Assembly: GCA_018058095.1 (NCBI GenBank)
Contig: JAGPCO010000026.1
Location: 1-64,000, forward strand
Length of the DNA: 64,000 bases
Reading direction: 5' to 3'
Source: Kofleriaceae bacterium
Lineage (GTDB): Bacteria; Myxococcota_A; Polyangia; Haliangiales; Haliangiaceae
Every line of letters starts with the position of its first letter. Position 1 is the stretch's first letter. Below are positions 1 through 64,000 of the stretch, piece by piece. A program made the position numbers and the translations under genes. Below the pieces are notes generated by a model. It searched no databases, was not told where the DNA came from, and was given only the letters and a program-made list of their open reading frames with translations.

Positions 1-6
1 GCGGGG

Positions 7-380
7 GTGTGCGGCGTGGACCGGCCCGGGCGTCGGCTGAAGCCTCCTGCTGTGGACAGGCGCAGGGCGTGGCGCGGGTGGTGACGGGCGCGGAGAGGGG
101 TAGCGCCTGCCCACAGCAGTCCGCCCGAGCCTGGATAGGCGGACCCTGAGGGGTGTTTTTCACCCAAGACCCCTGACACCCGGCTTCGCCGGGTGGGGTC
201 AGGGACGGATTCGAAAGAATCCGGTTGGGGAGCCACGACAGCCCCGGCCGGCGAAGCCGGGCGTCAGGGCCCGCGTCATGGCCCGCGTCAGGGCCCGGCT
301 TCGCCGGGCGCCTGTCCACAGCGCGAGGCCGAAGGCCGACCCCGGGGCGATCCGAGGTCGTTACGGAGTCGGACTCCTAG
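7..380 (-). repeat. Left copy of a ~375-bp dispersed repeat rich in REP-type hairpins
   Basis: This stretch is, in reverse orientation, a near copy of 42173-42554 (most of it matches with scattered changes; the segment around 245-300 differs). It holds a 7-bp hairpin with a GAAA loop (206-223), cggcTTCgccg-type hairpins at about 180-194 and 297-309, and three arms of the motif gctgtggacaggcgc (49-63, 103-117 inverted, 308-322 inverted). The repeat runs into the stop codon of the gene at 377. Nothing in it looks coding. In the right copy a RAYT transposase begins 78 bp beyond the same repeat end, so a second RAYT could lie just left of base 1. Confidence 0.85.
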
Positions 381-1072
381 TAATACTGGTACCCGAGCAT
401 CACGCCGAACGTCGTCATGCGCAGCTGGTCGATGCCGTCCTCACCGATGAAGCCGCGGTGCAGCTCGGCCTGGACGCTCAGGCCGTGCTGGCCACGCCGC
501 CACACGTCGTAGCCACCACGGACGCCGAGGTCGAGGCCCTGCCGCCCGGTCGGATCGCCGCCGGTGTTGCTCTCGACGGTGACCGCGGCCACGCCAGCCC
601 CGGCCCCGAGCCACCAGCGCGGCCCGACGTACTTCTGGAACGCGGCGCCGATCAGGCCGCCGTTGCGCTGGATGTCGAACTCGTCGGTGCTGCTGACGCT
701 GGTCATGCGGAACGACACGGCCAGCGTCGGATCGAGGAACCAGCCGAGGCCGAGCCCGAACGAGGCGCCGCCCCAGCTGTCGCCGCCGCTGAACTGGTCG
801 GTCAGCGACAGCGAGCCGAACCCGAGCTGGAGCTCGACGGTGAGGCCACGGCGCGGATCGGGTGGAGCGGTCGCGCTGAGCTCGCTGCCCGACCACGCGG
901 TGTCCGGAGGCGGGGGCGCGCCGGGATCCGGCAGCGCGGTGGCCTCCGGGACCCCGGTGGTCTCCGGGGCCGCGGTGGTCTCCGGCGCCACGGGTGGCGG
1001 CATCGGATCGGTGGGTTGCGCCAGCGCCGCCGACGGCACCAGCAGGAGGAGCGCGACAAGCGACGTCCGCAT
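377..1072 (-). CDS. Secreted outer-membrane beta-barrel protein
   Basis: A 231-aa protein with a clear signal peptide (MRTSLVALLLL...AALAQ), a Pro/Ala/Thr-rich linker to about residue 65, then alternating hydrophobic strands ending in GYQYY, the aromatic C-terminus expected of an outer-membrane barrel. The start at 1072 is chosen because it begins the signal peptide; an upstream ATG at 1108 would add 12 residues. The barrel resembles OmpA-like or generic outer-membrane domains, but no ligand or function can be read. It lies next to a secreted amidase on the same strand (70 bp apart), which is consistent with an envelope role. Confidence 0.7.
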   Translation of the reverse strand: MRTSLVALLLLVPSAALAQPTDPMPPPVAPETTAAPETTGVPEATALPDPGAPPPPDTAWSGSELSATAPPDPRRGLTVELQLGFGSLSLTDQFSGGDSWGGASFGLGLGWFLDPTLAVSFRMTSVSSTDEFDIQRNGGLIGAAFQKYVGPRWWLGAGAGVAAVTVESNTGGDPTGRQGLDLGVRGGYDVWRRGQHGLSVQAELHRGFIGEDGIDQLRMTTFGVMLGYQYY

Positions 1073-1141
1073 CACCCCGACGTTGCGCCAGTTGCCCGGG
1101 CAGCGCAAGGACCACGGCTCGCGCCCACGCCAGGCCCGCGA

Positions 1142-2797
1142 TCAGGACAGCCGGCGCGTGCGCCGGCGCACACCGAGCAGGCCGGCCAGGGCCAGCACCA
1201 GCCCGCCGCCGAGTGACCGACCCACCCCGGCGGCCTGGCAGCAGCCCGCGCTGACGTCGTCGCAGGCCGGCTCGCCCGCGGTACACGGCATCGGGTCACC
1301 GCCACCATCGTCCCGCGCCTCGACCGTCACCGCGATCGCGTCGTCGGTCGGGCCGCCGCCCCACGGCGGGTCGGCGAACCAGGTCGCGCCGTCGGCGACC
1401 AGGCCGAAGGTCTGCGTCGTCGTGCCCGGCGCGGTCGCCAGCACGGTGAAGGCGAAGCGGCCGACCTCGCCGCGCGCGACCGGCGCCGCCACGGTGGCGG
1501 CCCGGGTCGGCCCGGGCCAGGTCGGCTGCGCCAGCGGCGACGCGGCGTCGCGCGGGGTCGGGGCCAGGAAGGTCACCCCCGGCTCCCAGGTCAGGCCGCC
1601 GGTGTTCTCGACCTCGATCCACACCTCGGTCGCCACGCCGACCGGGACGACCACGTTCTGGCCGGCTGGGCTCGACCGCGCGCCTGGTGCGCCGGCGTAC
1701 CAGGCCAGGTCGGCCCGCAGGTCGGCCAGCCGCGCGTACAGGAAGTCGCCCGGGCACGCGGTCGCGTTACCCGGCCAGTCGCGGTGGCCGCGGATGTTGT
1801 CTTCGGCGGTCGCGATGTCGTGCAGCCGGACCAGGGTCTGCACCAGCAGCTGCCCGCGCGCCAGCATCTCCTCGGTGACCGGCACGCTGTCGACGCCGGT
1901 CGGGCAGTCGGTCGGGTGGTAGCAGCCCATGAAACACACGGCCATGTTGCCGTCGTTGTTGCCGCCACCGGTGGCGCCGCTGGTGAGCCCGTACGGGCGC
2001 GCCTCGTACAACGTGCCGTCGAAGCCGACCAGGAACTGGTACGGGATGTCGCAGTAGGTGCCCGAGTCCTGCGCATAGGCCTGCACCCCACGCACGACCT
2101 CGGCGGTGGTCCCGCCCGAGGTCTGCGGCCCGGCGGTGTGGTGGATCGCCATCCGGTACCAGTCGTTCTCGACCGAGGTGCACTGGGTCGCGCGCGCGCC
2201 CCAGGTGGCGCGGGTGATCACCCCGATGGTGCCTAGCTCGTCGTCGAGCGCGCTGCTGACCGGCGGCGCCGCCCACGGCGTGACCGGCCCGAGGCCAGCC
2301 CGGGCCCGGCGCCCGGCCTCGGGGTAGGCCGGCTCGACCAGCTCCCACGACAGCGCGGTCAGGGCGGCGTCGCTGCCGCCGGCGACCCGCAGCTCGGCGG
2401 CCGGCCAGCGCGCGCCGAGGTCGGCGACGACGACGCGCTGGGCCGGACCGCGGTAGGTCTGGTCGAGCGCGACCCAGCCGCCCAGGCGGTCGCCATCGAC
2501 GCCGCGGGCCTCGATCACCAGGTCGGCGGCGGCGCCGTCGATCTCGACCCAGGCGGCCACGCGGCTGCCGGTCGTCGACGCGTCGGCGCTGGCGGACACG
2601 GCGACCCGCGGCGCCAGGACCCAGCCGCCGGCGCGGGCCCAGCCGGCGCGCTCGGCGCGGTCGGCGCGCCGGGTCGGCAGCACGTGGTCGTGGTCGGCGC
2701 CGTGGTCGGCGGCCGGCGCGGCGACGGCGGGCACGACGAGCGTCGCGCTGGTGATCGCGGCGAGGAGCATGGCGGTGGTGGTGCTGGTGGTGGACAT
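1142..2797 (-). CDS. Secreted N-acetylmuramoyl-L-alanine amidase, PGRP type, with C-terminal sorting tag
   Basis: The 551-aa protein has a signal peptide (1-27), a beta-rich N-terminal region, a PGRP/amidase_2 domain at about 190-360, an Ig-like domain similar to the NBR1 type at about 370-480, and a C-terminal tag. In the amidase domain IHHTAGP (H219/H220), GHRDW (H338) and ACPGDFL (C348) fit the Zn-binding His, His, Cys set. The end has paired cysteines (SAGCCQ, about 518), a hydrophobic helix and an Arg-rich tail, like the MYXO-CTERM surface-sorting signal. It likely cleaves the glycan-peptide bond of peptidoglycan outside the cell, in prey or self wall. The upstream purine-rich sequence ggag suggests an ordinary leadered mRNA. 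Confidence 0.85.
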   Translation of the reverse strand: MSTTSTTTAMLLAAITSATLVVPAVAAPAADHGADHDHVLPTRRADRAERAGWARAGGWVLAPRVAVSASADASTTGSRVAAWVEIDGAAADLVIEARGVDGDRLGGWVALDQTYRGPAQRVVVADLGARWPAAELRVAGGSDAALTALSWELVEPAYPEAGRRARAGLGPVTPWAAPPVSSALDDELGTIGVITRATWGARATQCTSVENDWYRMAIHHTAGPQTSGGTTAEVVRGVQAYAQDSGTYCDIPYQFLVGFDGTLYEARPYGLTSGATGGGNNDGNMAVCFMGCYHPTDCPTGVDSVPVTEEMLARGQLLVQTLVRLHDIATAEDNIRGHRDWPGNATACPGDFLYARLADLRADLAWYAGAPGARSSPAGQNVVVPVGVATEVWIEVENTGGLTWEPGVTFLAPTPRDAASPLAQPTWPGPTRAATVAAPVARGEVGRFAFTVLATAPGTTTQTFGLVADGATWFADPPWGGGPTDDAIAVTVEARDDGGGDPMPCTAGEPACDDVSAGCCQAAGVGRSLGGGLVLALAGLLGVRRRTRRLS

Positions 2798-2948
2798 GTC
2801 GGGCTCCGCGAGACGAGGTCAGCAAACGTCGTGCCGGCCGCCACGCCCCACCCCATCTCCCGCCGGCACCACGGCCCGCCACCTTACTACGGTCGTCGCG
2901 GCCCCGTCGCCGCGTTCCGACGGGGCCCGGTGGGCACCGCTGCAACCA

Positions 2949-4013
2949 TCAGGTTGCAGGCACCACGTGGCCCGGCCGGTACCACGGCACGCCGGCCGGG
3001 CGGGTGAAGCCGAGCAGCGAGAACGAGATGCTGACGTCGAGCGCGCTGACCCGGTGCCACCAGCCGGCCGGCAGGAACAGGGTGTCGCCCGGGCCGAGCT
3101 CGACGGTGCGGACCTGCAGCGCGCGCAGCGCCGGGTGCGCCGCGGTGGCGCGCGCGTCGAGGTCGACCGGGCTGTAGAAGCCGTCGACCGGATCGAGCAG
3201 GAGCGCGGTCTGGGTCGGCGCGATCAGCTCGAACCGCTTGCGCCCGACCAGCTGGTTGAACAGCACGGCGGTGGTGTCGTGGTGCAGCGGCGTGACCGTG
3301 CCGGCCGGGCCGATCCACAGCGAGGTCGAGCCCGGCGCGACCGGAGCGGAGATGATGCCCTTCGGCGGGCGCACGTCGGCCAGCAGGCGGGCGAACGCCG
3401 GCCGGCGCATGGCGTGGTTGTTAGCGACCAGGTACAGGTCGTTGCTGACCCCGGCCGCCTCGACGCGGTCGAGGAACTCGGCCAGCCGCATGCGCCGGCT
3501 GTGCCGCGCCGTGTTCTGGTCGTAGCGCGGGTCGCCGGCGCGCCCGACCACCACGTCGAGGCGCTGGTCGCCCAGGGTGCGGCGGAAGTAAGCCAGGCTC
3601 CAGCGCCGCCGCGCCGGCCAGCGCGCGGCGACGTCGGTCAGCACCACCGGACGGCTGCACGCGACGTAGGCCCGGTAGAACTCGTCGGCGGACGGGCAGG
3701 TCCGCCGCTCGACCGCGGTCGGGGTCGGATCCTGGCCGGCGACGTGGCGCGCCAGCGCGGCGACCAGCTCGAGCCGCTGCACCCGCGCCGTCAGGCGGCG
3801 CGCGACCTCGGTCGCCGGCGACGCCGCCAGCGCCGCCACCTCGGCCGCTGCCCGCCGCTGGCCAACGCCGGCCGCGACCAGGCCGTCGACGACCCGGGCC
3901 GCGTCGGCCCCGGCGCACAGGTTCTCGACGATCCACTCGCGCCAGGCCGGGCTGATCGCCGGCGCGGCGCGGGCGCGCGAGGATCGAGCTCGGGCCGCCG
4001 GCGCGCGCCGCAT
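2949..4013 (-). CDS. Cupin_8 / JmjC-type Fe(II) 2-oxoglutarate oxygenase
   Basis: The 354-aa protein has a helical N-terminal part (1-100) and a JmjC-type cupin domain (about 105-340). The iron-binding facial triad is visible: H244 and D246 in LHHDTT and H320 in GWWHRV; the SFSLL strand follows. PAGWWH is typical of Cupin_8 hydroxylases. Such enzymes hydroxylate proteins or small molecules using 2-oxoglutarate. Its start overlaps the stop of the upstream Pro-Gln-Val lipoprotein gene (TGATG), so it is probably translationally coupled to it; whether that protein is its substrate is only a hypothesis. The N-terminal helical region is not recognised. Confidence 0.8.
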   Translation of the reverse strand: MRRAPAARARSSRARAAPAISPAWREWIVENLCAGADAARVVDGLVAAGVGQRRAAAEVAALAASPATEVARRLTARVQRLELVAALARHVAGQDPTPTAVERRTCPSADEFYRAYVACSRPVVLTDVAARWPARRRWSLAYFRRTLGDQRLDVVVGRAGDPRYDQNTARHSRRMRLAEFLDRVEAAGVSNDLYLVANNHAMRRPAFARLLADVRPPKGIISAPVAPGSTSLWIGPAGTVTPLHHDTTAVLFNQLVGRKRFELIAPTQTALLLDPVDGFYSPVDLDARATAAHPALRALQVRTVELGPGDTLFLPAGWWHRVSALDVSISFSLLGFTRPAGVPWYRPGHVVPAT

Positions 4014-4612
4014 CAGCGCAGGCGGTCGAACGGTCCGACGACGATCGGCGCCGCGGTCGGGCTCGGCGTGGGCGGCTTGGGCGGCGGCGACTTCGGCGTC
4101 TGCGGCGCCGGCGCCTCCGGCTCGCCTTGGTCGCCGCGCGGCACCTGCGGCGGTACCTTGTCCTTGCGCCGGAGCTGCCGCTCCTCGGGCGACTCAATGA
4201 TCTGCGGCGGCGGTGGTGGTGGCTGCGGGGCCACGACCCGGCGCTGGGTCTGGGGCGGCACCTGCGGCGCCACGTCGACCTGCGGCGGCGCGTCGACCTG
4301 CGGCGCGACCACCTGCGGCGGCACCTGCGGTGGCGGCGGGTACTCGACCTGGGGCGCCTGCGGCGGCACCTGTGGTGGCGGCGGCGAAACCTGCTCGACC
4401 TGCGGCGGCGGCGGGTCGGCGTACATCTGCGGTGGCTGCGGCGGCTGCGACCGTGTCGCCTTGGGCCCGCAGCCCAGCCCGCCGGCCATCGCCGCCGCGG
4501 TCACCGCGGCCATGGCCGGCTGCGGCGGACGCGGCAGCAGCCGGGCCAGCCCAGCCCGCTTCGGCGTCGACGACGGCGCGCGCGCGGCGCGCGGGCGACC
4601 GGCGCCCTTCAT
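4013..4612 (-). CDS. Proline/glutamine/valine-rich probable lipoprotein
   Basis: A 199-aa protein with a long basic N-region, a hydrophobic Ala-rich stretch and a lipobox-like LGCG at about residue 48. From about 55 to 135 it is a low-complexity tract dominated by PPQV units (for example PPPPQVPPQ, APQVDAPPQVDV), followed by a charged, Pro-rich tail. It has no catalytic domain. It overlaps the upstream 77-aa gene by ATGA and the downstream oxygenase gene by TGATG. The translation shows a consistent composition bias on this strand, and coupling on both sides supports it being real. It could be a periplasm-spanning linker or an oxygenase substrate. Confidence 0.65.
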   Translation of the reverse strand: MKGAGRPRAARAPSSTPKRAGLARLLPRPPQPAMAAVTAAAMAGGLGCGPKATRSQPPQPPQMYADPPPPQVEQVSPPPPQVPPQAPQVEYPPPPQVPPQVVAPQVDAPPQVDVAPQVPPQTQRRVVAPQPPPPPPQIIESPEERQLRRKDKVPPQVPRGDQGEPEAPAPQTPKSPPPKPPTPSPTAAPIVVGPFDRLR

Positions 4613-4842
4613 TCCCGCGCCGCTTCCTTCGAGCCGACGATCGTCATGTTCATGCCGATCTGGACCGACACCGCCTTGCCGTCGATCTGCACCGTGGTCT
4701 TGCCGTTGAGGTACCAGCCGAACGAGCCGGTCGAGAACGCCTTGACCTCGGCCAGCATCTCCGAGCCGTTGATCACGATCTTGAGCGGCTCCGCCTTCTC
4801 GAGGAACTGGGCCTGGGTGACGGGACAGGGGGATTTGGCCAT
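4609..4842 (-). CDS. Small conserved-looking 77-aa protein of unknown function
   Basis: A 77-aa cytosolic-looking protein starting MAKSPCPVTQAQF, with mostly beta-type sequence (LKIVINGSE, FGWYLNGKTTVQIDG, VSVQIGMNMTIVGS). I do not recognise a named family. It is the first gene of a coupled trio with the Pro-rich lipoprotein (ATGA overlap) and the JmjC-type oxygenase. A TACCTT hexamer ends 9 bp before the ATG, consistent with a promoter and a very short leader. It is unlike its shadow frames in having balanced residue use. Confidence 0.7.
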   Translation of the reverse strand: MAKSPCPVTQAQFLEKAEPLKIVINGSEMLAEVKAFSTGSFGWYLNGKTTVQIDGKAVSVQIGMNMTIVGSKEAARE

Positions 4843-4851
4843 GGCCCGGTC

Positions 4852-4857
4852 AAGGTA
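4852..4857 (-). promoter_or_regulatory. -10-like hexamer of the 4842 operon
   Basis: On the minus strand this reads TACCTT and ends 9 bp before the ATG at 4842, the position expected for a sigma-70 -10 element of an almost leaderless mRNA. Confidence 0.5.
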
Positions 4858-4865
4858 GCACACCG

Positions 4866-6085
<1,220 letters not shown>

Positions 6086-6089
<4 letters not shown>

Positions 6090-7318
6090 CGCCCGACCAC
6101 GAAGCTGACGGTGGTGGTGACGCTGCCGCCGATGTTGATGGTCTGGACCCGGCGCGCGCCATCGACCTGCATCGCCCCGGCGGCGCCGGTGACCTGACGA
6201 TGGGCGTCGACCAGCATGCGCACCCCGGTGGCGCCGACCGGGTGGCCGGCGCCGATCAGGCCACCCGACGGGTTGATCGGGGTCGCCCCACCCGGCCCCA
6301 GCCGACCGCTGGCGATGACCTCGCCGGGCCGGCCGATCGGCCCCAGGCCGAGGTGATCGATCAACATGTAGGCGGTGATGCTGAAGCAGTCGTGCAGCTC
6401 GACCGCGTCGATGTCGTCGACGCCGGCCAGCCCGGCCCGGCGCCAGGCGTCCTCGAGCGCCCACCGCACCGTCGGCATCAGGTAGCCGTCGACGCCCGGC
6501 GCGGCCGCCAGCTTGGCCGCCAGCCCGAGCGGCGCGGTGCGGTGGCCCCAGCCGAGCAGGCGCGGCACGTCGTCGAGGTTGCGCCCGGTCCGCGCCGCCC
6601 ACCGCGCCGCCGCCGCCGGCGACGCCAGGAACAACACGGCGGCGCCATCGGTGAGCTGGGCGCAGTCGTGGCGACGGACCCGACCCTCGATGACCGGGTT
6701 GGCCGCGTCGTCCTCGGCGAACTGGGCGTCGCCCAGGACCCAGCTCCGGGTCTGCGCACGCGGGTTGTGGCGGGCGTTGGCGAAGCCCTGCCGGGCCAGC
6801 GCCACCAGGTGCGCGCGGTCGAGCCCCCAGCGCTCGGCGTAGGCCTCGGTCACCGTCGAGAACATGGCCGGCCACAGGTAGGTCGCGTCCTGGCCCTCGT
6901 GCCCGGCCCAGGCCGCCACGCCCAGGTGCGCCGCCGCCTGCGCGCCGCTGACGTTACGCAGCTGCTCGATGCCGACCACGCAGGCCAGGTCACACCGGCC
7001 GGCCTCGAGCTCGGCCGCCGCCGCCAGCACGGCGACCGAGCCCGACGCACACGCCGCCTCGTGGCGCGCGGTCGGCAGGCCGATCCACTCCGGGCGCGCG
7101 ACCGGGAACAGGCCGCCGAGCTGGCCCTGCCCCGCGAACAGCTCGGCCGTGAAGTTGCCGACGTGGCCGGCGTCGACCTCGGCCGCGTCGACCTGACATG
7201 CGGCGATGGCCTCGTCGACCGCGCCGGCGAAGGCGGCGGCCAGGTCGATCCCATCGCGGTGCCAGGCCCGGGCGAAGTCGGTGTAGGTCCCGCCGAGGAC
7301 GAAGACCGGCGCGGTCAC
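6086..7318 (-). CDS. SCPx-type thiolase / lipid-transfer thiolase-like protein
   Basis: This 410-aa protein belongs to the thiolase superfamily branch typified by the thiolase domain of sterol carrier protein X: catalytic Cys in EAACASGS, HDCFSIT instead of the NEAFA loop, and GGLIGAGHPVGATG. These proteins usually act on branched, sterol or long-chain 3-oxoacyl-CoAs. No SCP2 or DUF35 partner gene sits beside it, which is unusual because many bacterial homologues pair with a Zn-ribbon OB-fold protein. The GTG start overlaps the stop of the carotenoid oxygenase gene (GTGA), and its own stop overlaps the next thiolase, so all three are coupled. Confidence 0.85.
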
Positions 7319-8727
7319 GACGCCGGCGCCCAGCAGCCGTGGAAGCCGAGCGGCACCCGCACCGGCAGCAGGACCCGGGCCCGCACGGTCAGGTCGTGCT
7401 CGAAGATCATCACCTCCGACCGCCCGGTGCCCTCGTCGTGGACGTAGCTCAGCACGTAGGTGTCGTCGCCGGCGCCGACGCCGGGCGCCGCTCCGACCCG
7501 CGGCGCCACCGCCACCTCGCTGCCGAAGCGGCCCGGCCCGAAGTCGTGGGCGGCCAGGTGCCGGCCGTCCATGCCGACCTTGCGCACGCCGGTGAAGGTC
7601 AGGGTCGGCGTCGGGCCGAGGGTCACCGCGTAGCCGACCGGCCCGGGCTGCCCGACCACGCGGTGATCGACCACCGGGAACTCCAGGTTGGCGTCGTCGA
7701 GCTGCTGCTCGCGCAGCGCGCCGGTGGCGAGGTCGAGCTCCCACCGCCACAGCGCCGCGGTCAGGCGCAGGTTGGCCATCATCGGCGCGAACCGGCCGTC
7801 GGCCGGGTCGACCGCCGGCAGCGGGTCGGCGGTGCGGCAGCCGATGACGACGACGCGGTCGCCGTCGTCCCAGGCGTTGACCACGTGATAGACGTAGGCC
7901 GGCGTGGCGTCGAACCAGCGCGCCGCGCCGCCGGCGCGTGGCACCACGCCGAAGCGCAGCGGCAGGTCGCGGTCGACCCGCACGCCCCAGCGCCCGGCCG
8001 CGACCGCCTTGGGGTGCGGCACCAGCGGCGGATCCATCACCACCACGAAGCGTTCGGTGATGGCCAGGTCGTGCGGCACGCGCGGGCCCGGCAGCGGCAC
8101 CGGCTGGTGCAGGCGGAGGTGCCCGTCGGCGTCGACCACGCCGACGTGTAGGTACGGCGCGGTCGGGCTGCTGGCGAAGAACACCAGCTCGCCGGTGCGC
8201 GGGCACACCTTGGCGTGGGCCGACACCCGCAGCCCCGGCTGGCCCCAGTCGCGACCGCCGCGCCCGGCCAGGCTGTGCGGGTCGAGCGCTTGCGGCTGGC
8301 CCGACATGTACCAGAGCGCCAGCGCCTCGCCGCGGTGCACCACCAGGTCGGTGTTGGCGGTGTCCTTGTACGGGGCCCCGGCCGGGTTACCGGCGGTCGG
8401 CTCGAGCAGGCCGGTCCAGCGCGGCCCACCGGCCTCGACCTCCGATGCCAGGCCCGGGGTGGCGACCCAGCGCGCGCGGTAGCTGACCTGCCCGTCGGCG
8501 ACGGTGAAGCCGTGCACCATGCCGTCGCCATCGAACCAGTGGTACTCGCCGCGCGGCGGCAGGCGCGGGTTGGGACCGTTGCGCAGGAACGTCCCGGCCA
8601 GATCACGCGGCACCTGGCCGATCACCTCGAAGCCCTCGCCGACCGTGGCCTCGGCCGCGGTCGGCGCGAAGCTGCCGTGCAGGTAGGGGTTGACCGTGCG
8701 AACACCCGGCGCCGCGGTGGTGGCCAT
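7315..8727 (-). CDS. Carotenoid cleavage oxygenase (RPE65 family)
   Basis: A 470-aa seven-bladed-propeller dioxygenase. The four iron-ligand histidines are in place: SAHAK (H171), VPHDLAITE (H219), YVYHVVNAW (H281) and GFHGCW (H463); LRNGPNPR near residue 50 and WFDGDGM are family signatures. It cleaves a double bond in carotenoids, apocarotenoids or stilbene-type substrates with O2. The length is normal. It leads an operon with two thiolases through GTGA overlaps, so its product may enter beta-oxidation. A CATGCT hexamer ends 9 bp upstream of the ATG, weaker than the TANNNT seen elsewhere. Confidence 0.9.
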   Translation of the reverse strand: MATTAAPGVRTVNPYLHGSFAPTAAEATVGEGFEVIGQVPRDLAGTFLRNGPNPRLPPRGEYHWFDGDGMVHGFTVADGQVSYRARWVATPGLASEVEAGGPRWTGLLEPTAGNPAGAPYKDTANTDLVVHRGEALALWYMSGQPQALDPHSLAGRGGRDWGQPGLRVSAHAKVCPRTGELVFFASSPTAPYLHVGVVDADGHLRLHQPVPLPGPRVPHDLAITERFVVVMDPPLVPHPKAVAAGRWGVRVDRDLPLRFGVVPRAGGAARWFDATPAYVYHVVNAWDDGDRVVVIGCRTADPLPAVDPADGRFAPMMANLRLTAALWRWELDLATGALREQQLDDANLEFPVVDHRVVGQPGPVGYAVTLGPTPTLTFTGVRKVGMDGRHLAAHDFGPGRFGSEVAVAPRVGAAPGVGAGDDTYVLSYVHDEGTGRSEVMIFEHDLTVRARVLLPVRVPLGFHGCWAPAS

Positions 8728-8805
8728 AGGGACCGAGCATGCGGCCGGTCCGTGCGCGGCGGCAAGCGCTGGCGTCGGCGGCCAGCGCCGCCGGCGCCCG
8801 CTCGT

Positions 8806-8811
8806 TATAGT
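8806..8811 (+). promoter_or_regulatory. -10-like hexamer of the Hsp70 operon
   Basis: TATAGT ends 6 bp before the GTG at 8818. With a usual -10 to start-site distance, transcription would begin at the start codon itself. Confidence 0.6.
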
Positions 8812-8817
8812 CGACGG

Positions 8818-10554
8818 GTGAGCGAACCTCCTGCGCCCCAGCCGCCCCGGGCCCCGATCGTGGTGGGGATCGACCTCGGCACCACCAACTGCGCCATCGG
8901 CGTGTGGCGGGACGACAAGGTGCACTGGCTGCGCAACCCGCTCGGCGACGTGCTGACCCCGTCGTGTGTCGCCGCCGAGCCGGCCACCGGCAAGCTGGTG
9001 GTCGGGCGCACCGCGCGCGACCTGGTGGCGCGTGACCCGCGCTGCGGCGCCCTGCGCTGGAAGCCCGACATCGCCAGCGACCGGGTGTTCCAGCTCGGCC
9101 CGCACACGCTGACCGCGGTCGACCTGTCGGCCCACGTGCTCGACGCCCTGCGCAGCGACGCCGAGCGAGCGCTCGGCACCGTGGTCGATCGCGCGGTCAT
9201 CACCGTGCCGGCCTACTTCGACGACGCCCAGCGCCACGCCACCCGCAAGGCCGCCGAGGCGGCCGGGCTGGTGGTCGAGCGGATCCTCAATGAACCGACG
9301 GCGGCGGCCATCACCTACGGCCTGCACCGCCGCGCCCACGAGTCGCGCTTCGCGGTGGTCGACCTCGGCGGCGGCACCTTCGACGTGTGCGTGATGGAGC
9401 TGTTCGAGGGGGTGCTGGCGGTGCGCAGCGTGGCCGGGGACGGCCGCCTCGGCGGCGAGGACTTCACGGCCGCGCTGGTCGAGCTCATCGCCGCCCGCGC
9501 CGGCGTGGCGACGACCGGGCCAAGCGCCGGCCTCCTGTACAAGCGGGCCGAGACCTGCAAGCGCGCGCTGGCGCGCTGGCCGCAGGCCGAGGTCGTGTTG
9601 CCGGAGGCGGTGACCGGGGCCGGCGAGCGCAGCCTGGTGGTGACCGCGGCCGAGGCCGACGCGGCGTGGGCGCCGCTGCTCGAGCGCCTGCGCGCGCCGC
9701 TGCGGGCGGCCCTGCGAGGCGCCGAGCTGAGCGCCGGTGACCTGGCCGAGGTGGTGCTGGTCGGCGGCGCCACCCGGATGCCGTGTATCGGTCGCGTCGT
9801 CGGTGAGCTGCTCGGGCGCACGCCGATCCACCACGCCGACCCGGACCTGCTGGTGGCCGAGGGCGCGGCCATCCAGGGCGCGATGCTGCTGGCCGACGCC
9901 GCGGTCGAGGACGTGGTGGTGACCGACGTGTGCGCGCACTCGCTCGGGGTCGACTCGAGCAAGACCCTGGGGGATCGCGTCGTCGACGGCTACTTCACGC
10001 CGATCATCCATCGCAACACCACCATCCCGACCACCCAGCTCGAGTCGTTCGCCACCCTGCACGACTACCAGCGTGCCCTCACCCTGGTCGTGCGCGAGGG
10101 CGAGAGCCGGCGCGCGGCCGACAACCGCACCATCGGCGAGCTGCGGGTGCCGCTGACCAAGCCCGGGCCGGCCGGGCGCGAGGTCCAGGTCCGCTTCACC
10201 CTCGACGGCAACGGCATGCTCGAGGTCGAGGCGATCGACGTCGACGGTGATCACGCCGTGCGCAAGGTGTTCCACCGCACCGGCGGCGAAGTGACCGGGC
10301 CGGCGCTGGAGGTGGCCCAGGCTCGCCTGCGCGCGGCCCGGGCCGATCCGATGGACCGGCCGCGCTACCGGGACCTCCACGCCCGGGCCAAGCTGGCGTG
10401 GGCCGAGGCCTCGGCGGCCGAACGCGCGCCGCTCGATCACCTGATCGACTGCTTCGAGGCCGCCGTCGCCGGCCGCGCCCCGGCCGCCATCGAGCAGGCG
10501 TACGCCGCGCTCGCGGCGCACTGCGATCGCCTCGATCGTGGGGACCGCTGGTGA
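8818..10554 (+). CDS. Hsp70-family chaperone, HscC-like
   Basis: A 578-aa Hsp70. The ATPase domain (about 15-385) has GIDLGTTNC, LNEPTAAAITYGL, VDLGGGTFDV and LVGGATRMP; the substrate domain (about 390-505) includes HRNTTIP and LDGNGMLEVEA. It is shorter than DnaK (about 640 aa) and lacks the long C-terminal lid tail, matching the HscC type. It is followed, with a GTGA overlap, by a degenerate J-domain protein that is probably its partner. The GTG start is chosen because the TATAGT hexamer sits 6 bp upstream and GIDLGTTN follows at the right distance. It does not belong to a grpE/dnaJ heat-shock locus here. Confidence 0.9.
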   Translation: MSEPPAPQPPRAPIVVGIDLGTTNCAIGVWRDDKVHWLRNPLGDVLTPSCVAAEPATGKLVVGRTARDLVARDPRCGALRWKPDIASDRVFQLGPHTLTAVDLSAHVLDALRSDAERALGTVVDRAVITVPAYFDDAQRHATRKAAEAAGLVVERILNEPTAAAITYGLHRRAHESRFAVVDLGGGTFDVCVMELFEGVLAVRSVAGDGRLGGEDFTAALVELIAARAGVATTGPSAGLLYKRAETCKRALARWPQAEVVLPEAVTGAGERSLVVTAAEADAAWAPLLERLRAPLRAALRGAELSAGDLAEVVLVGGATRMPCIGRVVGELLGRTPIHHADPDLLVAEGAAIQGAMLLADAAVEDVVVTDVCAHSLGVDSSKTLGDRVVDGYFTPIIHRNTTIPTTQLESFATLHDYQRALTLVVREGESRRAADNRTIGELRVPLTKPGPAGREVQVRFTLDGNGMLEVEAIDVDGDHAVRKVFHRTGGEVTGPALEVAQARLRAARADPMDRPRYRDLHARAKLAWAEASAAERAPLDHLIDCFEAAVAGRAPAAIEQAYAALAAHCDRLDRGDRW

Positions 10555-11897
10555 GCGAGCCGCCACCCCTGCCGCCGGCCGGCGCGCCGCCGTGGACGGT
10601 GCTGGCGGTGAGCGAGGACGCCGACCCGGCCGAGATCCGCCGCGCCTACGCCCGCCTCATCAAGCACTACCGGCCCGACCGGGCCCCGGCCGAGTTCCAG
10701 CGCATCCACGCCGCCTTCCTCGCGCTCGGCCGGGGCGAGCGGCCAGCCGGCGCCGAGCCCCCGGCGCAGGCCGCGACGACCGATGTTTCCAGCCCGCCCG
10801 AGGTCAGCCCGGCCGCGGCCCGCATCTCGCCCGAGCTGGCCGAGCGCCTGGCCGCGCTGGCCCAGGCAGGCACCGACGCCGACTCCTTCGGCCCGGCCTG
10901 GCGCGCCGCCCTGGCCACCCCGGGCGCGCAGCTCGATCAGATCGTCGCCGTGCTCGATCGGGCGCAACACGCGCAGGTGCCGACGCTGGCCGACTGGGCG
11001 ACGCTGCGGCCCCACGCCGACCGCCACCCCGGCATGGTGGCGGCGCTGCTGCTCCGGGGCGCCTGCCTGGCCAACTTCGACGGCGACCCAGCGACGGCGT
11101 GCGCCGCCCTGGGTGACCCGAGCTTCGCCCGCCACGCCGCCGCCGACCCCAACCTGGCCGAGGCCGGGCTACGCATCGCCATCGCGGCCGCCTGGCGGCA
11201 GCCCGAGCACGACGCCGCGCCCTGGCTGGCGATGCCAGGCGAGTTCGGGCTCGAGCACCTGCAGGACGAGCTGTCGGCCGCGCTGATCGCGGCGCGGACC
11301 TGGCGCGCGTCCCGCCCCATCCCGGCGCCGGTGCGCGCGCTGCGCCAGGGCGGCGAGGGCGAGACCCTGCCGCTGGCGCTGGTCCACCTCCTGTGCGACA
11401 GCGCGCTGCTGGGGCGGAGCGGATGGGCCGACGTGTCCGCCTCGCTCGAGCCGGCGCTGCTGTCGGGCGCGCTGCTGCCGGCGTGCGACCACCTGGTCGG
11501 GCTCGGCCTGGACGGGGCGCTGGAGGACTGCCTGGCCGCGGCCACCCCGCGACCGGGTCGGGGCGTGGGGGAGCTCGAGCCCGACGCCTTCGCCCAGCTC
11601 GGCGCCGAGCTGACCGGCTTCGCCCAGCACCTGGGCCGCGGTGGGGTCGCCGGGGTGGTGTGGACCGGGGTCAGCTCGCTCGTCCGCATGCGCGACCACT
11701 ACCGGCGCACCGCCCGGGTCGGGTTCGCCCGCATCATCGGCGAGCTGGGCGTCCCGCTCCACGCCGCGGTCGGCTGGCTCCGCCTCAACGGCAAGCTGGC
11801 CCGCCGCGCCGCCCTGTTCCACCTCGTGCTCGAGCACGACCCCGGGATGCGCCTGCTCGGAGCCATCGCCGACCGCCTCCACCACGGGCGGCGCTGA
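10551..11897 (+). CDS. J-domain-like partner of the HscC-like Hsp70, with RPD in place of HPD
   Basis: A 448-aa protein with a J-like domain at its N-terminus (about 12-60): WTVLAVSEDADPAEIRRAY, then IKHYRPDRAPAEFQ. The tripeptide that should be HPD, needed to stimulate Hsp70 ATPase, is RPD. The remainder (from about 90) is Ala/Leu-rich helical sequence without a recognised domain, probably a helical repeat. The GTG start overlaps the Hsp70 stop (GTGA). Similar degenerate J-like proteins accompany HscC-type Hsp70s elsewhere, so the change may be family-typical rather than a mutation. Confidence 0.8.
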   Translation: MSEPPPLPPAGAPPWTVLAVSEDADPAEIRRAYARLIKHYRPDRAPAEFQRIHAAFLALGRGERPAGAEPPAQAATTDVSSPPEVSPAAARISPELAERLAALAQAGTDADSFGPAWRAALATPGAQLDQIVAVLDRAQHAQVPTLADWATLRPHADRHPGMVAALLLRGACLANFDGDPATACAALGDPSFARHAAADPNLAEAGLRIAIAAAWRQPEHDAAPWLAMPGEFGLEHLQDELSAALIAARTWRASRPIPAPVRALRQGGEGETLPLALVHLLCDSALLGRSGWADVSASLEPALLSGALLPACDHLVGLGLDGALEDCLAAATPRPGRGVGELEPDAFAQLGAELTGFAQHLGRGGVAGVVWTGVSSLVRMRDHYRRTARVGFARIIGELGVPLHAAVGWLRLNGKLARRAALFHLVLEHDPGMRLLGAIADRLHHGRR

Positions 11898-12024
11898 TCC
11901 TCACGCGCCGGTGATGGCGCCGCCGGCTCGTACGAGAATCGCCTACATCGGCCGCCGGGAACCTTCCCGCCCGCGCGGCGAAAAGATCCGCGCCCCGATC
12001 CCCCACCAGCGGCCACTCGACCGC

Positions 12025-12030
12025 TACATT
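12025..12030 (+). promoter_or_regulatory. Possible -10 hexamer upstream of the 12093 gene
   Basis: TACATT lies about 60 bp upstream of the ATG at 12093. This gene also has an AGGAG ribosome site (12081-12085) 7 bp before its ATG, so it appears to be a normal leadered mRNA, unlike many neighbours. Confidence 0.35.
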
Positions 12031-12092
12031 CGGCGCCTACGGCGGGGGGACCGCCATTGCGACCGCAGCTCGCGGTCATGAGGAGCACGCGC

Positions 12093-13085
12093 ATGGGCCT
12101 GCTGGACACGATCAAGGGTTTGTTCGGGCTGAACAAGGGCAACGCCGCGCCGCCGCAGATGGGCGGGCACGAGCACCAGCACGCCGAGGCCGAGGCGTCG
12201 TCGGACGACGACAGCGGCAGCAGCGGCGGGAGCGACGAGGAGCACTTCGACACCGCCGGCTTCGACGGCGATGACGAGGAGACCTTCTTCAACGCCGTGC
12301 TGCACATGGAGTCCGACGGTGAGTACGGTGGCACCGATGAGTCGCGCGCCGAGATCATGGCGCGCTTCGGCATCCGCGACCGCAGCCACTGGCAGACCGT
12401 GAAGAGCTCGGTCTACACGCTGCTCATCCGCAAGCACGGCTCGATGGACGAGGTCGGCCAGCGCGAGATGAACTGGCGGACCGGCCAGATGCAGCAGATG
12501 ATGCAGAAGCGGGTGTCGGGCGCCGCTGCCAGCGGCAAGCTCAAGCCGGTCGAGGGCGTCAGCCTCGAGCAGTGGGCGGCGATCAACGCCTCCATCGCCG
12601 GCGGCGGCAACGCCGAGGACCTCATCAAGGGCGCCGGCATCGACCAGGGCCGGTGGGACCGCGCCTCGGCCGAGTGGAACAACCGGATGTCGACCGACAC
12701 GACGTTCGCCGTGGCCACCGCCTACGGCGACGCGTTCCAGAAGGTCAGCAAGGGCAAGTACGGCGACTACGCCCGCGAGGCGATGGCGGCCCGGGCCGCC
12801 AACCGCGAGCTGGGCATGGCCCCGCCGGTGACCCTCGAGCAGTTCTGGGAGATCACCTTCGAGCAGTCGTACGGCAGCAAGCAGGGCCGCGACCCGATGG
12901 AGGTCCTCAAGGGCATGGGCCTGACCGTGATCGACTGGGTCGATCTCGGCTCGTTCATGGGCTACCACATCATGCGGACCGGGGTGCGCAACCACAAGGA
13001 GCTGGTCGACACGATGGAGCGGGTCAAGGCCAAGATGGAGGCCAAGTACCCCGGCTCGTCGAAGGACGTCGACATCCAGTTCTGA
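12093..13085 (+). CDS. Uncharacterised 330-aa protein with acidic linker
   Basis: I chose the ATG at 12093 (MGLLDTIKGLFGL) because AGGAG lies 7 bp upstream; two further in-frame ATGs upstream overlap that site. The N-terminus is an amphipathic helix, followed by a His/Glu/Asp/Ser-rich acidic linker (about 25-60) and a well-conserved-looking helical domain (about 65-330) with many Met, Trp and Lys residues. No catalytic motif is evident and I do not recognise the family with confidence. It could be a stress or tellurite-type accessory protein. A terminator-like hairpin follows at 13132. Confidence 0.7.
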   Translation: MGLLDTIKGLFGLNKGNAAPPQMGGHEHQHAEAEASSDDDSGSSGGSDEEHFDTAGFDGDDEETFFNAVLHMESDGEYGGTDESRAEIMARFGIRDRSHWQTVKSSVYTLLIRKHGSMDEVGQREMNWRTGQMQQMMQKRVSGAAASGKLKPVEGVSLEQWAAINASIAGGGNAEDLIKGAGIDQGRWDRASAEWNNRMSTDTTFAVATAYGDAFQKVSKGKYGDYAREAMAARAANRELGMAPPVTLEQFWEITFEQSYGSKQGRDPMEVLKGMGLTVIDWVDLGSFMGYHIMRTGVRNHKELVDTMERVKAKMEAKYPGSSKDVDIQF

Positions 13086-13131
13086 TCTCCGTCGTCTCAC
13101 ACTGACTGATTGACCGGCCGCCTGGCCGGCG

Positions 13132-13165
13132 CGGCGCGCCAGCCCTCCGGTCGGCGCGCCGTTTT
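13132..13165 (+). terminator. Hairpin followed by T run
   Basis: An 8-bp GC stem (cggcgcgc / gcgcgccg) with a 13-base loop is followed directly by TTTTT. It lies after the stop at 13085 and just before the ribosome site of the next gene, so it either ends the first transcript or attenuates read-through. Confidence 0.5.
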
Positions 13166-13180
13166 TCGTAGGAGGACCCG

Positions 13181-13993
13181 ATGAGTGCTGTCGCCCGCTG
13201 GGATGGATTCCTGGCCCAGATCGAGACCCGCCACCGCGAGGTGCGCGCCGAGGCCGAAGCCGAAGGCCGCGCCTTCCTGACCGGCGTCGCCGGTGGTGGC
13301 GACTACCTGCCGTGGGCCCACAAGTGGTCGTCGGTCGAGGCCCGGCTGATGGAGCTGGAGACCAAGATCGAGGACACCTGGCACGCCAAGGTCGACGACG
13401 CGATCGTCGCCGAGGGCGTGGGTGAGGCGGCGCGCACCGCCGCATTCAACAAGGGCCGGGCCCAGCGCCATGGCCTCGAGGACGCCCGCAACGAGCTGGA
13501 GTGGTCGCTCATGGCCGACTTCACCCGCCAGCGCTACGCCATCGCCGCCGCCAACCGGCCGCCAGCGCAGTGCCACAAGTGCGGCGCCGGCCTGGCCGTG
13601 CCGCACGGCTTCATCACCGTCGACCTGCCGTGTGGCGGGTGTGGCGCCACCACCCGGTACGAGCCGGGTGAGCTGATGCGCAGCGTCGGCGCGGTCGGCA
13701 GCCACGCCGTGCCGCAGATGAGCGCCATCGCGCAATGGCGGCACATGCAGGCGACCGATCGCGCCCTGAACGCGATGCGCCCGCCGGTCAGCCTGGACCT
13801 GATCAAGGCGCACGAGAAGGCGCAGCTGGCCTACTGGCAGGCGTACTTCACCGCGCGCACCTGGTTCGAGCCGGTGCTCGGCAACGATCTGCGCGGCGCC
13901 ATCGCCTCGCGCATGGACCCCTGGTACCAGGGCCACGCCGAGTTCCACCCGGCCTGGGTCTCGGCCGGGCGCCCGCGCGAGCCGCTGCCCTGA
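13181..13993 (+). CDS. Uncharacterised protein with zinc-ribbon-like CxxC pair
   Basis: A 270-aa soluble protein. Helical flanks (1-120 and 175-270, rich in Trp, Ala and Arg) surround a compact region at about 130-160 with CHKCGAG and CGGCGAT, a four-cysteine zinc ribbon. The ATG at 13181 has a strong AGGAGG (13170-13175). The gene follows the 12093 gene and is 9 bp from the AlkB-like gene, so the last two are probably co-transcribed. No known family could be named; the zinc ribbon suggests nucleic acid or protein binding. Confidence 0.75.
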   Translation: MSAVARWDGFLAQIETRHREVRAEAEAEGRAFLTGVAGGGDYLPWAHKWSSVEARLMELETKIEDTWHAKVDDAIVAEGVGEAARTAAFNKGRAQRHGLEDARNELEWSLMADFTRQRYAIAAANRPPAQCHKCGAGLAVPHGFITVDLPCGGCGATTRYEPGELMRSVGAVGSHAVPQMSAIAQWRHMQATDRALNAMRPPVSLDLIKAHEKAQLAYWQAYFTARTWFEPVLGNDLRGAIASRMDPWYQGHAEFHPAWVSAGRPREPLP

Positions 13994-14002
13994 GCCGCGG
14001 CC

Positions 14003-15013
14003 ATGGCCTCGCCGCGCTCCCCTCGTGATCGTCGCCGCCCGCCCGGGCCACGGCCCGGGCCTGGCCTGGTCGGGCGGCCGGGGTCGACCGGCGGCGCGCG
14101 CGGCGCCGAGCGTGGCCTGCTGTACGAACCTGGCTACCTGCGCCCGGCCGATCGGGCCGACATCCTGGCCTGGCTGGCCACGCTGCGGCCGCTGTGGGAG
14201 CAGCGCTACTCGACCCGCCGGCCGCCGCCGGCCGGCAAGCAGCAGCGCCCGCTGCTGCGGCCGGTGTACTGGCTGGGCAACTGGCAGTTCGCTTGCCTGG
14301 GCTACTACGAGCCGCCGCGCCGCACCCGCGACTGCGCCGTGGCCGCCGAGCCCTTCCCGCCAGTGCTGGCCCGGCTGGTGGCCGACATCGAGCCACGGGT
14401 CCGCCGCAGCTGCGCCGCCGCTGACGTGCCGCGCGGGTGGCACCTCAACACCTGCCTGGTCAACTTCTACGGCGACCGCCAGGACGGCACGCGCTGGGTC
14501 GACGTAGCGCGGGTCGGGGACCACCGCGACTTCGAGCCCGGGCCGGTCGCCTCGCTGTCGATCGGCGAGCGCGCGCTGTTCCAGTTCGTGCGCCGCGGCG
14601 CCGCCGGCCAGCCGCCGGTGCGGGGGCAGTGGCTCGACGACGGCAGCCTGCAGGCCTTCGCCGGGCCGTGGTGGAAGGACGAGCTGCTGCACCGGGTCCA
14701 GCGCGTCGACGACAAGCACCAGCTCGACCTGCCGCCGGCCATCGACGGGTTCCGCACCCGCCGGGTCAACCTGACCTTCCGCTACGTCCCGCCGGCCGAC
14801 GTGGTGCCGCTGGCCGCCCTGGGCGACGAGGCCTACGCCGACGTGCACGACTACGTGGCGACCCTGGCCGCGTCGTCGCCGCACTTCGCCGCCGCCCTGG
14901 CCGCGCCGCGCCGCCGGCCCGATCCGCGCCGCGCCGATGCGGTCACGGGCACGCCAGCGCCTCGACCTCCACCGAATCGACGAACCAGCTGGTCGGGAAC
15001 GCGGCGTCGTTAG
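14003..15013 (+). CDS. AlkB-like Fe(II) 2-oxoglutarate dioxygenase
   Basis: The 336-aa ORF has a basic, Pro/Arg-rich N-terminal 35 residues, then an AlkB-type double-stranded beta-helix. The iron triad is in GDHRDFEP (H and D) and LLHRVQ (H), and RRVNLTFR matches the RxNxTFR 2-oxoglutarate motif of AlkB; ASLSIGERALF is also typical. Family members oxidatively demethylate alkylated nucleic acids or proteins. The tail after about residue 300 is unstructured and overlaps the convergent lipoprotein gene by 71 bp. The true start could be internal, since the first residues look non-domain. Confidence 0.8.
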   Translation: MASPRSPRDRRRPPGPRPGPGLVGRPGSTGGARGAERGLLYEPGYLRPADRADILAWLATLRPLWEQRYSTRRPPPAGKQQRPLLRPVYWLGNWQFACLGYYEPPRRTRDCAVAAEPFPPVLARLVADIEPRVRRSCAAADVPRGWHLNTCLVNFYGDRQDGTRWVDVARVGDHRDFEPGPVASLSIGERALFQFVRRGAAGQPPVRGQWLDDGSLQAFAGPWWKDELLHRVQRVDDKHQLDLPPAIDGFRTRRVNLTFRYVPPADVVPLAALGDEAYADVHDYVATLAASSPHFAAALAAPRRRPDPRRADAVTGTPAPRPPPNRRTSWSGTRRR

Positions 15014-15674
15014 TCCCGCGCAGCTCGAGCGTCACGGTCTGTCCGGGGTAGGCGCCGACCGCGCTCCAGGTCGCCGCGGTCCAGTTGCACACGTCCTCGA
15101 CCTGCAGGTTGCTGGCGCTGCGGATGACCTCGAGCGACGCGCCGGCGCCGTCGCGCAGCGTCACGGTGAACAGGTCATCGAGGCCGACGTGGTCGGAGGT
15201 GACGAAGCACTCGTGGGCGCGCACCCGCAGCGCGGTCGCGGTCGCCGGCACCACCACGTCCTGGGTCAGGCGGTCGGTCGAGTCGTTGACCCCGGCGAAC
15301 CAGGCGGCGTGGGTGCCAGCCTGGGCCAGGATCGGCATCGCGGTCTCGGCGAACACCACGTTGCCGCTCTGCTGCCACGGCGCCAGCCCGGCGTCGAACC
15401 CGCCGTTGACCGACAGCGGCACCCAGGTCGGGGTGCAGGCATCGGCCAGGGCCGCGTCCGGCGCCGGCCGGGCGTCGGGTGACTCCTCGATCGACACCGG
15501 GGCATCGGCCCGGCCACGCGCGTCGGGCCGCGCCGCGCCGGCGTCGACCTCGGCCGGGTCGTCGTCCCCGGTGACGGTGGGGCCACACCCACCGGCCAGG
15601 CCGCTGCCGAGCGCGGCGGTGAGCACGAGCGTGGGCAGCGCGGTGGGCGAGCGAGGCGAGGTGATGCGGCGCAT
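14943..15674 (-). CDS. Secreted lipoprotein with carbohydrate-binding-like domain
   Basis: A 243-aa protein: signal peptide with lipobox-like AGGCGP at about residue 29, an Asp/Ala/Pro linker typical of myxobacterial lipoproteins (30-75), then a beta-rich domain (80-240) that starts VNGGFDAGLAPWQ and ends WFVDSVEVEAL, the pattern of CBM/jelly-roll modules. It probably sits on the cell surface. The gene converges on the AlkB-like gene with a 71-bp overlap. No substrate can be read. Confidence 0.65.
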   Translation of the reverse strand: MRRITSPRSPTALPTLVLTAALGSGLAGGCGPTVTGDDDPAEVDAGAARPDARGRADAPVSIEESPDARPAPDAALADACTPTWVPLSVNGGFDAGLAPWQQSGNVVFAETAMPILAQAGTHAAWFAGVNDSTDRLTQDVVVPATATALRVRAHECFVTSDHVGLDDLFTVTLRDGAGASLEVIRSASNLQVEDVCNWTAATWSAVGAYPGQTVTLELRGTNDAAFPTSWFVDSVEVEALACP

Positions 15675-15817
15675 GGCGCGAGATGCAGCACGGGCCGTGC
15701 CATGGCGCGGTGGCGTCGATCCGCGGCCCTGGCCGGCCCGGCCTGGGCGCCGGCGGGTTGACTGGCCGGCTGGTTGTCGGGTCGCGCCGACAGGTGTGGG
15801 CAGCGCGGCGTACTCGA

Positions 15818-17500
15818 TCAGGGCCGCGGCAGCCAGGCCGGCACCGCCGCGCGCGCGGCTGGCGGAGCGGGCACGCCGAGCAGGGCCGCGACGATCGGGG
15901 CCAGCACCGCCGTCGTCGGCGCCGGCCCGGGCCAGGCGCCAGCGCCGAGCCCCAGGCCCGGGGCCCACACCACCAGCGGGACCTCGGCCGTCTCCGGCCC
16001 CGGGGTGTCGTGGTGGGTGCCGGCCGTGTAGTCGGTGATGAGCGAGCCCTCGGCGGGCACGACGAACAGCGGGCCGCTGATGCCGGCCGCGTACGACGCA
16101 CACAGCGCGGCGTCGAGGCCGACCGCGCCGGCGCACGCGAGCTGATCGAACCGGCCGGCGCGGCGGACGCCGGGAACCGCCGCGACCGCCGCCGCGGCCG
16201 CGGTCAGGGCGCGCTCGCGCCCGGCTGCGGGCGCCGCCGCCAGCCGCGCGCTGCCGTACAGGGTCAGCGACGACACCGCGGCGATCCAGTCGCCTGGCCC
16301 CAGCTCGGCGGCCATGGCCGCCTCGGCCGCGGCCTCGACCTCGGTGGTGCGGACCCGGCGCGCCCCGGCGTGCTGGCCGTGCTCGATGAGCGGGACCGCG
16401 CCGTGATCGCTGCTCACCACCACCGCGTAGCGATCGGCGCCGACGGTGGCGTCGAGGTGCGCCAGCAGGCGCCCGAGCTCGCCGTCGAGCGCGAGCAGGA
16501 GATCGAGCACCTCCCACGACTCCTGGCCCCAGACGTGGCCAGCGTAGTCGTGGCTCGACAGGCTGATCGCCAGCAGGTCGGGCGTGTCGTCGCGGCCGAG
16601 CGCCTCCCCGTCGACCGCGGCGATGGCGACGTCGACCACCGCCCGATCGCCGGCCGGCATGTGCAGCAGGGCCTTGCCCGGATCCTGCGCGGCGCGCGGG
16701 TCGTGCGGGAACGCGGCGGCGAGGCCGGACCGATCACCCTCGCCGGGGTTGTCATCGCCGAGGCCGGTCACGCGCGCCAGCTGGGCCGGATCTCCCGCCT
16801 GCCAGGGCGTGAGGTACCCGGTCATGGGGTGGCTGCGGGTGTGCGCGTCCAGCCACGCCGGCAGCGAGGTGGCGTAGGCGGCGCTGGTGGTGAACCCGCC
16901 CAGGCTCTCCTCGAACCAGAACACGCGGTCGGGCCGGCGCCCGGCCACCATCACCGCGGCCCGGGCCTTGAGCGCGATGGCGACCGATCGGCTGCCCGGC
17001 CGGTGCGCGCGCAGCACGTCGGCCACGCCGTCGACGCGCAGGGCCACCGCCGAGGCGCCATCGTCCGGCCCCATGCGGACCGGGTTGTCGGCCACCGGCA
17101 GCACCAGCGCGGCGGGGTCGTACTCGGCCGGGCGTCCGCGCCCCTCGGCGGCGCGGTACCAGCCATTGCCGATCACCCCGGTCACCGCCGGCGGCGCGCC
17201 GGTGGCGAGCAGGGCGTGGCCGGCCGCGGTGTACGTGAAGGCGTGTGGGTGGAGGGCTCGTTCGGCCACGACGCCGCCGCCGACCAGGCGGCCGAGCCCA
17301 CCGGTGAACAGGGCCCGCCGCGTCGCGAACGACCAGCTCGCCCACTGGTCGATCACCAGCACCACGACCAGGCGCGGCGCCGGCGCGGCCACCGTCGGCC
17401 CGGGCGGCAGCGCGTGCCGGACCGGCGCGCCACCGCAGCCGCCGCCGAGCGCGGCGGTCAGCGCCGCGACCAGAGCCGCGGCTGCCGGCGAGCGCGTCAT
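15818..17500 (-). CDS. PafA-type alkaline phosphatase, predicted lipoprotein
   Basis: A 560-aa member of the alkaline phosphatase superfamily with a lipoprotein-type signal (GGGCGG, about 22). VLVIDQWASW holds the first metal Asp, HAFTYTAAGH the nucleophile Thr, SLSSHDYAGH and VSSDHGAV metal-binding Asp/His, and GTHHDTPG the last His. The arrangement matches PafA/nucleotide-pyrophosphatase-like phosphomonoesterases that release phosphate in the periplasm or outside. It is divergent from a TonB receptor, with start codons 68 bp apart and a -10-like hexamer for each, so they may be regulated together. Confidence 0.85.
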   Translation of the reverse strand: MTRSPAAAALVAALTAALGGGCGGAPVRHALPPGPTVAAPAPRLVVVLVIDQWASWSFATRRALFTGGLGRLVGGGVVAERALHPHAFTYTAAGHALLATGAPPAVTGVIGNGWYRAAEGRGRPAEYDPAALVLPVADNPVRMGPDDGASAVALRVDGVADVLRAHRPGSRSVAIALKARAAVMVAGRRPDRVFWFEESLGGFTTSAAYATSLPAWLDAHTRSHPMTGYLTPWQAGDPAQLARVTGLGDDNPGEGDRSGLAAAFPHDPRAAQDPGKALLHMPAGDRAVVDVAIAAVDGEALGRDDTPDLLAISLSSHDYAGHVWGQESWEVLDLLLALDGELGRLLAHLDATVGADRYAVVVSSDHGAVPLIEHGQHAGARRVRTTEVEAAAEAAMAAELGPGDWIAAVSSLTLYGSARLAAAPAAGRERALTAAAAAVAAVPGVRRAGRFDQLACAGAVGLDAALCASYAAGISGPLFVVPAEGSLITDYTAGTHHDTPGPETAEVPLVVWAPGLGLGAGAWPGPAPTTAVLAPIVAALLGVPAPPAARAAVPAWLPRP

Positions 17501-17506
17501 GTGACC

Positions 17507-17512
17507 AGGGTA
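17507..17512 (-). promoter_or_regulatory. -10-like hexamer of the PafA-type gene
   Basis: Minus strand TACCCT, 6 bp before the ATG at 17500; predicts a leaderless transcript. Confidence 0.55.
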
Positions 17513-17554
17513 GCACCGGCCCCGGACCGGCGGCGCCCGCGCGACCAGCGATGC

Positions 17555-17560
17555 TACCGT
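17555..17560 (+). promoter_or_regulatory. -10-like hexamer of the TonB receptor gene
   Basis: TACCGT, 7 bp before the ATG at 17568; divergent partner of the hexamer at 17507. Confidence 0.55.
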
Positions 17561-17567
17561 CGCCGCC

Positions 17568-19847
17568 ATGACCTGGCCGCTTCGTTGCCTCGTGGTGATC
17601 GCCCTGGTGGCGACCGCCCTGGCCAACACGGCCCGGGCCGAGCGCGCCGCCAGCGGCCAGGTCGTCGACGACGCCACCGGGGTCGGGCTGGCCGCGGCCA
17701 CCGTCGTCATCGGCGACGCCCAGGCCGAGACCGACGCCGACGGTCGGTTCGTGATCGACACCCTGCCGCTCGGCCGGCTCGAGGTCATCGTCGTGGCCGA
17801 GGGCTACGCGCCGTACTTCGGCTCGGCCCGGATCGGCGACACCCTGGCCATCCGGCTGTCGGCCGACGCCGCCCGCCCCGACAGCGAGGTGATCGAGGTG
17901 TCGGGCCGAGCCCCGACCGGGCCGCCGCTGCGGCTGTCGACCGCCGAGATCCGCGCCCTGCCCGGCGCCGGCAACGACGCCCTGCGCGCGCTGCAGAGCA
18001 TGCCGGGCGTCGCCCGCGCGCCGTTCGGGCTGGGCGGCCTGGCCCTGCGTGGCACCGCCCCGCGCGACACCAACGTCTACCTCGACGGCATCGAGGTGCC
18101 GCTCTTGTACCACTTCGGCGGCCTGGCCTCGTTCGTGCCGACCGCCGCGGTCGACGAGATCAGCCTGCAGCCCGGCGGCGCCAGCACCCGCTACGGACGC
18201 GGCCTGGGCGGCGTCGCGGTCATCACCTCGCGCGCCGGGCGGGGCGATCGCTGGCGCACCGGCGGCGAGCTCAGCCTCATCCACGCCGCCGCGGTGGCCG
18301 AGGGCCCGGGCCCGGCCCGCGGCAGCTGGCTGCTCGGGGTGCGCCGCTCGTACTTCGACGCCATCGTCGCCGCCGCCAACCTCGACCTGTCGCTGGCCCC
18401 GCGCTACCTCGACGCCCAGGCCCGCTGGCAGTCGGGCGACGGCCGCTGGATGGCGATCGTGTTCGCGTCCGACGACAAGCTGCGCCTGATCCGCGACCCC
18501 GACGATCCCAGCGCCGGCGGCATCGACACCAGCAACGTCAAGAGCTTCTCGTACGCGTCGCGCTTCGCCCGCCTCGGCCTGCGCTACCGCGCGGTGCGCG
18601 GCGCGACCTCGTTCTCGATCGTGCCCTCGGTCGGCATCGACGACGTCAACGGCCGCGCCAACCACAACGACATCGACAAGGGCCTGCACCGGTGGATGGT
18701 GCCGGTGTCGCTGCGGGCCGAGCTGGCGACCCCGGCCGCCGGCGGCACGCTGTCGCTCGGCGTCGATGGCGGCCTGGCCCGGCACGGCTACACCCTGCTC
18801 AACACCCCGCCGCCGAGCCCGGCCGACCCGTCGCCCGACATGCCGATCGAGCGCGGCCTGACCCGCTGGAGCGGCGACGCCGGCGTGTGGCTCGAGCAGT
18901 CGTGGTTCGCCGCGCGCGACCGGCTCGAGATCCGGCCCGGCCTGCGCGCCGACTACATGGGCCTGGCCGAGCAGGCGACGATCGATCCGCGCCTGGTCGC
19001 GATCGAGCGGCTCGGCCACGGCATCGAGCTCGAGCAGGCGATCGGCCTGTACCACTCACCGCCGCTGGTGACCGACCTCGACCCCATCTTCGGCGATCGG
19101 GTGATGCGCGGATCGACGGCGCTGCAGGGCTCGGCCGGAGCCAAGGCCGTCGTCGGCGACGCCACCGAGCTGTCGGCCACCGCGTACTACCAGGACCTGC
19201 GCCAGCTGCCGGTCGACGCCATCTCCAACGCCACCCCCATCTCCGACAACGGCGGGACCGAGTCGGGCGGGCTGCTCGGCATCAGCCGCGAGCTGGTCGA
19301 CGAGCAGTTCGGGTCGTACAGCTACCGCGAGGCCATCGGCACCGGCCACGCCTATGGGCTCGAGCTGATCGCCCGCCGCTCGGCCGGGCCGTGGACCGGC
19401 TGGCTGGCCTACACCTACGGCCGGTCGATGCGGCGCAACCCGTCGCGCGGCGACGTGCTGCTGCCGTACGTGCTCGACCAGCCGCACAGCGCGACCGCGG
19501 TCGGCGCCGTCACCCTCGGCCGCTGGCGCCTGGGCGGGCGCTTCCGCTTCACCACCGGCAACCCGTACACGCCGGTCGCCGGCACCACCGTCGACGCCGA
19601 CGGCGACGTGGTGCCCATCGACGGACCGACGCTGTCGGCCCGGCTGCCGGCGTTCTGGCAGCTCGACCTGCGGGCCGACCGGGTGTGGACCCGGCCGTGG
19701 GGCACGCTCAGCCTGTACCTCGACGTGCAGAACGTCAGCAACCGGGCCAACGCCGAGGGTGTCACCTACGACGAGACCTACACGATGCGCAGCTACACCC
19801 GCGGCCTGCCGGTCTTCCCGTCGCTCGGCCTGGAGTACATCCCGTGA
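17568..19847 (+). CDS. TonB-dependent outer-membrane receptor with N-terminal carboxypeptidase-regulatory-like domain
   Basis: A 759-aa outer-membrane protein: signal peptide 1-24, a CarboxypepD_reg-type Ig fold (about 28-100), a plug domain (about 120-225, with TRYGRGLGGV at its end) and a 22-strand-type barrel to the C-terminus (VFPSLGLEYIP). It imports a large substrate using TonB energy. No TonB/ExbBD genes are nearby. It is divergent from a PafA-type phosphatase and coupled by GTGA to a lipoprotein, which may be a surface partner. Phosphate-containing organics are a plausible but unproven cargo. Confidence 0.85.
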   Translation: MTWPLRCLVVIALVATALANTARAERAASGQVVDDATGVGLAAATVVIGDAQAETDADGRFVIDTLPLGRLEVIVVAEGYAPYFGSARIGDTLAIRLSADAARPDSEVIEVSGRAPTGPPLRLSTAEIRALPGAGNDALRALQSMPGVARAPFGLGGLALRGTAPRDTNVYLDGIEVPLLYHFGGLASFVPTAAVDEISLQPGGASTRYGRGLGGVAVITSRAGRGDRWRTGGELSLIHAAAVAEGPGPARGSWLLGVRRSYFDAIVAAANLDLSLAPRYLDAQARWQSGDGRWMAIVFASDDKLRLIRDPDDPSAGGIDTSNVKSFSYASRFARLGLRYRAVRGATSFSIVPSVGIDDVNGRANHNDIDKGLHRWMVPVSLRAELATPAAGGTLSLGVDGGLARHGYTLLNTPPPSPADPSPDMPIERGLTRWSGDAGVWLEQSWFAARDRLEIRPGLRADYMGLAEQATIDPRLVAIERLGHGIELEQAIGLYHSPPLVTDLDPIFGDRVMRGSTALQGSAGAKAVVGDATELSATAYYQDLRQLPVDAISNATPISDNGGTESGGLLGISRELVDEQFGSYSYREAIGTGHAYGLELIARRSAGPWTGWLAYTYGRSMRRNPSRGDVLLPYVLDQPHSATAVGAVTLGRWRLGGRFRFTTGNPYTPVAGTTVDADGDVVPIDGPTLSARLPAFWQLDLRADRVWTRPWGTLSLYLDVQNVSNRANAEGVTYDETYTMRSYTRGLPVFPSLGLEYIP

Positions 19848-20644
19848 GCCCACACGGCCGCGCGCGCGCGGTGGCCGTCACCGCAGCGCTGGCGGCGGCC
19901 TGCGGCGCGACGCCGCCGGCGGGGCCGGACCTTCTCGGCGCGGCCCCGGCCAGTGCCGTCCAACACGCCGCGCCGACCGACGCGGACCCCGTTGGCGCCG
20001 CGGCACCGGTGGTTCACCCCATCGTCGCCGGGGCCTGTCCGCTCCTGATCGACGACGTGTTCGCGCCGGCGCGGATCCCGCTGCGCGCGGCCCCAGTGGC
20101 CGCGCCCGACGACGACTGCCCGACCGGGTTCGATCCCGCGGCCGCCCTGGTGGCCGGCTGTGGCGACGACGACGACGACGACGACTGCCAGGCCGGGCCG
20201 GTCGGCGCCGGCGGCCGGGCCCACGCCACCCTCGACGGCCCGGGCGGCTCCGGCCGGTTCTGGGCCATCGGCCTGGCCGTCGACGCCGGCGCCGGGACCG
20301 CGCCGCGCTGGGCCTGCGTGACCGGGTCGACCGTGGGCTGGCGCCTGCTCGTCGCCGAGGCGGCGGCGCTGGCGCCGCTGCCGTGGCTGCGCGACCTCGA
20401 CGGCGACGGCGCGGTCGAGTTCATCACCTGGGGCCGGCTGCCGTTCGGACCGAGCGGCAGCGAGGTGGCCAACGCGCTCTTGCCGGTGGCCTACCAGATC
20501 ACGGCGAGCGAGCTGGTCCGGCGCGACGACCTGGCCCGCGCCGTCGCCGCGCCGGTGGCCGACGCGTACCGCCGGTTGCACGCCGACGACGGTCTGTTCC
20601 CGCCGACGTGCCGCGCCGCGGTGATCGACGCGCTGACGCGGTGA
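19844..20644 (+). CDS. Predicted lipoprotein with acidic poly-Asp segment
   Basis: The 266-aa protein has a signal with a lipobox-like AAACGAT at about residue 19, a linker, a run of seven aspartates within GCGDDDDDDDCQ (about 107) and a C-terminal domain with LRDLDGDGAVEF, which resembles a calcium-binding FG-GAP/dockerin-like loop. Cysteines at about 56, 84, 102, 112, 145 and 258 may form disulfides. The GTG start overlaps the TonB receptor stop (GTGA), so it is likely a surface partner of that receptor. The family is not recognised. Confidence 0.65.
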   Translation: MSPHGRARAVAVTAALAAACGATPPAGPDLLGAAPASAVQHAAPTDADPVGAAAPVVHPIVAGACPLLIDDVFAPARIPLRAAPVAAPDDDCPTGFDPAAALVAGCGDDDDDDDCQAGPVGAGGRAHATLDGPGGSGRFWAIGLAVDAGAGTAPRWACVTGSTVGWRLLVAEAAALAPLPWLRDLDGDGAVEFITWGRLPFGPSGSEVANALLPVAYQITASELVRRDDLARAVAAPVADAYRRLHADDGLFPPTCRAAVIDALTR

Positions 20645-20670
20645 GACGGCGCGTGTCGCGTGTGTCGCGC

Positions 20671-20716
20671 GGGCACGGAGCGGGCACGGGCACGGGCACG
20701 GGCACGGGCACGGGAG
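20671..20716. repeat. Hexanucleotide tandem repeat (gggcac)n
   Basis: About seven head-to-tail copies of gggcac, some imperfect, between a stop codon and a hairpin. No coding role. It may be slippage-prone. Confidence 0.8.
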
Positions 20717-20760
20717 CAGGGCGCGAGAAACGCCGCTGCGCGGCGTTTCTCAGCGCCCTG
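20717..20760. terminator. Long bidirectional hairpin between convergent genes
   Basis: The arms cagggcgc-gagaaacgccgc and gcggcgtttctc-agcgccctg pair over about 20 bp with one bulged base. The hairpin ends next to the stop codon at 20761, between convergent genes, and reads as A-rich on one strand and T-rich on the other, so it could stop transcripts from both sides. Confidence 0.65.
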
Positions 20761-21759
20761 CTAGAGCATGCGGATCGGGGCGGCCAGCGCGACCTCGACC
20801 CGCTGGTGATGCCCCAGCAGCTCGCCGCCGGCCTCGAACGCGACCGGGGCGCTGAGCTCGATCTCGATGCGGTCGGCCAGGAAGTCGTGGGTCTGGTCGG
20901 TGAAGTACCGGCCGCGGAAGGCGGCCGGGGCGTGGCGCAGGATCTCCAGCACGCCGGCGTCGCTGGCGCGGACCTGGAAGCGGTCGCCGACGCTGCTGGC
21001 GAAGGTGAACATGCGCAGGCCGAACCCGAAGTACGGGATGGTGGCGCACGCGGCCAGCGTACACGGCCCGCTCCACATCACCGCGCCCGCCGGCACCTCG
21101 CGCACCAGGGCTGCGTCCGCGCCCCGCACCTCGCGCGCCGGCGTGCCGAGGTTACGCAGCGTGACCTCGGGCCGGTCCGACAGCATCCACAGCGGCGCCG
21201 AGCGCAGCGCGACCGAGGCGGCGTAGCGGGCGCGCGGGCCGAGCACGCCGCGCACCAGCGGGATGCGATCGATGGCGGCCGACACGTCGCGCTGATCCTC
21301 GAGCAGCTGGGCGTCGATGCCGAAGCCGCAGAACGGCGTGCGCACGCCCAGGACCGACAGCGTGCGCACCGCCACCGGCGTACGCGCCGGGTCGATCAGC
21401 TGGGCCAGCCGCGCCGGCAGCGCCCGCGCCAGCCCGGGGTCGAGATCGCGCAGGGCGCGCGCGAAGGCGTTGCCAGTGCCGAGCGGGACGACCGCCACCG
21501 TCGGCTCGGCCACGCCGGCGCCGCGACAGGCCTCGGCCAGCAGGGTCAGGCCCATCACCACCGTGCCGTCGCCGCCGGCCAGGCCGAGCACGTCGAGGCC
21601 GGTCGCGACCAGCCGGCGGATCTCGGCGCGGGCGTGGTCGAGGCTGGTGGTCTCGACCACCGTCACCCCGGCCGCGGCGGCGCGGCTCAGCGCCCGGCGC
21701 TCGCCGCCGCCCAGGCCGCGGGCGCGGGCGTTGACGATGAGCGCGACGCGCCGGGCCAC
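20761..21759 (-). CDS. Diacylglycerol/lipid kinase family protein (DagK_cat)
   Basis: A 332-aa lipid kinase of the YegS/BmrU type: VALIVNARARG at the start, LAGGDGTVVMG (the GGDGT nucleotide motif) at about 62-72, and PLGTGNAFAR at about 93-102, then a beta-rich C-terminal domain. It phosphorylates a diacylglycerol-like or sphingoid-like lipid at the membrane. The GTG start has TAGGGT 6 bp upstream. It lies downstream of a hydrolase gene on the same strand but with its own promoter. Confidence 0.85.
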   Translation of the reverse strand: MARRVALIVNARARGLGGGERRALSRAAAAGVTVVETTSLDHARAEIRRLVATGLDVLGLAGGDGTVVMGLTLLAEACRGAGVAEPTVAVVPLGTGNAFARALRDLDPGLARALPARLAQLIDPARTPVAVRTLSVLGVRTPFCGFGIDAQLLEDQRDVSAAIDRIPLVRGVLGPRARYAASVALRSAPLWMLSDRPEVTLRNLGTPAREVRGADAALVREVPAGAVMWSGPCTLAACATIPYFGFGLRMFTFASSVGDRFQVRASDAGVLEILRHAPAAFRGRYFTDQTHDFLADRIEIELSAPVAFEAGGELLGHHQRVEVALAAPIRML

Positions 21760-21765
21760 CGCCGC

Positions 21766-21771
21766 ACCCTA
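21766..21771 (-). promoter_or_regulatory. -10-like hexamer of the lipid kinase gene
   Basis: Minus strand TAGGGT, 6 bp before the GTG at 21759; supports that start and a leaderless transcript. Confidence 0.55.
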
Positions 21772-21815
21772 CCCGACCCGGTGCGCGACTTCACGAAATC
21801 ACCCCGGTGCCCGAC

Positions 21816-22643
21816 TCAGCGGTCCGCCAGGCCGGCCTCACGCGCCAGCGCCCGCACCGCCGCCGCCGTCGCCGCCGGCTGGTCGATCATCGGCCAGTGC
21901 CCGCTGCCGTCGATGGCGGTCCAGCGCGCGCCAGCCGCGTCCAGCAGCTGGCGCGAACGCGCGCAACACCCGCCCGGCGTGCCGGCCAGGTACACGCTCG
22001 GCACCGGTAACGCGGCCAGGCGCGCGGCCAGGTCCTCGGCCGTGCTCATCGTCACCAGGTCGACGGCGTGACGGTGCAGCACCGCCGGATCGGCGAACGC
22101 CATGCTGGCGGCGTAGCCGCGCAGCGCCGCGTCGGCGCCGGGCCCGACCCCGGCCCGGTCGGCCACCCGGCCACGCATCGCCGCCAGCGCCGCCTCGTCG
22201 AACTGCGCCGCCGGCACCGCCGCCGCCTGACCGCTGAAGGTGCAGTCGCCCAGCGACAGGTTGCCGTCGAGGTTGGCGACCGCCGCCAGCGCCGCCGGGG
22301 CGCACTCGGCCCACAACGTGGCGATCACCCCGCCCATCGAGTGGCCGACCACCATCACCCGCGGGTCGCCCCACCAGCGCGCCAGGTGTGCCGCCACCTC
22401 GGCCAGGCCCTGGGCCTCACCGGCGCCCGGCCACGCCGCCCGGCCATACCCGGGCAGATCGACGACGACGTGGCGCAGCCCGGCCAGCGCCGGCTCGGCC
22501 AGCAGCGGCAACCAGCACCGGCCCGACTCGCCCAGGCCGTGCACGTACACCACCGGCGCCCCGGCCGGGTCGCCGTACTCACGCACCACCAGCCCGGCCT
22601 CGATCGACTGCCGCCACGGTCGCATGACCGGAGTGTGCACCAC
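21816..22643 (-). CDS. Alpha/beta-hydrolase fold protein
   Basis: Up to 275 aa. VVYVHGLGESGRCW is the oxyanion-hole HG region, VVGHSMGGVI holds the nucleophile Ser, and GSGHWPMID the catalytic His; the acid is probably in the VYLAGT region. The fold fits small-molecule esterases or C-C hydrolases; the substrate is unknown. Start choices are GTG at 22643 or ATG at 22625, both plausible. It follows the small secreted-protein gene by 16 bp, so the two are probably one operon. Confidence 0.8.
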   Translation of the reverse strand: MVHTPVMRPWRQSIEAGLVVREYGDPAGAPVVYVHGLGESGRCWLPLLAEPALAGLRHVVVDLPGYGRAAWPGAGEAQGLAEVAAHLARWWGDPRVMVVGHSMGGVIATLWAECAPAALAAVANLDGNLSLGDCTFSGQAAAVPAAQFDEAALAAMRGRVADRAGVGPGADAALRGYAASMAFADPAVLHRHAVDLVTMSTAEDLAARLAALPVPSVYLAGTPGGCCARSRQLLDAAGARWTAIDGSGHWPMIDQPAATAAAVRALAREAGLADR

Positions 22644-22659
22644 CGAGCCGAGGTTCAGG

Positions 22660-23076
22660 TCAGCACGGGCCGGTCGACGGCGTCAGCTCGGGCCGCCACA
22701 CCACGCCGGGGCCGTCGATGACCAAGGGCGCATGGGCACAGGCCACCACCCGCGGCGCCGGGCCGTCGGTCAAGGCCCGGGCCCGGACCCAGTACGAGCC
22801 GAGCTGCTCGACGGTGAGGTCGAGCCGGTCGAGCACACACGGCACGCCGACCTGGCGAGACCGCCCGCTGCGCGCCTCCAGTTCGACCACCACCCGCTCG
22901 GCCTGCCCACACAGGCGCGGCGGCCACAGGATGACCAGGGTGAACGCGCCGGCGTCGGCGCCGCCGCGGTCGCGCCCGATCTCCGAGGGGATGGTGTCGG
23001 CGCATGACGCGCCGCCGCCGGCGCCGACGACCGAGAGGATGGAGAAGGCCAGCCACGAGGTGATGACGTGTTTCAT
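22660..23076 (-). CDS. Small secreted protein of unknown function
   Basis: A 138-aa protein starting MKHVITSWLAF with a signal peptide and a lipobox-like GASCAD at about residue 25, followed by one beta-rich domain with four cysteines (FTLVILWPPRLCG, VRARAL). The ATG at 23076 is preferred over an upstream start because it begins the signal and is preceded by a purine-rich AGAGGGG. The family is not recognised; the beta pattern suggests an Ig-like fold. Confidence 0.65.
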   Translation of the reverse strand: MKHVITSWLAFSILSVVGAGGGASCADTIPSEIGRDRGGADAGAFTLVILWPPRLCGQAERVVVELEARSGRSRQVGVPCVLDRLDLTVEQLGSYWVRARALTDGPAPRVVACAHAPLVIDGPGVVWRPELTPSTGPC

Positions 23077-23221
23077 GCCGGCCCCTCTGAGCAACCGCGA
23101 GACCAGGCGCCACCCTCAAGGAATCCGATGACCTGGCACCACGCGCGGCCGCAGATCGGACGCCGCCGGACAACGCACTGTCCCGCCCGTCCGGGCCCTG
23201 GCCTTTTGCCCTCCCGCGCGG

Positions 23222-23227
23222 CATAGT
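23222..23227 (+). promoter_or_regulatory. -10-like hexamer of the selenoprotein gene
   Basis: CATAGT ends 8 bp before the ATG at 23236. It differs from TATAGT by one base. Confidence 0.4.
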
Positions 23228-23235
23228 GCCGCTCC

Positions 23236-24357
23236 ATGACGCGCCCTCGCTCCACCGTTGGCACCGCGCTGTGTGCGGTCCTGGCCGCCGCGGCCGTGAC
23301 CGCCTGCAAGCCCGACCAGAAGAAGATCGATCAGCAGATCGCGACCAAGGTCGGCGAGGCCACCAGCCAGATCGAGCAGAAGCTCGAGCAGATGGTCCAG
23401 GACAAGGTCGAGGCCCGCCTCAACCAGGTCATGGGCGGCGCGGTCGACCAGAAGATCGCCCAGCAGGTCGGCCAGAAGATCGAGGGCAGCATGCTCGATC
23501 AGAAGGTCTCGACCGCGCTCGACAGCAACATCGCCCAGCGCATCGACAAGCTGGTCGACGCCAAGCTCGGCGCCGGCATGAGCGCGCGCCTGGCCAAGCT
23601 GGAGGAGACGGTCGGCACGCGCGGCGAGGCGCTGGCCTTCCTCGACAAGGTGTACCAGCAGCAGAAGGCCCAGGCCGAGGCCGAGGAGGCGCGCGAGCCG
23701 GCGCCCGACGCGGTGTTCGCGGTCAACATCGACGGCAACCAGATCGACGGCCCGACCAGCGGCGCCTACGTGACAATCATCGAGGCGTGGGACTTCGCTT
23801 GACCCTACTGCCAGAGGGTCGGTCAGACCCTCAAGGAGCTGGTCAAGGAGTACGGCGGCAAGGTGCGCGTCGCGTACAAGAACATGGTCGTGCACCCCGA
23901 CACCGCGATGACCGGCCACAAGGCCGCGTGCGCGGCCGGGCGGCAGGGCAAGTTCATGGAGTTCAAGACGCTCTTCTGGGAGGAGGGCTTCGGCGCCTAC
24001 GCGTCGAGCCGCGATCCGTCGAAGATGAACGAGGCGGCGGTGACGGCCATGGCGCAGAAGCTCGGCCTCGACGTGGCCAAGTTCAGCGCCGACCTCAAGG
24101 GGCCTGACTGTGCCAAGCGCATCGAGGACGACATGGCCGAGCTCGGCAAGTTCGGCGTGCAGGCCACCCCGAGCTTCTTCATCAACGGCACGATGATCCC
24201 CGGCGCGCTGCCGCCCGAGCAGTTCAAGGCGATCATCGACGAGAAGCTGAAGATCGCCCAGGCCTCGGGAGTCCCCGCCGCCAAGTACTACCAGGCGGAG
24301 ATCATGGCCAAGGGCGAGAAGAAGTTCCGCTCGAAGAAGGCGCCCAAGCCGAAGTGA
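23236..24357 (+). CDS. Selenocysteine-containing DsbA-like thioredoxin-fold lipoprotein (in-frame TGA read as Sec189)
   Basis: One reading frame runs from the ATG to 24357 (373 residues), interrupted only by TGA at 23800-23802. The first part has a lipoprotein signal (VTACKP, Cys 24), a coiled-coil-like segment (about 30-150) and then VTIIEAWDFA directly before the TGA. After it comes PYCQRV and a complete DsbA-type domain ending with the cis-Pro loop QATPSFFING (P312). DsbA relatives have DFxCPYC here, so the TGA replaces the first, nucleophilic Cys of CPYC, giving Sec-Pro-Tyr-Cys. A 7-bp hairpin at 23814-23832 has the features of a bacterial SECIS. Simple termination would leave a lipoprotein with no catalytic domain. 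The role would be disulfide or peroxide chemistry in the envelope. The genes selA, selB, selC and selD must be elsewhere. Confidence 0.88.
23814..23832 (+). promoter_or_regulatory. Bacterial SECIS element downstream of the Sec TGA
   Basis: The stem gagggtc / gaccctc pairs perfectly over 7 bp with a GGTCA loop. Eighteen bases separate the TGA from the loop GGTC. As I recall the E. coli fdhF SECIS, it has the same GGUC in its apical loop at the same 18-base distance, and the known bacterial rule puts the loop G about 16-37 bases after the UGA. A shifted pairing (gaccct 23801-23806 with agggtc 23815-23820) could compete. Confidence 0.85.
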
Positions 24358-24393
24358 ACGACGGCGAGCCGGCCGCCGGCTCGCCAGCTCCGG

Positions 24394-24873
24394 TCAGCGC
24401 TTGCCGCCGCCGCGCTCCCCGGCGCGGCCGGGCAAGGTGCCGGCGCCGCTGCGGCGGCGCCCCGGCACGGTCGGCGTGGCGGCGCGGCGCTGGCCGCGCA
24501 GCGCGCTCGGCGCCACCAGGTCGGGCGCCTGGTCGGGCTCGACCGTCGGCGTGGTCGGCGCCGCCGACGCCACCTCGGCGTCCTCGGCGGCATGCGCCGC
24601 CAGCCGCGCCGCCAGGCCGAGCGGGGCGGTGGTCGAGCCGGGCTTGGCCCCAGGCGCGGGCGCGCTGGCGGGCGCGGCCCCGGCGGCGCGGACGAAGCCG
24701 ACGAAGGCCATGCCAGGCCGGCGCGAGGCGTCGGTGGTGACGAAGTGGATGCGATCGAGGTGCCAGCCCTGGGTCACCCACTCGTTGACACACTCCTCGA
24801 GGGTGTCGTCGGTCACCACCGACAGCTCGACGAACTTGTACGGGCCGATGACCCGCGGCGCCGGCGCGCTCAC
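24394..24873 (-). CDS. DUF4177-like protein
   Basis: A 159-aa protein. Residues 10-62 (YKFVELSVV, LNEWVTQGWHLDRIHFV-type pattern, FVGFVR) match the small DUF4177 fold, followed by a Pro/Ala/Arg-rich disordered tail that ends RGGGKR. No catalytic residues are seen. The GTG start overlaps the stop of the DUF192 lipoprotein gene (GTGA), so the two are co-translated. Confidence 0.65.
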   Translation of the reverse strand: MSAPAPRVIGPYKFVELSVVTDDTLEECVNEWVTQGWHLDRIHFVTTDASRRPGMAFVGFVRAAGAAPASAPAPGAKPGSTTAPLGLAARLAAHAAEDAEVASAAPTTPTVEPDQAPDLVAPSALRGQRRAATPTVPGRRRSGAGTLPGRAGERGGGKR

Positions 24874-25439
24874 GGCGCCGGGCTCCGCGCCGGCACGCCG
24901 TCGAACCGGGCCCGGGCCCCGGCGCCGACGCCGTGCGCCGCGGCCCAGCCGCCGTTGACCTCGAGCACGTACGACGACGGTCGGTCGACGTGGCGCGAGG
25001 TCTCGGTCCGCGGCTCGGCCTGGGCCACCACGCCGACCACCTCGAGCTCCTTGTTGATGAACAGCATGTCGAGCGGAATGAGGGTGTTGCGCATCCAGAA
25101 GCGCTGGACGTCCTCGTCGGGCATGAGGAACAACATGCCGGCGTCGGGCGCCAGGTACTCGCGGTACATCAGGCCGCGCTGGATGGCGGCCGGGGTCGAC
25201 ACCACCTCGACCCCGACGGTGACCTCGCCCTGGCTGCCGGTGAGGATCACCTTGGCTGGCAGCGCCGCGCCCTGGCCCGGCGGCGTCGACGGGCCAGCGC
25301 TGCCGGCGGGTGGTGGGGAGGTCACGGCCGGGGCCCCGGCCGGCTCACCCCGGCTGCTGCAACCGACCAGCGCGGCCAGCGCGAGCGCGGCCAGCACGCC
25401 CCGACCGGGACCAGAGACGACAGGCGTGGGTGCGAGCAC
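24870..25439 (-). CDS. DUF192-family lipoprotein
   Basis: A 189-aa protein with a lipobox-like LVGCSS at about residue 27, a Pro/Gly/Ala linker, then a DUF192 domain (about 63-175): IQRGLMYREYLAPDAGMLF, FWMRNTLIPLDMLF and VLEVNGG are the family signatures. DUF192 proteins are small beta-barrel proteins in the envelope of unknown function. The GTG at 25439 is supported by TAGCGT 6 bp upstream. It is divergent from hemD with start codons 81 bp apart. Confidence 0.85.
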   Translation of the reverse strand: MLAPTPVVSGPGRGVLAALALAALVGCSSRGEPAGAPAVTSPPPAGSAGPSTPPGQGAALPAKVILTGSQGEVTVGVEVVSTPAAIQRGLMYREYLAPDAGMLFLMPDEDVQRFWMRNTLIPLDMLFINKELEVVGVVAQAEPRTETSRHVDRPSSYVLEVNGGWAAAHGVGAGARARFDGVPARSPAP

Positions 25440-25445
25440 CCCCGG

Positions 25446-25451
25446 ACGCTA
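25446..25451 (-). promoter_or_regulatory. -10-like hexamer of the DUF192 gene
   Basis: Minus strand TAGCGT, 6 bp before the GTG at 25439. Confidence 0.55.
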
Positions 25452-25507
25452 CAACGTCGGCGCCGCGCCGGCCAGCGCGGGCGGGCGGCTGGCGCGGCGC
25501 GATCGGC

Positions 25508-25513
25508 TACCAT
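25508..25513 (+). promoter_or_regulatory. -10-like hexamer of hemD
   Basis: TACCAT, 6 bp before the GTG at 25520; predicts a leaderless hemDB mRNA. Confidence 0.55.
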
Positions 25514-25519
25514 CCTCGG

Positions 25520-26254
25520 GTGCGCGTCGCCCTGACCCGAGCCGCCGCCGCCGCCGCGCCGTACCAGGCCGCGCTGGCGGCCATCGGCGTCGACGCGATC
25601 GCGGTCGCGGTGACCACCACGGTGCCGGCCAGCGCGACCGAGCAGGCCGCGCTGCGGGTGGCGGCGCGGGCCGGCCATGACGCCATCGTCGTCGCCAGCG
25701 CCAGCGCGGCGCGGGCCCTGGCCGCGGCGCTGGCGGGGACCGTGCCGGCCGGCGCGGTGTGGGCGGTCGGCCCGGCCACCGCCGCCGCCCTGGCCGAGCA
25801 CGGGGTGGCGGCCCGGGTCCCGCAGCGGGCCGACGCGCTCGGTCTGGCCGCCGAGCTGCTGGCCCAGGCGCCGCGCCCGCGCCAGGTGCTGGTGCCACGC
25901 GCCGAGGGTGGGCGCGACGAGCTGCTCGACGCCCTGCGCGCGGCCGGGGTCGAGGTCGACGATCGGGTCGCCTATCGCACGGTGGCGTGTCCGGTCGACG
26001 CCGCGGTCGAGGCCGTGCTGGCCGACGCCGCCAGCGGCCGGCTGGGCGCGCTCATCGCCTTCGCGCCGTCGCAGGTGCTGGCGCTGGCCCAGCTCGGCGC
26101 GGCCCCGGCGCCGGGGTGCCGGCTGGTCGCCATCGGCGCCACCACCGCCGCCGCCTGGCAGGCCCGCTTCGGCCGGGTCGACGCCGTCGCCGACGCGCCG
26201 ACCCCGGCTGGAGTAGCCAACGCGGTCGCCACGTTGTATCCACGGCGGGCATGA
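25520..26254 (+). CDS. hemD: Uroporphyrinogen-III synthase
   Basis: A 244-aa two-lobed protein with the weakly conserved HemD pattern: VALTRA at the start, [22 protein letters not shown] in lobe one, [16 protein letters not shown] and VAYRTV, then IAFAPSQVL and [11 protein letters not shown] in lobe two. It closes and rearranges hydroxymethylbilane to uroporphyrinogen III in heme/siroheme/cobalamin synthesis. Its stop overlaps the hemB start by ATGA, which strongly supports the assignment. hemC and hemA are not in the window. Confidence 0.85.
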
Positions 26255-27228
26255 ACTTCCCCGACTACCGCCCGCGCCGCCTGCGCCGCACCGACGCCCT
26301 CCGCCGCATGGTCCGCGAGACCCGCCTGTCGGCCGACGACTTCGTGTACCCGATCTTCGTCGTGCCCGGGACCGGGGTCGAGCGGCCCATCCCGTCGATG
26401 CCCGGCCAGTTCAACCTGTCGGTCGACAAGGCGACCGAGCTGGCGGCCCGGGCCTGGGACCTCGGCATCCCGGCGGTGATCCTGTTCGGCATCCCCGAGC
26501 GCAAGGACGCGGTCGGGTCGGAGGCGTGGAACGGCGGCGGCGTGGTCCAGCGCGCGATCAAGTCGATCAAGAAGCGCTGCCCCGACCTCATCGTCATCGC
26601 CGACGCCTGCTTCTGCGAGTACACCGACCACGGCCACTGCGGCGTGCTGCACGACGGCGCGCTCGACAACGACGCCACCCTGGAGAACCTGGCCCGCGCC
26701 GTGGTCAGCTACGCCAAGGCCGGGGTCGACATCGTCGCCCCGTCCGGCATGCTCGACGGCTTCGTCGGCGCCTGCCGGGAGTCGCTCGACGAGGAGGGCT
26801 TCGACCAGACCGCGATCATGGCGTACTCGGCCAAGTACGCCTCGGCCTACTACGGCCCGTTCCGCGACGCCGCGCAGTCGACGCCGCAGTCGGGCGACCG
26901 CCGCGGCTACCAGATGGACCCCGGCAACATCGCCGAGGCCCTGCGCGAGGTGTCGATGGACGTGGCCGAGGGCGCCGACATCGTCATGGTCAAGCCCGGC
27001 CTGGCCTACCTCGACGTCATCCGCGCCGTCGCCGATGAGATCAACATGCCGGTCGCGGCCTACAACGTCAGCGGTGAGTACGCCATGGTCGAGGCCGCCG
27101 CCGCCAACGGGTGGATCGACCGCGACCGCATCGTGCTCGAGACGTTGACCGGGTTTCGCCGCGCCGGCGCCGACATGATCATCACGTACCACGCGCTGCA
27201 CGCCGCCGAGCTGCTGGCCCGGCGGTGA
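26251..27228 (+). CDS. hemB: Delta-aminolevulinic acid dehydratase (porphobilinogen synthase)
   Basis: A 325-aa HemB of normal length. [15 protein letters not shown] holds the cysteines of the catalytic zinc site, [16 protein letters not shown] holds the first active-site Lys and [10 protein letters not shown] the Schiff-base Lys; YNVSGEYAM is also typical. It condenses two 5-aminolevulinates to porphobilinogen. The three-Cys site indicates a zinc-dependent rather than magnesium-only enzyme. Translationally coupled to hemD (ATGA). Confidence 0.95.
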
Positions 27229-27255
27229 GGCCGCCGCCGGCCCGGCCGGATCGGG

Positions 27256-27261
27256 TACAGT
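27256..27261 (+). promoter_or_regulatory. -10-like hexamer of the nucleotidyltransferase gene
   Basis: TACAGT, 7 bp before the ATG at 27269; this supports the longer start for that gene. Confidence 0.5.
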
Positions 27262-27268
27262 CGCGGGG

Positions 27269-27919
27269 ATGGTGAGCCCGGCGGGTATCCCGGACGCGAT
27301 CCGCCGATCCATGGCGGTGCTGGCGACGCACCGCGCCTTGTTCGGCCGGCGCACGCTCGCGAGGTGGGACATGAACGAACAGCAGATCCTCAAGGTGGTC
27401 GCCACCTTCACGCGGTGCGACGCCGCCTGGGGCCTGGTCGGCGCGCACGCGATCGGGCTCATCACCGAGCCCCGGGCCACCGCCGACTTCGACTTCATCG
27501 TCGAGGGCACCAAGATCGCGGCAGTGATCGCAGCGCTACGCACCGAGTTCGGAGACCTCGACGCCAACGACATCGGCGCGGCCGTGCAGCTGCGTGCCAT
27601 CGACGTCGACCTGATCCGGTCGACCAACCATGCCCTGTTCCAACGCGCGCTGACCGAGCTGCGGACCGTGGGCGACTGGCGCGTGCCCCGCACCGAGGTG
27701 CTGATCGCCCTCAAGTTCCTGGCGGCGGTCAGCCCCTGGCGCGACCGCAACAAGCGCCGGGCCGACATCGCCGACCTCGGCGGCATGTTCCAGGCCGCTG
27801 CGGCCGAGCTAGATCGAGCCCTCATGACCGAGCTGGCCAGCCTGGTCTACCCGGGCGCCGAGCGGGAGTTCGGGGAGCTCATCGGCAAGCTCGAGCGCGG
27901 CGAACCCATCGCGATCTAG
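27269..27919 (+). CDS. Nucleotidyltransferase-fold protein (AbiEii/MNT-like)
   Basis: Up to 216 aa. The core (about 35-160) has GLVGAHAIGL followed by EPRATADFDFIVEG, the G...(R)xTxDhDhhh pattern of AbiEii-type and related nucleotidyltransferases, then a Lys/Arg-rich helix (ALKFLAAV, RDRNKRRADIADL). Such proteins are often toxins or transfer partners in phage defence, but no antitoxin gene is visible. Start: ATG 27269 with TACAGT 7 bp upstream, or ATG 27371 with a GAGGTGGG site. It is followed immediately by a hairpin and a MITE-like element, so it may be a mobile accessory gene. Confidence 0.65.
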   Translation: MVSPAGIPDAIRRSMAVLATHRALFGRRTLARWDMNEQQILKVVATFTRCDAAWGLVGAHAIGLITEPRATADFDFIVEGTKIAAVIAALRTEFGDLDANDIGAAVQLRAIDVDLIRSTNHALFQRALTELRTVGDWRVPRTEVLIALKFLAAVSPWRDRNKRRADIADLGGMFQAAAAELDRALMTELASLVYPGAEREFGELIGKLERGEPIAI

Positions 27920-27946
27920 CAGGATGCTGAAGAAGCATCCTGCTAG
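27916..27946 (+). terminator. 13-bp perfect hairpin overlapping the stop codon
   Basis: ctagcaggatgct pairs perfectly with agcatcctgctag around a GAAGA loop, and TCATTATTTTG follows. The stop TAG of the preceding gene lies inside the stem. It looks like a terminator, but its arm gcaggNtgctgaaga is shared with the next palindrome and may be a mobile-element end. Confidence 0.6.
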
Positions 27947-27962
27947 TCATTATTTTGATCTC

Positions 27963-28032
27963 GCAGGCTGCTGAAGACACGGAGCCCGTCCCGTCGGCAG
28001 GAGCCGCCGGCACGGGCGTTTCAGCAGCCTGC
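27963..28032. repeat. Palindrome with 13-bp ends
   Basis: gcaggctgctgaa at 27963-27975 is the exact reverse complement of ttcagcagcctgc at 28020-28032; between them is a GC-rich inner hairpin (cccgtc... cacggg). The ends match the arm of the hairpin at 27916. Confidence 0.75.
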
Positions 28033-28212
28033 TAGAGCACCGAACGGTTTGAATGCCGTCGCGAGACGCGGACTTGCGAGGCGGATCCGGGCGCACGCCC
28101 GAAGCGCAGCGAGGAGCGTAGTGTCCTACGTGACGAGCGAGCATCGGACGTACGCCCGGAGGCGCCCGCAAGGTCGCGTCGCAGCAGGCACTTCAAACCG
28201 TTCGGTGCTCTA
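28033..28212. mobile_element. 180-bp MITE-like element with perfect 21-bp terminal inverted repeats
   Basis: The ends, beginning tagagcaccgaacgg at 28033 and ending ccgttcggtgctcta at 28212, are perfect inverted copies over 21 bases. The interior is itself an imperfect palindrome, so a transcript could fold into one long hairpin. There is no ORF. Outermost TA dinucleotides suggest TA target duplication as with IS630/Tc1 elements (inference). It lies between a nucleotidyltransferase gene and the 3' end of a membrane-protein gene. Confidence 0.7.
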
Positions 28213-28216
28213 GGGG

Positions 28217-30994
28217 TCAGGGCAGGTTCGCCGGAGCCACCGCCGGCGGCGGGCGCAGGTGCGGGCGCGGCGGGGCCAGGGTCGAGGTGGCGACGACGGC
28301 GATCTTGAGCGCCGGATCCGAGGCGAAGGCCCGCACGACGACCCGCCGTCGACCGTGGTCGTCGTACTCGAGCGGCCGGCCGGGGCCGCGCAGGGTCACC
28401 GCGGCCTCCCCGTCGACCTCGAGGGTGGCGGCACCGCCGCTGGTGCCGCCCTGGTACGAACCGGCCAGGTGGGCCTCGAGCTCGAGCTCGAGCTCGACCT
28501 CGCCGGCGGTGGTGTTGCGCAGCCACAGCGCCGGCGTCACGTACGGCCACGACGAGGCGGCGTCGTTGAGCACCGCCGCCATGCTGTCGAACACGATGGC
28601 GTGGTCGTCGCAGCGGTAGTGGCCGAGGGTGGCGTGGTACGAGCACGGCCGCCACCGGCCGGCGCCGACGCGGTAGCGCACCTCGGCCGCGCCGCGCAGG
28701 CCGACGCCCAGGCGCAGGGCCCTGGCCGGGCCAGCCCAGCTCCACAGCGCCGCCGCCGGCACCAGCGCGGCCGCGGCCCACACCAGGGCCGACCGCACCG
28801 GCAGCCGGCGCGCCCGTAGCCGCGCCCGCCACCGCGCCGCGCCGCGCAGCAGGCGGCGGCGCCAGGGCCCGACGCTCCACACCACGACGATCGCGGCGGC
28901 CAGCAGCGCCGCGACCCGGGTCAGCCACCGGCCGTCGTCGTCCGACGGCAGCGCCGCGTCGGCGGTGAGCACGACCGTGCCCGGCCGCATCCACAGCGCC
29001 GGCACGTGCAGCACGCTGTGCTCGGTCGACGGCAGGGCGTACAGCGGCAGCGACCGGCCGGCGCCGTCGCGGGCGCGCCAGCGCGGGTAGTAGCCCATGC
29101 CGAGCGCGACCAGGGCGGGCGCGTGCGGGTCGGCCGCGCCCGGCGCCGGGTCGAGCCGGAGCTCGATGCGCTCCTCGTCGAGGCGGGTCACCGTGACGGT
29201 GCCGGCGCCGCGCTCGATCCGCGCGAACTGGCCGTCCCAGCCGTCGACCTCACGCACGAACCACGAGCCGAACGCCTGCTCACGCGCCGGGTTGCCGTGG
29301 GCCGGCGGCCCGCCCTGCTTGACCGCCCAGCGCACGCCGAACCGGTGCAGGCTGGCGGCCGAGCCGTCCTCGATCCGCTCGCGCAGCAGCACGTCGGGCA
29401 GCGCGGTCAGGTGCACGCTGGGCAGGCCGGCGGCGTGCGCCAGGTGCACGCCGTGGTGCGGCCCGTCGACGAGGATGCGGGCGAAGGCGTCGGGCCGCTG
29501 CTCGCCGCGGCGATCGCGGGCCCACGCCACCAGCTGGCGAAAGCCATCGGCGTCGGCGATCTCGGCCCGGGCGTACGCCTGCGCCTTGAGCCGCAGCTCG
29601 TGGTACCAGGCGCCGCCGGCCCGCACGCCAGCCAGCACCAGCACCGAGACGAGAGCGGCTCGCACCACCGGCCGGTGGGTGGCGGGCCAGCGCTCACGAG
29701 CGACGGCGACGCCGTGGCCGAGCGCGAGCGCGAAGCCGACGTACACCATCGGCTTGGCCAGCGCCTCGACCCGCTGCGCGCCCAGCCGCGCCACCTCCAG
29801 GCTGGGCCCGAGGCCGAGCGTGCTGTACCAGCCGTCGGCCAGCCCGGTCACGAACAGCCCGCCGGCGAGCGCGACCATGACCGCGGTCGCCTTGCGCGAC
29901 CACAGCGCCAGGAGCAGCCCGGCGTAGCCGAGGTACATCGCCGCCTCGAACGCCGAGCGCGGCACCGGCTCGCGCAGCAGCTTGCCGAGCCAGTCGCCGG
30001 CCGGATCGGGCGGGGTGCCGAAGTGCTGGCCGTACAGCAGCAGGCGCTGCCCCAGCGGCATCCACACCGCCGCCGCCAGCGCCAGGCCGAGCCCGAGGTG
30101 CAGCGCCGCCAGCAGCGGGCGCCGCGCCGGGACGTCGTCGGCCAGCGCCGCCGTCACCAGCAGGGCGACGATGAGCCCGGCGGTGCCGATGAGCATGCTG
30201 GGGTGCGCGGCGCAGGCCAGCGCGGTGGTGCACCAGATCGTGACCGAGGTGGACAGGCGCGGTCGCCTGACCGCGTCGACCACCGCGACCAGCGCGGCCA
30301 CGAACAGCGCCTGCCCGACCGCGTTGTGCAGGAGGCCCCAGGCCAGGATGCCGTTGCTGCCGCCCGACGCGGTGCTGCCGGTCTCGACCACCGCCAGCAC
30401 CCCGACCAGGGTCACCAGCGGCCAGCTCACGAACCGGCGCGCCAGCCGCATCAGGCCCCACGCCACCGCCAGGTGGGCGGCGATGCCGAGGCCGAGGAGC
30501 ACGTTGAGGACCCGGTCGCCGGCGTCGAGGGTGGCGGTCAGCGCGCCCGCCAGCAGGTAGGTCAGCGCCGGGTAGGTCTCGAGCGGCGAGTCGCCGGTCG
30601 ACAGCGTGTGGGTCCAGGTTGGCAGCCGCCCGTCCTCGAGCGCACGCGCGGTCAGCTGCACGGCCACCGCCTGCGGGCTCCAGTCGCCCTGGTTCCACAC
30701 CAGGCGTGTGTCGAGGGTGTCGGCGAAGACGTGCCACGCCACCAGCCCGACCACCGCGTACGCGACCACGCCGGCGGCCCAGCCGGGCCAGGGCGGCGCG
30801 GCCTCGGCCGGCCCGAGCAGGCCGCGCCAGGCCCGGCCGGCGGCGACGGCGAGGCCGACGATCGCCACCACCGCGGCGACCACGCCGGGCGGCGTGGTCG
30901 GCAGCACCAGCGCGGTGACCAGGGCCGCCAGCACCAGCGGCGCGCCGGGGATGGTCGCCAGCACCTGCCGCAACACCGCCACCACGCGTGCCAT
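28217..30994 (-). CDS. Large integral membrane protein, GT-C/YfhO-like
   Basis: A 925-aa protein with about 11-13 hydrophobic segments over residues 5-450, a soluble middle region (about 455-690), another membrane segment pair (about 705-790) and a beta-rich C-terminal domain. DTRLVWNQGDWSP and LETYPALTYLLAGAL in the first loops fit membrane glycosyltransferases (GT-C, YfhO or 6-pyruvoyl-type polytopic proteins), which have acidic residues in the first periplasmic loop. No donor-binding motif is certain. It begins 2 bp after the stop of the 31653 gene, so the two form an operon. Confidence 0.65.
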   Translation of the reverse strand: MARVVAVLRQVLATIPGAPLVLAALVTALVLPTTPPGVVAAVVAIVGLAVAAGRAWRGLLGPAEAAPPWPGWAAGVVAYAVVGLVAWHVFADTLDTRLVWNQGDWSPQAVAVQLTARALEDGRLPTWTHTLSTGDSPLETYPALTYLLAGALTATLDAGDRVLNVLLGLGIAAHLAVAWGLMRLARRFVSWPLVTLVGVLAVVETGSTASGGSNGILAWGLLHNAVGQALFVAALVAVVDAVRRPRLSTSVTIWCTTALACAAHPSMLIGTAGLIVALLVTAALADDVPARRPLLAALHLGLGLALAAAVWMPLGQRLLLYGQHFGTPPDPAGDWLGKLLREPVPRSAFEAAMYLGYAGLLLALWSRKATAVMVALAGGLFVTGLADGWYSTLGLGPSLEVARLGAQRVEALAKPMVYVGFALALGHGVAVARERWPATHRPVVRAALVSVLVLAGVRAGGAWYHELRLKAQAYARAEIADADGFRQLVAWARDRRGEQRPDAFARILVDGPHHGVHLAHAAGLPSVHLTALPDVLLRERIEDGSAASLHRFGVRWAVKQGGPPAHGNPAREQAFGSWFVREVDGWDGQFARIERGAGTVTVTRLDEERIELRLDPAPGAADPHAPALVALGMGYYPRWRARDGAGRSLPLYALPSTEHSVLHVPALWMRPGTVVLTADAALPSDDDGRWLTRVAALLAAAIVVVWSVGPWRRRLLRGAARWRARLRARRLPVRSALVWAAAALVPAAALWSWAGPARALRLGVGLRGAAEVRYRVGAGRWRPCSYHATLGHYRCDDHAIVFDSMAAVLNDAASSWPYVTPALWLRNTTAGEVELELELEAHLAGSYQGGTSGGAATLEVDGEAAVTLRGPGRPLEYDDHGRRRVVVRAFASDPALKIAVVATSTLAPPRPHLRPPPAVAPANLP

Positions 30995-30996
30995 GA

Positions 30997-31653
30997 CTAC
31001 TCGAGCGGGTCGTCGCTCTCGTCGCCGTCGCGGTCCCGGCTCTCGCCGCGCCGCCAGAAGCGCAGGCGCGACGTGCGCTCGCGCTCGTCGGGATCGTCGT
31101 CGTCCTTGTCCTTGCCGTCCTTGTCCTTGCCGTCCTTGTCCTTGCCGTCGGGGCTGGTGCTGTCGCGCCCGGTCCGCTTGAGGCGAACCGCGGTCTTGAC
31201 GTCCGGCTCGACCTTGCCGAGGCGCTCGGAGTTGGGGATGAAGCGGACCTCGGTCCGGATCTCGAACGACAGCGTGGTCAGCAGGCGGGCCAGCTCGTCG
31301 GCGACGTTGACGTGCTGCAGGAACTCGCGCGTCTCGCGGGCGATGACCTCGAGCACGCGGTCCTTGGTGGCGTCGGCCGACGAGGCGATGTAGCCGGCCA
31401 CGTCGGGGATCTGCACGTCCTTGGCCAGCTTGCGCAGGCCCTCCTCGGTCTGGAACAGGGCGCCGAGGCCGGCCGCGAAGGTGCGCTTGACCATCTCCGG
31501 CACCAGCGCCTCGATACGCTGGCGGATGCCATCGGACAGGCCGTCGCCGTCGCGGTCAGCCGGGCCCGGGCTGGCGGCGCCGGCGCCAGGCGAGCCGGAG
31601 CCGGGGGCGCCGGGCTGCGGGGCAGCGGGTGATTCGTCGTCGGGGGCGGCCAT
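30997..31653 (-). CDS. Helical protein with KDKDG-repeat tail
   Basis: A 218-aa cytosolic-looking protein. The N-terminus (1-38) is Pro/Ala/Gly-rich, the middle (40-165) is a helical domain (IRQRIEALVPEMVKRTF, REFLQHVNVADELARLL), and the tail has three GKDKD units and a run of Asp/Arg. It probably is cell-envelope or phasin-like, since phasin-type proteins have similar helices, but I cannot assign it. Its promoter has a -35 TTGACA (31684-31689), 17-bp spacer and -10 TACCCC 7 bp before the ATG. It is divergent from a UbiB-type gene. Confidence 0.65.
   Translation of the reverse strand: MAAPDDESPAAPQPGAPGSGSPGAGAASPGPADRDGDGLSDGIRQRIEALVPEMVKRTFAAGLGALFQTEEGLRKLAKDVQIPDVAGYIASSADATKDRVLEVIARETREFLQHVNVADELARLLTTLSFEIRTEVRFIPNSERLGKVEPDVKTAVRLKRTGRDSTSPDGKDKDGKDKDGKDKDDDDPDERERTSRLRFWRRGESRDRDGDESDDPLE
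31101..31145. repeat. 15-bp tandem repeat, three copies
   Basis: Three exact copies of cgtccttgtccttgc encode the GKDKD units in the tail of the 30997-31653 protein. In-frame 15-bp units can expand or shrink without frameshift. Confidence 0.9.
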
Positions 31654-31660
31654 CGAGCCT

Positions 31661-31689
31661 GGGGTACCGCCGATCGCCAGGGCTGTCAA
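31661..31689 (-). promoter_or_regulatory. Promoter with -35 TTGACA and -10 TACCCC
   Basis: On the minus strand TTGACA (31684-31689) and TACCCC (31661-31666) are 17 bp apart, ideal for sigma-70, and the ATG at 31653 follows after 7 bp. This is the best-supported promoter in the window. Confidence 0.65.
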
Positions 31690-31719
31690 TCGAGGCCCCC
31701 GGCGCCGACCGCCGGGCTG

Positions 31720-31725
31720 TATGCT
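31720..31725 (+). promoter_or_regulatory. -10-like hexamer of the UbiB-type gene
   Basis: TATGCT, 7 bp before GTG 31733; divergent to the promoter at 31661. Confidence 0.55.
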
Positions 31726-31732
31726 GCCCGGC

Positions 31733-33658
<1,926 letters not shown>

Positions 33659-33687
33659 CCCCGCCCGCCCCCACCCAGCCCCGCCCG

Positions 33688-34833
33688 ATGAACTACTACT
33701 GCCCCGATTGCGGATCGCGCGCCGACGTCGGCGGCGGCTGTCGCAAGGACAACCAGCGCATGGTGCCGCGCCAGCCCGGGGCGCTGCTCGGCGAGCAGAT
33801 CGGCCGCTACACGCTGGTGGCCCGGCTCGGCTCGGGTGGCATGGGCGAGGTGTACAAGGCGGTCCACATCGACATCGGCTCCAAGGCGGCGTTCAAGGTC
33901 CTGCACGCGACCGGCACGCCCGACGACGCCCAGAGCGCGCAGCGCCTCCTGCTCGAGGCCCAGCTCATCAACCGCATCGATCACGACGGCGTGGTCAAGG
34001 TGACCGACGCCGGCTACCTGGCCGGCGGCCGGGCCTACCTGGTGATGGAGTACCTCGACGGCGAGTCGCTCGGCGACGTGGTCGCCCGTGGCCAGCGCCT
34101 GCCGCTCGGCACCGCCTGTCAGGTGGTCATCGACGTGCTCGACGTGCTGGCCGCGGCCCACGCCCAGGACGTGATCCACCGCGACCTCAAGCCGCCCAAC
34201 GTCTTCCTGACCCGGACCGGGCGCACCGTCATCCTCGACTTCGGCGTGGCCAAGCTGCTCGACCCGGCCTCGGGCGTGCGCCTGACCGCGACCGGGGCCA
34301 TCGTCGGCACCCCGCACTACATGGCGCCCGAGCAGATCCGGTCGTCGGTCATCGACGCCCGCGCCGACCTGTACTCGACCGGCGTCATGCTGTTCGAGCT
34401 GGTCACCGGCCGCCGCCCGTACGAGGCCGAGGCCCCGTTCGACGTGCTGGCCATGCACCTCGAGCACCCCATCCCGAGCGCGCGCGCCATCCTGCCGGAG
34501 GTGCCGGTCGCGGTCGACGCGGTGATCGAGACGGCGATGGCCAAGGACCCCGGGCGGCGGTTCGGCAGCGCCCAGGCCATGAAGACCGCGCTGTCGCAGG
34601 CCATCCTCGGCCTGCCAACCGCGGCGTTCACGCCGATCGACCTGTCGCAGGTGCGGGGCGCGCCGCGGATGACCGCGGCCCGCTCGGCCGTGCGGGCCGG
34701 GGCGTCGATGGCCGGGCCCCAGGCCGCGCCGCCGACCCACGCCAGCCCGGCCCCGCCGTCGCGCTGGCCGATCGTGCTGGTCGCGCTCATCACCCTGGCC
34801 GCGGGGATCGGCATCGGCCTGGTCCTGCGCTGA
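33688..34833 (+). CDS. Membrane-anchored Ser/Thr protein kinase with N-terminal zinc ribbon
   Basis: A 381-aa Hanks-type kinase. The N-terminus has CPDCG and a later Cys (GGGC), resembling a small Zn ribbon; kinase domain about 40-300: GSGGMGEVYKA (P-loop), AFKVL (Lys), IHRDLKPPN (catalytic loop), LDFGVAKL (DFG) and GTPHYMAPEQ. A Thr/Pro/Ala linker leads to one transmembrane helix at the C-terminus (about 358-380). It likely senses at the membrane. It follows a UbiB-type gene and may be co-transcribed. Confidence 0.9.
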   Translation: MNYYCPDCGSRADVGGGCRKDNQRMVPRQPGALLGEQIGRYTLVARLGSGGMGEVYKAVHIDIGSKAAFKVLHATGTPDDAQSAQRLLLEAQLINRIDHDGVVKVTDAGYLAGGRAYLVMEYLDGESLGDVVARGQRLPLGTACQVVIDVLDVLAAAHAQDVIHRDLKPPNVFLTRTGRTVILDFGVAKLLDPASGVRLTATGAIVGTPHYMAPEQIRSSVIDARADLYSTGVMLFELVTGRRPYEAEAPFDVLAMHLEHPIPSARAILPEVPVAVDAVIETAMAKDPGRRFGSAQAMKTALSQAILGLPTAAFTPIDLSQVRGAPRMTAARSAVRAGASMAGPQAAPPTHASPAPPSRWPIVLVALITLAAGIGIGLVLR

Positions 34834-34932
34834 GCCCGCGCTGAGGACGGGGCCGACGGGCCGGGCACGAAATACCCCGGCCACCCCCCGCGTTTCCTTG
34901 GTCAGAATCTCGCGCCCGGCCCGGGCGTCCCC

Positions 34933-34938
34933 TAGGAT
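34933..34938 (+). promoter_or_regulatory. -10-like hexamer of a small ORF
   Basis: TAGGAT, 8 bp before the ATG at 34947. Confidence 0.45.
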
Positions 34939-34946
34939 GGCCGCTC

Positions 34947-35033
34947 ATGCTCGCACTCATCGGTAACGTGATGGTCGCCATCGCCGCGACCTCCCTGTTC
35001 ACGGCGACGCTCCGCATCAAGAAGCAGCGCTGA
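34947..35033 (+). CDS. Possible 28-aa single-helix membrane microprotein
   Basis: ATG to TGA, 28 codons: MLALIGNVMVAIAAT followed by SLFTATLRIKKQR. It is one hydrophobic helix ending in a basic KKQR, the topology of small membrane proteins. It lies in an otherwise empty 310-bp gap between a kinase gene and the 35148 gene. The TAGGAT hexamer 8 bp upstream matches the pattern of neighbouring genes. Nothing but composition and that promoter supports it, so it could be chance. Confidence 0.45.
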   Translation: MLALIGNVMVAIAATSLFTATLRIKKQR

Positions 35034-35135
35034 CGCGGCCGGCACCAAGGCCGTCGCGAGGCGCGCTCACGTCGCGTCCGGAGTCGCGACCGGGCGGATC
35101 GTGCCCACCTGGCCCAGCCGGATGGCCGCATCGGC

Positions 35136-35141
35136 TATGCT
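35136..35141 (+). promoter_or_regulatory. -10-like hexamer of the 35148 gene
   Basis: TATGCT, 6 bp before the ATG. Confidence 0.6.
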
Positions 35142-35147
35142 GGTCAC

Positions 35148-36233
35148 ATGTCCGGGGCTGGCACCGTCCTGCCGAGCGTGGCGCGCCCGCCCACCCTCGA
35201 TGAGCTGGCCGCGCACGACCTCGAGGCGGTCCGCATCCTGCTGCAGAGCGACTCGGTCATCGACTGGCACCGGCTGGCCTTCTCCGAGCACGCCGAGGTC
35301 GACCGCTTCCTCCGCCTCAACGAGTTCGACCCTGACTCCGACGACGAGCTGGCCCGGCTCGAGGACATCCGCGAATCGTCGGTCGAGTACCTGACCCGGG
35401 TCTTCGGCATGGCCATCCCCGACGACGTGGCCGGCGACGTGGCCGCGCGTGACCTCCTGCTCATGGCCTCGCGCCAGGGCCCGCACCAGCGCTGGGCCTG
35501 CGTCGTGCTCAAGGTCATGCACATCATCCACCACATCAACGGTCGGGCCGCCCTGACCAAGGTGTCGGTGTCCGACGACTTCATCTTCCGCGAGGTCGAG
35601 CTCAAGGTGCTGCGGGTGGTCGAGGCGCTGCGCGCCGCCGGCGCGCCCATCGCCGAGTTCGAGTGGAGCCGCAAGCCGCGCGACTCGCAGATCACCAAGC
35701 TGCTGGCCAAGCGCTCGACCCTGGCCGCCAGCATCTACGACAAGCTGCGCTTCCGCATCATCGTCCCGACCCACGAGGACCTGCTGCCGACGCTGGTCAC
35801 CCTGACCCGGCAGCTCATCCCGTTCAACTACGTGGTGCCGGGCGAGTCGGTCAACCAGCTGGTCGACCTCGACCGCGAGGCCGAGCGCAGCACCCGCCTG
35901 CGCGAGGTCATGCGCGACCTGCGTCGACGCCACAACGAGAGCCAGGCCGACGCGCCCGGGCCGTACAACGAGTTCTCCGGCCGCGAGTACCGCATCGTCA
36001 ACTTCGTGGCCGACCTGCCGCTGCGGCTCGAGCGCCTCATCCCGCGCCACGAGCTGACGCCCGACCTGTCGCACGTGGTGTTCGTGCTGACCGAGTTCCA
36101 GCTGGCCGACAAGACGACCGCGCTGCAGAACGAGCAGGGCGACTGCTCGCACGACGCCTACAAGCTGCGCCAGCACGACCGCGTGCGGGCCCGCCTGTTC
36201 CGCGGCGAGGACGACCCGCTGCCGCCGGGCTGA
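35148..36233 (+). CDS. TIGR04552-like conserved deltaproteobacterial protein
   Basis: A 361-aa soluble protein. DLEAVRILLQ, VIDWHRLAF near the N-terminus, and ASIYDKLRFRIIVPTHEDLLP plus PFNYVVPGES in the middle match what I remember of the TIGR04552 myxobacterial family. The second segment (Lys/Arg then IVP...) recalls the synthetase region of RelA/SpoT-type folds, but the residues for pppGpp synthesis cannot be verified by eye. The function is unknown. Confidence 0.6.
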   Translation: MSGAGTVLPSVARPPTLDELAAHDLEAVRILLQSDSVIDWHRLAFSEHAEVDRFLRLNEFDPDSDDELARLEDIRESSVEYLTRVFGMAIPDDVAGDVAARDLLLMASRQGPHQRWACVVLKVMHIIHHINGRAALTKVSVSDDFIFREVELKVLRVVEALRAAGAPIAEFEWSRKPRDSQITKLLAKRSTLAASIYDKLRFRIIVPTHEDLLPTLVTLTRQLIPFNYVVPGESVNQLVDLDREAERSTRLREVMRDLRRRHNESQADAPGPYNEFSGREYRIVNFVADLPLRLERLIPRHELTPDLSHVVFVLTEFQLADKTTALQNEQGDCSHDAYKLRQHDRVRARLFRGEDDPLPPG

Positions 36234-36248
36234 GTCCGGATCGAATCC

Positions 36249-38231
36249 TCAGTCGCACGCGCCGGTGGCGCAGTCGCACGGCGCCGCGTTGCCACCGACC
36301 ACGCAGGTGTTGATGGCCTCGCCGGTGTTCACGAAGTGCTCGATCGAGCGGAGGATGGCCGGGCGATCGTTGACGCCGGAGTGGGTGCCGTTGTCGTCCT
36401 CGGGGGTGTTGAACCCGGTCGGCAGCGGCGTGCGGTGCTCGTCGTAGATGGAGAAGGCGCTCGGCTGCGGCCCGGTCACGATGTCGAGCCGCCACGGCGC
36501 CTTCACGCTCGGGCCGAGCACCGGGATGCCGAACTCGCGGGCGGTCATCTCGGTCGCCACGTTGTTGACGAGCGAGTCGCCGATGGCCTGCCACATGAGG
36601 ATGGTCTTGACCGGGCTGCCCGGCAGCGGGTCGCGCAGCACGTGGCGGCCGGCGGTGATCGGGTCGATCAGCTCCATCTGCATGCCGAACAGCGACACGA
36701 TCATCTGCGCGTCCTCGGGCTCGGGATAGGCGCCCTGCGCCGCCGGCTGCAGGATCTCCCACGCGGTCGAGCGCTCGAACAGCATCGACCAGTTGCCACC
36801 GGGCACGGCGAAGATGCCGCGGGTGATGGTGGGCTCGTACGCCATGATGGTGCCGCCCATCGTGCCGCCGAGGGAGCCGCCCAGGAAGTAGGTGCGGGTG
36901 CGGTCGATGATGGGGTTGGCGCCGACCCGGAACTCGGGCGCGGTCTGCAGCGGCCCGCGCGACAGCTGGGTCATGGCGATGAAGTCGATGACCGACTGCG
37001 CCAGCTTCTCGGAGATGCGCGGCACCTTGTTGAGGTCGTTGGCCGCGAGCGGGGCGAGCGGGAGGTCGGTCATGGTCAGGCCGATGAAGTCACCGGCCAG
37101 CATGATGAAGCAGTAGTCCTCGGCGACCTGCTCGACCAGGCTGTTGTCGAGGTAGTCCTCGCCCGAGCCGAAGATACCGTGCCCGAAGATGATGGTCGGG
37201 CGCGGCAGCGGCATGGTGTTCACGCAGCTGGGCACGACCGCGGCGAAGGCCGCGTCCCAGGTCCCGCTCAGCTCGGGCAGGTCGCCGGCGCCACGGCGGA
37301 TGATCGAGGCCGGGTCACGGCCGGCGGTGACGAAGCTGGGGCTGGTGAAGGTGCCGACGTACCGGCGCAGGGTGCCGCGCGGCGGCAGCTCGGTCATGGT
37401 CACCGCCAGGTTGGCGCCGTCGGTGCCCATCGCCGTCATCGCCGCGTCGCGCATGTGGGTCAGGTCGCGCTGCAGGAACTGGTCCGACGCGGTCGGGAAG
37501 GTCCAGGCCATGACCAGGTCGGTCCGGGCCACTCCGGCGCTGTCGAGCTGGGTCAGGAAGGCCGGCAGGTCGGCGGTGGCCGCGGCCCAGCGCGGGTGCT
37601 CGATGGTCTCGCCGGCCAGCGCGGCGGCGAACCCGGCCGAGATCGGCAACGCGCCACCGGTGGCGTTCTTGACCGCGGAGCGGATGGCGACGCCGTACAC
37701 CGCGCCCGGGGTCAGCCGGTTGAGCGGTCGGATGATGAGCGTGCGCTCGGCCGGGTCGACGATGTTCATGTCGACCTCGGCGAAGAACGGCGCGCGCTCG
37801 CCGGTGGCGACGTTCATCAGGATGATGGGCGAGGTCGCCGCCAGCGAGGCGTCGGGGTCGGTCAGCGGCGGCAGGCCGGTGGCCGACACCCCGCCCGGGA
37901 AGCGGGCCAGGATGGGGCCGACCGGCGAGAAGCCATCCCACCGGTTCCACGGCGTCGGGTCGAGGCTGATGCCGTCGATGTTGGTCGGCAACGCCTCGGT
38001 CGGGATGAGCAGCTTGCGCCCGGTCGTGGTGGTCGCGTCGGCGACGACGTAGGCCCCGCTCGGCCACGGCATGACGCAGGCCGCCTCGGTCGCCAGCGGG
38101 TTGCAGTGGGCCGGGACCAGCAGCTCGTCCCCCGGGCCGGCGTCGTCGCCGCAGGCGGCGACGGTGGCGGCGATGGCGAGCGAGGACAGCAGCGCCGAGG
38201 TGGCGACGAGCGGGCGAACGACTGCGAGCAT
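36249..38231 (-). CDS. Lipoprotein alpha/beta-hydrolase (lipase/esterase-like)
   Basis: A 660-aa protein with a lipobox-like AACGDD at about residue 26, a beta-rich N-terminal half and a hydrolase domain (about 330-620). GHGIFGSGEDY is the oxyanion region, LGGSLGGTMG carries the nucleophile Ser, IGDSLVNN the acid and GTHSGVND the His. It is probably an outer-membrane lipoprotein esterase. The ATG at 38231 follows a strong GGAGGG site, and TAAGGT about 20 bp upstream could be the -10; so this mRNA is leadered. A Cys-rich tail (CDCATGACD) ends the protein. Confidence 0.75.
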   Translation of the reverse strand: MLAVVRPLVATSALLSSLAIAATVAACGDDAGPGDELLVPAHCNPLATEAACVMPWPSGAYVVADATTTTGRKLLIPTEALPTNIDGISLDPTPWNRWDGFSPVGPILARFPGGVSATGLPPLTDPDASLAATSPIILMNVATGERAPFFAEVDMNIVDPAERTLIIRPLNRLTPGAVYGVAIRSAVKNATGGALPISAGFAAALAGETIEHPRWAAATADLPAFLTQLDSAGVARTDLVMAWTFPTASDQFLQRDLTHMRDAAMTAMGTDGANLAVTMTELPPRGTLRRYVGTFTSPSFVTAGRDPASIIRRGAGDLPELSGTWDAAFAAVVPSCVNTMPLPRPTIIFGHGIFGSGEDYLDNSLVEQVAEDYCFIMLAGDFIGLTMTDLPLAPLAANDLNKVPRISEKLAQSVIDFIAMTQLSRGPLQTAPEFRVGANPIIDRTRTYFLGGSLGGTMGGTIMAYEPTITRGIFAVPGGNWSMLFERSTAWEILQPAAQGAYPEPEDAQMIVSLFGMQMELIDPITAGRHVLRDPLPGSPVKTILMWQAIGDSLVNNVATEMTAREFGIPVLGPSVKAPWRLDIVTGPQPSAFSIYDEHRTPLPTGFNTPEDDNGTHSGVNDRPAILRSIEHFVNTGEAINTCVVGGNAAPCDCATGACD

Positions 38232-38337
38232 GCGGGACCCTCCAGCGGCGGACCTTACCACCACGCCCCGCAGCCCGGGCCGCCCGAATTCACGCGACCG
38301 GCGTGGCGCCGGCGGTGCCAGGTCGGTCGGCCCGGAC

Positions 38338-38343
38338 TATGCT
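38338..38343 (+). promoter_or_regulatory. -10-like hexamer of the 38352 operon
   Basis: TATGCT, 8 bp before the GTG at 38352. Confidence 0.5.
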
Positions 38344-38351
38344 GGCCGGCC

Positions 38352-38594
38352 GTGAACCACCCCCGGATGACCACCCGTGGCCGCGTCCTCGCCGGCGTGA
38401 TCGGGATCGCGGTGGCCTTCCTCATGCCCAAGCGCCTGCCCTGTCACTTCCCCGGCCAGGCGTGCGAGCGCCTCGACGCCGGCGGCCGCCTGTGCAAGGC
38501 CGAGGAGGTCGAGCCGCTCGGGGTGTGGGCGCTCGAGTGGCTGGTCCGGCGCGACGTCGGCCTCGCCTATCGCCGGTCCGAGACGTGCGATTGA
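38352..38594 (+). CDS. Small Cys-containing membrane protein
   Basis: An 80-aa protein (GTG 38352; or ATG 38367, 75 aa) with one N-terminal hydrophobic helix (VLAGVIGIAVAFLM) and four Cys in the soluble part (LPCHFPGQAC, LCKAEE and a C-terminal TCD). The family is not recognised. It overlaps the methyltransferase start, so it is probably the first gene of a three-gene unit. Confidence 0.55.
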   Translation: MNHPRMTTRGRVLAGVIGIAVAFLMPKRLPCHFPGQACERLDAGGRLCKAEEVEPLGVWALEWLVRRDVGLAYRRSETCD

Positions 38595-39271
38595 TCACCC
38601 GCTGGATCGACGCGCGCTACCGCCGCCCCTTCGTCGGTGCCAGCGCCCGGCGGTATGCGTGGGCCGAGCGGCCGGCCTTCACCGACGTCGACCAGCGGTT
38701 GCTCGCGGACATCCACGCGCGCCACGGCACCCGGCTCGGCCAGGTCCGCTGCGTGGTCGACCTCGGGGCGGGCCCGGGCACGACCGCGGCGGCCGCCGCC
38801 GCCGCCTGGCCGGCAGCGACGGTGATCGCCATCGAGCCCAGCCCCGACTTCGCGCCGGTGGCCGGGGTCGACTGGCGCCGGGCCCGGGCCGAGGCCCTGC
38901 CGATCGGCGATGGCGAGGTCGACCTCGTGCTGTCGGTCTCGGCCATCCGCCACGTCGCCGACCGCGCCGCGGCGTTCGCCGAGCTGCGCCGGGTGGTGCG
39001 GCCGGGTGGCCTGATCGTCCTGGCCGAGCTCGACCCCGACGCCGACCCGGTCCGCGTCCACCGCCACCGCGACGCCCTGCGCGGGTGGTGCACGCGCCGG
39101 CTGTTCGCGCCGCTGGTGGTCGGCACCGCGCCGGCCCGGTCGGAGGTCCTGGCCGAGGCGCGCGCCGCTGGGCTGGCCCTGGTCGGCAGCCGGGACGATC
39201 GAGACCAGCCGCTGTACGTGCTCGAGCTGGCTCGACCCGACGGTGGCGGAGCGGCGGAGGCCCGGTCGTGA
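38585..39271 (+). CDS. Class I SAM-dependent methyltransferase
   Basis: A 228-aa protein. VVDLGAGPGTTAAA is the SAM-binding motif I, VIAIEPSP is the acidic loop, PIGDGEVDLVLS follows and VVRPGGLIVLAELDP is motif III of Methyltransf_11 enzymes. The start is uncertain (GTG 38585 or TTG 38591; both overlap the upstream stop). The substrate is unknown. It is coupled by GTGA to the acyltransferase-like gene. Confidence 0.8.
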   Translation: MRLITRWIDARYRRPFVGASARRYAWAERPAFTDVDQRLLADIHARHGTRLGQVRCVVDLGAGPGTTAAAAAAAWPAATVIAIEPSPDFAPVAGVDWRRARAEALPIGDGEVDLVLSVSAIRHVADRAAAFAELRRVVRPGGLIVLAELDPDADPVRVHRHRDALRGWCTRRLFAPLVVGTAPARSEVLAEARAAGLALVGSRDDRDQPLYVLELARPDGGGAAEARS

Positions 39272-40695
39272 CCACCCCCACCCGGTGGGCCCACCGGATC
39301 CGGACCCTGCGCGCCCAGCTCGACGAGGTGGCCGAGGTGTCGTGGGCCGATCCGCGCTGGTGGGGCGTGACCCTGACCGCGGCGGCGGCCGAGGTGGTCC
39401 CGAGCGCGCCGAGCTACCTGGTGTCGAACGCCGACCCCGCGTCCGACACGATCATCGCCTGGCCCGTGCCGGCGGCCGATCCGATCGCGCTGGCGGTGGC
39501 GCAGGCCCGGGCCGCCGCGGCGGCGCTGGCCGAGCTCGACGGGCAGCTGCCCGACCAGCCGCTGCGCGGTGCGCTGGTGGTGCGGCCCCACGCTCACCTG
39601 GTGGCCCAGCTCGAGGCGGTCGTCGAGTTCGCGATCGGCCGGCGCCGGATCCGGGTCGACCTGGCCAGCGCCGGCGACGAGGTGATCGCCGCGGCGCTGA
39701 CGGCGGCCCTGGGCGACCGCCCCGGCCTGGCCCTGCCGCCGGGGCGCGGCCCGGTCCTGCTCGCGGTCACCGTCGGCGACGAGGCGCTGGCCACGGCGCG
39801 GCACGCGCACCGGCGAGCCTGGACCCAGCACGGCGGGCCGTGGCTGGGCCTGGGCCGGTGCGGCGACCGGGTCTTCGTCTCGACCTGTCACTGCGTCGTC
39901 GACGGCTACGGCCACGCCTGGCTGGCGGCGCGGATCGCCAGCCGGCTGGCGCAGGCGACGCTGGCGCCGGCGCCGGGGCCCGCGCTGGTGGCGCCGGCGC
40001 CGGTGCCGACCGCGGTGCCGCTGGCCATCGCGTACCAGGCGCTGCCGGCCGGGGGCCGGGGGCCACGGGCGGCGGCGTGGGCCTACGCCACCGCGCTGGT
40101 GCTGGCCGACCGCCTCGGCCGCGCCGGCAGCCGCTTCTCGCCGTCGCTGCAGGTCCCGGTCGCGCCGGGCCGACGCGACGACCCGTGGCGGTGGCGCCGG
40201 CGGGTCGTGCCGGCGCTGACCAGCGTGGCCTGGGACGGCGACCAGCCCGAGCCGCTGCCCCGGTTCGCCGATCGCCTGCGCCGCCAGATCGGCGCCGAGG
40301 CCGACGGGCTGGGCCCGGCCAGCCGGCTGCTCGCCGCCGGCTCGGCCCTGCCGGTGCCGCTGGCGTGGAAGCGACGCGCGGTGGCGCCGGGCGCCCGGCC
40401 GCGCTGGCTCGACCCCATCAGCGAGGTGGTCGGCGGCCGCGCCTGTGTGTCGCTGCTGCCGCCGGCGCCCGACGGGGCGTGGGCCACCACGCCGGCCCCG
40501 CTGCTGGCGGCCAGCGCGCCGGCCCAGCTCGGCACCCGGCGTGATCCGCGCGGCGGCCTGGTGGTGACCGTGACCGGCAGCGCGGTCGACGGCGGCGACC
40601 GCGCGGTCACCCTGTCGGCCACCGGCCAGCTCGCGGCCGTGGCCGACGCGGTGCTGGCCGAGATCGTGGCCGGCGCGACGCGGGCCGCCGGCTGA
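39268..40695 (+). CDS. Acyltransferase-like protein with HxxxDG motif
   Basis: A 475-aa soluble protein. STCHCVVDGYGHA (about 209-221) contains HxxxDG, the catalytic motif of condensation/BAHD/WS-DGAT acyltransferases, and the two-lobed length fits. The N-terminal half lacks the second copy of this motif, as expected. Downstream, PLAWKRRA and SEVVGGRACVSLLPP could be the lobe-two DFGWG-like region, but a convincing match is missing. Coupled (GTGA) to a methyltransferase, so it may make or modify a lipid or natural product. Confidence 0.65.
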   Translation: MTTPTRWAHRIRTLRAQLDEVAEVSWADPRWWGVTLTAAAAEVVPSAPSYLVSNADPASDTIIAWPVPAADPIALAVAQARAAAAALAELDGQLPDQPLRGALVVRPHAHLVAQLEAVVEFAIGRRRIRVDLASAGDEVIAAALTAALGDRPGLALPPGRGPVLLAVTVGDEALATARHAHRRAWTQHGGPWLGLGRCGDRVFVSTCHCVVDGYGHAWLAARIASRLAQATLAPAPGPALVAPAPVPTAVPLAIAYQALPAGGRGPRAAAWAYATALVLADRLGRAGSRFSPSLQVPVAPGRRDDPWRWRRRVVPALTSVAWDGDQPEPLPRFADRLRRQIGAEADGLGPASRLLAAGSALPVPLAWKRRAVAPGARPRWLDPISEVVGGRACVSLLPPAPDGAWATTPAPLLAASAPAQLGTRRDPRGGLVVTVTGSAVDGGDRAVTLSATGQLAAVADAVLAEIVAGATRAAG

Positions 40696-40730
40696 CGCCG
40701 GCTGACGCCGGCTGACGCCGGCTGACGCCG
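40691..40730. repeat. 10-bp tandem repeat, four copies, with stops in all frames
   Basis: gctgacgccg repeats four times beginning in the last codons of the 39268 gene. Because 10 is not a multiple of 3, the TGA copies at 40693, 40703, 40713 and 40723 fall in all three plus-strand frames. Confidence 0.9.
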
Positions 40731-40741
40731 ACGGTGGCGCC

Positions 40742-42124
<1,383 letters not shown>

Positions 42125-42133
42125 GGCCCGGGC

Positions 42134-42139
42134 ATCCTA
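42134..42139 (-). promoter_or_regulatory. -10-like hexamer of the cystathionine beta-synthase gene
   Basis: Minus strand TAGGAT, 9 bp before the ATG at 42124. Confidence 0.45.
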
Positions 42140-42172
42140 CACGATCGGGCGGTGAACGCGCCGAGGGCCCCC

Positions 42173-42554
42173 CTAGGAGTCCGAACCCGTAGCGACTTCG
42201 GATCGCCCCGGGGTCGGCCTTCGGCCTCGCGCTGTGGACAGGCGCCCGGCGAAGCCGTGCGTGAGGGCGCGCGAGCCACGGCGACGGCGCCTGCCCACAG
42301 CGGTCTCCCCGGGGCTGTCGTGGCTCCCCCAACCGGATTCTTTCGAATCCGTCCCTGACCCCACCCGGCGAAGCCGGGTGTCTGGGTCACGGTCCAGGGT
42401 GGAAACACCCCTCAGGGTCCGCACGTCCAGGCCCGGGCGGACTGCTGTGGGCAGGCGCTGCCCCGCTCCACGCCCGTCACCACCCCTGCCACGCCCTGCG
42501 CCTGTCCACATCAGGAGGCTTCAGCCGACGCCCGGGCCGGTCCACGCCGCACAC
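42173..42554 (+). repeat. Right copy of the dispersed repeat, upstream of the RAYT gene
   Basis: Inverted partner of 7-380. It carries the GAAA/TTTC hairpin (42334-42351), an acccggc-GAA-gccgggt hairpin (42363-42379) followed by gtctgggtca, and four arms of the gctgtggNcaggcgc motif, one more than the left copy. With the 78 bp after it this is the 508-bp gap before the transposase; no gene is seen in it. It is probably a BIME-like unit mobilised by the adjacent RAYT. Confidence 0.85.
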
Positions 42555-42620
42555 GGCCGCGCCGTCCCGGAAGTCGTCGCCACTCCGCCGAAACCCCTCG
42601 TCATCATCGTCGCGAGAATA

Positions 42621-42626
42621 TATACG
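42621..42626 (+). promoter_or_regulatory. -10-like hexamer of the RAYT gene
   Basis: TATACG within an AT-rich pocket, 6 bp before the ATG at 42633. Confidence 0.5.
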
Positions 42627-42632
42627 CTCTCA

Positions 42633-43451
42633 ATGTTTTCGCCCGCTGCCCGCCTCCGCAGCGACCGACGTCGCCGCGCCGTGCCGGCCGGGGCCCAGGT
42701 CAGCTTCGACGACGTGGTGCGCGGCATCACCACCCCGCCACGGCGGCCGCGCCGCCGCCGCCGCGGCCGCCCGCCCATGCAGCACCGCAACTCGGTCAAG
42801 CGCTGCCGAAGACCTCGCTTCGCGAGGACCACCGTCCACCACGTCAGCCTGCGCACCGTCGACACCCTGCCCAGGCTGCGCACCCGCGCCGGCCTCGAGG
42901 TCCTGGAACGCGCCCTCACCGGCGCGCGCGACCACACCCGCGTCACCGGGTTCCGCGTCCTGCACTATGCCCTCGAGGGCAACCACCTCCACCTCATCGT
43001 CGAGGCCGACGATGACACCGCGCTCTCGCGCGGCATGAAGGGGCTGGCGATCCGCCTGGCCCGCGGCTGGAACAAGGCCTTCGCCCGGCGCGGCCGGGTC
43101 TTCGCCGACCGCTACCACGCCCGCCCGGTCACCTCACCGACGCAGATGAGGAACACGCTGCGCTACGTCCTGTTCAACCACGTGAGCCATTCGATCCGGG
43201 ATTGGCGAGCCAATCCCGGCCAGCTCCGCCAGCGCCTGCGCTTCTTCGAGCCCGACCGCTGGTCGTCGGGTCGATGGCACCCGACGAAGTCGGGTGTCTG
43301 GGTCATCGACGGGTCGCCGCCTCCCGCAGGCTCCCCGTTGAGCGCTCCGAAGACCTGGCTCGCGCGCGAGGGCTGGCTCCGCGCTGGCGGGCCGATCGAC
43401 CCGGCTGAGTTGCTGGACCGACGCACTCCACGCCCTCCACGCGCGCGATGA
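42633..43451 (+). CDS. REP-associated tyrosine transposase (RAYT, Y1_Tnp-like)
   Basis: A 272-aa protein starting MFSPAARLRS. A basic, Arg-rich N-terminus (1-65) precedes a Y1-transposase domain (about 68-185). EGNHLHLIVEA (H118, H120) is the HUH metal site; the catalytic tyrosine is probably Y178 in LRYVLFNH, with Y161 as alternative. RGRVFADRYH is characteristic of RAYTs. These enzymes nick and move REP hairpins as single strands. The hairpin repeat lies just upstream. The ATG is chosen by the TATACG hexamer. Several REP-type hairpins lie inside the coding sequence. Confidence 0.85.
   Translation: MFSPAARLRSDRRRRAVPAGAQVSFDDVVRGITTPPRRPRRRRRGRPPMQHRNSVKRCRRPRFARTTVHHVSLRTVDTLPRLRTRAGLEVLERALTGARDHTRVTGFRVLHYALEGNHLHLIVEADDDTALSRGMKGLAIRLARGWNKAFARRGRVFADRYHARPVTSPTQMRNTLRYVLFNHVSHSIRDWRANPGQLRQRLRFFEPDRWSSGRWHPTKSGVWVIDGSPPPAGSPLSAPKTWLAREGWLRAGGPIDPAELLDRRTPRPPRAR
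42813..42827. repeat. REP-type hairpin with TTC loop inside the RAYT gene
   Basis: cctcgc-TTC-gcgagg, the same stem-TTC-stem design as the repeat hairpins, but in coding sequence. Confidence 0.6.
43196..43219. repeat. 10-bp perfect hairpin inside the RAYT gene
   Basis: ccgggattgg and ccaatcccgg pair perfectly around a CGAG loop. It overlaps codons just past the Y1 domain. Confidence 0.75.
43279..43305. repeat. REP-like hairpin plus tail inside the RAYT gene
   Basis: acccgac-GAA-gtcgggt followed by gtctgggtca closely matches the hairpin and tail at 42363-42389 in the upstream repeat, with compensating changes in both arms. Confidence 0.75.
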
Positions 43452-43484
43452 CGGCGGCTCCTGCCGACGGGACGGGCGTCGTGG

Positions 43485-47174
<3,690 letters not shown>

Positions 47175-47283
47175 GGTGTTCACCGGCGGGCCGGGCCCCC
47201 ACGGGTAGCATGTTCCCGACGGCGATGCCACGCGCGCCGCCGGCGCAGCGGGCCCGGAGGCGGCTGGCGACCCGGCCCGTCCG

Positions 47284-47580
47284 TGGCGCCAGGACGGCGT
47301 CAAGGTCGACGTCAATGTTCACGTCGCCGTCGCCGTCAAGGTCGTCGTCGAGGCAGACGTCAATGTTCACGTCGGCGTCGCCAAGACGTCGAGGTTCGCG
47401 TCGGCGTCGCCGTCAAGGTCGCGTCAGGGTTCCAGGATCGAACGTCCGGCTGACACATCGACGTCGGCGCCAGACCGTTTGAGCCTGGCTCCCACGTGAA
47501 CGTCGACCTTGACTTGGTCGTCGACGTCTACGTGAACGTGGTCCTTGACGGCGACGGCGACGGCGACGTCTACGCCACCG
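47284..47580. repeat. Low-complexity GTC/GAC tract
   Basis: About 300 bp made of short alternating units (gtcnnngtc, gacggcgac), with two near copies of gacgtcaatgttcacgtcg (47308 and 47359). In one plus frame it would encode Val at nearly every second residue; in the reverse strand Val/Asp/Asn. It forms most of the 455-bp gap between the metH start and the 47630 gene. I see no promoter, riboswitch or conserved protein in it, and all frames contain stops over the region. Confidence 0.7.
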
Positions 47581-47629
47581 TTTGACGCCCCAGAGACAGG
47601 GCCGCCGGAGACGACCTCCTGTCTTCGTC

Positions 47630-48535
47630 CTACGGCTGGCGCTGGCGGTCCTCGAGGAACCACCAGCCTTCGTCGAGCAGGGTGCCGACCGGCAGCCACG
47701 TCGCGCTGTCGCGCCGGCCGCGCACGTACATGGCCGCGGTCGGCGGCGCCTGGGAGGTGACGACGTAGCCGCTGCTGGTGGTCGCCGTGGTGGCGACCGG
47801 GGCCAGGGTGGCGCGGTCGGCGGCGACGACGCGATAGTCGACGCCCGGGGTGAGCGGGGCGTCGTCGAGCAGACCCTGGCTCGGCGTGACCCCGGCGGCC
47901 GGCGTGGCCCCGGGCTCGCGGAACTGGAACAGGACCAGGCCGGACGTGGCGGCGGCGCTCATGCCGCCGGCGACGAGGTCGGCCCGCCAGGCCGTGGCCA
48001 GCGCCGCGCTCGGGGTGACCATGGCGTGGTCGACGGAACCACAGGCGACCGCGGTGCCACAGGCGGCGGTCTGGTCGGACGCGGTCGGGGCGCGGTCGGC
48101 GCCGTCGACGAGGAACAGCACGATCGAGCCGCCCAGGGCCGAGCCGATGCCGACCTCGAGCGGGCCGAACCGGCCGGCGCCGTCGGTGGTGACGGTGGCG
48201 CGCGCCGGGCAGGCGTCGGGGAACTGCGAGGTGTCCCAGCCGGTGGTGATGCGGACCTGGGCGCCGACGACCGCGGCCCCGGTGACCAGGTCGGTCACGG
48301 AGCCCGACACCATGGCGGTGTGGTCGTTCCAGTCGCTCTCGGGGATACAGGCCGGGACGACGAACGCGTCGGGCCGCGGCAGCGGGGCATCGATCGGGCC
48401 GCCACCGCCGTCGTCGCCGCCGCAAGCGAGCGCACCGAGCGCGAGCGCGAGCACCAGCGCGCCGACCGGCCCGGAGGCCCGGATGGGGCGAAGGTCCGTG
48501 CAGCCGGGGGCGAGAGCGTCCTGGGTGGGGGGCAT
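47630..48535 (-). CDS. Predicted lipoprotein with carboxypeptidase-regulatory-like domain
   Basis: A 301-aa protein with a long basic N-region, a hydrophobic stretch and lipobox-like LGALACGG at about residue 38, a short Asp/Pro linker, then a beta-sandwich domain (VSGSVTDLVTGAAVVGAQV is the pattern of CarboxypepD_reg folds). Likely a surface lipoprotein of unknown ligand. The ATG at 48535 has TACGTT 6 bp upstream, consistent with a leaderless mRNA. Confidence 0.7.
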   Translation of the reverse strand: MPPTQDALAPGCTDLRPIRASGPVGALVLALALGALACGGDDGGGGPIDAPLPRPDAFVVPACIPESDWNDHTAMVSGSVTDLVTGAAVVGAQVRITTGWDTSQFPDACPARATVTTDGAGRFGPLEVGIGSALGGSIVLFLVDGADRAPTASDQTAACGTAVACGSVDHAMVTPSAALATAWRADLVAGGMSAAATSGLVLFQFREPGATPAAGVTPSQGLLDDAPLTPGVDYRVVAADRATLAPVATTATTSSGYVVTSQAPPTAAMYVRGRRDSATWLPVGTLLDEGWWFLEDRQRQP

Positions 48536-48541
48536 GTCGGC

Positions 48542-48547
48542 AACGTA
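48542..48547 (-). promoter_or_regulatory. -10-like hexamer of the 48535 gene
   Basis: Minus strand TACGTT, 6 bp before the ATG. Confidence 0.55.
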
Positions 48548-48613
48548 ACCACCGGCGGGGTGGATGGCCAGGACCCTGTTGCGGTCGCCCGGCCCCCGTG
48601 GCTACGGCTAAAC

Positions 48614-48667
48614 CTGCTGCTGCCGCTGTCCCTGCTGCTGCCCCTGTCCCTGCTGCTGCCGCTCCCG
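48614..48667. repeat. 18-bp tandem repeat, three copies
   Basis: Three near-identical units beginning ctgctgctgc, in the 174-bp gap between two minus-strand genes. No ORF on this strand continues through it. Confidence 0.85.
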
Positions 48668-48709
48668 CTCGACGCCAGGGTCGGTCCCTCGGTGTCCGCG
48701 TGGCGCGGT

Positions 48710-49075
48710 CTACGTCTTCCTGCCGAGCGCCACGATCTCGGAGAACCCGCCCCAGAACATGCGCTTGCCGTCGAACGGCATCGCCGACGGGGCGACGCCG
48801 GCCATCATCGGGTCGGCCATCACCTTCTTGTTCACCGCGTCGCGATGCCGGCGCGACTTGTAGACGATCCACGACAGCACGACCAGCTCATCGGGCTTGG
48901 CCTTCACCGCCTGCGGAAACGACGTCACCTTGCCGGGCTTGACGTCCTCGGCCGCACACTCGTGCACCGCCAGCGCGCCGTACTTGATCCACAGCGCGTC
49001 GTACTTCCTGGCGAACCGCCGGTACTCGGCCAGCCGCTTCTTCTTCACCGGGATCACGAACCCATCGACGTACAT
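48710..49075 (-). CDS. DUF1428-family protein
   Basis: A 121-aa protein of normal family length. MYVDGFVIPVKKKRLAEYR, FARKYDALWIKYGAL and VVLSWIVYKSR are the DUF1428 signatures, with MPFDGKRMFWGGF at the end. The fold is a dimeric alpha/beta ferredoxin-like barrel of unknown function in the cytosol. AAGGAG 8 bp upstream of the ATG indicates a leadered mRNA. Confidence 0.88.
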   Translation of the reverse strand: MYVDGFVIPVKKKRLAEYRRFARKYDALWIKYGALAVHECAAEDVKPGKVTSFPQAVKAKPDELVVLSWIVYKSRRHRDAVNKKVMADPMMAGVAPSAMPFDGKRMFWGGFSEIVALGRKT

Positions 49076-49191
49076 GTGCGCTCCTTTGAAGTTGCCCGGA
49101 CCGTACCGCGCGCTGGCCGGGCGCGCAGCGAGTCACCTACACAGCTCGAAGCCCACCTGCGCGACTTGAGCTGCCAGCGCACTCGGCGTGG

Positions 49192-49578
49192 ATGCTGGCG
49201 CCGCTGGCGCGGGTCGGCGACGCCGAGTGTTCTTCGAACTATCAATGGAACCGCCTCCCCATCAGCGACCTGACGACCTCGAGCTGGACCGACCGAGCCC
49301 TGGCGCTACCGTCCAGAGGACTCCTCGTCATCACGCATGATGGCTTCCAGGTCCTGTCCTTCGCCCGGCAGGACATTCCGGTCGAGTCCTGCATCTCGGA
49401 GACCGTCGACGCCGACATCGACGGACTCGCCGGCTGTGCAGATCCAGACTGCGCGCCGCGGTGCCAGCCGCTGTGCGTCCGTCCCCCATGCGCCACGACG
49501 GGGCCGCGTTGTGGTGATGCGACTTGCAGCCCGGTCGAGGACTACCTGATCTGCCCCGCCGATTGCCCGACGCCGTAG
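49192..49578 (+). pseudogene. Fragment of a surface FG-GAP-type protein, C-terminal end only
   Basis: The 128 codons carry no signal peptide, but the end is the Cys-rich tail seen in myxobacterial surface proteins: DADIDGLAGCADPDCAPRC, then GPRCGDATCSPVEDYLICP. LLVITHDGFQVLSFARQ upstream resembles the last FG-GAP blade. The expected N-terminal blades and signal are missing, so this looks like a truncated remnant. It begins the visibly less GC-rich patch. If an unseen start fused it in another frame it could still be expressed. Confidence 0.55.
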
Positions 49579-49641
49579 CCGGCGCTCTCACGCACCAGCC
49601 GCCGCGCTGAAACCGCGGCGGGTTCGCGGTGTCCAGAGGGC

Positions 49642-50121
49642 ATGCCCCGCTGGCCTGGCCTGCCTGCCGTGCTCACCGGCGCCGCGCTGATCCTGGCCGC
49701 GCCGGCCGCCTTCGTCGCCGCGGTGGGATCGGGCGACGAGGCGACGCGGGCGGACCGCGACTGCACCTGCGTGACCGATTGCGGGGACCTGGCGCTACCC
49801 GAACCAGGCCCCGCCGTGATCGACCTGCCCGGCGTGCTGACGGTGCCCCCGTCACCGGAGCTGTGGCTGTGGACGCGGATCCCCTTGCCACCGGAGGAGC
49901 GCATCGTCTGGCACGGCGAGGTCATCGTGTCCGAGAGGGATGTGCTCGCGTCGTGGCGGTGGAGCGACCTGCCGCCGGGGCGGAAGGCCCTGGAGCTGCA
50001 GACCGGCAGCGCGGCGGAGCCCACCGTGACCCGGCTCCAGCTGTTCGTCGATCGCGGGTGGACCCTGCCGTCACCGGCGCGGATCGTCGACGCCCGGTTC
50101 TTCGATCTCTACGTGCCTTGA
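49642..50121 (+). CDS. Secreted or membrane-anchored protein of unknown function
   Basis: A 159-aa protein with an N-terminal hydrophobic segment (AVLTGAALILAAPAAFVAAV), three nearby Cys (CTCVTDC) and a beta-rich domain with several Trp (ELWLWTRIPLPPE, WHGEVIV, ASWRWSDLP). The 3' end overlaps the convergent DUF1963 gene by 13 bp. The family is not recognised. Its ATG has AGAGGG only two bases upstream, a poor spacing, so the start is uncertain. Confidence 0.55.
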   Translation: MPRWPGLPAVLTGAALILAAPAAFVAAVGSGDEATRADRDCTCVTDCGDLALPEPGPAVIDLPGVLTVPPSPELWLWTRIPLPPEERIVWHGEVIVSERDVLASWRWSDLPPGRKALELQTGSAAEPTVTRLQLFVDRGWTLPSPARIVDARFFDLYVP

Positions 50122-50924
50122 AAGACCAGGCCAAACTGCAGCTTGTGGTCTGGGCAGTTGAAGAGGTACGCGGTCCAGACGTCGCCCCACGACGCCGAAA
50201 CACAAGCATCAGGGGAGACCTGCAGGAGCAGGTCCATCGGCCTCTCGCAATCCGGGCAGATCGTCGTCTTGTCACCCCCGTTGCACCAGTGAGGGTATCC
50301 GCCCAGGACAAGGCCTCGGTTTCTCAGGTGAGGTGACACTGTCGGCGCTGCCCCGACCGACCTGGCCGAACGACAGTAGTCGAGCGCCAGCTCATCCAGG
50401 TGCTTCGTGTACTGCCACGACTCGAGGAGCTCCGATGGGACCACCTCCGGCAAGCCTTGGAAGGCGACGGCGTCCGGCAGCGACGTCTCACAGATCGACG
50501 TGACGTAACACTCCTCGAAGATCTCCCAATCCGGACGTGTGCTGACGTCGGGCTTCTCCAGCACGACCAGTTCGGAAGCCGAGATGCTCTCGTATGCGTG
50601 CACCTGCCACGCATCGTTGCCGTAACCTTCGTCGTCCAGAAAAGTCGCCTGCCTCGCCGTGAGCCCCCCGCAGCACCATCCGTAGTAGAACCCAAAGAAG
50701 GCGAATGGCGCTGCAAGGTGGACGTAGGACGTAGCGTGAACTTGCGCCACGAACTGCAGCGGCGTCTCGCAGCGCTTACACACCGGCCAGCGCACCCCCG
50801 CCCGGGCGGCCGGTAAGCCGCCGAACTTGGTGTGAACGGACGAGAGATCTCGTCGATCACTCTCAACGAGACGGACCCGGTCCCGCCGCAGGTGATCAAA
50901 GTGCTTGCGCAGCTCGGTGATCAT
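50109..50924 (-). CDS. DUF1963 (YwqG-like) protein
   Basis: A 271-aa protein. KFGGLPAARAGVRWPVC and PLQFVAQVH at the N-terminal half and VLGGYPHWC, LLLQVSPD, SASWGDVWTAYLFNC at the C-terminal half are DUF1963 signatures. Extra CxxC pairs (CKRC, CPDC) could bind zinc. These proteins often neighbour polymorphic toxins, but their role is unknown. It begins 26 bp after the propeller-protein gene, as a probable two-gene unit. Codon use is less GC-biased than in the flanks. Confidence 0.8.
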   Translation of the reverse strand: MITELRKHFDHLRRDRVRLVESDRRDLSSVHTKFGGLPAARAGVRWPVCKRCETPLQFVAQVHATSYVHLAAPFAFFGFYYGWCCGGLTARQATFLDDEGYGNDAWQVHAYESISASELVVLEKPDVSTRPDWEIFEECYVTSICETSLPDAVAFQGLPEVVPSELLESWQYTKHLDELALDYCRSARSVGAAPTVSPHLRNRGLVLGGYPHWCNGGDKTTICPDCERPMDLLLQVSPDACVSASWGDVWTAYLFNCPDHKLQFGLVFQGT

Positions 50925-50949
50925 CGATCTCGAGAACACGACCGTCCGC

Positions 50950-51843
50950 CTAGCTGTACCTGGCGCCGAACCAGGCGGCGCCATCGAACCGCGCCGCCAG
51001 CGCGGCGCCGGCGGCGCCGAGGTACTCCGTGTTGGCGGCCAGTCGGTAGCACGGCCAGGCCTTCACGTTGGTGAGCGTCTTGCCATCGAACGTGAACAAC
51101 CCCTCGCCACCAGCTGCGACGAACAGGGTCCCGCGAAAGCTCTCGATCGCGTGCAGGTCGTACGCCGGCTGCGACAGATCAGCCCAGGTGGCGCCGGCGC
51201 CGCGGAACAGGACGCCCTCCGCCCCACACACGAACACCTCGTCTGCCGCTCGCACGGCCAGGCCGCGCAGGTGCCCCTTCAGCGGCAGCTGGATCGGCGT
51301 CCAGGTCCGGCCGTCATGGCGCGCGAACAGCCCATTGGCGCCACACACGTACAGGTCTCCGTCGGTCGCGCCGCGAACGGCGAAGATCGTCTCACCGAGT
51401 GACGCCCCCAGCGGGGTCCAGGCCGTTCCATCTGCGCGATAGACGACGCCCTCATCGCCGGCGCTGTAGACCTCGCCCTCACCCCGCCCCCAGATCACGG
51501 TCAGCGGACGCGTCGAGACCTGGGTGACCGACCAGACGTTGCCATCGAACTGGTGGACCCGGCCCTCCGCATCGCCGACGTACAGGCGGCCGGCAGGCGA
51601 ACGCCACAGGGCCGTCAGCTGGACCGAGACGTCGAGCAGCTGGGTCTGGACGTTCGGCGCCGAGCGCGAGGCGACGTCCGATGCATGATAGACGAACGAG
51701 TTGAAGGCCTCGCCGTTCGTGTACACCACCACGCTATAGAGGCCACCCTCGAGGTCCGCAACGACCCCATCGCAGCTGGCCGAGGGGGGCTCCGCTGGCT
51801 GCTTCCGCTTCGAGGGGGACCGGGTCGACCTCTTGCTGCTCAT
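50950..51843 (-). CDS. Beta-propeller-like repeat protein
   Basis: A 297-aa protein without a signal peptide. About six blades of the form (GRLYVGDAEGRVHQFDG, GEVYSAGDEGVVYRADG, DGDLYVCGANGLFARHDG, DEVFVCGAEGVLFRGAG) with WTPLGA-type strands, typical of seven-bladed propellers. The N-terminus is basic (SSKRSTRSPSKRKQ). It is predicted to bind a partner protein; the DUF1963 gene 26 bp downstream is the candidate. The ATG has TACACT 7 bp upstream. Confidence 0.75.
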   Translation of the reverse strand: MSSKRSTRSPSKRKQPAEPPSASCDGVVADLEGGLYSVVVYTNGEAFNSFVYHASDVASRSAPNVQTQLLDVSVQLTALWRSPAGRLYVGDAEGRVHQFDGNVWSVTQVSTRPLTVIWGRGEGEVYSAGDEGVVYRADGTAWTPLGASLGETIFAVRGATDGDLYVCGANGLFARHDGRTWTPIQLPLKGHLRGLAVRAADEVFVCGAEGVLFRGAGATWADLSQPAYDLHAIESFRGTLFVAAGGEGLFTFDGKTLTNVKAWPCYRLAANTEYLGAAGAALAARFDGAAWFGARYS

Positions 51844-51850
51844 GGACGCG

Positions 51851-51856
51851 AGTGTA
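51851..51856 (-). promoter_or_regulatory. -10-like hexamer of the propeller gene
   Basis: Minus strand TACACT, 7 bp before the ATG at 51843. Confidence 0.6.
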
Positions 51857-51883
51857 GCGGTGTCACACGCGTCGCGTCCGCGG

Positions 51884-52363
51884 CTACTGCTGCTGGTCGT
51901 CGAACAGGCCGGGGCACTTGGCCTCGAGCGCCAGGCAGTCCGGGGTCATGGTCGGGTCGGTCCCGCCCATGGAGCCGAGGTCGGCGCAGGTGGCGTCGGC
52001 CAGCTCGGCGAACAGGGCCAGCTGCGAATGGTTGCAGGCGTCGACCTCATCCACCGTCGCGTCGCACATGCGGATCGGGTCCATGGCGTCGGGCGCCTCG
52101 CAGGCCGGGTCCATGGCCAGCGTCGAGGTGATGCAGGCGTCGAGGCGGGCCTGGTCACACGGGGCCATGAACGCCTCGACGATGAGGCAGCCGAGCCCGG
52201 CCACGCCGCGCTTCTCCTCCTCGCTCGCCTCCTCGAACTGGTCCTGGCACAGGGCCACGAAGTCGGCGTCGGACAGGCTCGACACCAGGCGATCGTCGCC
52301 GCCGCCGCCGCAGGCGACGGTGGTGGCGGTGAGGACGGACAGCAGGATGGTGGTGGTTCGCAT
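51884..52363 (-). CDS. Cys-rich predicted lipoprotein
   Basis: A 159-aa protein with lipobox-like TVACGG (Cys 18) and about ten further cysteines spaced through a helical domain (FVALCQDQF, GLGCLIVEAF, APCDQARLDACI, ATCADL). This pattern is common among small myxobacterial lipoproteins of unknown role. The ATG at 52363 begins the signal peptide (MRTTTILLSVL); a GATGCT hexamer 6 bp upstream is a weaker version of the motif seen elsewhere. Confidence 0.7.
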   Translation of the reverse strand: MRTTTILLSVLTATTVACGGGGDDRLVSSLSDADFVALCQDQFEEASEEEKRGVAGLGCLIVEAFMAPCDQARLDACITSTLAMDPACEAPDAMDPIRMCDATVDEVDACNHSQLALFAELADATCADLGSMGGTDPTMTPDCLALEAKCPGLFDDQQQ

Positions 52364-52472
52364 GGCCGAAGCATCGGCGCGGTCGGGCCCCGGCGCAAGT
52401 GATCGACCTTGCATGCAACAGGCGCTGCCAGCGGTTGCCACCAGGTGTGGCAGGCGCTAAGCACGCGGGACC

Positions 52473-53393
52473 TTGTCGACTCCGGTGCTGGCCGCGCGCC
52501 AACTGACCAAGCGCTACGGCGCCCGCACCGTCGTCGACAAGCTCGACCTCGCCGTCGAGCCGGGCGACGTGTACGGCTTCCTCGGCCCCAACGGCGCCGG
52601 CAAGACGACCACGCTGCGCATGCTGCTCGGGCTGGTCCACCCCAGCGCCGGCGACGTGACCCTGTTCGGCCAGCACCTGACGCCGCGCCACCGCGCCCCG
52701 CTGGCCCGGGTCGGCGCCATCGTCGAGGCGCCGGCCTTCTACCTCGAGCTGACGGCGCGCAAGAACCTCGAGCTGCTGGCCAGCCTGACCGGGCCGTGCC
52801 CGCCGCGCCGCATCGACCAGGTGCTCGACCGCGTCGGCCTGACCGACCGCCAGCACGACCGCGTCCGCATCTACTCGCACGGCATGAAGCAGCGCCTGGC
52901 CATCGCCGCCGCCCTCCTGCCCCGGCCCGAGCTGGTCATCCTCGACGAGCCGACCAACGGCCTCGATCCCATCGGCATCCGCGAGCTGCGCGCGCTCATC
53001 CGCAGCCTGGCCGTCGACGACGGCCTGACCGTCGTGCTGTCGAGCCACCTCCTGGCCGAGGTCGAGCAGGTGTGCAAGCGCGCCGTCGTCATCGCCCGCG
53101 GCCGCGCGGTGTGGGAGGGTGAGGTCGCTGGCCTCCTGGCCGGGCGCCGCAAGCTGCGCCTCCTGGCCCGGCCGACCGCGGCCATCGGCCCGGTCGTGGC
53201 CGCCGCCGGCGGCATGCTCGAGCTCGACGGCGAGGTGGCGTGGATCACCGGCGTGGCCGACGTGCCGGCGCTGGTCGCCGCCCTGGTCACGGCCGGGGTC
53301 GCGGTGGCCGAGGTCACGCCGTGGACGCCGACCCTCGAGGAGGTGTTCCTCGACCTGGTCGCGGCGCCGCAGCCCATGGCGGTGGCGTCGTGA
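52473..53393 (+). CDS. ABC transporter ATP-binding protein
   Basis: A 306-aa ATPase of the drug/lipid-export type. GPNGAGKTTTL is Walker A, YSHGMKQRL is the degenerate signature motif, LVILDEPTNGL is Walker B and LSSHLLAEV the H-loop; the last ~90 residues form an extra domain. It energises the permease that follows with a GTGA overlap. The TTG start at 52473 is an unusual codon and has no clear ribosome site; an in-frame internal start is possible. Confidence 0.9.
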   Translation: MSTPVLAARQLTKRYGARTVVDKLDLAVEPGDVYGFLGPNGAGKTTTLRMLLGLVHPSAGDVTLFGQHLTPRHRAPLARVGAIVEAPAFYLELTARKNLELLASLTGPCPPRRIDQVLDRVGLTDRQHDRVRIYSHGMKQRLAIAAALLPRPELVILDEPTNGLDPIGIRELRALIRSLAVDDGLTVVLSSHLLAEVEQVCKRAVVIARGRAVWEGEVAGLLAGRRKLRLLARPTAAIGPVVAAAGGMLELDGEVAWITGVADVPALVAALVTAGVAVAEVTPWTPTLEEVFLDLVAAPQPMAVAS

Positions 53394-54313
53394 GCGCCGC
53401 GCCCGAGGCCGCGGACGACCACCGGCCCCGCATCGGCCGCAGCGGCGGCGGCCTGCTCAACCTGGTGCGCCTCGAGCTGGTCAAGCTGGTGCACCGGCGC
53501 GGCTCGTACGTCGGCTTTGGCCTGTGCCTGGCCTTCTGCCTCATCGTCGGGGTCGGCTTCGGCCTTTCGAAGTGGAGGTCGCTCGACCGCTGGGGCGGCG
53601 GCGTCGTCAACCCCAAGGCCTTCATCAACGGGCCGTTCTTCGCCAACTTCTGCCTGCAGATCGGCTTCTTCGCGTTGATGCCGCTCTTGACCGCCGCCCT
53701 CGGCGGCGGCCAGCTCGCCGGCGAGGCGCGTGACGGCACCCTGCGCGTGGTGCTGGTCCGCCCGATCGGTCGGGTCCCGCTGTACTGGGCCAAGGTCATC
53801 GCCACGTACCTGTGGGTGCAGGCCATGGTGCTGTTCCTGGTCGTGCTCGCGCTGCTCATCGGCCAGGTCCTGTACGGCGGCGACCGGCTCATGGTCTTCG
53901 TGTGGGAGTTCCGCAAGGCCGGGCCGTTCGTGCTCGAGGCGCGCGACTGGCTGTGGGTGGTCCCGCTCGCCTCCCTCGGCGCCGGCCTGTCGCTGTTCGT
54001 CATCGCCGCCTTCGCCATGATGCTGTCGGCCATGACCGAGTCCCCGGCCGCGGCCCAGGTCGCGGCGGTCGGCACCTTCCTCATGTCGAGCGTGCTGCAC
54101 CAGCTGCCCGAGGAGCTGCTGTCCAGCGAGTTCCGCCAGCTGCTGCCGACGGTGCACATGAACTTCTGGCACGAGCTGTACCGGCTGGCGCACCCGCGCA
54201 TGGGGCCCGACGTCGACCGCATCGTCACCGACCTGGCCTGGTGTGGTGGCCTGACCGTGGTCTTCCTCGTCGTCGGCATGGTCGTCTTCCGCCGCCGCGA
54301 CATCACCGCGTGA
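53390..54313 (+). CDS. ABC-2 type transporter permease
   Basis: A 307-aa membrane protein with six hydrophobic helices (for example YVGFGLCLAFCLIVGVGF, LFLVVLALLIGQVL, TVVFLVVGMVVF). ARDGTLRVVLVRPIGRVPLYWAK is the pattern of ABC-2 permeases. It pairs with the ATPase by GTGA. An exporter for a lipid, drug or surface component is likely. Confidence 0.85.
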   Translation: MSAAPEAADDHRPRIGRSGGGLLNLVRLELVKLVHRRGSYVGFGLCLAFCLIVGVGFGLSKWRSLDRWGGGVVNPKAFINGPFFANFCLQIGFFALMPLLTAALGGGQLAGEARDGTLRVVLVRPIGRVPLYWAKVIATYLWVQAMVLFLVVLALLIGQVLYGGDRLMVFVWEFRKAGPFVLEARDWLWVVPLASLGAGLSLFVIAAFAMMLSAMTESPAAAQVAAVGTFLMSSVLHQLPEELLSSEFRQLLPTVHMNFWHELYRLAHPRMGPDVDRIVTDLAWCGGLTVVFLVVGMVVFRRRDITA

Positions 54314-54334
54314 ACGTGCGATGCTCGGGCGCTG

Positions 54335-55453
54335 ATGCCGCCTCGCGAACCGCAACCCGGCCACGTCGTGGCCGGACGCTACGAGCTGATCGAGATCGCG
54401 GGCCGCGGCGGCATGGCCAACGTGTGGCGGGCCCGGGTCAAGGGTGACGCCGGCTTCTCCAAGCCGATCGCCGTCAAGCAGATGCACCCAGCGCTGGCCC
54501 AGCAGGACAACTACGTCAAGATGTTCGTCGAGGAGGCCCGCCTGGGGGCCGAGCTCGACTCGGCCAACGTGGCCGAGGTCTACGACTTCATCGCCGAGCA
54601 GGGCAACTACTACATGGCGCTGGAGTGGATCGACGGCATCGATCTGGGCAGCTGGATCCGCTGGCACATCGAGCGGCGTGAGCCACCGCGGTGGGAGCTG
54701 GTCGCGGCCATCGGCGTCGGCATCCTGCGTGGCCTGGCGGCCGGGCACGAGCGGGTTGACGCCACCGGCCGGGTCGCCCCGGTGGTGCACCGCGACGTGT
54801 CGCCGCACAACATCATCCTGACCCGGCAGGGGGTGGTGAAGGTCATCGACTTCGGCCTGGCCCTGGCCAGCGACCGCCGCGACGAGACGACCGAGCCGGG
54901 CGTGGTGAAGGGCAAGATGTCGTACCTGGCGCCGGAGATCGTCGCCGGGGGGCGGCCGGTCCCGGCGTCGGACCAGTTCGCGACCGGCTCGGTGTTGTGG
55001 GAGACCCTGGTCGGGCGCAAGCTGTTCGAGGGCAGCAGCGACTACGAGACCTACGTGCGCCTGCGCGACTGCGTGGTGCAGCCGCTCAAGCCGGTCCGGC
55101 CCGACGTGCCGGCCCACTTCGCCCAGCTCATCGGTCGCGCCCTGTCGGCCGACATCGCCGAGCGCTTCCCGTCGACGCGGGAGATGGCGCGCCAGATCGG
55201 CACCGCGCTCAAGAAGGTGTCGCTGCGCAAGGACCTGCACGTGGTGCTGGCCAAGTCGGTCGGCGACGCCCGCGCCGCCATGGGCCTGGGCGGCCGCACC
55301 GGCGACCCGTCGACGTCCACCCCCATCGCCGACCTCATCCCCGACGAGCTGTCGCCGCCGCCCGGCATCGCCTTCCCGCCCAAGCCGCCGGCCCCGAGCG
55401 AGGAGAAGCGCGGCCTGCGCCACCGCCTGCCGGCCCTGTTCCGCCGGAAGTAG
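54335..55453 (+). CDS. Ser/Thr protein kinase
   Basis: A 372-aa Hanks kinase: GRGGMANVWRA (P-loop), IAVKQM (Lys), VHRDVSPHNII (the myxobacterial-type catalytic loop), VIDFGLAL (DFG) and KGKMSYLAPE. The kinase domain fills about 15-290; the tail is Pro-rich and ends basic, with no transmembrane helix. It begins 22 bp after the permease gene and may be co-transcribed with the exporter. A GATGCT hexamer 9 bp upstream is a weak promoter candidate. Confidence 0.9.
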   Translation: MPPREPQPGHVVAGRYELIEIAGRGGMANVWRARVKGDAGFSKPIAVKQMHPALAQQDNYVKMFVEEARLGAELDSANVAEVYDFIAEQGNYYMALEWIDGIDLGSWIRWHIERREPPRWELVAAIGVGILRGLAAGHERVDATGRVAPVVHRDVSPHNIILTRQGVVKVIDFGLALASDRRDETTEPGVVKGKMSYLAPEIVAGGRPVPASDQFATGSVLWETLVGRKLFEGSSDYETYVRLRDCVVQPLKPVRPDVPAHFAQLIGRALSADIAERFPSTREMARQIGTALKKVSLRKDLHVVLAKSVGDARAAMGLGGRTGDPSTSTPIADLIPDELSPPPGIAFPPKPPAPSEEKRGLRHRLPALFRRK

Positions 55454-55460
55454 CACGATC

Positions 55461-55781
55461 GTGAGCGCCGGCGCCGCGCCCTGGAGCGTGTACCTGGCGC
55501 GTTGCGCCGACGGCACCCTGTACTGCGGCATCGCCCGCGACGTCGCCGCCCGCATCGCCGCCCACGACGCCGGCCGCGGCGCCCGCTACACCCGCGGGCG
55601 TGGCCCGCTCGTCGTCGTCGCCACCCGCCGGTTCCGGACCAAGGGCACCGCGCTGCGGGTCGAGGCCGCGGTCAAGCGCCTGCCGCGCGCCACCAAGCTG
55701 GCGCTGGCCAGTGGCGCCGCCAGCCTCGAGCCGATCGTCCGCCGCGCCCGGGCCGCGGCCGCGCGCGCGCGCCGGGCCTGA
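55461..55781 (+). CDS. GIY-YIG nuclease family protein (UPF0213/YhbQ-like)
   Basis: A 106-aa protein. WSVYLARCADGTLYCGIARD is the GIY-YIG region in its Y-Y variant (VYLARC...LYCGI) and RYTRGRGPLVVV follows. The length matches YhbQ-like nucleases, implicated in DNA repair or mobile DNA. GTG start 8 bp after the kinase stop, so probably the last gene of that unit. Confidence 0.85.
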   Translation: MSAGAAPWSVYLARCADGTLYCGIARDVAARIAAHDAGRGARYTRGRGPLVVVATRRFRTKGTALRVEAAVKRLPRATKLALASGAASLEPIVRRARAAAARARRA

Positions 55782-55793
55782 GCGGCCGCGGGC

Positions 55794-56705
55794 TCAGCCG
55801 ACCGGCGCGGACACGCTGGCGCTGGTGGTCACCGGCACCGCGTGATGGAACTGGGTCAGGTCGACGAACATCGAGCCGTCGGCGAGCGGCCGCAGGGTGT
55901 CGACGAAGCGGTGGTCGATCAGGAGGTCGGGGGTGTCGTAGTGGTGCCGGGTGTGGACGGTCTGGGTCGAGGTCTCGTCGATGCCGGTCAGGGCGATCGA
56001 CAGCTCGACCTCGCGCGCGGCCAGGCCAGCGGCGTCGAGGCCGTGCAGCGGGCTGGTCTCGTCGATGACGTGCATCACCATCCAGCCTCGGGTCATGCCG
56101 ACGTGGCGGTCGCGGACCAGGCGCAGGTCGTGCGACCGGAAGAACAGCGAGCCCTCCTGGGTGGTGGTGGTCATGGTGGCGACGACGTGGACGGTGGCCT
56201 CGACGATCGCGTTGCTGCGCTGGTTGGCGATGCGGAACATGAGGGTGCGCACGCCGTCGTGTGGGCCGATGACCGCGACCCGGGAGAACGCGACCCGGGT
56301 GGTCGCGCGCGAGAACTTGGCGAACACCAGGCCGGTGGCCAGGGCCGAGAAGACGATGCCGACGATCGACTCGGCGATCATCAGCACGTTGGCGCCGGCA
56401 CCGACCGGGTTCATCACGCCGTAGCCGATGGTGGCCATGGTCTGGATCGAGAACGACAGCGCGTCGAGGAACGAGCCCGGGCGGGCCCCGGCCACGCCGC
56501 CGGCGGTGAGGTAGGCCAGGCCGAAGGCGAGGTTGATGGTCAGGAACAGGCCGGCGATGACCAGCAGCGCGAGCGGCCACGACATGCGCAGGAACCAGTG
56601 GTAGGCGTCGCTGAGCACCGCGCGCTGCTCGCCGCGCACGTAGTAGGTCGAGCCGCCGCGATGGATGCGGCGGGCGTCGGCGGGGACGTCGGCGGGGCGG
56701 GGCAT
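55794..56705 (-). CDS. Inward-rectifier potassium channel (KirBac-like)
   Basis: A 303-aa channel: slide helix (YHWFLRMSWPLAL), TM1 (about 43-66), pore helix and filter TMATIGYGVMNP (TIGYG) at about 85-98, TM2 (about 100-125) and a C-terminal Ig-like cytoplasmic domain with FRIANQRSNAI. It conducts K+ inward with gating through the cytoplasmic domain. It has TAGACT 9 bp before its ATG. Confidence 0.92.
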   Translation of the reverse strand: MPRPADVPADARRIHRGGSTYYVRGEQRAVLSDAYHWFLRMSWPLALLVIAGLFLTINLAFGLAYLTAGGVAGARPGSFLDALSFSIQTMATIGYGVMNPVGAGANVLMIAESIVGIVFSALATGLVFAKFSRATTRVAFSRVAVIGPHDGVRTLMFRIANQRSNAIVEATVHVVATMTTTTQEGSLFFRSHDLRLVRDRHVGMTRGWMVMHVIDETSPLHGLDAAGLAAREVELSIALTGIDETSTQTVHTRHHYDTPDLLIDHRFVDTLRPLADGSMFVDLTQFHHAVPVTTSASVSAPVG

Positions 56706-56714
56706 GGCCGGCGC

Positions 56715-56720
56715 AGTCTA
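56715..56720 (-). promoter_or_regulatory. -10-like hexamer of the Kir gene
   Basis: Minus strand TAGACT, 9 bp before the ATG at 56705. Confidence 0.45.
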
Positions 56721-56756
56721 CCTCGCCGGCGCGACCGGCCGCCGCGGGCGGCGCGG

Positions 56757-57845
56757 TCAGTCGCCGCGCTTGCGCCGCACCACGTCGCGCAGGGCCCGGC
56801 TGGCCCGGCGCTCCTCGGCCCGGCGCGCCACGCTGGCGCGGGCGCTGGCCCCGCCCTTCTCGTCGACCAGCTTGCGGAAGCTGGCGACGCGGTCGGCCGG
56901 CAGCGCGCCGGCGACGACGGCGGCGACGACGGCGCAGCCCGGCTCGGCGTCGTGGCGGCAGTCGGTGAAGCGGCAGGTCGCGGCCACCGCCTCGACGTCG
57001 TCGAAGCTGGCCACCTCGTCATCACCGTCGCCGTCACCCTCGGCCCACAGGCCGAGCTCGCGCATGCCCGGGGTGTCGATGAGGACGCCGCCGTCGTCGA
57101 GCGCGACCAGCTCGCGCCGGGTGGTGGTGTGCCGGCCCTTGTCGTCGTCGGCGCGCTGCTCCTGGGTCAGCTGGGCGTCGCGCCCGAGCAAGCGGTTGGT
57201 CAGGGTCGACTTGCCGACGCCGGAGCTGCCGAGCAGCACGGCGGTGGCCCGGCCCAGGCGGGCCCGCAGCGCGGTCAGGCCGTCGCCGGTCCGGCACGAC
57301 GTCGCCACCACCTCGACCTGGCCGGCGATCGAGTGGACCGGGGCCAGGGCCGCGCCCGGATCGGGCACCAGGTCGAGCTTGTTGACGACCAGGATGGGGG
57401 TGACGCCGGCGTCGACCAGCAGCGACAGGTAGCGCTCGAGCCGGCGCGGCGACAGGTCGAGGTTGGCCGAGGTGACGATGAGGCCGAGGTCGACGTTGGC
57501 GGCGACCGGCTGCGGAGTGGTGCGCTCGCCGGCGGCCTTGCGGACGATGAGGGTGCGGCGCGGCAGGATGGCGCGGATGACCGCCGCCCCGGCCCCGGCC
57601 ACCGCGGCCGGCCAGCGCTCGACCACGACCCAGTCGCCCACCGTCGGCAAGTCGCGCTTGTCGCGGGCGCGATGGAAGGTGCGCCCGGGCAGCTCGGCCC
57701 AGCCGGCGCCGCCGGCGCCGGCCACGTGGTACGCGCCGCGGTGCTCGACCACCACCCGCGCGACCACGCTGTCTCCGGCGACGGCCGCCTGCCAGGTGGC
57801 GTCCCAGCCGAGGCGGGTGAGGTCTGGGTCCGTGCCGGCGGTCAC
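56757..57845 (-). CDS. rsgA: Ribosome biogenesis GTPase RsgA
   Basis: A 362-aa circularly permuted GTPase: an N-terminal OB fold, VVNKLDLV (G4), LLGSSGVGKSTLTNRL (G1), HTTTRREL (G2) and IDTPGMRELG (G3) in permuted order, with a C-terminal zinc site (CRFTDCRHDAEPGC). It assists 30S maturation. An acidic DGDGDDE insertion after the G3 loop is unusual but at a loop. The GTG at 57845 is chosen for the length. Confidence 0.95.
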   Translation of the reverse strand: MTAGTDPDLTRLGWDATWQAAVAGDSVVARVVVEHRGAYHVAGAGGAGWAELPGRTFHRARDKRDLPTVGDWVVVERWPAAVAGAGAAVIRAILPRRTLIVRKAAGERTTPQPVAANVDLGLIVTSANLDLSPRRLERYLSLLVDAGVTPILVVNKLDLVPDPGAALAPVHSIAGQVEVVATSCRTGDGLTALRARLGRATAVLLGSSGVGKSTLTNRLLGRDAQLTQEQRADDDKGRHTTTRRELVALDDGGVLIDTPGMRELGLWAEGDGDGDDEVASFDDVEAVAATCRFTDCRHDAEPGCAVVAAVVAGALPADRVASFRKLVDEKGGASARASVARRAEERRASRALRDVVRRKRGD

Positions 57846-57909
57846 GCCGCCAGCGTCGCACCAAGGCAGGCCGGTGCGCCAGCCTGGATCGGTCCTGAGG
57901 AAGATCGGC

Positions 57910-58652
57910 TCAGTTCAGGTCCTCGAGCTGGGCGCGCAGGCGCTCGAGCTCGTCGGCGATCCGCCGGTTGTCGGGGTCGAGCAGCTGCATGTGCTCGAGC
58001 ACCTCGACCGAGCCGAAGTAGTCGTCGCGCTGGCCGTAGATGCCGGCCAGGTTGGACAACATGCGCTGCAGGATCTTGGCCTTGGGCGTCGGCGCGAGCA
58101 GCTCGTCGTCGACCTCGGCCACCGGCCCGCTGGCGCGGCGCAGCATCGAGTCGAGCTCGTCGAGCTCGCGCACGACGCCGCCGGCGAAGGGGTCGATCAC
58201 CACCGGGTCGCCGTCGTCCCGCACGCCGACCAGGAAGTGGCCGGGGAAGTTGATGCCCCAGGCGGCCAGGCCGATCCGCCGCGCCACCTCCAGCACCAGC
58301 ACGCTCAGGGAGATCGGGATGCCGACGCGGCGGCGCAGCACCTCGGCCAGGAAACTGTTGCGCGGGTCGTGATAGTCCTCGCCGTTGCCGGTGAAGCCGA
58401 GCTGGCCGAACACCACCGCCTGCAGCGCGCGCAGGCGCTGACCCGGCCCGGGCGGCTGGGTCGGGATCGCCGCCCGCACGCGGGCCGCGATGGCGTCGAG
58501 CTCGGCCCGCCCGGCCTCGACGTCGACGCCGTCGGGGCTGGCCCAGGCGCCGATGAGGAGCGCGGCCTCGTCGAGCGCGTGCTCGTCGTCGCCGCCGCGG
58601 ATCGCCAGGGCGAACCGGGCCAGCCGGCCCGGATCGCGAGGAGGACCGGAGG

Positions 58653-58656
<4 letters not shown>
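57910..58656 (-). CDS. SirB1-like transglutaminase/TPR protein, probable CTG start
   Basis: A 248-aa protein in the Transglut_core2/SirB1 family: NSFLAEVLRRRVGIPISLS, LEVARRIGLAAWGINFPGHFLVG and VVIDPFAGG, then two TPR-like helices (MLSNLAGIYGQRDDYFGSV). The domain begins only just inside the end of the PEGA gene, and no ATG, GTG or TTG occurs before it; a CTG overlaps the PEGA stop as CTGA, in the position ATGA/GTGA couplings take elsewhere. A longer start inside the PEGA gene is less likely. Function unknown; homologues are often near ribosome and PrmC genes. Confidence 0.75.
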
Positions 58657-60890
<2,234 letters not shown>

Positions 60891-61080
60891 CACGGATCCT
60901 CCCAAGGCAGGGCGAACGGAGGACGACAAGGTAGCAGGCAGCGGCCAGGGTTGCCGGCCCAGGCGCCCGCTATTTGCGACGGTGATCACGGGCTTACCCG
61001 CGCGGCCACGCCGCGCCACGCCGGTGCCGCCCGCCGCGATCGCGGTCACGCTCACGGTCACGGCCCAGGACGCCGGCCGT

Positions 61081-61902
61081 TCAGGGCGCGACCGCGCCGG
61101 CGGCGAGCAGCCCGAGCACGACGAGGGCCAGGGCGATGCGGTAGGCCGCGAACACCCGCAGGCGCCGGCTGGCCAGCCAGCGCATCAGCCAGGCGATGGC
61201 CGCGTACCCGCTGACGGCGGCGACGGCGGTGCCGACCGCCAGCGCCGGCACCGCGTCGGCGCCGAGCGCGGCGAAGGCGTCCTTGGCCTCGAACAGGCCG
61301 GCGCCGGCGATGGCCGGGATGGACAGGAGGAACGAGAAGCGAGCGGCGTCACGCCGGGTCAGGCCGATGAGCAGCGCCATGCAGATGGTCGCGCCCGAGC
61401 GCGATACGCCGGGGACCAGCGCACACGCCTGGGCCAGGCCGATGAGCACCGCGCCGCCGGCGCCGAGCTCGGCCAGGGCGCGGCCGCCGTCGTCGCCGCG
61501 AGCGTGCGCGCGCTGGTCGACCCACCAGAGGATCCCGCCGACGCCGGCCAGCGCGCCTGCGACGACGTACAAGGAGCGGGCGTCGCCGACGATGAAGTCG
61601 CGCAGCGTGACCCCGGCCACGACGATCGGCACGGTCGCCAGCGCCAGCAGCCACGGCAGCCGGCCGTCGCCCTGGCGCGGCGAGCGCACCATGGCGCGCG
61701 GCAGGTCGACGAACAGGTCGCGCGCGAAGTAGACGATCACCGCCAGCAGCGTGCCGAGCTGGATCACCGCGGTGTACGACGGGCCCGGATCGGGCTGGCC
61801 GAGCAGGGTCGGGAGCAGGCGCAGGTGCGCCGTCGACGACACCGGGATGAACTCGGTGAGCCCCTGCAGGAGGCCGAGCAGCGCGGCGAACCAGAGCACC
61901 AC
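61081..61902 (-). CDS. uppP: Undecaprenyl-diphosphatase
   Basis: A 273-aa integral membrane enzyme: GLLQGLTEFIPVSSTAHL at residues 10-28 and PGVSRSGAT at about 163-171 are the two BacA/UppP motifs, with around seven to eight helices. It recycles undecaprenyl pyrophosphate for peptidoglycan and O-antigen. GTG start with TACCCC 6 bp upstream, in a divergent pair with the small lipoprotein gene at 61973. Confidence 0.95.
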   Translation of the reverse strand: MVLWFAALLGLLQGLTEFIPVSSTAHLRLLPTLLGQPDPGPSYTAVIQLGTLLAVIVYFARDLFVDLPRAMVRSPRQGDGRLPWLLALATVPIVVAGVTLRDFIVGDARSLYVVAGALAGVGGILWWVDQRAHARGDDGGRALAELGAGGAVLIGLAQACALVPGVSRSGATICMALLIGLTRRDAARFSFLLSIPAIAGAGLFEAKDAFAALGADAVPALAVGTAVAAVSGYAAIAWLMRWLASRRLRVFAAYRIALALVVLGLLAAGAVAP

Positions 61903-61908
61903 GGCACA

Positions 61909-61914
61909 GGGGTA
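61909..61914 (-). promoter_or_regulatory. -10-like hexamer of uppP
   Basis: Minus strand TACCCC, 6 bp before the GTG at 61902; the last base is C, not T. Confidence 0.4.
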
Positions 61915-61960
61915 TCACGGCGCGGCGGCGGTCCGGGCTGGTCGCGGCGCCGGGTGGTGT

Positions 61961-61966
61961 TATAGA
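61961..61966 (+). promoter_or_regulatory. -10-like hexamer of the 61973 gene
   Basis: TATAGA, 6 bp before the ATG. Confidence 0.5.
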
Positions 61967-61972
61967 ACCGGC

Positions 61973-62389
61973 ATGAACCCAGCGCGGCACATCACCCGAG
62001 CGCTCCTGATCGTGGGGCTCGCCGCCGCCGGCTGCGGCGGCAAGGGCACGACGACGGACACCACGGCGGGCGGCGGCGGCGGCAGCGCGGCGCCGGTCGC
62101 GACCCAGCCGGACGCGGCGGCAGTGGCGGCGACCGGGCCGCTGAACGAGGCCGACTGCACGGCGATGATCGGCCACATCATGGACCTCGGCGTGGCCGAG
62201 CAGCGCAAGACCCTGCCGCCGGAGCAGGTCCCGACCCCCGACCAGGTCGCGGCTGGCAAGAAGCGGATGGTCGAGCAGGGCCTGGCCGAGTGCCTGCAGC
62301 TCGATCGCCCGTCGTTCGCCTGCGTGATGGCCGCGCAGGAGGCCGCGGCGCTCGAGACGTGCGCCGGCTCCGCGCCCCCGGCGCCCTGA
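61973..62389 (+). CDS. Small predicted lipoprotein
   Basis: A 138-aa protein with lipobox-like AAAGCGG at about residue 21, a Gly/Ala/Thr linker and one helical domain with three cysteines (DCTAMIGHIMDLG, AECLQL, FACVMAA). This is a common myxobacterial small-lipoprotein architecture. It converges with the next gene with 7 bp between stops. Function unknown. Confidence 0.75.
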   Translation: MNPARHITRALLIVGLAAAGCGGKGTTTDTTAGGGGGSAAPVATQPDAAAVAATGPLNEADCTAMIGHIMDLGVAEQRKTLPPEQVPTPDQVAAGKKRMVEQGLAECLQLDRPSFACVMAAQEAAALETCAGSAPPAP

Positions 62390-62396
62390 CCACGGG

Positions 62397-63221
62397 TCAG
62401 GTCGGCGGGAGACGCGTCGACAGGCGCGGCAGCGGCGCCAGCGGACTCGGCGCCGGCGCCGCCTCGGCGCGGCCCGGCGAGCGGGTGTGGTCGCGCCCAG
62501 CTGGCCTGGTCACCGGTGGAGGCTCGGTCCCACGCGGGAAGCGGCGCGGCGCCGGCTCGGTCGGGCGCGGCCGCACCACCGGCGCCATACGCGCGACGTC
62601 GGACGCCGAGGCGATCGGCAGGACCGGCACCGGCAACACGGTGGCGCGCGGCCGGGCGATCGGGTCGGGCGACGCCGTCGGGCACGGCGTGGTTCGCGGC
62701 GGGTCGGACAGGCCCGGCGGCGGCGGCACGACCAGGATCGCGGCGCTGGTCCGGCTGGCCGCGGCGACCGCCGCCCGCGTCGCCGCCACCACCGCGGCCG
62801 CGCCGCCCAGGCCGGCGCCGCGCTCGATCGCGCCGGAGCCCGCGGCCAGCGCAAGCGGCGCGACCGGCGCCGCCGTGGACGGCGCGCCGGTGGTCGGCGC
62901 GACCGCGCTGTTGGCGGCGCGCGCCCGCACCAGCGCCAGCTGCCAGGCCCACTCGTCGTCGTCCGCGTCGTCCGCCCCCGCGCCAGGGTGGTGCGGGCTG
63001 GCCACCACAGGCGCCATGGTGACCAGCCCAGGCGCCGGCCGCGCCGGCGGCAACGTCGCCAGCACGAGCTCGAGGTCCGCGTCGCGCCAGCCGACCAGGT
63101 GCCCGCCGTCGGCGCGCTCAACCAGGCGCGCGCGCAGGGACACCACCCGATCGTCGGGGGTCAGGACCAGGCCGTAGGCGGTGAGCTTGACGTAGCCGAG
63201 GCGGCGCAGCAGCGGTTCCAT
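62397..63221 (-). CDS. Uncharacterised Ala/Pro-rich protein
   Basis: A 274-aa protein. The N-terminal part (MEPLLRRLGYVKLTAYGLVL to about 60) and a short DDEWAWQLALVRAR segment at about residue 83 look conserved in this group; the rest is low-complexity Ala/Pro/Thr/Arg. No signal peptide or membrane helix. ATG at 63221 is the only start in front of the conserved segment. No family recognised. Confidence 0.6.
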   Translation of the reverse strand: MEPLLRRLGYVKLTAYGLVLTPDDRVVSLRARLVERADGGHLVGWRDADLELVLATLPPARPAPGLVTMAPVVASPHHPGAGADDADDDEWAWQLALVRARAANSAVAPTTGAPSTAAPVAPLALAAGSGAIERGAGLGGAAAVVAATRAAVAAASRTSAAILVVPPPPGLSDPPRTTPCPTASPDPIARPRATVLPVPVLPIASASDVARMAPVVRPRPTEPAPRRFPRGTEPPPVTRPAGRDHTRSPGRAEAAPAPSPLAPLPRLSTRLPPT

Positions 63222-63318
63222 GCCGCTTGGTGTTGCATGGCCCGCGCCAGCGTCGCTGCCCACCGCCGTGCGCACGGGGCGCCGCCGCCGGTGGGCACCG
63301 CGCCGCCGCCGATCCAGA

Positions 63319-64000
63319 TCAGGTGCCGGTGAAGCGCGGCGGCCGCCCCTCGCCGAACGCGGCCAGCCCCTCGTTGCGGTCGTTGGTGAACAGCGTCTCG
63401 TCGTAGCAGCGGCGCTCGAGGGAGAGCGCGTCGGCCAGCGCGAGGTCGCCGCCGCGCTCGATGGCGCGCTTGGCCATGGCGATCGAGATCGGCGCGCACC
63501 CGGCCAGCTCGGCCAGCATGCCGTCGACCGCGCCGCGCAGGTGTGCGGTCGCCACCACCTGATGGACCAGGCCGATCTCGAGCGCCCGCGCGGCCGGGAT
63601 GCGGCGACCGAGCAGGATGAGCTCCTTGGCCCGCGCCTCGCCGACGAGGCGCGGCAGGCGCTGGGTCCCACCGGCCCCTGGCATGATGCCGAGCCGGACC
63701 TCGGTCAGCCCGACCTCGGCCGCGTCGACCAGGACGCGCAGATCGCAGGCCATCGCCAGCTCGAGGCCGCCGCCGTAGGCCGAGCCGTTCATGGCGGCGA
63801 TGGTCGGCTGCGGGAGATAGGACACGGCGTTGATCGCCTGGCTGATGGCGTCGACGTACGGCCCGGTGTCGTCGGCGCTCACGCCGCGCCGCTCCTTGAG
63901 ATCGGCCCCGCCGCAGAAGGCCTTGTCGCCGGCCCCGGTGAGGACGACCGCGCGCACGGCGCGGTCCTCGGCCAGCTCGCTGGCGAGCTCGATCAGCGCG
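63319..64000 (-). CDS. Enoyl-CoA hydratase/isomerase family protein (5' end outside the window)
   Basis: The reading frame stays open to the right edge, so the N-terminus is cut. The visible 227 residues have VVLTGAGDKAFCGGADLKER (oxyanion hole), NGSAYGGGLELAMACD and GIMPGAGGTQRLPRL (crotonase signatures with both catalytic-Glu regions) and end DRNEGLAAFGEGRPP. It hydrates or isomerises enoyl-CoA. An ATG-like codon at 63957 is internal, not the real start. Confidence 0.9.
   Translation of the reverse strand, partial: ALIELASELAEDRAVRAVVLTGAGDKAFCGGADLKERRGVSADDTGPYVDAISQAINAVSYLPQPTIAAMNGSAYGGGLELAMACDLRVLVDAAEVGLTEVRLGIMPGAGGTQRLPRLVGEARAKELILLGRRIPAARALEIGLVHQVVATAHLRGAVDGMLAELAGCAPISIAMAKRAIERGGDLALADALSLERRCYDETLFTNDRNEGLAAFGEGRPPRFTGT

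Follow-up and report, generated by a model that had tools for sequence, protein, structure and literature searches.

Does the in-frame TGA in a gene at 23236-24357 (+ strand) of the window, as we call the whole 64,000-nucleotide stretch of DNA analysed here, from an uncultured myxobacterium (Kofleriaceae), encode selenocysteine (Sec), and, if so, what kind of protein does the gene make? The region is a single frame of 373 codons, whose sole interruption is the TGA at 23800-23802 (codon 189); the terminal TGA (24355-24357) is an ordinary stop, as homologues end nearby, several of them with TAA or TAG. The translation around the internal TGA reads ...IIEAWDFA-U-PYC-QRVGQTL, which puts this codon where a DsbA domain has its nucleophile. 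Domain models cover both sides of it: PF13462 (Thioredoxin_4) matched residues 177-336 (4e-22; 79.6 bits against a Pfam cut-off of 23.2) and PF01323 (DSBA) residues 180-334 (3.2e-17; 63.4 bits against a cut-off of 25.6). GC3 was 0.96 upstream and 0.97 downstream of the TGA. The original prediction, made from the letters of the DNA, that the frame is open apart from this codon, that the codon stands where DsbA proteins have their nucleophilic Cys, and that normal GC-rich codon usage continues beyond it, was thus borne out. The window DNA is, however, very GC-rich, so that an open frame alone means little, and the case is carried by homology and conservation.

Protein-based searches returned a first set of 25 sites with TGA, and many sites with Cys, at the identical column, the pattern that the original prediction had named as support. 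In Myxococcota, 51 homologous DsbA sites have TGA at the column of Sec189, nearly all of them with a hairpin in the same register. The nearest named records are Kofleriaceae, Myxococcales and 'Deltaproteobacteria' MAGs. In six of the six pairs compared, dN was lower than dS both before and after the TGA.

The candidate bacterial SECIS element of the window gene is the hairpin GAGGGTC-GGTCA-GACCCTC at 23814-23832 (+). It has 7 bp, begins 11 nt past the TGA and presents its GGTCA loop (23821-23825) 18 nt past the TGA, exactly where the original prediction had put it. In the SECIS of E. coli fdhF, the apical loop is likewise GGUC and stands at about 18 nt from the UGA; the two elements are alike in loop and spacing, but differ in host gene and stem sequence. 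Counting both strands, the window has 1,114 TGA triplets, and for only one of them do all seven stem positions form Watson-Crick pairs in this register while G is among the first two bases of the loop. When the organism's own genome was scanned with the SECIS model, only this site was a confident match, and the weaker matches that we inspected lacked a credible Sec frame. A SECIS search with RF00031 gave no match, but neither did its controls, and this result was set aside.

Conservation of the hairpin was analysed on a smaller alignment of 24 distinct sequences and on an enlarged set of 48 distinct sites, from whose covariation count the third-domain sites of two three-domain relatives (L223 and L224, described below), with hairpins in a shifted register, were excluded. 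In the enlarged set, 95.5% of cells were paired, and compensatory double changes were seen at 4 of the 7 pairs (10 cells; GC to CG, GC to AU twice, UA to CG). Both pairing and covariation exceeded all 500 shuffles, and every slid register scored lower. The hairpin lies at an equal distance in every one of the first 25 TGA genes. In contrast, Cys homologues fold more weakly and have no hairpin at the corresponding place; the conservation in TGA homologues to which the original prediction had looked for support is, therefore, confined to them. Codon choice follows the same division. The sole AGG/AGA codon of the window gene is the one inside the hairpin, and Arg two codons past the motif is encoded by AGG in 18 of the 18 Sec genes having Arg there, versus 3 of 141 Cys genes (Fisher 5e-21, on sequences that are not independent), a preference that protein coding alone does not demand. 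Matches to the SECIS model were found in 36 of 379 Myxococcota genomes, some of them being Cys genes. RNA model R1 derives from TGA members, so that its TGA matches are not independent evidence for the TGA; the independent support is the conservation of the column in the protein-based searches.

The window's genome (97% complete, 227 contigs) contains selA, selB, selD and a tRNA-Sec with a UCA anticodon, that is, all four components (selC included) whose presence the original prediction had made a check. Its selB has a C-terminal extension. The selD gene (L048:1531) has its own in-frame TGA, within GGGUAAK, and is thus itself a selenoprotein gene. This TGA is followed by the hairpin CCGGCTC-GGT-GAGCTGG, whose GGT loop also begins 18 nt past the TGA, so that two genes of one genome have identical geometry. 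Among relatives, the presence of selA was linked to TGA copies in the expected direction, if weakly (17/18 versus 24/38, p 0.02), because selA serves other genes too. In G002, a relative with TGA copies whose genome is only 73% complete, no selA was seen.

Could the TGA, nevertheless, simply end the protein? The product would then be a 188-residue helical lipoprotein, and the remainder of the frame a decaying DsbA. TGA is a stop in table 11, and the terminal TGA of this very gene is used as one; yet TGA recurs at 51 homologous sites, the hairpin accompanies it at nearly all of these and shows covariation, selection after the TGA is like that before it, and the genome has the full Sec machinery. 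These observations make an ordinary stop very improbable, and we rejected it on conservation. The existence of close Cys homologues might instead suggest a sequencing or assembly error that turned TGC or TGT into TGA. However, in many separately assembled genomes the same codon is TGA and is accompanied by the hairpin, a feature that the Cys genes lack. This makes an error vanishingly unlikely, and it was rejected on the same grounds. We conclude that Sec is almost certainly incorporated at UGA 23800-23802. The conservation of the hairpin and the complete machinery suggest how: SelB, on the hairpin at 23814-23832, would direct tRNA-Sec to this UGA.

The protein begins with a predicted signal peptide and lipobox (23236-23307; LAAAAVTAC-K), in which Cys24 (codon 23305-23307) is the residue to be lipidated and Lys stands at +2. 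The 24 aligned Sec homologues all keep Cys24, and each of them is predicted to be a lipoprotein. Then follows a long alpha-helical stalk, residues 28-153 (23317-23694), modelled by AlphaFold2 as helices 28-68, 70-80 and 89-153. There are 188 residues before the active site in the window copy versus about 90-155 in relatives; the lipoprotein anchor is shared throughout the group, and what sets the window copy apart is only its long helical stalk. The original prediction had described the N-terminus as a coiled-coil lipoprotein. The lipobox and a long predicted helix were both found, but not the coiled coil, as no clear pattern of heptad periodicity could be seen in the stalk. The DsbA/thioredoxin-fold catalytic domain, residues 177-336 (23764-24243), was modelled with a pLDDT of about 97. 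It contains U189 of the U-P-Y-C active site, the resolving cysteine C192 (23809-23811) and, facing the active site, T311 P312 (24166-24171), which from knowledge of the fold we take to be the Thr-cisPro motif; C192 and T311-P312 are invariant among aligned Sec members. The best PDB matches of the catalytic domain are DsbA, TsdA, ScsC and BdbD. Judged from its sequence, the gene product is very probably a DsbA-type oxidoreductase that contains Sec and is anchored to the membrane; this judgement leaves aside whether it acts as an isomerase or an oxidase. In Myxococcus xanthus, Lys is found at +2 in 8 of 12 inner-membrane lipoproteins (PMC3222651). The +2 residue is Lys in the window copy and Glu or Gln in most relatives, and from this Lys we would guess that the window copy may be retained at the inner membrane.

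Once exported and, as the lipobox suggests, lipidated on Cys24, the protein would have its DsbA-fold domain held away from the membrane by the helical stalk, which may also oligomerise this domain. Sec189-Pro-Tyr-Cys192 would then exchange selenol and thiol with the disulfides of envelope proteins: Sec would attack the disulfide, Cys192 would resolve the mixed selenenylsulfide, and the enzyme would be recycled. The direction of this chemistry is a closer call. DsbD is present in the genome (L239; DsbD_TM 3.3e-51, plus a WCTPC domain), VKOR was sought in the same genome and not found, and the nearest stalked folds are ScsC-type oligomeric isomerases. For these reasons we favour a membrane-tethered disulfide isomerase or reductase recycled by DsbD over a disulfide-forming oxidase, and give it roughly an even chance of being right. 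ScsC and similar stalked enzymes of the DsbA type are trimers that act as isomerases (PMC5524982, PMC8900818). The UPYC motif and the fold are of the DsbA type, and the best matches, in sequence as in fold, include members of the DsbA family; this would suit an oxidase that works as classical DsbA does and is re-oxidised by a partner of the DsbB type. Such an oxidase is possible but doubtful, given the DsbD and VKOR results and the reductive or peroxidatic chemistry that selenols usually favour. It is also conceivable, though improbable, that the main role is binding of metal (Cu, Hg) or metal stress, as in ScsC, with the selenolate as a ligand. The nearest stalked folds are indeed those of ScsC copper-sensitivity proteins (PMC5524982, PMC8900818); however, neither scs operon nor metal genes were recognised beside the window gene, and no neighbours conserved between the window copy and its relatives were found. 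The genes flanking the window gene that matched Pfam are DAGK, alpha/beta hydrolase and DUF192. One clade of relatives adjoins POR/TPP-enzyme, DUF3108 and polyphosphate kinase genes, an arrangement not shared by the window copy. Just past the terminal TGA lies a strong inverted repeat, GGCGAGCCGG-CCG-CCGGCTCGCC (24363-24385), which is probably a terminator stem and whose loop does not begin with G. Further along the window, at 32038-34830 (+), is a Ser/Thr protein kinase gene, a relative of which is found just upstream of a Cys-DsbA gene in L097.

The Sargasso Sea (PMC1088965) and later sets (PMC2398784) yielded UxxC selenoproteins of DsbA-like and DsbG-like types, and a DsbA-like selenoprotein was found in Anaeromyxobacter dehalogenans (PMC1794560). 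The DsbA-like UxxC proteins have thus been known since 2005, and the Anaeromyxobacter case since 2006. The window gene has the features by which they are recognised, namely the Pfam domain, UGA at the Cys column, a G in the bSECIS loop and sel genes in the genome. Like the genes of the known proteins (PF01323; form 1 in PMC13188914), it encodes Sec where CxxC has its first Cys, and a SECIS closely follows the UGA; its product differs from them in that it is predicted to be a lipoprotein, has a helical stalk at the N-terminus and belongs to a Myxococcota clade that alternates between Sec and Cys. A closer comparison is with NCBIfam NF041057, the Rcas_1661 family thioredoxin-like (seleno)lipoprotein, listed as DsbG-like in PMC13188914. 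It alone among NCBIfam models matched all of the 24 Sec members with an E of at most 1e-10, and both it and the window protein combine a lipobox with a UxxC thioredoxin-like domain. The window protein scored 82.9 bits, far below the model's cut-off of 190 (the best single-domain Sec member reached 102.3), and aligned only from profile position 50, the N-terminal stalk lying outside the match. ScsC of Proteus mirabilis and Caulobacter, a soluble periplasmic protein and a trimeric isomerase, likewise has a DsbA-type domain behind an N-terminal helical segment, but with Cys instead of Sec and a shorter trimerisation stalk. The suggestion in the original prediction that the arrangement might be undescribed in this group was overstated, since Sec-containing DsbA-like proteins and the family NF041057 were already known. 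What does seem undescribed is a Myxococcota subfamily with frequent exchange of Sec and Cys, the long stalk of the window copy, and triple Sec-DsbA relatives.

In the tree, Sec and Cys members are interleaved and at least 7-8 Sec/Cys changes are needed, indicating that the exchange was repeated. Sec and Cys lipoprotein copies also adjoin within one locus in L092 (2718, 3840, 4786), L093, L094, L095 and L098, which form a natural Sec/Cys duplication series. A subgroup (L106, L101 and L104) has a U-G-Y-C active site rather than U-P-x-C, and a C-terminal EHGHWH tail.

Some relatives have several DsbA domains. Two proteins of genome G252, encoded at L223:741-2840 (-) and L224:3829-5799 (-), each have three tandem DsbA domains, all UPxC; each gene has three in-frame TGA codons, every one followed by its own hairpin, and the N-termini resemble a membrane anchor, not a lipobox. 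The three-domain DsbA protein of G214 (L225:3873-5882, +) has Sec in its first two domains and Cys in the third. Pfam found three domains each in L223, L224 and L225. In other multi-domain DsbA proteins, L228 and L229 (G169) and L212 (G338), the first domain has Sec, whereas the later ones have Cys. In a 2026 review (PMC13188914), DsbA-like form 1 is listed with a single Sec, and two or three Sec are ascribed to only a small subset of prokaryotic families; with three, the distant relatives L223 and L224 stand apart from the known form. It is likely that Myxococcota have an expanded membrane-anchored Sec-DsbA system, in which stalked lipoproteins, some in tandem with Cys copies, are accompanied, in other families, by two- and three-domain polypeptides whose domains each have a Sec and a SECIS element of their own (L223, L224, L225).

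If this is true, it would include, as far as we could find, the first multi-Sec DsbA-type envelope enzyme, and the triple-Sec relatives would be a test of the efficiency with which several UGA codons in a single message are read in bacteria. Automatic annotation would split or truncate the window gene. With these findings, the known range of disulfide chemistry based on Sec would come to include the envelope of a large myxobacterial group, in which Sec and Cys copies of one enzyme exist side by side, sometimes as neighbours in a locus. Such natural Sec/Cys pairs may allow one to ask what is gained from selenium in an oxidising compartment, and how SECIS elements come and go, as both the hairpin and its codon choice are missing where the codon is Cys.
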